This document shows, piece by piece, positions 1-31,018 of a stretch of 31,018 nt of DNA. How positions within the stretch are numbered: the first letter of the stretch is position 1; every line of letters starts with the position of its first letter. A program made the position numbers and the translations under genes. The DNA comes from a virus. The notes beneath the pieces were generated by a model that saw nothing but the letters and a program-made list of their open reading frames with translations, ran no database searches and was not told the DNA's origin. The stretch covers positions 1-31,018 of the IMG/VR virus record IMGVR_UViG_3300032675_000094. One strand, written 5' to 3'.

Positions 1-1149
1 TTTAATAGTGTTTTCAAACTCTACAATAGAAGTATTTTTTGAGCTACTATTAACTTTTTGATTTTCTAATTTAGAAATTTGTTCTTTATAGCTTTTCATT
101 AAGTAAGTTATATCACTAAAAGAACTATTTGCTTTTTCTGAAATATCATTAAGTTTAGTTTGTCTTTCTCTTAAAGTTTTTAGATTTAACTCAACTTCTA
201 ATTTAAGTTCTTCAACTTTTTTCTTCTTATCTAATAAAATATTTTTTAATGATTCAAAATGATCTGATTCAAAAGATGTTCCACAAGTAAAACATTTCCC
301 AGAATTATATAAATCAATTTCTTTTTGACAATTTCTTATATCATTTTGAATATTGATAAATTGTTCTTTTTCTTTATCTAAATCCGTTTTTAATTCTTTT
401 TCTTTAAGTTTTATCTTATCAATTTTATCTTTTAATGCTAAATATTCATCTTTTTTAGATTTAATATTTTCATTGATTTCATCAATTTCTAATTGAATAT
501 TTAACTTTTCTGTTTGTAAAGATTTGTCAATAGACCTTTTTATAGAATCTAATGACTCATTAAATGAATTAATTTCAGAATCGTATTTGATTAATTGTTT
601 TTTATTAGCAGCATTTAACTCTTTTAAAATAACATTTAAATCATTAATTATATCTAAATTAAATAATTTATCTAAAAGAATTTGTTTTTCTTCTGAGGTT
701 AGAGATATAAAATTTTTAAAATCATTTATACTCATAGATATAAATGAATTATATGTTTCTAAATCTATTCCAATATAATTTACGATTTTTTCATCTAAGT
801 TAGATTTACCTGCTCTATTATTTTCAACCCCATTTTCATAAAGTTTTAATACGTTTGGTCCAATACCACGATGTACTTCTACTTCTGTTCCATTGGAACT
901 AAATTTAATTTTATTAAGTAATTCTCCATTTATACGATTAGGTAAAGTTGCTAAAGTAGCAAATTTTCTTTTTCTACCACGAACTTTTCCATATAAAGCA
1001 TATTCAAAACTTGATAAAAACGCACTTTTACCTTGACCATTTTGTCCAGCAATCAGAATAAGTTCCCCATTTTCTTTATTTAATTTTAAAACTTGTTCAT
1101 TGTTTCCAAATGATTTAAAACCTTTTATTGTTATTTCATCTATTTTCAT
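1..1149 (-). CDS. SbcC/Rad50-like recombination endonuclease subunit (T4 gp46-like), partial
   Basis: The gene starts at the ATG at 1149 and runs off the left edge; 383 codons are visible. The N-terminus is MKIDEITIKGFKSFG, followed by a Walker A loop GQNGQGKS at residues 35-42. A long lysine/glutamate-rich coiled coil follows, with a zinc-hook motif C286-F-T-C289 near its tip, and the second coil then leaves the window. Walker A, coil and CxxC hook in this order are diagnostic of Rad50/SbcC/gp46. The family forms a nuclease complex with an Mre11/SbcD/gp47 partner and processes DNA ends for recombination-dependent replication. The C-terminal ATPase half and the partner gene must lie outside the window. 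The start is 37 bp from the stop of the TnpB-like gene. Confidence 0.9.
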   Translation of the reverse strand, partial: MKIDEITIKGFKSFGNNEQVLKLNKENGELILIAGQNGQGKSAFLSSFEYALYGKVRGRKRKFATLATLPNRINGELLNKIKFSSNGTEVEVHRGIGPNVLKLYENGVENNRAGKSNLDEKIVNYIGIDLETYNSFISMSINDFKNFISLTSEEKQILLDKLFNLDIINDLNVILKELNAANKKQLIKYDSEINSFNESLDSIKRSIDKSLQTEKLNIQLEIDEINENIKSKKDEYLALKDKIDKIKLKEKELKTDLDKEKEQFINIQNDIRNCQKEIDLYNSGKCFTCGTSFESDHFESLKNILLDKKKKVEELKLEVELNLKTLRERQTKLNDISEKANSSFSDITYLMKSYKEQISKLENQKVNSSSKNTSIVEFENTIK

Positions 1150-1186
1150 AATTATTATTTGATATTTCACTTATTGAAATAAAAAA

Positions 1187-2494
1187 TTAAACATTGAAAA
1201 AAGTAATAAAACTTTTATTATGAATAAATTTTCTAAAAACAACTGAATCAGTTGAAACTCTATATTTCAATTTAAAGTTTTTTATAATTTCAAATAATTC
1301 TTTCCATGTGTTTGGTAATTCATTAACCTTTTCCTTCCATTGGTGTTTTAATAAATCTTTAATCCATATATTTGGATAAAATTTCTTTGATTTTTTAATT
1401 ATTATTTCATATCCTCTTCTACCTATTTCTATTGAAGCATTGACAGGATCTATATGTTCATTCTGTAAATTACCTATAAAACTTGAATAAGCAGGATTTA
1501 TTTTAAATAATTTCTGAAAATTAATTTTACTTCTTTTTTCTAAGTTATCAATTAATATATTTCTTTTCCACAAATTTTTACATAATCTATTAAATTTTCT
1601 TCCTTTACTCTCCACAGATTTAAAATTAAGATCTTCAACAAATATAAATTTACATTTATAATGTAAAGATAATTTACTTATTTGTTTAGATATTTCTAAA
1701 ATTTCATGATTTAATTTATTATTTAAGTAAATAGATTCTTTTGAATTATTAGCTTTACCTAAATTTTTAATTTTATTAGTTAATTTTGATAAATTAAAAC
1801 AATTTGTATAAACAATTTCTTCTTTATTTTTAATTGAAATTCCTATATATTCTGAATTTAAATCAATTCCTAAATAAACATTATCTTTTAATTCTTTATG
1901 TTGAATTTGCTCTTCAAAAGAAATATAAATATATTTATCATCCAATTTAACTTGATATGTTAGACCTCCTTTCTCATTTAACTCTTCTAATAAGTATAAA
2001 TCTTTTTTATAATTATTTCTTAAATTTGGTAAATCTAATATATAGTGTTCTTTACATTTATGTTTATAAATAATTTTATTATTTTCTATAATATCTAATT
2101 TAAATTTTCTATTCCCATGTTCTACTTTTTGCCCATAAATAGTTAGAGGTAATAATCTATTTTCTTGATATTCTTCTTTACTTATTTTATTTTTTAATAA
2201 TTTGATAAAATTTGATTTACCTCCAAAAATAACTTTATTATCAGGATTTCTTGTTAAGATTGCTTTTGCTTCTAAAATACCACATTGTTTAACCCATGCG
2301 TCTAAATTATTTATGTTATTTAAACCATTTAAACCATTTAAACCATTTAAGAATGAACGAATATCTTTTTCTGTATATCCTTCTTTTAATCTATTAAAAG
2401 AGTATCTAACTACAGATGAATATTCTTTTCTTAATAAATTTAACTTTTCTTGAAATTCATTAGATGATTTATATGGTAATTTTATCGTTAACAA
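1187..2494 (-). CDS. TnpB-like RuvC-fold nuclease, stand-alone (IS200/IS605 OrfB-related)
   Basis: This 435-residue protein has a C-terminal RuvC-like half. RuvC-I is YLGIDLNSEYIGISI with D211, RuvC-II is FIFVEDLNFKS with E287, and the third block is IDPVNASIEIGRRG with D349. All three acidic positions expected of a TnpB nuclease are therefore present. The usual TnpB zinc finger (two CxxC pairs between RuvC-II and RuvC-III) is absent; NPAYSSFIGNL stands in that place. A G-L-N microsatellite occupies residues 51-59. TnpB proteins are RNA-guided DNA nucleases encoded by IS200/IS605 elements, but no TnpA transposase or clear element ends lie nearby. It may be a domesticated or homing-type nuclease. 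The length is slightly above the usual 350-420 residues. A promoter-like TAATATATAA lies about 20 bp upstream. Confidence 0.75.
   Translation of the reverse strand: MLTIKLPYKSSNEFQEKLNLLRKEYSSVVRYSFNRLKEGYTEKDIRSFLNGLNGLNGLNNINNLDAWVKQCGILEAKAILTRNPDNKVIFGGKSNFIKLLKNKISKEEYQENRLLPLTIYGQKVEHGNRKFKLDIIENNKIIYKHKCKEHYILDLPNLRNNYKKDLYLLEELNEKGGLTYQVKLDDKYIYISFEEQIQHKELKDNVYLGIDLNSEYIGISIKNKEEIVYTNCFNLSKLTNKIKNLGKANNSKESIYLNNKLNHEILEISKQISKLSLHYKCKFIFVEDLNFKSVESKGRKFNRLCKNLWKRNILIDNLEKRSKINFQKLFKINPAYSSFIGNLQNEHIDPVNASIEIGRRGYEIIIKKSKKFYPNIWIKDLLKHQWKEKVNELPNTWKELFEIIKNFKLKYRVSTDSVVFRKFIHNKSFITFFNV
2320..2346 (-). repeat. 9-bp tandem repeat inside the TnpB-like gene
   Basis: Three perfect units of TTAAACCAT, plus a partial fourth, encode Gly-Leu-Asn repeats on the minus strand. 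The unit is a multiple of three, so copy-number change would keep the frame. Confidence 0.85.
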
Positions 2495-2512
2495 ACTTAT
2501 TTTGTTTTTTAA

Positions 2513-2522
2513 TTATATATTA
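2513..2522 (-). promoter_or_regulatory. Putative phage promoter for the TnpB-like gene
   Basis: On the minus strand this reads TAATATATAA, the core of the motif found at most transcription-unit heads in this window. It lies about 20 bp before the ATG at 2494. Confidence 0.45.
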
Positions 2523-2543
2523 TATAAATATTTATAAAAATGT

Positions 2544-3146
2544 TTATATATCAAACATTTTTAAATTTCCTTCTTTATCATATCCAAAATTTTTCCAATT
2601 AGTATCTATATAATGATTACCATAATAATATTCTGGTATTTTAGATATTTTAGTTAATATATTAATCCATCTATCAAATATTTCTTTTACTTCTATATTT
2701 TTAGAAATTAATTCATTAACTTCTTCTAATGAAGGGGTTTTTATTTTAATAAAGTTGAAAACTGGTAAATTACCTTTAACAATTTTTCTTAAAAAATTCA
2801 TAGTTAAATCATATGGATAGTTAGAATCATACTTACCAAAAAAATTTTTTTGTATAAAAAATTTTGTTAATATATCAAATTCTTTTTTAACCTTACCAAT
2901 ATCTAACCTTTCTTGAATTATTACCCCTTTTTTATAATTTACTTTATAAATTTTATCAAATAAATCTGGATTATGCTTACCAAATAACTCTTCAGATCTT
3001 ATAATATATGGGTAATGAAGACTAAATGTTTTAAACATATAGTTAGGGTTTGTATTACTTAAATATACAGTTTTAGTGCTACCAAAATTATTAAAAGGTT
3101 GTTTTTTAATTAACATCTCATTAAATTTTTTCCATTTATGTATCAT
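2544..3146 (-). CDS. Minimal protein-kinase-fold protein, paralogue A
   Basis: This 200-residue protein is a tandem paralogue of the gene immediately upstream. Kinase-like landmarks are visible. K39 in MFKTF resembles the ATP-binding lysine of the N-lobe. VIIQERLD resembles the hinge. YIDTNWKNFG has a catalytic-loop pattern with D181 and N186, and KMFDI has a metal-binding D199. The protein ends one residue after that aspartate, so there is no activation segment or C-lobe. The N-terminus MIHKWKKFNEM resembles a T4 capsid-targeting sequence. The start overlaps the upstream stop as ATGA, so translation is probably coupled. The substrate is unknown; it could be a phosphotransferase or a pseudo-enzyme. 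Confidence 0.55.
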   Translation of the reverse strand: MIHKWKKFNEMLIKKQPFNNFGSTKTVYLSNTNPNYMFKTFSLHYPYIIRSEELFGKHNPDLFDKIYKVNYKKGVIIQERLDIGKVKKEFDILTKFFIQKNFFGKYDSNYPYDLTMNFLRKIVKGNLPVFNFIKIKTPSLEEVNELISKNIEVKEIFDRWINILTKISKIPEYYYGNHYIDTNWKNFGYDKEGNLKMFDI

Positions 3147-3703
3147 ATATCTAATAATTTTAAATTTCCTTTTTTATCTTCGCCTATATTATTAGAATGA
3201 AAATCTAAATAATATTTTTTATATTTTTTCGGATCTATTTCTGATATTTTTTTAATAAAATTAAACCATTTATTAAATAAATTAAATTCTTTTTCTTTGA
3301 ATTTTTCTTTTATTATATCATAAGATAAATCTTTATAACTTACATAATAATATAAATTTGGATTTTTTATTAAAGATTTAATAATATTGAATACATCATT
3401 ATCATATCCTATTCTTTTAAGTTTATTTGTTAAGTAATCTAATTCTTTTTTAACTATATCTGTATTTAATTTTTCTTGAATCATTATACCTTTTTTGTAA
3501 TCTATTTTATAGATTTTAGCATAAATATCAGGATTATCATTTGAAAATTGTACTTCGAAATAAACTTTATCAACTTGATAAAGTTTAAATGTTTTGATAA
3601 CTATATCAGGATTAGATTTACTTGCATATACATTTTTGTATAATCCAGTGGTATTATACGGCTCTCTTGCTTCATTAAAACTTTTCCAATTATATACAAA
3701 CAT
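3143..3703 (-). CDS. Minimal protein-kinase-fold protein, paralogue B
   Basis: I choose the ATG at 3703 (186 residues) over one at 3745. The shorter form begins MFVYNWKSFNEA, matching the start of the paralogue downstream, and it no longer overlaps the nucleotidyltransferase gene. Landmarks are K37 in IVIKTF, the hinge-like GIMIQEKLN, the catalytic loop YLDFHSNNIG with D167 and N172, and the terminal KLLDI with D185. This loop is closer to the aminoglycoside-phosphotransferase/eukaryotic-like kinase pattern (D-x-H-x-x-N) than that of paralogue A. Like A, it stops directly after the DFG-equivalent aspartate. It is the third gene of a four-gene operon. FNE at residues 9-11 is a possible prohead-protease site. 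Confidence 0.55.
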   Translation of the reverse strand: MFVYNWKSFNEAREPYNTTGLYKNVYASKSNPDIVIKTFKLYQVDKVYFEVQFSNDNPDIYAKIYKIDYKKGIMIQEKLNTDIVKKELDYLTNKLKRIGYDNDVFNIIKSLIKNPNLYYYVSYKDLSYDIIKEKFKEKEFNLFNKWFNFIKKISEIDPKKYKKYYLDFHSNNIGEDKKGNLKLLDI

Positions 3704-3713
3704 AATATATAAA

Positions 3714-4313
3714 TTATTTTTTAGAACATTTAATTCTAAAATCATGCATTAATTCATTATTATATGGTTTCCACCTAGCATCCAATTCTTCCCAAGTCCA
3801 TTTCTTACTATTAATTTCTTCCCATATCCAATTACAAGAAGTAAAATCTGTTATTTTATTTTCAGTAGCTAATTGAATACCAAAATTAGCAATTCTCATA
3901 GAATGAAATAAACTCTTAATACCAATATAATAATCACCTTGTGCTAACTTCTTTTTAGATTTTACGTAGCTTATAGAATTAGAATGTGATATAGAATGGC
4001 GTAAACTTGGTTTATTAATTTCAAAATCAAAATCTTTATTAGTTACTAACTTAGCCCAAGCAGGTGCATAAATACATTCCAAATCACGTATATTATGATT
4101 TTTTAAACCTAATAAAAATCTATCTTCTGATAATAGATGTATATTATATATATCGGATTTAAATTCCTTTTCTGTTATAGATGATTTAGCAATTACTATA
4201 AAATCTCTATCAGAATTTTTATTGACATTACCGTACACAGAACTACCGAACATGTAAATGTTTATTATTCTTTTAGGGTGTATGTTTGTTATATTTAGTA
4301 TATCTTGTATCAT
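3714..4313 (-). CDS. Nucleotidyltransferase-fold protein (Pol beta superfamily)
   Basis: This 199-residue protein has the signature MFGSSVYGNVNKNSDRDFIVI at residues 21-41: a GS motif followed by D35-R-D37, with a possible third acidic residue at D77/E79 in RDLECIYAP. This is the minimal nucleotidyltransferase pattern that transfers NMP groups to proteins, nucleic acids or small molecules. The C-terminal part is helical, with several Trp-rich segments (NWIWEEINSKKWTWEEL), and may hold a substrate-recognition helical domain. It lies 10 bp upstream of kinase-like paralogue B and 10 bp downstream of a small UVR-tail gene, so all four are probably co-transcribed. Related phage proteins are usually annotated only as predicted nucleotidyltransferases, and the target is unknown. 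Confidence 0.65.
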   Translation of the reverse strand: MIQDILNITNIHPKRIINIYMFGSSVYGNVNKNSDRDFIVIAKSSITEKEFKSDIYNIHLLSEDRFLLGLKNHNIRDLECIYAPAWAKLVTNKDFDFEINKPSLRHSISHSNSISYVKSKKKLAQGDYYIGIKSLFHSMRIANFGIQLATENKITDFTSCNWIWEEINSKKWTWEELDARWKPYNNELMHDFRIKCSKK

Positions 4314-4323
4314 AATAATATAT

Positions 4324-4644
4324 TTATAATTTAAAATATTTTTTTATATAATCACAATTTTCATATTCTTCTAGTTCTTTAAAAAATTCAATTGCTTTTT
4401 TTACCAATTCTTTGTTAGGTTCATAATTATCTCTATATATAGATGTATATAAAATATAATAATATTGTAAAATTGATAACATGTTACTCATATTATCAAA
4501 ATGTTCTATTAAAATATTCATATCAAAATTTGGGTTTTTATTGAAATTTTTTTGTAGATCTTTAACAGGACTTTTATTAAGATTATTAACAAAATCTTTT
4601 TTAAAATTAGGAAATTTTTCCTCTATAAATTCTTTCCGAGTCAT
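4324..4644 (-). CDS. Small protein with UVR-like C-terminal tail
   Basis: This 106-residue protein is of unknown function. It is helical and charged. Its last 50 residues (from about LSILQYYYILYTSIY) align with the C-terminus of the neighbouring GIY-YIG remnant, and the last 15 residues are identical. The ending FFKELEEYENCDYIKKYFK resembles the UVR motif (E-x-E-D-Y-E-x-A-x-x-x-R-D) that mediates protein contacts in UvrB, UvrC and McsA. It is the first gene of the operon leading to the nucleotidyltransferase and kinase-like genes. An AT-only hairpin sits directly before the start codon. Confidence 0.6.
   Translation of the reverse strand: MTRKEFIEEKFPNFKKDFVNNLNKSPVKDLQKNFNKNPNFDMNILIEHFDNMSNMLSILQYYYILYTSIYRDNYEPNKELVKKAIEFFKELEEYENCDYIKKYFKL
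4328..4371. repeat. 44-bp direct repeat, copy 1 (3' end of UVR-tail gene)
   Basis: This segment is identical base for base to 4711-4754. It encodes the shared C-terminus of two neighbouring genes. Identity at the DNA level, including third codon positions, points to recent duplication or gene conversion. Confidence 0.9.
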
Positions 4645-4648
4645 ATTT

Positions 4649-4678
4649 TTTATTAATTTTATATTTAAAATTAATAAA
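4649..4678 (-). promoter_or_regulatory. AT-only hairpin before the UVR-tail gene
   Basis: Thirteen-bp perfect arms (4649-4661 and 4666-4678) with a 4-nt loop lie directly upstream of the ATG at 4644. On the minus strand it holds TTTTAAATATAAAA, a variant of the window's promoter motif. It may be a promoter with dyad symmetry or a leader hairpin. Confidence 0.45.
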
Positions 4679-4706
4679 GTTTATCCAAAAAGGAATAATA
4701 ATATAT

Positions 4707-5412
4707 TCACAATTTAAAATATTTTTTTATATAATCACAATTTTCATATTCTTCAAATTTCTCAAAATAATTAATAGAATCATAAATCAAATTTTTATCA
4801 AAAATCAATTTTTTATCATATATAGCGGTATGTAAAACTTTATAATATGTTAAATATAACAAAAGTTCTTGGCTATATGAATTATATATTTTTACTTTTT
4901 CTAAACCAAAATCTTTTCTAATTGAAATATTACATTCATTTAAAATTTTTTTTATAGTTTCTCTAGACATTTTTAATTCATTACTAATATCACGTGTAGT
5001 TTTCCCTTCTAAGTAAAGATTAGATACTAATTCATATTTTTTCTCCCTTTTTCTATTATTATTTTCTTTTAATTTATTTTTTGTTTTCTCACTTATTATA
5101 AGACCTAAATTATTTTCTGCTATTGGTCTTCCATTATAACCATTATTATATGAATTATAATAATTTATATAATATTGTTCTTTTAATAATACATTTGTTG
5201 AATCACATTCTTCTATCAATTTAAATATAAGATTTTCTTCTGAATATTTATTATAAGCATTTTGTATTTTTTTAGGATTTTTATTTTTTCTAAAATAACT
5301 TATATGGGATTTCCATCTAGCATATAACCCATATGGTCCAACCGCACTACCTATATAAACTTTACCATTATTATTCTTGAAAGTTTTTTAAATCATTAAA
5401 TGTATACTCCAT
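4707..5412 (-). pseudogene. GIY-YIG endonuclease gene, GIY motif deleted and frame broken
   Basis: The ATG at 5412 opens a frame reading MEYTFNDLKNFQE and then stops. In the next frame the gene continues as NNNGKVYIGSAVGPYGLYARW, the YIG half of a GIY-YIG domain, and stays open to 4707. The GIY strand that should precede the YIG segment is missing, so a short deletion of about 20-30 bp with a frameshift is the simplest reading. Downstream come the catalytic-domain end (LLKEQYYINYYNSYNNGYNG), a NUMOD-like GLIISEKTKNKLKE, a helix-turn-helix (GKTTRDISNELKMSRETIKK), and a tail almost identical to the neighbouring small protein. A TTG at 5219 could start a 170-residue fragment with only the C-terminal part. 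Nuclease activity is probably lost. Confidence 0.75.
4711..4754. repeat. 44-bp direct repeat, copy 2 (3' end of GIY-YIG remnant)
   Basis: This is the second identical copy of 4328-4371. It gives the endonuclease remnant the same C-terminal tail as its neighbour. Confidence 0.9.
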
Positions 5413-5430
5413 TTTTAATTGTTATTTTAA

Positions 5431-5444
5431 TTATATATTAAAAA
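5431..5444 (-). promoter_or_regulatory. Putative phage promoter (GIY-YIG remnant)
   Basis: On the minus strand this reads TTTTTAATATATAA, a perfect match to the window's head-of-unit motif, 19 bp before the ATG at 5412. Confidence 0.6.
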
Positions 5445-5508
5445 TTAATAGGTCCAAAATGGTATATTTTAATCATACTTTTATACATTACAAATATAAA
5501 AAAAATTT

Positions 5509-6369
5509 TTATAAATATTTTGAATAATCTATTTGATAATGATCGAAATTTTGATTTGATTTAATTGATTCGAAATTAAGATAAGTTTTTAATATTTTGT
5601 TTTTAAACTTTAAATTAAGATTTATTATCTCATTTAAATAATTTTTAAAGCCTTCTTCATTTATATTAAGGTCATTTAAAAAATCATTAAAATCTTTTTT
5701 CGTTTTTAATAATTTTAATATTTTAAAAATATCAAGGTTTATTATAAATAAACAATCTTTATAAATAGTATTATTTTTTATAAAATTTATAATTTTATTC
5801 TTATCAGATAAATTACTTTTTTCTATTTCTGAATTAATTTGCTCAACCCTTGATCTCATTTCATGAGGTAATGATAAATACATTATATGTATTATATCTT
5901 GTATATTATTGTCAGTATATTTTTTTCTTAAATTAAAAATAATCTCTCCTTTTTTCCAGGAATTAGCTAATTTTTTTTGATTTTTGTCAGTAAAATAAAT
6001 TTCTATTATATGTAAAAATTCATGTCTAATAGTATCTACTATTTTATTATAATTTATATTTTTTAATTTTAAATCTTGTATGTTTAATTGTAAATATAAA
6101 TTCATTTCTAAATCATAAATAATATCATTTGTTATAAAATAATTTTCCATATTTATATTACCATATGTTTTATTACTTAAATAAACATTTATTTTACTAA
6201 ATTTAAAATTTAATTTTTTAAAAGAATCAATTGATATATGTAGTTTACCATCTTTTAGTAATTTTGGAAAATTACTATTTATTAAATTGATGGTATAATA
6301 ACTCAAATCTTTAGCTAAATTATTACTACCATATTTTTCCAACAAAAAATCATTATAAAACTTTATCAT
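5509..6369 (-). CDS. Phage zinc metallopeptidase-like protein (HExxH)
   Basis: This 286-residue protein has IRHEFLHIIE, with zinc-binding H116-E117-F-L-H120 preceded by a helix. A second conserved-looking block, YLSLPHEMRSRVEQ, runs from about residue 165 to 178; H169, E170 or E176 could give the third ligand. This two-block layout is seen in phage-encoded putative peptidases of unknown target. The protein is Lys/Asn/Ile-rich with no signal peptide. The N-terminus MIKFYNDFLLEK contains F-x-x-F-LLE, a possible capsid-targeting sequence with a prohead-protease-type site (L-x-E). If so, the mature protein would be packaged in the head. A strong promoter motif lies a few bases upstream. Confidence 0.6.
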   Translation of the reverse strand: MIKFYNDFLLEKYGSNNLAKDLSYYTINLINSNFPKLLKDGKLHISIDSFKKLNFKFSKINVYLSNKTYGNINMENYFITNDIIYDLEMNLYLQLNIQDLKLKNINYNKIVDTIRHEFLHIIEIYFTDKNQKKLANSWKKGEIIFNLRKKYTDNNIQDIIHIMYLSLPHEMRSRVEQINSEIEKSNLSDKNKIINFIKNNTIYKDCLFIINLDIFKILKLLKTKKDFNDFLNDLNINEEGFKNYLNEIINLNLKFKNKILKTYLNFESIKSNQNFDHYQIDYSKYL

Positions 6370-6372
6370 AAT

Positions 6373-6385
6373 TTATATATTAAAA
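6373..6385 (-). promoter_or_regulatory. Putative phage promoter (metallopeptidase)
   Basis: On the minus strand this reads TTTTAATATATAA and ends 3 bp before the ATG at 6369. With such spacing the transcript would be leaderless or nearly so, if the motif acts as a -10 element. Confidence 0.6.
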
Positions 6386-6440
6386 TATGATTTCGTAATT
6401 AAAATTTTCATACTTTCATCATAATTGTTACATTATTCAC

Positions 6441-6460
6441 ATCAAAATTTGGGTTTTTAT
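6441..6460. repeat. 20-bp relic matching the interior of the 4324-4644 gene
   Basis: ATCAAAATTTGGGTTTTTAT is identical at 4522-4541, where it encodes part of KNPNFDM. Here it is non-coding, between the metallopeptidase and the next UVR-tail gene. It looks like debris of a duplicated copy. Confidence 0.6.
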
Positions 6461-6495
6461 TTTTTTAGAACTTTTTAAGTTGATTTTCTAATAAA

Positions 6496-6942
6496 CTATG
6501 CTATTTTTTCTAAAATAGATTTTATTTCAATACATTTTTCATATTCTTCATTTTTTTCAGCTCTTTTTAAAAGAAGTTTTAATGTATCTAAATTTGAATT
6601 TTCTCCATTTATTTTCATTTTTTTACAATAAAAATAGTAGGATATTTTAGAACCAAATCCAATATTATAATAATTAGGTATATATAAACCAAGATATATA
6701 TTATATCTTATATAATCAATTTCAATACACCATTTTGTTAATTTTGTTCTTCCTATATCAATATAGAATTCTTTACATAATTTACATTTTTCTAAATGCG
6801 TTGCAAATTCTAAATGGTTTACTTCAATTTTAATTCCATGATCATATCCGTTGTTATCAATTTCCTCTGTACCTAAAAGGAGTATACCATGTTCTTCTAA
6901 ATTAATTTCTTCTTTAGTTTCTAACTTAATTATTTTTCTCAT
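6496..6942 (-). CDS. Unknown protein with CxxC motif and UVR-like tail
   Basis: I choose the ATG at 6942 (148 residues, MRKIIKLETKEE) because a promoter-like TTTTATATAAAA lies between it and an alternative ATG at 6975. The middle has CKLCKEFYIDIGRTKLTKWCIEIDYIRYNIYLG, with a CxxC and a third Cys that could bind metal. The end, RAEKNEEYEKCIEIKSIL, fits the UVR-like motif seen at the ends of the 4324 gene and the GIY-YIG remnant, but is more diverged. Its upstream region also resembles that of the 4324 gene, including a shared AAAGTTTAT block. This supports a paralogous family of small phage proteins. The function is unknown. Confidence 0.5.
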   Translation of the reverse strand: MRKIIKLETKEEINLEEHGILLLGTEEIDNNGYDHGIKIEVNHLEFATHLEKCKLCKEFYIDIGRTKLTKWCIEIDYIRYNIYLGLYIPNYYNIGFGSKISYYFYCKKMKINGENSNLDTLKLLLKRAEKNEEYEKCIEIKSILEKIA

Positions 6943-7000
6943 ATTAATTATTTTTTTTATATAAAATTTTACCATAAAAAATAAAAAAGTTTATATAAAA

Positions 7001-7030
7001 AGATACAAAAATATACAAAAATATACAAAA
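7001..7030. repeat. 10-bp tandem repeat upstream of small HTH gene
   Basis: There are three units: AGATACAAAA, then ATATACAAAA twice. The period of about one helical turn places short A-tracts in phase just upstream of the promoter motif at 7044-7055. It may be an operator array or intrinsically bent DNA. Confidence 0.7.
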
Positions 7031-7043
7031 AGGAACAATAATA

Positions 7044-7055
7044 TATTAATATATA
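7044..7055 (+). promoter_or_regulatory. Putative phage promoter (small HTH gene)
   Basis: TATTAATATATA ends 5 bp before the ATG at 7061. It matches the window-wide motif. Confidence 0.55.
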
Positions 7056-7060
7056 CTTTT

Positions 7061-7207
7061 ATGAAAGCAAAAGATATAATGAAAAAATACCAAATTACTA
7101 GAAATACATTATGTAATTGGGTTAAAAAAGGGTGGATTAAAGTAGAAAAAACTCCATCAGGCAGATACATTTACCTAGAAAAAACTAATGATAAACATGA
7201 AATATAG
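7061..7207 (+). CDS. Small MerR/excisionase-type HTH protein
   Basis: A 48-residue ORF reads MKAKDIMKKYQITRNTLCNW and then VKKGWIKVEKTPSGRYIYLE. The pattern of helix-turn-helix, W-V-K-K-G and then P-S-G-R-Y-x-Y is that of the winged HTH_17/MerR-like domain found in excisionases and in the N-terminus of IS607-type resolvases. It therefore probably binds DNA. A good promoter motif and phased 10-bp repeats lie upstream and could be its own operator. It overlaps the next tiny ORF by 11 bp and heads the unit leading to the amidoligase-like gene. Confidence 0.7.
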   Translation: MKAKDIMKKYQITRNTLCNWVKKGWIKVEKTPSGRYIYLEKTNDKHEI

Positions 7208-7298
7208 CGAGGAAGATAAATTAATTAAAAAGAATGAACTACAAATTAAATATAACGAAAATGTTGTTGATAAATTAAATCAAATAATTAATATATAG
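7197..7298 (+). CDS. Tiny hypothetical protein (33 aa)
   Basis: This charged, helical ORF (MKYSEEDKLIKKNELQIKYN and on) overlaps the end of the HTH gene by 11 bp in another frame and ends 5 bp before the next ATG. Its position in a tight cluster makes it plausible, but no family is recognised. Confidence 0.4.
   Translation: MKYSEEDKLIKKNELQIKYNENVVDKLNQIINI
7288..7298 (+). promoter_or_regulatory. Putative phage promoter (amidoligase-like gene)
   Basis: TTAATATATAG ends 5 bp before the ATG at 7304 and overlaps the end of the tiny ORF. Confidence 0.45.
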
Positions 7299-7303
7299 AT
7301 AAT

Positions 7304-8692
7304 ATGAAAACATATACTGAAAAATTTATTGATAGTCATAAAATACTTAAAAAAGCTATAGTAGGTATAGAATTTGAGTTTTTTATGAAAGAATTATCTT
7401 ATTATAAAACTTTAGAGATACTTAATCAATATTTATCTCCTATAAAAGTTCATGGGTTTCGTGTTTATCATCCAGATTTTAAACCAGATAAGGATAATTT
7501 TATTCTTTCCCCAGACTTGAGCGGTGGAAATTCCCTCGTAGAACTAATAACATCTCCATTAGATTATTATAGTGCCAAATTCTATTTGGTTAAAATAGTA
7601 AAATTTATTCAAGATTATGGATATACAAATGAAAAATGTTCAGTCCATTTTAATATTTCCTTTGATAAGGATAAAGATATTGATTTAGATTTAAATGACT
7701 TAAATATGCTTAAATTAATTCTTGAAATTGATGAAGAAGAAATTTATAGATACTATCCAAGTAGAAAAGATAATGTATATGCTAAAAGTGTTAAAAGAAT
7801 GATTCCTTATAAAGAATATGACTTTAATAGTATATCAATTGATATAGTTAAAAATAATTTAAGATTACCTAACGATAAATATTATGGAATTAATTTTTTA
7901 AATATTAATAATGATAGAGAATCTCAAAGATTAGAGTTCAGATATATTGGAGGACAAGACTATGAGAAAAATGTGGGTAATCTATTATATTTTTTAGACA
8001 AGTTTATTTTAAATACTTTTTATTGCCTTAATAAGCCATTCACAGATACTAATATGCAAGATTTAGAGAATTATTTAGATAAAAATATAAGTTATTTTAA
8101 TACTTTTTCAAAATTTGATAATTTTATCGTGGAGTTTCCAGGTATAGCAATTCAAATTGACCAAATAAATGATTATGATGTTATTAATGCTTATTATCCT
8201 AAACTATATACAAAATTATATAATTTATTAGATTCTTGTCAAGATTTGAAAAATTGTATAATAAATTATGTTACAGAAACACAAAAAATTGAAATAATTG
8301 ATGCTACAATAAAATCTAATTTTAATATTAAAAATTATGACTTTATTAATTGTAATGTCCAAAATGGTATATTTGAAGAATGTGGATTTGTAAATTCAGA
8401 ACTTTATAACTCACAAGTTATAAAGTGTAGATTAGATGGAACTAAAATAACAGGTTCTAAACTATTAAATTGTCATATGGAATCTTATTTAGTTAAGGAT
8501 TCATTTTTTATGAATGGTTATATAAACTGTGAGATGGAAAATGGGGTGTTTCGCAGTGGAAAATTAGGTCCTTATGCTAGTATAAGTTCAACTACAAAAA
8601 TAGTATCTGATAAAGATAATTTCTTTGATACTAAGTTTGATGATAGTAGTTTAAAGAAAAAAGATATAGGAAATAAAAAACTCGGTTTATAA
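7304..8692 (+). CDS. Amidoligase-like protein with pentapeptide-repeat-like tail
   Basis: This protein has 462 residues. The N-terminal two-thirds match the layout of the COOH-NH2 ligase (Amidoligase_2, glutamine-synthetase/GCS fold) family. They carry VGIEFEFF at about 20-27, DLSGGNSLVELITSPLDYY at 71-89, CSVHFNISF at 112-120 and SQRLEFRYIGGQDY at about 207-220. The acidic and histidine residues in these blocks correspond to the metal/ATP and substrate sites of the fold. Family members form peptide-like amide bonds, and phage members are suggested to modify proteins or cell-wall peptides. From about residue 330 to 425 the sequence has a five-residue rhythm (DFINCNVQNGIFEECGFVNS), suggesting a right-handed beta-helix tail. 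The last codons and stop lie inside the terminator hairpin shared with the convergent gene. Confidence 0.65.
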   Translation: MKTYTEKFIDSHKILKKAIVGIEFEFFMKELSYYKTLEILNQYLSPIKVHGFRVYHPDFKPDKDNFILSPDLSGGNSLVELITSPLDYYSAKFYLVKIVKFIQDYGYTNEKCSVHFNISFDKDKDIDLDLNDLNMLKLILEIDEEEIYRYYPSRKDNVYAKSVKRMIPYKEYDFNSISIDIVKNNLRLPNDKYYGINFLNINNDRESQRLEFRYIGGQDYEKNVGNLLYFLDKFILNTFYCLNKPFTDTNMQDLENYLDKNISYFNTFSKFDNFIVEFPGIAIQIDQINDYDVINAYYPKLYTKLYNLLDSCQDLKNCIINYVTETQKIEIIDATIKSNFNIKNYDFINCNVQNGIFEECGFVNSELYNSQVIKCRLDGTKITGSKLLNCHMESYLVKDSFFMNGYINCEMENGVFRSGKLGPYASISSTTKIVSDKDNFFDTKFDDSSLKKKDIGNKKLGL

Positions 8693-8706
8693 ACCGAGTT
8701 TTTTTT
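8675..8706. terminator. Bidirectional intrinsic terminator shared by two convergent genes
   Basis: The stem CTCGGTTT/AAACCGAG (8681-8688 and 8691-8698) has a 2-nt centre (AT), so it is a near-continuous palindrome. It is flanked by A6 on the left and T8 on the right, giving a U-tract on both strands. Both stop codons (8690-8692 plus, 8687-8689 minus) lie at its centre. Confidence 0.92.
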
Positions 8707-10483
8707 CAAATTTCATTTTACCACAGTCATAGATTTTATTAATACCTAGATTTTCCATAATTTGAGACTCTGTTAAAGAAATATCATGACCTAATTTAGC
8801 TAGTTTGGATTTAGTAAAATTCTGTTTAGATTTTCTAACATTATCAACTATATATTTATAGTCAGGTTTAGACTCTGATACTAAATTGAACCCTAAAGAA
8901 AAATATAAATTTCCATTAGACCAATCTTTATCAGCATAAGAAATAATTCTTGAAGGGTAATTTTCTTTTATAAAATGATTTAATAATTTAGAAGCACCAC
9001 CTACTACTTGATGATTCAATAAATTACAGAATCTATTTAAATTCCATTCCCCATCAGGCATATTTAATCTTCCTTCTTTCTTATCAAAACACATTAAACT
9101 AACTAAATCATTATTATAATAAAGTCCGTATATTAATTTAGAAGGAACAAATCCTTGAATGTGATTTTTATTTAAAAAATCTCTATATTCTTCTGTATTT
9201 AAGATTTGTTTAATCACAGTTTTACGAGCATAAATTTTTATTTTAGATAGTCCTAACCAATTATTAATTTGACTTTTGATAATATCTAACTTATTATCAA
9301 AATCATCTTCATAAATAAATTTAATATCAATGTCCTTTCCTTTAAAGTATTCTAACTTATTAATATGATAATTGTTTTCTTTAAATTTATTTGAATGCCA
9401 ATATAATCCATTAAATTCTATACCTATTTTAATTTCAGGTAAGAAAATATCAATTTCTAAACCATCTCTATAACCACTTATTATTTCTCTTGAATAAATT
9501 GATTTAATATATTCTAATAAAATCTTTTCTTTTATTGATTTGTTATCTCCTATAGGGTAACAAATCGTGCAAATAGGTAAATTTTGTCTTAATCTATCAA
9601 GAAAATTACCTGAATTTATTTCAAATTTATGTTCTTTATTTAAATCACATTTAAATAAAGATATTTCTTTATTAATATATCTTATATAATTTGGATGTGT
9701 TCCTATTATTTTTGTTTTTTTACTTTTTTCAGATTTATTGTAGTTATCAACCCCATATTTTTTTAAATTAGTTAATTTTATTTTTTCTTTTATATCTTCG
9801 TTTTGAAAAGGATTTTCAAAACCATATTTATCTAAATTAAATTGTTTGACTTTTTCTTTTATTTCTTCACTTTGGAATGTAAATTCAACACCATATTTTT
9901 TTAAATTAGTTTCTTTAATTTTTTCTAAATTATTATAATGTTCAACACCATATTTTTTTAAATTAGTTTCTTTAATTTTTTCTAAATTATTATAATGTTC
10001 AACCCCATATCTTTCTAAATTTGTTTGTTTTACCTTCTCTTTTATTTTATCATTTTGATGAAGGTATTCAACCCCATATCTTTCTAAATTAGTTTTTTTG
10101 ATTTTTTCTTTTATTTCTTTATTTTGAAATCCATATTCAGAGCCATATCTTTCTAAGTTTGTTTGTTTTACCTTCTCTTTTATATCTTTATTTTGTGAAG
10201 CAAATTCAACCCCAAATTTTTCTAAATTAGTAATTTTTGCTTTATTTTTTCCACATTTATTAGAACAAGAAAACATATTCCCATTTTTTAAATTATTATT
10301 ATAATATTTATATGTAACTTTTTTTTCAAACCCACAGAAATCACATTTAACTAATACTTCTTGATGAGAACATTTTGATAAATTATCAATACTAACTTCT
10401 ATAAAACCATCAGAATCAGAAATATACCCTTTGCTTTTATAATATGCAACATTTTTTATAATTAATTTTTCTGTTATTATCAT
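8687..10483 (-). CDS. Repeat-rich Vsr/EDxHD-like endonuclease with GNAT-like C-terminus
   Basis: This protein has 598 residues. A Cys-rich N-terminus (C47-x2-C50, C73, C77) probably binds zinc. Residues 85-250 hold eight copies of a 19-23 residue repeat, TNLERYGVE..-N..IKEKVKQ. A second CxxC (C305-C308) precedes a PD-(D/E)xK-like core, GLEIDIFLPEIKIGIEFNGL followed by YWHS, at 341-364. E343, D345, E356 and H363 recall the Vsr and I-Bth0305I (EDxHD) nucleases. Residues about 415-560 (GLYYNNDLVSLMCF, and YADKDWSNGNLYFSLGF at 516-532) resemble a GNAT/Mom-like fold. The array may grip DNA as small repeated modules. It is likely a phage selfish or homing-type endonuclease. It ends in KKLGL inside the shared terminator. 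Confidence 0.6.
   Translation of the reverse strand: MIITEKLIIKNVAYYKSKGYISDSDGFIEVSIDNLSKCSHQEVLVKCDFCGFEKKVTYKYYNNNLKNGNMFSCSNKCGKNKAKITNLEKFGVEFASQNKDIKEKVKQTNLERYGSEYGFQNKEIKEKIKKTNLERYGVEYLHQNDKIKEKVKQTNLERYGVEHYNNLEKIKETNLKKYGVEHYNNLEKIKETNLKKYGVEFTFQSEEIKEKVKQFNLDKYGFENPFQNEDIKEKIKLTNLKKYGVDNYNKSEKSKKTKIIGTHPNYIRYINKEISLFKCDLNKEHKFEINSGNFLDRLRQNLPICTICYPIGDNKSIKEKILLEYIKSIYSREIISGYRDGLEIDIFLPEIKIGIEFNGLYWHSNKFKENNYHINKLEYFKGKDIDIKFIYEDDFDNKLDIIKSQINNWLGLSKIKIYARKTVIKQILNTEEYRDFLNKNHIQGFVPSKLIYGLYYNNDLVSLMCFDKKEGRLNMPDGEWNLNRFCNLLNHQVVGGASKLLNHFIKENYPSRIISYADKDWSNGNLYFSLGFNLVSESKPDYKYIVDNVRKSKQNFTKSKLAKLGHDISLTESQIMENLGINKIYDCGKMKFEKKLGL
9889..10002 (-). repeat. 57-bp near-perfect tandem duplication within the repeat array
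   Basis: Two adjacent 57-bp units encode TNL(K/E)(K/R)YGVEHYNNLEKIKE. They are almost identical at the DNA level, while the other repeats have diverged, so this is a recent duplication in the array. Confidence 0.75.
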
Positions 10484-10500
10484 AATTTCTATATTTTAAA

Positions 10501-10541
10501 AAAAGCAATAAGTTTCTAAAAACTTATTGCTTTTTATTTAT
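10501..10541 (-). terminator. Intrinsic terminator after the DHH gene
   Basis: Arms 10501-10515 and 10520-10534 (AAAAGCAATAAGTTT and its complement) close a 4-nt loop. On the minus strand the hairpin follows the stop at 10538 and runs into a T-tract. The next gene starts 17 bp beyond. Confidence 0.88.
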
Positions 10542-12121
10542 TTTTTAAATTTCTTAACAATATCTCCTGAAGGAGTTATTGTTCTTAAATCTTTTATATC
10601 TCTTACTTTATTATCCATTTTTGGTTCTTCTTTTATTTTATTTAACATCCACTCATTTCCTGGTAACTCCTCTACTAATTGCCATGATATATTTATCGGA
10701 AATTTAATACCTGATAGATCATTTATTATTTTATTTTTAAACATATCTACATACTTTATTCCTTTATAAGGACCAACTTGACATATTTTTGATATATTCG
10801 AGATTGAACCTATACCACTATGACCTCCAGATACTGTTACTTCATCTTCTACTCCTGATGTAGTTTTTGGATCATAATAATCTAAACCACCCCCAATATT
10901 TTTTCCATCTTTTTCTATATAAGGTTTTTGAAAATTTTTTAATAACCTATTCATATAAGATCCTAAATCATCAACTTTATAGTTACCTACTAAAATTGGT
11001 AAATCTGTATAAGTATCAATTTTCTTATACGAACATACTTGTAATGTAGTACCATAATCTAATAAAATAAATTTAGGTTCTTGTTTTAAACGATTATTAT
11101 TTAAATCTCTCTCAATAATAACTCTGGCTCTTAAAGCGTTAGCCCAAGTTCCTGATGGAACTATTATTAAATCACCATACACTTTATATGATTCTAAGCA
11201 TTTTATTTTAGTATTATTATTAATTCCAAAATCTTCCTTAAACTCTTTAAATGATAAATATTTTCTTTTTATGGTTTCAATTCCTGAAGTTCTTTTATTC
11301 ATTATATCCAAAGTTTTGGTTCTATCTTCAACAAAATCTTTATAAGGTTTTGTTGGTTTTTCCCATTTTCCTTGATCATTTTTAAAACTTTTTAATGTAC
11401 CATCTGCTTTAGTTGGGTAAGGATTATTACCTGGATATAATTTTTTCATTGCTATATAAATAGCATAAATTGATGCATCACTACAATTTTCAACCACTTC
11501 AATTAAGGTATTTATATCAGCTCTTTTTATAAATTGATTAAAAGCAGCTCCAAATTCCAATCTTACTTTTTTATATCTTTTTATATCTTTTAAATCAAAA
11601 TTTAATAATCGTTGCCAACTTATTTCATAATCATCATATTTAGCAGCATCTACCATATCTATAACATGAACTAATAACTCATCTTGTGGTACACCTAAAA
11701 CTTTACATAATGCTTCATATGCAGAACCTGTATGTAATTTTTGTATAGGTTCAGATTTATATTTTTCTTTCTCTGCATCTGTAAATTCACCATGATGGTC
11801 TACATAAAAATCTATATAAGCATCTCTTTTATCTCCTGGCATATTAGCAAAATCTAAAACAATATTAATTAATGTTGGGTCAATTGTTGTTAATTTCCAA
11901 GATTCTTCATAATTTAATATCCCATATTTAACAATAGTAAATCCATGATTAATTAAATATTTTTTCATACATAACATACAGGTAATTCCATCTAAATCAT
12001 CATGGCCATATAATGCTACATACTTACCTTTTTTTCCTTTTTTTAACCAATAATCTTCACTATTAGGCAATCTTGCTGCTGATTCATTAACTGAACCATA
12101 TTTATTAAATTTATTTACCAT
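10538..12121 (-). CDS. DHH-family phosphoesterase (RecJ/NrnA-like)
   Basis: This 527-residue protein has the DHH-superfamily motifs in order. ALYGHDDLDGITCML (D41, D42, D44) is motif I, NIVLDFANM (D90) is motif II, and FYVDHHGEF (D108-H109-H110) is the DHH motif. HVIDMVDAAKYDD lies further on, and GGHSGIGS (432-438) is a DHHA1-like GGH motif. Such enzymes use two metal ions to hydrolyse single-stranded DNA (RecJ), oligonucleotides (NrnA) or cyclic dinucleotides (GdpP/DhhP); I cannot decide which. Degradation of c-di-nucleotide signals in anti-defence is one option. The N-terminus MVNKFNKYGSVNESAA carries F-N-K-Y...V-N-E, a possible capsid-targeting sequence. A promoter motif lies upstream and a strong terminator downstream, so it is a single-gene unit. 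Confidence 0.82.
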   Translation of the reverse strand: MVNKFNKYGSVNESAARLPNSEDYWLKKGKKGKYVALYGHDDLDGITCMLCMKKYLINHGFTIVKYGILNYEESWKLTTIDPTLINIVLDFANMPGDKRDAYIDFYVDHHGEFTDAEKEKYKSEPIQKLHTGSAYEALCKVLGVPQDELLVHVIDMVDAAKYDDYEISWQRLLNFDLKDIKRYKKVRLEFGAAFNQFIKRADINTLIEVVENCSDASIYAIYIAMKKLYPGNNPYPTKADGTLKSFKNDQGKWEKPTKPYKDFVEDRTKTLDIMNKRTSGIETIKRKYLSFKEFKEDFGINNNTKIKCLESYKVYGDLIIVPSGTWANALRARVIIERDLNNNRLKQEPKFILLDYGTTLQVCSYKKIDTYTDLPILVGNYKVDDLGSYMNRLLKNFQKPYIEKDGKNIGGGLDYYDPKTTSGVEDEVTVSGGHSGIGSISNISKICQVGPYKGIKYVDMFKNKIINDLSGIKFPINISWQLVEELPGNEWMLNKIKEEPKMDNKVRDIKDLRTITPSGDIVKKFKK

Positions 12122-12141
12122 ATAAATATTTTTTATTATCT

Positions 12142-12153
12142 TTATATATTAAA
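12142..12153 (-). promoter_or_regulatory. Putative phage promoter (DHH gene)
   Basis: On the minus strand this reads TTTAATATATAA, 20 bp before the ATG at 12121. Confidence 0.6.
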
Positions 12154-12257
12154 TTAATATTTTTAATAATTAACTATTGATAGATTTTGAAAAAATATTT
12201 TTTTTAATTTTGATAATGACCAATTAGTTCTATTGTAAATAATGTCCCAAAAAAGAA

Positions 12258-12308
12258 ATAGTGTATATTCTATTTTTAATATATAACTAAAAATAAAACA
12301 TACACTAT
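12258..12308 (+). repeat. Inverted repeat flanking a promoter and start codon
   Basis: Arms ATAGTGTATATT (12258-12269) and AACATACACTAT (12297-12308) are complementary at 11 of 12 positions. The loop contains the promoter motif, and the right arm ends within the ATG of the 55-aa gene. It could be a two-site operator or a cruciform. Confidence 0.6.
12274..12286 (+). promoter_or_regulatory. Putative phage promoter (55-aa gene)
   Basis: TTTTAATATATAA lies 20 bp before the ATG at 12307. Confidence 0.6.
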
Positions 12309-12474
12309 GAATGCTGTTTGCTCTAAAAAATTTGATTATTATATAATAGTAGATAAGAAAGAGAATAAGAAAGTATCAAAAGACGAGTTTATTGCTTTTA
12401 GCCAAATTAGAATCTCTAATAAGTTTTTCTCTATTAAGATAGAATCAGATAAAGTTATTGGTTATTACAAATAG
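12307..12474 (+). CDS. Small hypothetical protein (55 aa)
   Basis: This ORF begins MNAVCSKKFDYYIIVDKKEN and ends SIKIESDKVIGYYK. The pattern of alternating hydrophobic strands and charged turns suggests a small beta-rich fold, but no family is recognised. Support comes from a perfect promoter motif, an inverted repeat that spans the start, and clean placement between two minus-strand genes. It overlaps the end of the convergent gene by 10 bp. Confidence 0.6.
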   Translation: MNAVCSKKFDYYIIVDKKENKKVSKDEFIAFSQIRISNKFFSIKIESDKVIGYYK

Positions 12475-12917
12475 TTTTCTCTATACATTTTCCCATTTTC
12501 TGTATAATACTTATATCCCCATAAGTGTATGGGTAATTTATCACTAATCATTTCTAATATCTCTTTGTTATTAACATTAATAACATCTAACACTTCATAA
12601 AAATCAAAACTGATTTTTTCACCATTAAACATTAATTCAATTATAGTAGCAACATCATTATAACTATAATTAAAATCTTCACTTATTAATTCATCTATCT
12701 CATCAATAAAATCATATCTATCAGTATCTATTACATAGTAGAGATCATAAGTGAACTTAACTTCCTCTTTATTTGAGGAAGTTAAGAACATTGGATATGA
12801 AAACTTTTTATTTAATAAAATAAGATAATCTATATCGTATTTATCAATATTTTTATTATCAACATATTTGATAAACTCAAATGTTGATTGTCTTAAATCA
12901 TTTTTTTCTTGTATCAT
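12465..12917 (-). CDS. Hypothetical acidic protein (150 aa)
   Basis: I choose the ATG at 12917 (MIQEKNDLRQSTFEFIKY), just after the glycosyltransferase stop at 12925; an upstream ATG at 12968 would overlap that gene by 44 bp. The protein is acidic and Tyr/Ile/Asp-rich, for example LYYVIDTDRYDFIDEIDELI. It ends LWGYKYYTENGKMYRENYL. No family is recognised. A 12-bp perfect hairpin (12756-12786) lies inside the coding sequence. It is probably co-transcribed with the glycosyltransferase gene. Confidence 0.6.
   Translation of the reverse strand: MIQEKNDLRQSTFEFIKYVDNKNIDKYDIDYLILLNKKFSYPMFLTSSNKEEVKFTYDLYYVIDTDRYDFIDEIDELISEDFNYSYNDVATIIELMFNGEKISFDFYEVLDVINVNNKEILEMISDKLPIHLWGYKYYTENGKMYRENYL
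12756..12786 (-). repeat. 12-bp perfect hairpin inside a coding sequence
   Basis: Arms CTTAACTTCCTC (12756-12767) and GAGGAAGTTAAG (12775-12786) surround a 7-nt loop. No T-tract follows on either strand, so it is not a standard terminator. It is more GC-rich than its surroundings. Confidence 0.8.
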
Positions 12918-12924
12918 AATATAT

Positions 12925-14100
12925 TTATTTGAAATGTTGTTCATTTGATTTAATCTTATTAATATCATCTTGACTGAATAATTCAGGACTTCTTCTAATA
13001 ACTTCTACTAATTCTCTATAATTAGATTTAGCTTCATCACTTCTTCCTGTATAAAAACATATAATAGAATGTATTTCTAATATTTTCCAAGCATATAAAG
13101 CATTATCTACGAATAATAAACGTTTTGGATAAGGGTTATTTCCATGAAAATTAACTTTTAAAAACTTAGAATATAAGTAAGCTAAATTCCATTCATTTAC
13201 ACCAACATAATAATCCACTATTGCTTTAATAGATTCACCTCTAAGCGGATCCATTGCGTATGCTTTTAATAACTCTTGTAAGCATTCTTCCCAAGGCATT
13301 TCAAGCATTTTCATTATAGAACCAATTCTTAATTGAGAATAATATCTTTCTTCTGGATAACCATCAACTCTATTTACTCTTTCTCTATAATATTTTAGAG
13401 AACGTCTTAAACGTTCTTCATTTTCTTCACGATTATCTTTCATACAAGATGAATCATGATAAGATTGTGCGGTATAAAATATCCATCTAGCATCGCTACG
13501 ATTTTCCGCAATATATTTTTCTAAAGTATGAGCATGAGAGATATATTTCATAGATACATCTTGTGTCCAAGAATTACCTATCATTTTAACATCAACATAA
13601 ACATCTGTTGCTAATCCTGATGTTATATTAGGTTCTTTACAAATAATATATTCATGAATTGGACCATAAAATTCAAATGGTAATGATGTTCTCCAAAAAG
13701 TATTTCTAGTATATTCCATTGCTCCAATTCTAGTATTTATCATAAACAAATCTTTATTGAATTGATTTTTATTAAACTTAGAATCAACTATTATTTTTTC
13801 ATCCGCATCACACCACCAACCCCATACATCACTAAGATTCCATCCTAATTCTTTAATTACTTCACGTAATTTTTCCATTCCAAAAGTTCTACTTTTATCA
13901 AAAGAATCAAAAGGTCTATCAAAAACATATGTGGGTATATTATTTTCTTTACCAAAATTTCTTATTATATCTTGTGTTCCATCTGTTGAACCAGTGTCTA
14001 ATATAACTATTAAATCACTAATTTTTGCTGCTGCTTCTAACATACCTAGAATACAATGTGACTCGTTTTTTACAATTGTATTTAATGCTAATTTTACCAT
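12925..14100 (-). CDS. Family 2 glycosyltransferase with TPR-like C-terminus
   Basis: This 391-residue protein begins like a GT-A fold enzyme: LALNTIVKNESHCILGMLEA, then DTGSTDGT (35-42), which binds the nucleotide sugar, and WWCDADE with D98-A-D100 as the metal-binding DxD. After about residue 200 come helical repeats (YYRERVNRVDGYPEERYYSQ, AYLYSKFLKVNF, IHSIICFYTGRSDEAKSNY) resembling TPRs. Such GT2-TPR proteins transfer sugars to proteins, glycans or modified DNA bases; the acceptor here is not evident. Phage members may decorate virion proteins or DNA. There is no membrane segment. The unknown gene at 12465 follows directly. Upstream is a 32-bp AT-only palindrome. Confidence 0.85.
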   Translation of the reverse strand: MVKLALNTIVKNESHCILGMLEAAAKISDLIVILDTGSTDGTQDIIRNFGKENNIPTYVFDRPFDSFDKSRTFGMEKLREVIKELGWNLSDVWGWWCDADEKIIVDSKFNKNQFNKDLFMINTRIGAMEYTRNTFWRTSLPFEFYGPIHEYIICKEPNITSGLATDVYVDVKMIGNSWTQDVSMKYISHAHTLEKYIAENRSDARWIFYTAQSYHDSSCMKDNREENEERLRRSLKYYRERVNRVDGYPEERYYSQLRIGSIMKMLEMPWEECLQELLKAYAMDPLRGESIKAIVDYYVGVNEWNLAYLYSKFLKVNFHGNNPYPKRLLFVDNALYAWKILEIHSIICFYTGRSDEAKSNYRELVEVIRRSPELFSQDDINKIKSNEQHFK

Positions 14101-14108
14101 TATTATTA

Positions 14109-14140
14109 TTTATTTTTTTATTTATAAATAAAAAAATAAA
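14109..14140. repeat. 32-bp perfect AT-only palindrome
   Basis: Arms 14109-14124 and 14125-14140 are exact reverse complements with no loop, centred on TTTATAAA. A second hairpin (arms 14145-14153 and 14158-14166) follows. Both lie between divergent genes and may form a cruciform or a leader structure for the glycosyltransferase mRNA. Confidence 0.8.
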
Positions 14141-14201
14141 AATGTTAATAATAAAAATATTATTAATAGGATCAAAAAATTATATTAAGGTAATGATATA
14201 C

Positions 14202-14213
14202 TTTTAATATATA
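14202..14213 (+). promoter_or_regulatory. Putative phage promoter (GIY-YIG gene)
   Basis: TTTTAATATATA lies 26 bp before the ATG at 14240. Confidence 0.6.
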
Positions 14214-14239
14214 CTTGTAATAAAATGTAATAACAAAAT

Positions 14240-14935
14240 ATGGTAATATACAAAGCAGAGTTTCCGAATAAAAAGGTTTATATTGGTAAAACTAAAAATT
14301 TTCAGATTAGAAAGACTAAACATTTTTATAGTATAAGATATGATAAAAAAACTAAAATGATAAAAGCTATTATCAAATATGGCTTTGAAAATATAATATG
14401 GGATATTATATTTGAGACAAATGATGAAAATATATTAAATCAGAAAGAAATTGAATTAATAAAAAAATATGATTCTATTATTAACGGTTATAATACATCT
14501 ATAGGCGGAGATGGTGGTGATACAATCTCACATAATGAAAATAGAAATGATATAATTAAAAAACAACTAAAAACAAAAGGTAAAAATATAGATGATTATA
14601 TCATAATAGATGAAGAATTAAAAAATAAAATTATTGAAGAATATACAATTAATTATTTAAGTATAAGAAAAATAGCAAATATTTATAATATAAATAAAAA
14701 AAGAATAAATAAAATTTTAATAAACAAAAATATAGAAATAAATTCTAAAAAAGCTAAAGAAACCAATTCAAAAAAATTATCAGTAGAACAAACTAAAAAA
14801 ATTATTCTTCTATATAAAGAAGGTTTATCTATTAATAAAATATCAAAAATAGAAAAATTAACAACAATGTTAATAAGTAGAGTACTACATGAACAAAAAA
14901 TAAGAATATCAAAAAGATTTTTAACAAATGAATAA
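14240..14935 (+). CDS. GIY-YIG family endonuclease
   Basis: This 231-residue protein has an N-terminal domain starting MVIYKAEFPNKKVYIGKTKN, where VIY...YIG fits the two strands of the GIY-YIG core. QIRKTKH may supply the usual Arg, and LNQKEIELIKKYDS the metal-binding Glu region; it ends GYNTSIGGDGGD. The C-terminus has two helix-turn-helix segments (SIRKIANIYNINKKRINKIL and SINKISKIEKLTTMLISRVL) for site recognition. This matches freestanding phage homing endonucleases of the Seg type. It overlaps the following ribbon-helix-helix gene by 8 bp, so the two are translationally linked. Confidence 0.82.
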   Translation: MVIYKAEFPNKKVYIGKTKNFQIRKTKHFYSIRYDKKTKMIKAIIKYGFENIIWDIIFETNDENILNQKEIELIKKYDSIINGYNTSIGGDGGDTISHNENRNDIIKKQLKTKGKNIDDYIIIDEELKNKIIEEYTINYLSIRKIANIYNINKKRINKILINKNIEINSKKAKETNSKKLSVEQTKKIILLYKEGLSINKISKIEKLTTMLISRVLHEQKIRISKRFLTNE

Positions 14936-15134
14936 AAAAGAAAAAATAACAGGTAATTTATCAATTAGAATTGATAAAAAATTATTAAATCAATATAAAT
15001 CAATATGTGATAAAAATGGTTTTGATATGTCAAAACGTTTAAGAAAGTTTATTGAAACAGAAATTATTTATGATAATTTTGAGTTGAACCTATTCTCTAA
15101 AATAGAGCTAAATAATGATACCAAAAAAATTTAA
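14928..15134 (+). CDS. Ribbon-helix-helix (CopG/Arc-like) DNA-binding protein
   Basis: This 68-residue protein has an N-terminal half (ITGNLSIRIDKKLLNQYKSI and then DMSKRLRKFIETEI) with the beta-strand, helix, turn, helix layout of the RHH fold; SIRID is the DNA-contacting strand. It is coupled to the GIY-YIG gene through an 8-bp overlap and may repress that unit. Its 3' end overlaps the convergent gene by 4 bp. Confidence 0.65.
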   Translation: MNKKEKITGNLSIRIDKKLLNQYKSICDKNGFDMSKRLRKFIETEIIYDNFELNLFSKIELNNDTKKI

Positions 15135-15514
15135 TGACTTATTGTCCATATATCATTAAAAAAATCTTCTGTATCAGTATATCTATTGTAGAGATTTTTA
15201 GAATGATACCCACCAACTATACTACCAGAAAGATCTGTATATGTCATTTTAGTTTTTTGTCTTGGTTTTAATCTTTTTAATTCTAAGAAAACTATCTTAA
15301 CTTGATAAGTGTCATCTTCATTTTTCTGAATAGAATCAACTTTTCTAGTTATCTTAAATTCTTCATTACCGATGATAAAATCGGAACCAATATCAGGTAT
15401 TTTTATTTCATTTTTTGAAACATATTCTAAATCTAATTCAAGGGATATAATAGTTATATCTCTATCAACTACTTTATCCCCGAATTTATTTATTTTGAAA
15501 ATTACTTTGTGCAT
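15131..15514 (-). CDS. Hypothetical beta-rich protein (127 aa)
   Basis: MHKVIFKINKFGDKVVDRDI begins a protein with alternating hydrophobic residues, GNEEFKITRKVDSIQ and TYQVKIVFLELKRLK, typical of a small beta-barrel or sheet. No family is recognised. It lies 3 bp after the bL12-like gene and is probably the last gene of the unit that begins with the PRPP synthetase gene. Confidence 0.6.
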   Translation of the reverse strand: MHKVIFKINKFGDKVVDRDITIISLELDLEYVSKNEIKIPDIGSDFIIGNEEFKITRKVDSIQKNEDDTYQVKIVFLELKRLKPRQKTKMTYTDLSGSIVGGYHSKNLYNRYTDTEDFFNDIWTISH

Positions 15515-15517
15515 TTA

Positions 15518-15919
15518 TTATTTTATTTGCTTAACTAACTCAATTAATCTATCCTCTGATAGAGCAATTAATATATCATCTAAAAAAATAGTTGAATTAA
15601 ACTCTCTTTTAAGTATCTCTACTAATTCCTGTTTATCATCTATTAACCCCAATTGAACTAATTTAAGTTGTCTTCTATAAGAAGAATCATTAAATGTCCA
15701 TTCTATACCTCTTACTTCGCCAAGTCTTTTTAAGAGTTCTTTTTCTTGTTCTAAAGTTAGATCTAAGGTAATTTGAGAAGGTCTGTTATTAACAGCTACT
15801 GATTCTAAAAAATCTTTTGATTCTTTTAATCCCCATCCTGTAAAGTCCTTTATTAGCTTAACCATTCTAAGTTTATCAGGTTCTTTACCAATTGATTTTA
15901 TTGTAAATGTTTTTTCCAT
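15518..15919 (-). CDS. Ribosomal protein bL12 C-terminal-domain-like protein
   Basis: Residues 1-75 of 133 match the bL12 C-terminal domain: FTIKSIGKEPDKLRMVKLIK is followed by DFTGWGLKESKDFLES (25-40). Compare the family pattern K-x-x-V-I-K-x-x-R-x-x-T-G-x-G-L-K-E-A-K-x-x-V-E. In ribosomes this domain recruits and activates translation GTPases (EF-Tu, EF-G, IF2). The N-terminal dimerisation domain and hinge that bind uL10 are absent. Instead there is a novel 55-residue C-terminus (YRRQLKLVQLGLIDDKQELV). It could act as a soluble decoy or adaptor for translation factors, or as a fold reused elsewhere. The neighbours are small phage genes and prs. The domain call is strong and the function is open. 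Confidence 0.72.
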   Translation of the reverse strand: MEKTFTIKSIGKEPDKLRMVKLIKDFTGWGLKESKDFLESVAVNNRPSQITLDLTLEQEKELLKRLGEVRGIEWTFNDSSYRRQLKLVQLGLIDDKQELVEILKREFNSTIFLDDILIALSEDRLIELVKQIK

Positions 15920-15921
15920 TT

Positions 15922-16158
15922 TTATAATAATTTACTTATTTTATAATCTCTTTCTAATTGTTTATTAGTAAACCCACTCCAACTATTTAAGATTTTTTTC
16001 ATTTCTTTTCTTTTCTTTGCTTCTTCAAAGGAATCAAATCTTTTTCTTAAGTAATCAGAACTTTTTAACTCTCTAATAATCTCATCTTTTAACTTATCAG
16101 GATTATCTATACGAGAGTATTTAGTGTCAATTTTTGCTACTTTTAGAAAAAATAACAA
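15922..16158 (-). CDS. Hypothetical basic helical protein (78 aa)
   Basis: The Lys/Arg-rich sequence RKRFDSFEEAKKRKEMKKIL is followed by NSWSGFTNKQLERDYKISKL. Its start overlaps the end of the membrane-protein gene by 16 bp and its stop is 2 bp before the bL12-like ATG. This spacing supports a real gene. No family is recognised. Confidence 0.55.
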   Translation of the reverse strand: MLFFLKVAKIDTKYSRIDNPDKLKDEIIRELKSSDYLRKRFDSFEEAKKRKEMKKILNSWSGFTNKQLERDYKISKLL

Positions 16159-16400
16159 AACATCTTTATATATATATAAATATATCTACCGAAAACTCCA
16201 GTGTAAAATACTCCCCATTCTGTATAAATCTTTTTAAGATAAAAAAACCTTAAAAAGCTACAATCTCTTCCTTCCCCCTCTATAATAATATTAAATATAA
16301 TTTCTAATACTAACATTATTAGACTTACCATATAAAACTTGAATATAAACCCAAGTAATATTAAAAGTAAAATTGAACCGTGAGTTATTAAGTTTTTCAT
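16143..16400 (-). CDS. Small membrane protein (85 aa)
   Basis: An N-terminal run (GSILLLILLGFIFKFYMVSL and on to LEIIFNIII, about residues 8-39) forms one or two transmembrane helices. EGEGRDCSFLRFFYLKKIY follows, then another hydrophobic stretch. The ATG directly abuts the prs stop, so it is co-translated with prs. No family is recognised; an envelope-acting phage protein is possible. Confidence 0.55.
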   Translation of the reverse strand: MKNLITHGSILLLILLGFIFKFYMVSLIMLVLEIIFNIIIEGEGRDCSFLRFFYLKKIYTEWGVFYTGVFGRYIYIYIKMFCYFF

Positions 16401-17333
16401 TTATACTAAATTTAATTCGTGAATACTAATATTTTTATGAAGTCTTTCAATTGCGTTAGAAATAAGGTCAGCACAAGAAATTACTACTAATTTTGGACAA
16501 AATGCCTGTTTATCATAAACATCACTTATCGTATCAGATACGATAATTTCTGTTAAAACTGATTTATTTATATTATCAATAGCAGGTCCGCTTAATATAC
16601 CATGTGTAGCTATCGCCCTAACTGTTTTTGCCCCTGAATTTTTTAATAATTCAGCTGCTTTACATAAAGTTCCTGCTGTATCACACATATCATCTACAAT
16701 AACAACATTTTTGTCTTTAACATCCCCAATTAATTCCATTGAATGGATTTCATTAGGTTTAATTCTTTTTTTGTTAATTACTGCAAATCCAGCGTTTGGA
16801 AATGCTTTTCCAAAATCAGTGTTCTTTTTCAGAGCACCATGATCGGGAGCACATATTACTATGTCTGATAGTCCTATATTTTTAATATACTCAGTAAATA
16901 TTTTATTTCCATTTAAGTGAATAACAGAAGTGTTATAAAACCCTTGAATAGATGAGCTGTGTAAATCAATAGTTATTAACCTATTCATACCTACTTTTTC
17001 TAAAACATCACTCATCATTTTAGCTCCGATTGAAGAGCGAATATGGTCTGTTTTATCTTGTCTAGAATATCCTTGAAAAGGGGCAACAAGTGTAAATGAT
17101 TTAACTCCTGCTCTTTTGGCAGCATCAATTACTAATAAAGTTTCTACAATTGAATCGGAACCTTTTGTACTTTGTACAAAAAATAATTCTTCATCTCTAA
17201 TGGACTCTGTAAATCTTGGTAAGATTTCACCATCAGCAAATTTTTCAATGCTTAATTCTCCATTATATAAATCGAGATTTTGCATAATTAAGTCAGATAA
17301 GTCTTGACTTGATGAACCTGAATAAATTTTCAT
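16401..17333 (-). CDS. prs: Ribose-phosphate pyrophosphokinase (PRPP synthetase)
   Basis: I choose the ATG at 17333 (MKIYSGSSSQDL, 310 residues; bacterial Prs is about 315); an upstream ATG at 17402 would run into the previous gene. Signatures are FADGEI, the catalytic flexible loop FQGYSRQDK, the metal-binding IDLHSSSIQGFY, and the PRPP loop VVIVDDMCDTAGT. The enzyme makes PRPP from ribose-5-phosphate and ATP, for nucleotide and NAD synthesis. A close homologue, Adps of the phage NAD-restoration pathway NARP1, pyrophosphorylates ADP-ribose instead and is often annotated as Prs, so substrate choice is uncertain. APDHGALKKN differs from the usual PD-x-G-G. It sits just after a MazG-like gene with its own terminator. 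Confidence 0.9.
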   Translation of the reverse strand: MKIYSGSSSQDLSDLIMQNLDLYNGELSIEKFADGEILPRFTESIRDEELFFVQSTKGSDSIVETLLVIDAAKRAGVKSFTLVAPFQGYSRQDKTDHIRSSIGAKMMSDVLEKVGMNRLITIDLHSSSIQGFYNTSVIHLNGNKIFTEYIKNIGLSDIVICAPDHGALKKNTDFGKAFPNAGFAVINKKRIKPNEIHSMELIGDVKDKNVVIVDDMCDTAGTLCKAAELLKNSGAKTVRAIATHGILSGPAIDNINKSVLTEIIVSDTISDVYDKQAFCPKLVVISCADLISNAIERLHKNISIHELNLV

Positions 17334-17348
17334 ATTTTTATATTTTTT

Positions 17349-17361
17349 TATTTCATATATC
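17349..17361 (-). promoter_or_regulatory. Putative promoter variant before prs
   Basis: On the minus strand this reads TTGATATATGAAA, a variant of the common motif, placed between the terminator of the MazG-like gene and the prs start. An inverted repeat TTTTCATAT/ATATGAAAA spans the prs start codon and the far side of this element. Confidence 0.4.
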
Positions 17362-17371
17362 AAATATATGA

Positions 17372-17409
17372 AAAATTCTTGATAAAAAAAATTATTTATC
17401 AAGAATTTT
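17372..17409 (-). terminator. Hairpin terminator at the end of the MazG-like gene
   Basis: Perfect 15-bp arms (17372-17386 and 17395-17409; AAAATTCTTGATAAA and its complement) enclose an 8-nt loop. On the minus strand the hairpin includes the last codons and stop, and is followed by TT and then the prs promoter region. Confidence 0.75.
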
Positions 17410-17856
17410 AGCTAAGTCAGCAGGAGAATAATTAATACATTTTAGTACTTTATTATCAATAGATCTATAAACCATCCATTTATCTCCAACTTTTTCTATA
17501 TGACTTTCTGTTCCATCTCTATCTAAATAAAATTGAACAGTTAATAATGCCTCTTCTTCAGAATTACATGCTTTACTCATATTTGAACGTTGGATCTCAT
17601 CAAACGCTTCGTCAAATATATTACCTAAACCAAACTCTAAAATAGAACCGTTTAATACAAAAAGTAAATCTCCAAGACCATCTAAGATGCCTACTAAATC
17701 ATTACTTTTTATACAATCTTTTATTTCATCTAATTCTTCTTGCATTAGATTAATACGTAATTCACACCTATCTTTTGAAGGTATTTGAGGAGTTTCTAAT
17801 ACAGGAGCTTTAAAAGTCTCGTGAAACTCTTTAACTTGTGTTAATGTTTTATTCAT
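17392..17856 (-). CDS. MazG/HisE-like nucleotide pyrophosphohydrolase
   Basis: This 154-residue protein has an N-terminal domain with the all-alpha NTP-pyrophosphatase signature. VKEFHETFKAP is followed by LRINLMQEELDEIKD (E40, E41, E44), then ILDGLGDLLFVLNG (D59, D63), and ends AFDEIQRSNMSK. The EExxE...ExxD-like acidic residues bind Mg. Family members hydrolyse (d)NTPs or phosphoribosyl-ATP to monophosphates, and phage versions are thought to tune nucleotide pools or lower (p)ppGpp. The C-terminal 50 residues (HIEKVGDKWMVYRSID) form a short extra strand-rich region. Adjacent prs suggests a joint role in nucleotide supply. Confidence 0.75.
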   Translation of the reverse strand: MNKTLTQVKEFHETFKAPVLETPQIPSKDRCELRINLMQEELDEIKDCIKSNDLVGILDGLGDLLFVLNGSILEFGLGNIFDEAFDEIQRSNMSKACNSEEEALLTVQFYLDRDGTESHIEKVGDKWMVYRSIDNKVLKCINYSPADLAKILDK

Positions 17857-17906
17857 ATTTTTATATTTTTAATTTATAACTCAAAATATAATTTTAGTTT
17901 AATTGA

Positions 17907-17920
17907 TTTTTAATATATAA
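17907..17920 (+). promoter_or_regulatory. Putative phage promoter (17925 gene)
   Basis: TTTTTAATATATAA ends 4 bp before the ATG at 17925. It lies in the divergent region facing the MazG-like gene. Confidence 0.65.
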
Positions 17921-17924
17921 CCTT

Positions 17925-18800
17925 ATGAATAATATTAAAAATTTTTTAGAATTTAATCTAAATGAACAACTTAATTTTAAATCTTTAGAAGCAGGATTTA
18001 CTAACGCCACGACAAAATTTTCAAATATAAATTTATCAGGCGAAGATAAAGATCAAATAGTAAAAACTAATTTGAAAAATTATATAGAAGCTTTATTTAA
18101 GACTATAATAAATAATTCAAGTGAATTAAAAGATACTAATGACCAATTTATAGATGATATAATTACTGAATTAAGCGATTTTAAAGAAAAGATTATTAAA
18201 ATAATAACAGATAATTTAAACGATCCTAATTTAAGTGAATTTATGACTAAATTTATAGATGATATTATTGTATTTTTTCAAAATAAATCTAATAAAGATA
18301 TTATTAATAATGGACTTCTTAATGTAAAAGAAGATCAAAAAGAAAATAAATTTAGAGGGGCTTGTGATTCTTTAAAAGAAAAAGTTTTTTCATTAATAGA
18401 TAATTATAAAAAATTAGAAAAAGTTGAGAACAACTTTACTAAAGAACAATTATCTCAAATGGTAAATAAAGGTATTGTGTATTTTAAATTAGATGGTTAT
18501 GATGAACAACATAAAGATAAAGTCGGAAGTGGGATAGTAACTAAATATGATTCTGAGAAAGATATTATTACTATAAATGATAGTGAAGGAAAGGTTATAG
18601 ATAAAAAAATATCAGATATTTTAAAAGCAGAAGATCTTAATTCAATTAACGATAAAATTAAAATGAATTTAAGTGGTATGAAAGATGATTCTAAAAAAAT
18701 GTCATTAATTCTTAAGTTTATTGATTTTATTAATAAAGAAGGTAATGTTGAAGATTCATCTTTAGGACAAATAAAAAATTTATTAAATAATGCTAAATAA
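17925..18800 (+). CDS. Hypothetical protein with capsid-targeting-like N-terminus
   Basis: This 291-residue protein begins MNNIKNFLEFNLNEQLNF. The K-x-F-x-x-F...L-N-E block resembles the T4 internal-protein leader MKTYQEFIAE, which targets proteins to the prohead and is cleaved after L/I-x-E by gp21. The rest is Lys/Asp/Asn-rich and largely helical. A central strand-rich piece (GIVYFKLDGYDEQHKDKVGS, then GIVTKYDSEKDIITINDSEG) looks like a small SH3-like barrel. An internal or packaged virion protein is a reasonable guess. It overlaps the next gene by 11 bp. Confidence 0.6.
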   Translation: MNNIKNFLEFNLNEQLNFKSLEAGFTNATTKFSNINLSGEDKDQIVKTNLKNYIEALFKTIINNSSELKDTNDQFIDDIITELSDFKEKIIKIITDNLNDPNLSEFMTKFIDDIIVFFQNKSNKDIINNGLLNVKEDQKENKFRGACDSLKEKVFSLIDNYKKLEKVENNFTKEQLSQMVNKGIVYFKLDGYDEQHKDKVGSGIVTKYDSEKDIITINDSEGKVIDKKISDILKAEDLNSINDKIKMNLSGMKDDSKKMSLILKFIDFINKEGNVEDSSLGQIKNLLNNAK

Positions 18801-19416
18801 TATTAAATTAGAAAAAATAAGAAATAAAATTATTGAATTTGCTAAAAGTAATGATTTAGGAGGGTATCAAGATTATGTAGATACATTAGTAAAAAATGGA
18901 TCTAACCAATATTTACAAACTATTTTTATTACAGATTATAATATCAATTATAAAAATTTTAGTACAATTGATATTATGAAAAAAAATACATTTAATATTA
19001 TTCGCTTAATTGCTTGTAATAACTTAGAACAAATTGAAATAAAAACTTTCTTAGACCAAAATAATTTAAAACAAATAGGTAAAGATATTATTGTTAATAC
19101 AGGAACTTATTCTGGTAAACATTTAGGAAAAATTGAAATATCTGATATAAATCCTAACGATGTTTATTATACAAGTCAATTTATTTATAATTTTACAGGA
19201 CAAAGAGATTTTTATAGTAAAATGGAATTATATAGTGTAACTTATTCCTATACAGGAACTTATAGTAATGGGAATTGGATTAAAGAAGATTTGAAAATGG
19301 ACATAACAGATAATGTAGTTACTACATACAATAATGGTATTGTATTATCAATAACTACATACTCCAATACTATACCTTATTTAGATAAATATAAAATAAT
19401 AATAAATAGTTTATAA
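18790..19416 (+). CDS. Hypothetical protein (208 aa)
   Basis: The N-terminal half is helical (KLEKIRNKIIEFAKSNDLGG). The C-terminal half is rich in strands and Tyr/Thr (MELYSVTYSYTGTYSNGNWI), as in small beta-sandwich proteins. Its start lies within the previous gene's last codons in another frame, so the pair is co-transcribed. Its 3' end overlaps the convergent nuclease gene by 6 bp; a weak AATAATAA/TTATTATT dyad spans the junction. No family is recognised. Confidence 0.6.
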   Translation: MLNNIKLEKIRNKIIEFAKSNDLGGYQDYVDTLVKNGSNQYLQTIFITDYNINYKNFSTIDIMKKNTFNIIRLIACNNLEQIEIKTFLDQNNLKQIGKDIIVNTGTYSGKHLGKIEISDINPNDVYYTSQFIYNFTGQRDFYSKMELYSVTYSYTGTYSNGNWIKEDLKMDITDNVVTTYNNGIVLSITTYSNTIPYLDKYKIIINSL

Positions 19417-20148
19417 CTTATTATTTAAGTATTCTTCTAATGTAGAAGATAAATCATGTGCTTTATATATTTTAGCAGGTTCATTTGGACCTATATGAAC
19501 AAGATAACATGCTTTAATATCTATATCAACTTCTTTAAGAAGTAGTTTATATAAACTAACTTGAATTGAGTATTCATTAATATGATTTTTATAGAAACTA
19601 TCTAAAGGAGCTAATAATTTTTCAAATTTACCTTGTTCATGATCATCATGTGTCATTTGTTTATTACTTTTCCAGTCTAATATAAAAATCTTATCATTCC
19701 AAACAAAAATAGAATCTATCATACCGGCTAATTTCCACTTTTTAGAGAAAATTCTTTGCTCAAATCTGATAGGTTCTAATTTATGTAAATATTCAGCATA
19801 TAGTATATTGAATTTATTTATTCTATCCACTATATCTAAATCATTTGGAATTTTTTGAAGAACTCCGTTAAAATAATTTTCTATCCAATTATGGATACCA
19901 TTACCTATAACTTGGGATCTTTCTGCTAATTGTTTCCACTCTAAAAGAATTTCTTCTTGAGAAACTCCTTTTTCTTCGGCTTTTTTCTTAGACCAAAAAT
20001 CTTCTTCAAACTTTTTATAGAATCTTTCTTTGTATTTAGTTACACTTGTAAAGACTTCTCCCTCATATGTATAGCAATGCTTTTTTGGATCAAATTTGAA
20101 TAAAGGGTCTTCAAATTTCTTTAATTTTTCTAAAATAGAATTTCTCAT
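19411..20148 (-). CDS. PD-(D/E)XK nuclease, RecB/Cas4-like
   Basis: This 245-residue protein carries the full RecB-family nuclease set: GNGIHNWIE (H86), RFEQRIF (E130), LAGMIDSIF (D145) and FILDWKSNK (D158, K160), then INEYSIQVSLYKLLL, the trailing Q-x-x-x-Y helix. Metal-binding H, E, D and D plus the catalytic K are all in place, so it is expected to be an active DNA exonuclease or endonuclease. The family acts in recombination, DNA end processing and host-DNA degradation. Its start codon lies inside a 15-bp perfect inverted repeat. Confidence 0.85.
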   Translation of the reverse strand: MRNSILEKLKKFEDPLFKFDPKKHCYTYEGEVFTSVTKYKERFYKKFEEDFWSKKKAEEKGVSQEEILLEWKQLAERSQVIGNGIHNWIENYFNGVLQKIPNDLDIVDRINKFNILYAEYLHKLEPIRFEQRIFSKKWKLAGMIDSIFVWNDKIFILDWKSNKQMTHDDHEQGKFEKLLAPLDSFYKNHINEYSIQVSLYKLLLKEVDIDIKACYLVHIGPNEPAKIYKAHDLSSTLEEYLNNKL

Positions 20149-20172
20149 AAATCGTTATATGAGAAATTCTAT
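20135..20172 (-). promoter_or_regulatory. Start-codon hairpin of the RecB-like nuclease gene
   Basis: Perfect 15-bp arms (20135-20149 and 20158-20172; ATAGAATTTCTCATA and its complement) enclose an 8-nt loop. The ATG (20146-20148) is in the arm at the 3' side of the RNA. In read-through RNA the AUG would be paired. CATATAA in the other arm may itself be a promoter element. Confidence 0.7.
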
Positions 20173-20191
20173 AAAAAGTTTAGAAAAAATA

Positions 20192-22021
20192 TTAGTTTTC
20201 TGAATTATTATCACTTTCATCAGTAGATGCTTGATTATTCACAGACATTTGTTGAACTAATTCTTGAAGATATGGGGTCATATCAGGGTATAATCTACCA
20301 TTAGAGTTATACCTACCAATAGTTGTTAACCAACCATCCCAAATACTAGTAAAATCTCCTGTTAAAGTATCAGTAAAGTTAGTTGTAATACCTGTAAGTG
20401 ACTGATCTGTTATAGAAACAGTTTCATTAATATTTGAAGGAGCAACATAATTAACATTAGTTTCAGTTGTACTAACACCAGGACTTCTATATCCCGATCC
20501 TCTTCTAGAGGATGGAGTTCTTCTTCTTGGAGAAGTTGTTAAAATTGGGGCTTCATCTTCACCATTTGATTCGTTATCTTCGATAACCCTTCTTTCATAC
20601 ATTGAAGTATTTTGAGGTTCAATACCTGATACATATTCTCTAAGAATACTATCTTCTCTTACTGCTCTTCCTTCGGATTGACGAGAAACTAATGGATCTT
20701 CTGATCTTATTGGAGCAGAATCTGCTGATTCTAAATCAAATTCTTCACCTATAAGATCACCAAGATCTTGGATTGATTGACTTTCATTTCTCAATGATTT
20801 TAACATTTCTCTTTTCTTATTAATCCCTTCCGCTTGTTTTTTTCTTTCAGCTAAAACAAGTTCAATTTTTTCTTTATCATTAAATCTATCATATTCTTCA
20901 TTAAAGATATAATCATCTAATGAATAGTCATACTGAGCATGAGCTTTTAAGATATAACAATCGTAAATATAAGAATGATAAACATTACCATGATATACTC
21001 TTATATCATTTAAGTAACGAAGTTGTGTCGTATCATTTCTATGATAGATAACTCTAGTAATTTCATCAAAGCAATAATCAGAACCTTTATTTAAATAACC
21101 TTCTGTTGAGTTCATAATTTTTAAGTTAAAAACTCCATCAACAGGATAGTTATATAATGTAGAATTATTTACATCAATAAATTTAAATGTATCTAAATAA
21201 GGGAAATATTTGTAATTTGTGTTAAGATTTACTGATAAGTATAAATCTACTTTTTTACCATCTTTTTCAAACCAAACAGAATTGCTAAAATTCTGTTCTT
21301 GTTTGAAGTAATATCCATTAGTTTTTGCCCAATTTTTAAACATACTTGCATAAAAATCGTCATTTGTAGTGTAAATTCTATCCATTATTTTATAAGAACT
21401 TTTTTCAGAAGTAGTATTTTCCGCTTCTATATCCCATAATAATGCTCTACCTATTAAGCGATTATTATCTTTATCTAAAAGACATAACAAACTAACTTCT
21501 TTATTATCTATATAAATAGAGAAGTAGTCTTGACACCTATCATGTTTCATACATGATCCACCTAATGATCCACATAAATCATCATTTATGTTTCTATTAT
21601 AAGACCTATGATGATAGTAGTATTTAATATCTTCACCTTTTACTACTTCAAATTTTACTTTGTTTTCAACTTGACAAGAACGATATACATTAGAAAAAAT
21701 TTCCACATCTTTAGGAGTAAGAAAATTCATAATTGTTTTGTCAAACAACTTTGAAATTATTTTAGCAGGGGAAATATGATACCTTTTTCCTGAACTCCAA
21801 TACTCATTCTCATTAATTGACCCAATTCTATCACAACTCAAATAAGAAATTTTATTTGAATCTGCTTCAGATATAGATAAATAATCTACACCATTTTCTA
21901 TTACAGGTAAAGAATGACCTTCTTTTGAAGATTCCAAAATAAGATTAGCAACAGTAGATGACGATTTTATTCTCTGCAATAACTCACAAAGACCTTCTGA
22001 TATTTTTATTATTTTGCTCAT
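20192..22021 (-). CDS. Large conserved-looking phage protein with disordered C-terminus
   Basis: This 609-residue protein is of unknown function. Residues about 150-260 have a block typical of a phage-specific family: GGSCMKHDRCQDYFSIYIDN, then LLCLLDKDNNRLIGRALLW and KIMDRIYTTNDDFYASMFKN. The middle is rich in His and Tyr (YHRNDTTQLRYLNDIRVYHG). From about 390 it turns acidic and low-complexity, then has an Arg/Ser-rich stretch SPRRRTPSSRRGSGYRSP and an acidic end STDESDNNSEN. The tail is probably disordered and could bind nucleic acid or other proteins. TCATATATGA, a 10-bp palindrome, covers the start codon. Confidence 0.6.
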   Translation of the reverse strand: MSKIIKISEGLCELLQRIKSSSTVANLILESSKEGHSLPVIENGVDYLSISEADSNKISYLSCDRIGSINENEYWSSGKRYHISPAKIISKLFDKTIMNFLTPKDVEIFSNVYRSCQVENKVKFEVVKGEDIKYYYHHRSYNRNINDDLCGSLGGSCMKHDRCQDYFSIYIDNKEVSLLCLLDKDNNRLIGRALLWDIEAENTTSEKSSYKIMDRIYTTNDDFYASMFKNWAKTNGYYFKQEQNFSNSVWFEKDGKKVDLYLSVNLNTNYKYFPYLDTFKFIDVNNSTLYNYPVDGVFNLKIMNSTEGYLNKGSDYCFDEITRVIYHRNDTTQLRYLNDIRVYHGNVYHSYIYDCYILKAHAQYDYSLDDYIFNEEYDRFNDKEKIELVLAERKKQAEGINKKREMLKSLRNESQSIQDLGDLIGEEFDLESADSAPIRSEDPLVSRQSEGRAVREDSILREYVSGIEPQNTSMYERRVIEDNESNGEDEAPILTTSPRRRTPSSRRGSGYRSPGVSTTETNVNYVAPSNINETVSITDQSLTGITTNFTDTLTGDFTSIWDGWLTTIGRYNSNGRLYPDMTPYLQELVQQMSVNNQASTDESDNNSEN

Positions 22022-22035
22022 ATATGATTTTTTAA

Positions 22036-22314
22036 TTAATTGTAATACTTTAATCCTAATTTTGTACCATCCCCATAAATATAACCAATTACGTTATATT
22101 TAACTTCACCATTTAACCTCACTAAAGCCATCAAATAATCAGGATTATGATCCATTGATGATCTAGATAAATGGTATTTAACACTACCAGGTGAAGAAAG
22201 TATTTCTTTCATCCACGGTAAGTTTAATAAATCAGAAAGTGAATTTATTTCACTTTCTACTATTTCGCCTTCTCCCAAGACGTATTTTTTGGGGAGATTT
22301 CTTATTATTTTCAT
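22036..22314 (-). CDS. Hypothetical protein (92 aa)
   Basis: MKIIRNLPKKYVLGEGEIVE and DLLNLPWMKEILSSPGSVKY suggest a small mixed fold. No family is recognised. It lies 6 bp from the macro-like gene upstream and 14 bp from the large protein downstream, within one minus-strand unit. Confidence 0.6.
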   Translation of the reverse strand: MKIIRNLPKKYVLGEGEIVESEINSLSDLLNLPWMKEILSSPGSVKYHLSRSSMDHNPDYLMALVRLNGEVKYNVIGYIYGDGTKLGLKYYN

Positions 22315-22320
22315 ATATGT

Positions 22321-22770
22321 TTATTTTATAAGTTTAGAGAAATTGTATTCAAATACAATATTATCAGGTATAGTTCCTGCGACATAAAACAACTTTGCTA
22401 AGTTTTTTATTTTACGACCATTAAGAGTTTTACTTTCAGGATTTATTCCTGAATAAGCTACATAGAACAACAAATCTTGATTAGATGTTGCACACTCGTA
22501 TAACTTTTTTATATTATTGATTAATGTAGCATTTGTTATATACACTCTTGGTGCTATAACAGTCACCAATCCATATGCTTTTTTATTTTCAGAAAAGCAA
22601 TTTATCATTTTTTCATCTTGCCTAATTCCAAATTCTAAATGTGCTACTAATGCAGCTCCACCAGTTCCTCTATATGGATTTCCATTTATTGAAACTGTAT
22701 TTGAACCAAAAACAAAAATACCATTTTCGGGCATTGTTTCTTTATTTAGATCTCCTTTGTAAGTTTTCAT
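22321..22770 (-). CDS. Macro-like (A1S_2505-type) phage protein
   Basis: This 149-residue protein has GIFVFGSNTVSINGNPYRGT followed by GGAALVAHLEFG (19-48), AYGLVTVIAPR and LLFYVAYSGINPESKTLNG. The order FVFGSN, then GxGGAA, then a Y-G-L strand and a FYVA-S-GI strand matches the phage family I know as A1S_2505-like. That family resembles macro domains, which bind ADP-ribose. A role in ADP-ribose or NAD chemistry is inference from fold resemblance; the catalytic Asn-Ala-Asn of classical macro domains is not evident. The start codon is in an 8-bp perfect hairpin (22764-22771 and 22778-22785). Confidence 0.5.
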   Translation of the reverse strand: MKTYKGDLNKETMPENGIFVFGSNTVSINGNPYRGTGGAALVAHLEFGIRQDEKMINCFSENKKAYGLVTVIAPRVYITNATLINNIKKLYECATSNQDLLFYVAYSGINPESKTLNGRKIKNLAKLFYVAGTIPDNIVFEYNFSKLIK

Positions 22771-22785
22771 AATATTATATGAAAA
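22764..22785 (-). promoter_or_regulatory. Start-codon hairpin of the macro-like gene
   Basis: Arms TTTTCATA and TATGAAAA surround ATATTA. The ATG (22768-22770) lies in the stem, and CATATAA occupies the opposite arm, as in the two longer hairpins nearby. Confidence 0.5.
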
Positions 22786-22817
22786 ATTTTTATTTTAGTT
22801 TTTTCAATAATTGTAGG

Positions 22818-23315
22818 TTATTCTAACATTTTATTTATAATAATCTCTCTGTGAAGTCCAACTAAAGTATTTTTATTAAATTTTATTTTATTTTCCCCTT
22901 GTGTCAAGAAATAATTTTCTTTTGATTTACTTATTTTAAATAAAAGGTAATCCCACTTTAAATTAAAAATCTTTTTAATTAGAGCAGCGGTATTACCTAT
23001 GATGATGACAACATACTTATCAGAATTAATTATTTCATCTGATATTTTATTTTCTTTTATTAATTTATTTAAGGATGGTTGTGTATAACACCAAAATACA
23101 GTAAAAAAATTTTTATTTGTATCTAAATAATTATATAATCCTGAGCTATAAGCATTATTGCTTGTGATGATATTTAATACACCTTTATTTAATCCTAAGA
23201 TTGATTTTTCTAAAGTTTTATCATAGCATGATTTTGCTACACGTAGAAATTCTTTCCAATCAATTTGATTTATATCTTTTTCTAATTCTGTTTTTAAATA
23301 ATCTATATTTTCCAT
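22818..23315 (-). CDS. Hypothetical protein (165 aa)
   Basis: The sequence alternates helices and strands: IDWKEFLRVAKSCYDKTLEK, then GVLNIITSNNAYSSGLYNYL, then DKYVVIIIGNTAALIKKIF. This suggests a small alpha/beta fold, and VVIIIGNTAALIKK recalls the end of a Rossmann-like or toprim-like strand. I cannot place it. The start codon lies in a 15-bp perfect hairpin, and the gene follows gltX by 30 bp. Confidence 0.55.
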   Translation of the reverse strand: MENIDYLKTELEKDINQIDWKEFLRVAKSCYDKTLEKSILGLNKGVLNIITSNNAYSSGLYNYLDTNKNFFTVFWCYTQPSLNKLIKENKISDEIINSDKYVVIIIGNTAALIKKIFNLKWDYLLFKISKSKENYFLTQGENKIKFNKNTLVGLHREIIINKMLE

Positions 23316-23337
23316 ACACTTATATGGAAAATATAGA
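23302..23337 (-). promoter_or_regulatory. Start-codon hairpin of the 165-aa gene
   Basis: Perfect 15-bp arms (23302-23316 and 23323-23337; TCTATATTTTCCATA and its complement) enclose a 6-nt loop. The ATG (23313-23315) is in the stem. CATATAA lies in the arm transcribed first. Confidence 0.7.
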
Positions 23338-23345
23338 ATAAGTTG

Positions 23346-24818
23346 TTATTGTAAAGTTAATATTTCTTTTGAAATAACAAAATTAGTTAATCTTGAAATA
23401 ATTTCATCTTTTCCTAAAATGAATATACAAGATTTAACATCTACTCCTTGTATACCAAAAAGTATAGTTTTTCTTAAAAATCCTAAAAAAGAATTTTTTA
23501 ATTCATTGATATTCATAAAATGAATGATTATATTTTCTAATTCTGATTTAGAATTCCAATCATATGATAATAAATGTTTTTCAAAACTTGTTAAAAGTTC
23601 TACATCTGAATCACTCAAATCTATTATATTTCCTCTATTGAAAATTTTATCTAATTCAGTTTTAATATCATGTCTAAAATGACATCTTTTCTTTACTTCC
23701 GTAAATAAAATATCTTTTTGTTCATCACTAAGATGAACAAATTTATCTCCAAATAAATTATCATTAGATATTTTATGTTGAATCCACTGACTATTAATCC
23801 ATTTAGCCTTATCAATATCAAATCTTGCGCCTGATTTGCTCACATGTCCTAATGAAAAACTTTCAATTAATTCATCCATAGTAAGAATATCTCTTTCATC
23901 CCCTGGATTCCAACCAATCAAAGATAGAGCATTGATTAGAACTTGTGGTTCAAATCCAAATTCTCTCCAACCTTTTTGGTAGTTTCCATTAGAATCTGTA
24001 TATCCAATTGCAGAAATCGGAATACCATATTTTGCTGATGTTCTTTTTGATAATTTACCTTTTCCATCAGGATTCATTATTAGAGGTAAATGTGCAAAAG
24101 TTGGAACATCCCAACCAAATGCTTGATACAAAAGTACATGCATTGGAGTAGAATTAATCCATTCTTGACCTCTAAGAACGTGAGTAACACTCATATCGTG
24201 ATCATCACATACATTACATAAGTGATATGAACCAATACCATTAGATTTTAATAAAACTTTATCATCTAATGTAGCGGTGTTAATAGTGATTTCACCTAAA
24301 ATAGCATCAGTAAAACTGACATCAACATTTTCGGGAGTTTTAAATCTTATTACATAATGAGCGCCACTATTTAATAGATTAGTTACTTCATCTTTAGATA
24401 AAGTAAGAGAGTTTCTCATGGTATTACGAGTAGTATAATCATACTTAAGACCTTTTGCTCTTAATGCTTCTCCTTCTTCTGGTGTGTCAAAGCTATAATA
24501 CGCCATCCCATTATCTAATAGATATTGTATTTTTTGAGAATAATCTCTTTCTGACTGTATGAATGAACCTACACTTGGATCTGGATTCCAATATGAATAA
24601 TCAGGAGTAATACCTAACCATTCAAGAGTTTCTTGAAAATGAGGTAAGAATTCTGGTGTACACCTTTCTCTATCAGTATCTTCTAAACGAACTAAAAACT
24701 TACCACCTAATTTCTTAGCTAAGAAATAGTTGTATAATAAAGTTCTTACATTACCTAAATGACAGAAGTTTGCTGTATTAGAAGGTGCTAAACGTGTTGT
24801 AATTGTTGAGTTAATCAT
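23346..24818 (-). CDS. gltX: Glutamyl-tRNA synthetase (Bacteroidota-type GluRS)
   Basis: This 490-residue class I synthetase attaches glutamate to tRNA. The HIGH region is RLAPSNTANFCHLGNVRT (9-26), where the family has PSPTG-x-LHIG-x-x-RT, so the signature is altered and one residue longer. The KMSKS-equivalent is GKLSKR (254-259). FLVRLEDTDRER and DDHDMSVTHVLRGQEWINS are also typical. The insert IGYTDSNGNYQKGWREFGF followed by ALSLIGWNPGDE, and SKSGARFDIDKAKW (327-340), are hallmarks I associate with Bacteroidota GluRS, so the gene was probably taken from such a host. The anticodon-binding C-terminus is present but diverged. It heads the minus-strand unit that continues to 22818. Confidence 0.93.
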   Translation of the reverse strand: MINSTITTRLAPSNTANFCHLGNVRTLLYNYFLAKKLGGKFLVRLEDTDRERCTPEFLPHFQETLEWLGITPDYSYWNPDPSVGSFIQSERDYSQKIQYLLDNGMAYYSFDTPEEGEALRAKGLKYDYTTRNTMRNSLTLSKDEVTNLLNSGAHYVIRFKTPENVDVSFTDAILGEITINTATLDDKVLLKSNGIGSYHLCNVCDDHDMSVTHVLRGQEWINSTPMHVLLYQAFGWDVPTFAHLPLIMNPDGKGKLSKRTSAKYGIPISAIGYTDSNGNYQKGWREFGFEPQVLINALSLIGWNPGDERDILTMDELIESFSLGHVSKSGARFDIDKAKWINSQWIQHKISNDNLFGDKFVHLSDEQKDILFTEVKKRCHFRHDIKTELDKIFNRGNIIDLSDSDVELLTSFEKHLLSYDWNSKSELENIIIHFMNINELKNSFLGFLRKTILFGIQGVDVKSCIFILGKDEIISRLTNFVISKEILTLQ

Positions 24819-24856
24819 ATATTTTATTTATTATTTTATTAAGGGGGTGCCAATTA

Positions 24857-24868
24857 TTTTAATATATA
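24857..24868 (+). promoter_or_regulatory. Putative phage promoter (GIY-YIG/NUMOD gene)
   Basis: TTTTAATATATA lies about 43 bp before the ATG at 24912, the longest leader among the motif-bearing units. A G-rich AAGGGGGTGCC precedes it, in the divergent region with gltX. Confidence 0.5.
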
Positions 24869-24911
24869 TTTTATTATTTATTTATACAAATATAAGAAAA
24901 AAAATTAAGAA

Positions 24912-26060
24912 ATGGAAAAAAAATTTATTTATACATTATCACATCCAATAACAGAAGAAATTAGATATATTGGAAAAACTAATAATATAGAAAAAAGATT
25001 AAGAAGTCACTTATCTAATCATCAATTATTAGATAAGACAAAGAAAAATAATTGGATTATCTCTTTATTAAGAGATAATCTAATACCTAAAATAGAAGTT
25101 TTGGATGAAACTACTGATAATAATATTAATGAATTAGAGATATTTTATATTTCTTTATTTAAATCTTGGGGATTTAGATTACTAAATATGACTGATGGTG
25201 GGGATGGTATAAGTTGGAAAGGTAAAAAACATTCAGAAGAATCTAAAATTAAAAATTTAGTAAATAGTCCTCATAGAAAATCAGTAGGTCAATATGATAT
25301 ATATGGTGATTTAATTAAAGAATATCATTCTATTAGAGAAGCAGCAAATGAAACTAATAGTGATAGATCACATATATCTAGATGTTGTAATAACAAAAAA
25401 TCATATTATACACATAATGGTTTTATTTGGAAATTTATAGAAAATATAAATGAGTATGGAGTAATAGAACAAAAAAAAGTTAATTTAATTAAGTATGATA
25501 AACCTAAAAAAGAAAAAATAGTTAAACCAATTATAGTAAAAGTTAAAAAAGAAAAAATTATTAAAGAAAAAATCATTAAACCAAAGGTAGAAAAAGTAGA
25601 TTTAATTAAATATGATAAACCAAAATTACAAAGAGCAAATATAACTAAAATTAAAGTTTTTACTTTAACAGGTGAGTTATTAGAAATATGTAATGGTTAT
25701 AGGGATATAGAAGAAAAATATGGATGTCATAGAGAATTAGTTAGTCGTTGTTGTAAAGAAAAAGGTTTTTACCAAACTAAAAATTTAACTTTTAGATATG
25801 AGAATGATGAGTTTGACTATGTTCCATATAAAAATTTTAGAAATAATAAAACCTATAAAATAGGTTTATATAATGAAGATGGTGAATTAATTCAATCGTT
25901 TAATTCATTAAAAGATGCTGTGGCTGATACTAAAATTGCTAAACAATACATTTCTAAAAATTGTAATGATAATTTAGAAGGGAATAATATAAAAATTTTT
26001 AATAGGAAAAAGGATTATTTTATTTTTAAATTTTTAGATAATCCATATTTAGTAAAATAA
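24912..26060 (+). CDS. GIY-YIG homing endonuclease with NUMOD repeats
   Basis: This 382-residue protein begins with a GIY-YIG domain: FIYTLSHPITEEIRYIGKTN (5-24), R28-R31, and the helix INELEIFYISLFKSWG, ending NMTDGGDGISW. A NUMOD3-like KGKKHSEESKIK follows. After that come three NUMOD1-like DNA-binding modules (QYDIYGDLIKEYHSIREAAN..., VFTLTGELLEICNGYRDIEE..., LYNEDGELIQSFNSLKDAVA...). The first two are joined by a Lys-rich linker with two copies of (N/D)LIKYDKPK. This is a complete, apparently intact freestanding homing endonuclease, inserted between gltX and the virion genes. Confidence 0.88.
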   Translation: MEKKFIYTLSHPITEEIRYIGKTNNIEKRLRSHLSNHQLLDKTKKNNWIISLLRDNLIPKIEVLDETTDNNINELEIFYISLFKSWGFRLLNMTDGGDGISWKGKKHSEESKIKNLVNSPHRKSVGQYDIYGDLIKEYHSIREAANETNSDRSHISRCCNNKKSYYTHNGFIWKFIENINEYGVIEQKKVNLIKYDKPKKEKIVKPIIVKVKKEKIIKEKIIKPKVEKVDLIKYDKPKLQRANITKIKVFTLTGELLEICNGYRDIEEKYGCHRELVSRCCKEKGFYQTKNLTFRYENDEFDYVPYKNFRNNKTYKIGLYNEDGELIQSFNSLKDAVADTKIAKQYISKNCNDNLEGNNIKIFNRKKDYFIFKFLDNPYLVK

Positions 26061-26095
26061 AAAATTTTTTTTTCTTAGTATTATGGATGGTTATA

Positions 26096-26107
26096 TTTAA
26101 TATATAA
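26096..26107 (+). promoter_or_regulatory. Putative phage promoter (virion gene block)
   Basis: TTTAATATATAA lies 24 bp before the ATG at 26132 and heads the structural gene run. Confidence 0.6.
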
Positions 26108-26131
26108 AAACAACAAAAATAAATTTAATAA

Positions 26132-28801
26132 ATGGCAAATACTCCATTATACAGTTATCTAAAACAAAACGGAACTTCTTTTTACGCTTTCCCAGGAGGA
26201 GGTGATGATTTATCATCAGTATATCAAAACATAAATAAGCAAATGTATTTTTCTAAATTTATGTTATTGAATCTACCAAAACAAAATTTAGTACATGGTA
26301 CAAATAGTAATCCAATTCATTTTGATTTCTATAATAATTTTATAGAATATAATGGTGCTCAACCAGCAACTAATTTTAATGATCAATTTGTAGAATCTTT
26401 AAGAAACTATGTAGCAAACATGGAAACTACTATGAGAACATCTTTAATTGGTTCCTCAACAGATTTTTATGACACAACTAATTTACATACTCCAACTGAA
26501 AGAATTTTTTGGAAATGGTTAAAAGAACTAAATATTATAAGTTTTGAGCCTGCTGATACAGGAACCCAATATTTTAGTAATTTACCTGAATTTTCTAGCA
26601 ACTTACCATCAGATCAAACTTATTTACCTGAAATATTATGGACAGAAAGAACTACTAATCCATTTACAGTTACATCAGTTCAAGGTATATTATATAATTC
26701 TGTTAATGTAATGTCAGTTACTATTACTCCTACTTTAAATTGTTATTTAAGAGTAGGTGATTTAATAAATTTTACAGGATTTGTTAACAATACTACAATA
26801 GGTATGTCTACTATAGCTAGTTTATTAAATGGTGTTAATACATATATCCAAGATATAGTAAATAATAATGATGGTACATATACTATAACTACAAGTATCT
26901 CAGTCGCAAATGCAACATCGGTATATACTACTGGATTAGGTACATTATCTTTAGTATATAATAGAGTAATTCAATATATTGGTGAGATTCAAGGGGTGAA
27001 TAATGTTCAACAAGCTAATGGTTCATATACAGAAGTATATGCTAATATACCTGATTATGTAGGGCAAATTCCTGATGTTTTATTTAGAACAACTTATGAT
27101 AATAATTATTTACCTGGTTATTCTTATCCTATATTACCTAGTCAATATCAAGCTGAGATTGTTGGTGCTGAAATTTTTTCAAATCCGATTGTTAGTAGTC
27201 CTCAAAATTATCCAGGAAGTTATTATGGACAATTTGATACAGTTGATTATACTTATACAACAGAAAATGGAGATTCATTAAGAAGAACAGGTGATTATTT
27301 TGGTATTAATGGTAATATAAATGAATCAACTTTAACATATAATATAGATGGTATTAGTTTTGATTTTGATCCTACACACTATACAAAGATGAATATAATA
27401 GGACAAGAAATAACATCATTTGAGATGTTTAGTGGTTTAATATTTGATAATATACCACCTCAAGATTTTGAGTTTAATGCTATTTTATGGTTTTATGATG
27501 TTGAAGATAATAATGGTAATTTAGCCACTAATTTATATGGTATATCTTTAATTGATAATCCTGAAAATAATACAAAAACTGATGAAACTAATTTAAGATT
27601 TCCTTTATTAAATAAATTATGTACTACTGATAATCAAGATGGTACATCGTATGCGTTTAGTTTAAATTTAAATTTTAGTATATTGAATGATAATGTTCAA
27701 GATTTAGCAAATCCTGATGCTATTAATTCATTATTTAGTTTTAGTTTATTTAATAATGCAATGACTCAATTATCACAAACTAATGATGCTTTTATTAAAA
27801 TAGTTAATGATAATGCTATTATTCAACAAGAGTTAAGTAATCTTAAACAATTAATTTATACTAATACAAGTTTACAAACAATTAATAATAATATAGCTTA
27901 TTTACAAAAATTAATACAGTTATATCAATATAATCAAATAATAGATTCTGATACTATTTATGTAACATCAGATACATCTACAAATCCTCCAAGTATAACT
28001 CTTAATACACAAGATCCTTTATATTCTCAAATAAATAATATAAATATTACCTCATTATATAACAATAGTGATTTGGTAGTATCTGATATAAATGTTCCTA
28101 ATGGAAGAACATTTTTAATTAATGTTATTAATGATGATACATTGGATAATCAGATTAATAACAATCAAAATTTGGGAATTTTAATTAGTTCTGATTTAAG
28201 ATATGGACAAAAATTTAATTTAATAATTGATTCAAATTTAACATCTTCGCAAAATAAGAAATTAGATCTAATGATTAATTATGTAGATAGCTCAAATAAT
28301 ATAGTAACTGATTATTTAATTAAAAATATAGATTTGCCAGTTTATTATAATTCTTTTAGTAATTCGCAAAATTCTGCAAATTTATTTAAAAAATTCAATT
28401 TTACAATTGATTATAATAATATAATACTAACTCCTGATAATAAATTAAAAATTGGAATTATAGGAAGTTCTAATATATTAAGTAATAGTATTAATAAAGG
28501 TGATTATTTAGTATTAAATGATTTTGTAGTTGGGTCTGCTAGTAACATTATAGATTATTCTGGACAATATTTTGTAATTGACCCCGTTTCTTCTAATTAT
28601 ATTATATTAGATGTAAGTACAAATTCGGATTTAGTTAATTCAGTATATAAAACTAATAATGAATATAATTTTAGCTCAGTTTTATATACATTACCCTATA
28701 TAACATATAATAAAGGTCTAAAATATACAATAACTAGAATAGATTCAACAAATACATCAAGTCTTAGTTCTAGATACCTGATAGAAAAAAGTATTAATTA
28801 A
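26132..28801 (+). CDS. Large virion structural protein (probable tail/baseplate component)
   Basis: This 889-residue protein is rich in Asn, Ser, Thr, Tyr and Ile and low in Cys and Lys, with many short beta-strand patterns (VNVMSVTITPTLNCYLRVGD, GTYTITTSISVANATS), as in phage tail and fibre proteins. The N-terminus MANTPLYSYLKQNGTSFYAF lacks a signal peptide. A helical segment at about 550-615 (NAIIQQELSNLKQLIYTNTS, NNIAYLQKLIQLYQ) could form a coiled coil. It is followed by two smaller proteins of the same composition, the second with collagen repeats. This supports an adhesin, fibre or baseplate role, but the exact position in the virion cannot be told. Confidence 0.6.
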   Translation: MANTPLYSYLKQNGTSFYAFPGGGDDLSSVYQNINKQMYFSKFMLLNLPKQNLVHGTNSNPIHFDFYNNFIEYNGAQPATNFNDQFVESLRNYVANMETTMRTSLIGSSTDFYDTTNLHTPTERIFWKWLKELNIISFEPADTGTQYFSNLPEFSSNLPSDQTYLPEILWTERTTNPFTVTSVQGILYNSVNVMSVTITPTLNCYLRVGDLINFTGFVNNTTIGMSTIASLLNGVNTYIQDIVNNNDGTYTITTSISVANATSVYTTGLGTLSLVYNRVIQYIGEIQGVNNVQQANGSYTEVYANIPDYVGQIPDVLFRTTYDNNYLPGYSYPILPSQYQAEIVGAEIFSNPIVSSPQNYPGSYYGQFDTVDYTYTTENGDSLRRTGDYFGINGNINESTLTYNIDGISFDFDPTHYTKMNIIGQEITSFEMFSGLIFDNIPPQDFEFNAILWFYDVEDNNGNLATNLYGISLIDNPENNTKTDETNLRFPLLNKLCTTDNQDGTSYAFSLNLNFSILNDNVQDLANPDAINSLFSFSLFNNAMTQLSQTNDAFIKIVNDNAIIQQELSNLKQLIYTNTSLQTINNNIAYLQKLIQLYQYNQIIDSDTIYVTSDTSTNPPSITLNTQDPLYSQINNINITSLYNNSDLVVSDINVPNGRTFLINVINDDTLDNQINNNQNLGILISSDLRYGQKFNLIIDSNLTSSQNKKLDLMINYVDSSNNIVTDYLIKNIDLPVYYNSFSNSQNSANLFKKFNFTIDYNNIILTPDNKLKIGIIGSSNILSNSINKGDYLVLNDFVVGSASNIIDYSGQYFVIDPVSSNYIILDVSTNSDLVNSVYKTNNEYNFSSVLYTLPYITYNKGLKYTITRIDSTNTSSLSSRYLIEKSIN

Positions 28802-28803
28802 AA

Positions 28804-28814
28804 TTAATATATAA
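28804..28814 (+). promoter_or_regulatory. Putative phage promoter (28829 gene)
   Basis: TTAATATATAA lies 14 bp before the ATG at 28829, directly after the preceding stop. Confidence 0.55.
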
Positions 28815-28828
28815 AATAAAACATAAAG

Positions 28829-29953
28829 ATGTCTTGTTCAAATAATTCAATTTTTGATTCTCCAAATACCTATATAAAATTTCAAGGTTCTGATTTAGTT
28901 TCTGTAGAAGGAGCTAGTTTATTAGATCGTTTATCTCTAAGTAATGTTATCGCTCCTTTTAAGCAAATATTAAAAGGTAGAATAATATTAAAACCAGGTC
29001 AATCAAATTATTTATTTAATTTTCTTGGATTAGGTGATAACGCAACTTTTGTTGCATTAGTCCCTAGATTTGATGTTAAATCAGTAATGGAAGAAGATAA
29101 TTATGTAAATTTTGTTTATTCTACGGATTTAATCCATACTTATTCTTTTAAAGAAATAATGGTATTAACAGGAAATTCTACTCATAGAATCCCTCAATTA
29201 TATTTAACTAATAATAACTCTTTATACTCTGTAATAATAGAAACTATAGTAGCTGTTATTGATGATAATCAGACATTTTTTGCTGATACTACAAATCAAA
29301 TTGGATTAACTTATACTGATTTATCAATTGGAAATATTCAAACTTGGATTGTAAACGAATCAATAGTAGTATATGATAATAATAATCCACCAGCAGCTTT
29401 AGTTTATTTAACTTTATCAACAATTACCTCACTTCAACAACAAGGAACTATATTGATTATAAATGATTTATCAATAGGTAATATATTTTTACAATTTAAA
29501 ACATTATATGATGCAACTCAAGCTAATTCTGCTATAAATTATGTATTAAATACTCCTAATGCTGTAATTGGTGGTAATTATCCTGATTTAAATCCTCCTA
29601 CAATTTATTTTAATGGAACTTTTTCAACAGGAGGAGCAACTATAAGTTTATTGGGGGTTACATATAGTGGACCTTATAATTCTAATCAAGGGTTAACATT
29701 TTCTACCTCTACATACTTGTCATATTTTGGTGGAACTTTATCATCTAATAATATAATTTCTAATATGATTTCTAGTGTTGTTGATAATAGAGATGGTGTT
29801 ATAAACATAACTTCAAATAATATATTTATTAATGGATCTAATAATATTATAGGTATAACTTCATCAGGTACATATTCAATTACATTTAGTATAACTGATT
29901 TAGCAGGATTAGAAGTTAACCCTTATTTAGTAGTAAATTTAACAGTTAATTAA
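28829..29953 (+). CDS. Virion/tail-fibre-associated protein with Ig-like end
   Basis: This 374-residue beta-rich protein has no recognised family. The motif DLSIGNIQTWIVNE and a second DLSIGNIFLQFKT suggest an internal repeat (about residues 164-230). From about 255 the sequence PDLNPPTIYFNGTFSTGGAT through SSGTYSITFSITDLAGLEV resembles a cadherin- or Ig-like sandwich of the kind found on phage surfaces, where it helps attachment to carbohydrates. It sits 2 bp before the collagen-like gene, so the two are co-expressed. Confidence 0.55.
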   Translation: MSCSNNSIFDSPNTYIKFQGSDLVSVEGASLLDRLSLSNVIAPFKQILKGRIILKPGQSNYLFNFLGLGDNATFVALVPRFDVKSVMEEDNYVNFVYSTDLIHTYSFKEIMVLTGNSTHRIPQLYLTNNNSLYSVIIETIVAVIDDNQTFFADTTNQIGLTYTDLSIGNIQTWIVNESIVVYDNNNPPAALVYLTLSTITSLQQQGTILIINDLSIGNIFLQFKTLYDATQANSAINYVLNTPNAVIGGNYPDLNPPTIYFNGTFSTGGATISLLGVTYSGPYNSNQGLTFSTSTYLSYFGGTLSSNNIISNMISSVVDNRDGVINITSNNIFINGSNNIIGITSSGTYSITFSITDLAGLEVNPYLVVNLTVN

Positions 29954-29955
29954 AA

Positions 29956-30891
29956 ATGACAAATTATTCAATAGCTAATTTTATACAAACAGGTTCAGAT
30001 GATAAAACTATTACATTAATTAATAGAGATAATACTATTAGAAACTCTTTTAATATAGGTTTTTATGTTAAATCAGTTGTAAATACTAATATTTTAATTG
30101 TATATTTAGTAAATAATCAGTTCAATTTACCTTTTAATTCACCTGGAGAAGCTAATATAGGACTAAGTAAGTTAATAACTCAAATTGAACAAATAAAAAA
30201 TAATTATAATAATAGTTTAATTGGTGCAACAGGCCCTCAAGGGGCAACTGGTTCTACTGGACATTATTCTGAATTTATTGGGACATTTGATAGTGTTTCA
30301 ACACTTTTATCATGGTATCCGATTGGACCTGCTGAACTTTATCATTGGGCATTTGCAAAAGATGATTCTGATCCGACAATTTTATGGGTCTATAGAGCAG
30401 ATGTAACAAAAGCATGGGTTGCAGAACAAATATCTCTACCAATAGGTCCAACTGGGCCTCAAGGTATTACAGGACCCCCTGGATCAATAACAACAAATAC
30501 AAACTTACAATTTAAGAATCTTGATTTTAATATATGGGAAGGTATAGATAATTCTGGTAACTATGGTATATCAAAAACAAGTTCTGACTTAGATAACTTA
30601 GCGGATATGCTTAAAATAAATAGAGCATCTGGTAAATTAAACCTTAGAACAGGGATTAATACCTCTATAGGGTATGCAACATTAGTTTTAGGAAAAATTA
30701 CAATTTCAAATACAAGTGTAATAAATTCTAGTTTAATATATTTAACAAGAGGAGTATTAAATTCTACAACAACAATAGGAAATTTAGGATATACTTATAG
30801 TATAGGTTCCTTTACAATTAATTCTTATAGAACAAATTTAACAATCGAAACGGGAGATTTATCTACAATAAACTATTGGATAATAAATTAA
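29956..30891 (+). CDS. Collagen-like tail fibre protein
   Basis: This 311-residue protein has two Gly-x-y blocks, GATGPQGATGSTG (about 95-107) and GPTGPQGITGPPGS (about 165-178). They flank a compact middle segment (FDSVSTLLSWYPIGPAELYH...) with the look of a carbohydrate-binding insert. Collagen triplets form trimeric shafts in phage fibres. The C-terminus (LNLRTGINTSIGYATLVLGK, then TTIGNLGYTYSIGSF) is beta-rich and probably forms the trimeric tip. It starts 2 bp after the previous stop and has no promoter of its own. Confidence 0.75.
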   Translation: MTNYSIANFIQTGSDDKTITLINRDNTIRNSFNIGFYVKSVVNTNILIVYLVNNQFNLPFNSPGEANIGLSKLITQIEQIKNNYNNSLIGATGPQGATGSTGHYSEFIGTFDSVSTLLSWYPIGPAELYHWAFAKDDSDPTILWVYRADVTKAWVAEQISLPIGPTGPQGITGPPGSITTNTNLQFKNLDFNIWEGIDNSGNYGISKTSSDLDNLADMLKINRASGKLNLRTGINTSIGYATLVLGKITISNTSVINSSLIYLTRGVLNSTTTIGNLGYTYSIGSFTINSYRTNLTIETGDLSTINYWIIN

Positions 30892-30911
30892 TAATATTAA
30901 TAGATCATCTG

Positions 30912-30925
30912 TTTTTAATATATAA
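30912..30925 (+). promoter_or_regulatory. Putative phage promoter (last gene)
   Basis: TTTTTAATATATAA ends 3 bp before the ATG at 30929. Confidence 0.6.
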
Positions 30926-30928
30926 GAC

Positions 30929-31018
30929 ATGGCAAATTATGTATTAAATAACTTTGTAAGACAATTATCAGGCGGAAATATTCAATTATTTGATAAATAC
31001 GATGTAACTCAAATAAAT
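30929..31018 (+). CDS. Start of another virion-block gene, partial
   Basis: Thirty codons are visible before the right edge, beginning MANYVLNNFVRQLSGGNIQL and continuing FDKYDVTQIN. The start resembles that of the 889-aa structural protein (MANTPLYSYL) and the gene has a perfect promoter motif. It is likely another structural or fibre protein, but the family cannot be determined from this stub. Confidence 0.6.
   Translation, partial: MANYVLNNFVRQLSGGNIQLFDKYDVTQIN

Follow-up and report, generated by a model that had tools for sequence, protein, structure and literature searches.

The locus and its genes

The window (the whole 31,018-nucleotide stretch of viral DNA analysed here) carries on its minus strand an open reading frame of 133 aa, running from 15919 to 15518, for which the first-pass annotation gave no strand. 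The plus strand over the same positions is packed with stop codons, and with a simple model of base composition, at the window GC of 0.232, 133 codons would stay open by chance with P ~8e-6. The product, referred to below as the CTD-tail protein, combines a C-terminal domain (CTD) of the ribosomal stalk protein bL12 with a helical tail, and the relevant features are as follows (all on the minus strand).

15518..15919, minus: whole gene, bL12 CTD plus helical tail, 133 aa (ORF, Pfam, AlphaFold model)
15686..15919, minus: bL12 C-terminal domain, residues 1-78 (PF00542 and fold match to 3j9y_7)
15788..15874, minus: GTPase-contact helices, residues 16-44 (six positions invariant in 14/14 members)
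15521..15685, minus: tail of four helices, residues 79-133, conserved (R83 and G91 the same in 14/14 members, K86 in 13/14)
15131..15514, minus: downstream gene, 127 aa, beginning 3 nt past the CTD-tail stop codon
15922..16158, minus: upstream gene, 78 aa, stopping 2 nt ahead of the CTD-tail start codon
16401..17402, minus: ribose-phosphate pyrophosphokinase, in the same run as the CTD-tail gene
17392..17856, minus: MazG-like nucleotide pyrophosphohydrolase, in the same run
23346..24818, minus: gltX, glutamate-tRNA ligase (context only)

The gene thus lies in a tight minus-strand run made up of the MazG-like hydrolase, the ribose-phosphate pyrophosphokinase, two short unknown genes, the CTD-tail gene itself and the 127-aa unknown gene; at E up to 0.01 the flanking 127-aa and 78-aa genes match no Pfam family. 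The pyrophosphokinase/MazG pair could mean a nucleotide or NAD metabolism block. The two genes of this pair overlap in the window (16401-17856), and their homologues in the phage genome LR745206 are ~2.6 kb apart.

An identical CTD-tail protein is encoded by two IMG/VR contigs, one of which, 45.7 kb long, contains the entire 31-kb window at 99.7-100% identity. Searches with tblastn (E up to 1e-3) matched at least 14 of the 33 window ORFs examined to LR745206, a phage genome of 634,780 bp, with identities of 58-68% for the pyrophosphokinase, 64% for a glycosyltransferase, 59% for MazG and 52% for GltX. The window is therefore a fragment of a relative of this huge phage.

A bL12 domain with no anchor ahead of it

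That the gene encodes a bL12 CTD had been proposed from the sequence, and both profile searches and structure prediction bear this out. Specifically, PF00542 matches residues 7-41 of the protein alone with E 1.5e-5 and 25.6 bits, just under the cut-off of 25.9, and reaches 26.7 bits, above the cut-off, when the neighbours in the frame are included. TIGR00855 aligns to residues 7-69 at 22.2 bits, not reaching its full-length equivalog cut-off of 84.4. When a profile of eight family members was run against PDB sequences, the best 15 of 21 matches were all bL12 (E 2.3e-5 to 0.013). The AlphaFold model of the monomer, built with nine sequences (mean pLDDT 80.5, pTM 0.58), has the expected alpha/beta CTD fold in residues 3-77, in the order strand-helix-helix-strand-helix-strand, followed by four helices in residues 79-130.

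Structural comparison does not by itself single out bL12. The model aligns to the E. coli bL12 CTD (3j9y_7) with Z 8.3, rmsd 2.2, 68 aligned residues and 29% identity, and to the best structure of the ClpS adaptor with Z 8.9, rmsd 2.7, 76 aligned residues and 5% identity; a Z difference under 1 is a tie. In Foldseek searches with the whole model no hit reached E 0.001, the best being 0.096 for the bL12 of T. maritima. At this level of structural Z it is the sequence (29% versus 5% identity) that decides for bL12 over ClpS, and the assignment leans on the sequence together with the Z of the structural aligner.

The likeness to bacterial bL12 (L7/L12) ends with the CTD, in which the fold and the 29% identity are accompanied by contact residues that are identical or conservatively replaced. 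Unlike bacterial bL12, the CTD-tail protein does not begin with the N-terminal domain (NTD) for dimerisation and uL10 binding, has no hinge, and it has an additional C-terminal tail of four helices. The absence of this anchoring half ahead of the CTD, also noted in the first-pass annotation, holds up: the first CTD strand begins at residue 3, and the profile of that domain, PF16320, has no match in the window protein or in any of three members scanned, while matching a full-length bL12 from the phage LR756501 at 6.5e-9 as a control. Nor is there a hinge in the model, where the last CTD strand ends at residue 77 and the next helix begins at 79. Restricting bL12 with a shortened linker has been reported to leave activity like that of bL12-depleted ribosomes (PMC4592705); by analogy, the hinge-free CTD-tail protein is unlikely to be a working copy of the stalk protein.

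The tail defines a family

The 55-aa tail (residues 79-133) had been described as new. The length is correct, but the tail is not confined to this gene: it is conserved throughout a family of 14 distinct phage proteins that share the order CTD, then tail. The family is defined here by a CTD followed by a conserved tail with R..K, LG(I/L/V) and four predicted helices, and it counted 11 distinct members after scans of IMG/VR and 14 after scans through neighbouring genes.

The window protein had no tblastn match at E up to 0.1 among 50,697 phage records. Searches with the same protein confined to single genomes recovered a bL12-CTD gene in LR745206 (E 0.068) and in LR756502 (E 7e-4), for which PF00542 scores 29.9 bits, above its cut-off, and 24.2 bits, below it, respectively; both proteins have the CTD-then-tail order. 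Across four members, tblastn identities to the window protein are 30-36% over 103-138 columns.

Conservation of the tail was assessed with leave-one-out profiles, in which each of the 11 tails ranked above all the background windows of related phages that received a score. The window tail is the weakest of the 11, with 13.4 bits and E 0.0053 against a best background score of 10.1 (1794 scored windows). In two close pairs dN/dS is low in both parts, at 0.12 and 0.18 for the CTD, and 0.14 and 0.26 for the tail. A scan with the tail only, based on six tails, recovered the five IMG/VR loci that had seeded it and nothing else, hence no new member and no tail without a CTD, a result of small reach; the set of 11 tails had no conserved stretch usable for such a scan. 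Nor did a further scan, which started from the window protein, L047 and L050, bring in another protein with both domains. One scan of bacterial genomes yielded 90 stretches with the pattern and none that was confirmed, which, with a single strict pattern, is weak evidence of absence.

The tail of one member (L021), modelled alone, reached a pLDDT of 89.4, and Foldseek found no PDB match for this model at E up to 10. A helical domain of 58 residues is a poor query, and the absence of a match does not show that the predicted fold is new. In another member (L023, positions 4995-5430, on a 385-kb contig), a TAA stop removes the last tail helix, and the frame beyond it still looks like the family.

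The GTPase-contact surface

Six positions of the CTD, namely L17, V20, K21, K24, L31 and K35, are invariant in all 14 members, and all six lie within the two helices that serve bL12 in binding IF2, EF-Tu, EF-G and RF3, so that the surface for GTPase contact is kept. In the numbering of the structural alignment, K16 of the window protein corresponds to K65 of E. coli bL12, and the counterparts of the six positions are V66, I69, K70, R73, L80 and K84. Three of these (K70, L80, K84) are identical and three differ conservatively (V66L, I69V, R73K). A neighbouring position, G30, is conserved in 13/14 members, the variant being L231, which also differs at the adjacent acidic residue. The counterpart residues other than K84 reportedly belong to the factor-binding site as well (Helgstrand et al. 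2007). K81 and K84 of bL12 lie on a factor-binding helix, and their mutation has been reported to impair subunit association (PMC9239087).

Since eight of the 14 members were retrieved with patterns that include part of this surface, some of the conservation might be expected from the search itself. Protein and profile searches had led to the members from LR745206 and LR756502, and three others (L221, L230 and L231) were retrieved via their neighbouring genes, with no CTD pattern, and then recognised with a family profile that does include the surface. These last three keep all six contact positions, which argues, at the level of sequence, that the conservation is more than a search artefact.

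Neighbourhood and placement

Each of the ten other first-set loci has a gene for a related kinase upstream of the CTD-tail gene, on the same strand and within ~0.4 kb, overlapping it in four; in the two loci checked the kinase belongs to Pfam CoaE. A second conserved gene, of ~240 aa, follows in nine of the ten, and the tenth contig ends too early. A search based on the kinase gave 21 loci, four of them identical over the fetched stretch, leaving 18 distinct ones. The CTD-tail gene stands behind the kinase in 11 of these and is missing in seven, and is thus accessory. Eight of the 18 are previously known members or sources of the queries, and these account for 8 of the 11 loci with the gene; among the ten independent loci it is present in three and missing in seven. 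The four identical loci (L223, L224, L225 and L234) have a different gene of 109 aa behind the kinase (3142-3471).

The gene also sits in different places. On the 45.7-kb contig of the window the kinase is found at 2047-2658 without a CTD-tail gene behind it, and the sole family match is at 30015-30413, 27 kb away. In LR745206 other genes occupy the space between the pyrophosphokinase and the glycosyltransferase, and the CTD-tail gene is at 313 kb. Different genomic places combined with retention in the lineage point to a job of its own for the gene. It may be speculated that the nearby homing endonuclease gene (14240-14935) aided relocation.

Translation genes in the window and in related phages

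The first-pass annotation took the presence of gltX in the window as a sign of a translation-takeover module, a proposal that comparison with two relatives does not support. The distance between gltX and the CTD-tail gene is ~7 kb in the window, ~82 kb in LR745206 and ~66 kb in LR756502, the last two being the huge phages with the best gltX matches; the pairing was rejected on this spacing. A search of the window for tRNA genes with ARAGORN gave none.

Related phages carry another translation gene. A match to PF00009, i.e. a GTPase of the elongation factor type, was present in each of the four phages above 634 kb that were searched, with lengths of 651-708 aa from the first ATG and mutual identities of 49-72%. 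The one from LR745206, the only one of the four scanned with NCBIfam, exceeds the EF-G equivalog cut-off (857.5 versus 659.4 bits). Some bL12-CTD protein was likewise found in each of these four phages: the CTD-tail form in LR745206 and LR756502, a full-length bL12 in LR756501, ~3 kb from the GTPase gene, and in LR756504 (L248, 1198-1710, minus strand) a CTD joined to a different C-terminal part, which scores 26 bits with the family profile (a PF00542 search of LR756504 gave nothing at E up to 1). The EF-G-like gene of these huge phages would encode a candidate partner that the first-pass annotation did not consider. No EF-type GTPase was found in seven partial contigs searched, the 45.7-kb contig of the window included, which may reflect their incompleteness, and none of 11 records searched for uL10, a set without LR745206 and LR756502, was above the cut-off (best 14.4 bits).

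Other arrangements of the domain were seen along the way. The bL12 of LR756501 (735 kb; L017, 1495-1866, minus strand, and also L217) has the N-terminal domain and is 41-52% identical to 80 listed bacterial bL12s, nearly all from Bacteroidota, and IMG/VR record 3300049793_000366 (L252, 1111-1764) encodes a protein of 217 aa with a bL12-CTD-like domain near its C-terminal end.

Relation to known phage proteins

The first-pass annotation noted that bL12 homologues occur in some viral genomes, and such domains are indeed in print (PMC6375957, PMC7162821). Mizuno et al. 2019 describe phage bL12 domains, sometimes spanning an entire protein and more commonly embedded in a larger one; one phage bL12 was detected by mass spectrometry in ribosomal fractions, and ribosomes with tagged bL12 could not be purified (PMC6375957). 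As far as the consulted part of that paper goes, its proteins resemble the present ones in being phage bL12 domains that keep the GTPase-contact residues, and differ in that we describe one conserved CTD-tail family in large phages. None of the phages in the compared part of its Table 1 is among the matches listed in four protein searches of the phage collection. Al-Shayeb et al. 2020 report rpL7/L12 together with elongation factors G, Tu and Ts in huge phages, and assign to the Mahaphage clade five genomes larger than 634 kb, for which Bacteroidetes are the predicted hosts (PMC7162821). The presence of L7/L12 and elongation factors in such phages is thus shared with that study; in the sections consulted, the domain make-up, the missing N-terminal half and the tail are not described. 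In a 2026 study of a jumbo cyanophage rich in ribosomal proteins, L7/L12 comes up, in the portion consulted, only as the stalk (PMC13157829). Several phage bL12-CTD proteins are also contained in BFVD. Therefore, phage bL12 CTDs and the L7/L12 of huge phages were already known, and it is the conserved CTD-tail family that looks new; it is not described in the titles and abstract openings surveyed, and an earlier mention elsewhere is possible.

Proposed function and alternatives

Our preferred reading, to which we give about even chances, is that of a phage-specialised stalk-CTD protein that likely binds translational GTPases, holds a second partner through its tail and tilts translation toward the phage. 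Specifically, the CTD retains the basic surface, formed by two helices, through which ribosomal bL12 binds these GTPases, and the conserved four-helix tail, joined directly and without a hinge, is present instead of the uL10-binding half. During infection the CTD would bind translational GTPases, either those of the host or the EF-G carried by related phages, the tail would tether the protein to its second partner, and elongation or the supply of GTPases would be tilted toward the phage. Binding of EF-G, EF-Tu or IF2, on or off the ribosome, is plausible because the contact surface is conserved; from this we infer the binding, and the tail's partner and the effect on translation would follow in the same conditional sense.

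A bolder version, which we consider unlikely, would make the protein of huge Bacteroidota phages either an off-ribosome GTPase hub, which captures the phage-encoded EF-G as well as host factors and is itself tethered by its tail to phage-specific or ribosome-bound partners, or a stalk decoy against defence nucleases that dock on the stalk. If true, it would mean viral use of the stalk CTD untied from the stalk itself. Ribosomal proteins encoded by phages are usually taken to stand in for those of the host, and a family that keeps the GTPase-catching half with another domain in place of the ribosome anchor predicts a different use, for which the EF-G-like gene of related phages would supply a concrete candidate partner.

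Against a role in translation it counts that the gene is accessory, that the seven partial contigs searched yielded no EF-type GTPase, and that phage bL12 domains exist in many, very varied proteins, differing in length and domain order, so that the domain may be a general interaction module. The CTD would then have been co-opted as a small stable domain that binds a phage protein, with no part in translation. Phage homologues with and without the domain have been reported (PMC6375957), and the constant neighbour in the other first-set loci is the CoaE-like kinase gene, not a translation gene. What speaks for a GTPase partner instead is that the invariant positions coincide with the GTPase site and include lysines exposed on the surface of bL12, and that they persist in the three members retrieved without the motif; we regard the general module as improbable, though it survives best of the separate explanations.

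A functional replacement of the stalk, in which the tail would attach to the uL10 of the host or to another site of the 50S subunit and phage CTDs would take the place of host bL12, perhaps with a circularly permuted NTD, has a small chance of being correct. Evidence for it comes from a profile of the bL12 NTD built from 80 bacterial (nearly all Bacteroidota) and four phage bL12s. The window tail scores 7.5 bits with it, near the top of the background, being beaten by two of 1311 scored (of 1650) background windows, these being overlapping neighbours. Of 220 C-termini, 184 were scored and none did better than the window tail; the score of the L021 tail is 6.1 bits. With HMMER, the part of the family profile at the end of the tail aligns to bL12 residues 9-27 at no more than 2.4 bits. 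The existence of a full-length bL12 in LR756501 is also consistent with such a replacement. On the other hand, nine of the ten other tails score within the background, a profile-profile comparison of tail and NTD (hhalign) gives a probability of 0.26% and E 0.23, and the tail is predicted as four helices and not as a two-helix hairpin, to which the missing hinge and the lack of PF16320 in the members scanned can be added. The NTD profile may be insensitive, as a possible divergent hairpin (L096) scores only -1.9 bits with it. The end of the tail does resemble the NTD hairpin, but a move of the bL12 NTD to the C-terminus by circular permutation is unsupported by the profile-profile comparison and by most of the other tails.

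Less probable again is a pure decoy, i.e. a soluble CTD that titrates host factors docking on the stalk, for instance CRISPR effector nucleases of the Cami1 type, and so shields phage translation. Cami1 was reportedly termed ribosomal-stalk-captured by Mogila in 2023. PDB entry 8phj, Cami1 with the 70S ribosome, includes a bL12 CTD chain, and the CTD-tail gene is present or absent and variably placed, as counter-defence genes often are, but no host defence system is known here, and a simple decoy needs no conserved tail. Finally, a ClpS-like N-degron adaptor that feeds proteins to Clp proteases would explain the shared fold and the marginally higher Z, and is very improbable given the 5% identity, a Pfam search (E up to 1) that lists no ClpS family and PDB sequence searches that return bL12 and not ClpS.

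Other genes of the window

Besides the endonuclease gene close to the CTD-tail gene, the window has a second homing endonuclease gene at 24912-26060, both being of the GIY-YIG type. At 29956-30891 a protein with the C-terminal domain of a K1 capsule-specific lyase is encoded (PF24146, E 1.7e-9). The product of 7304-8692 has a weak pentapeptide-repeat match (25 bits, under the cut-off of 38) and shares 55% identity, over 434 columns, with a protein of LR745206.
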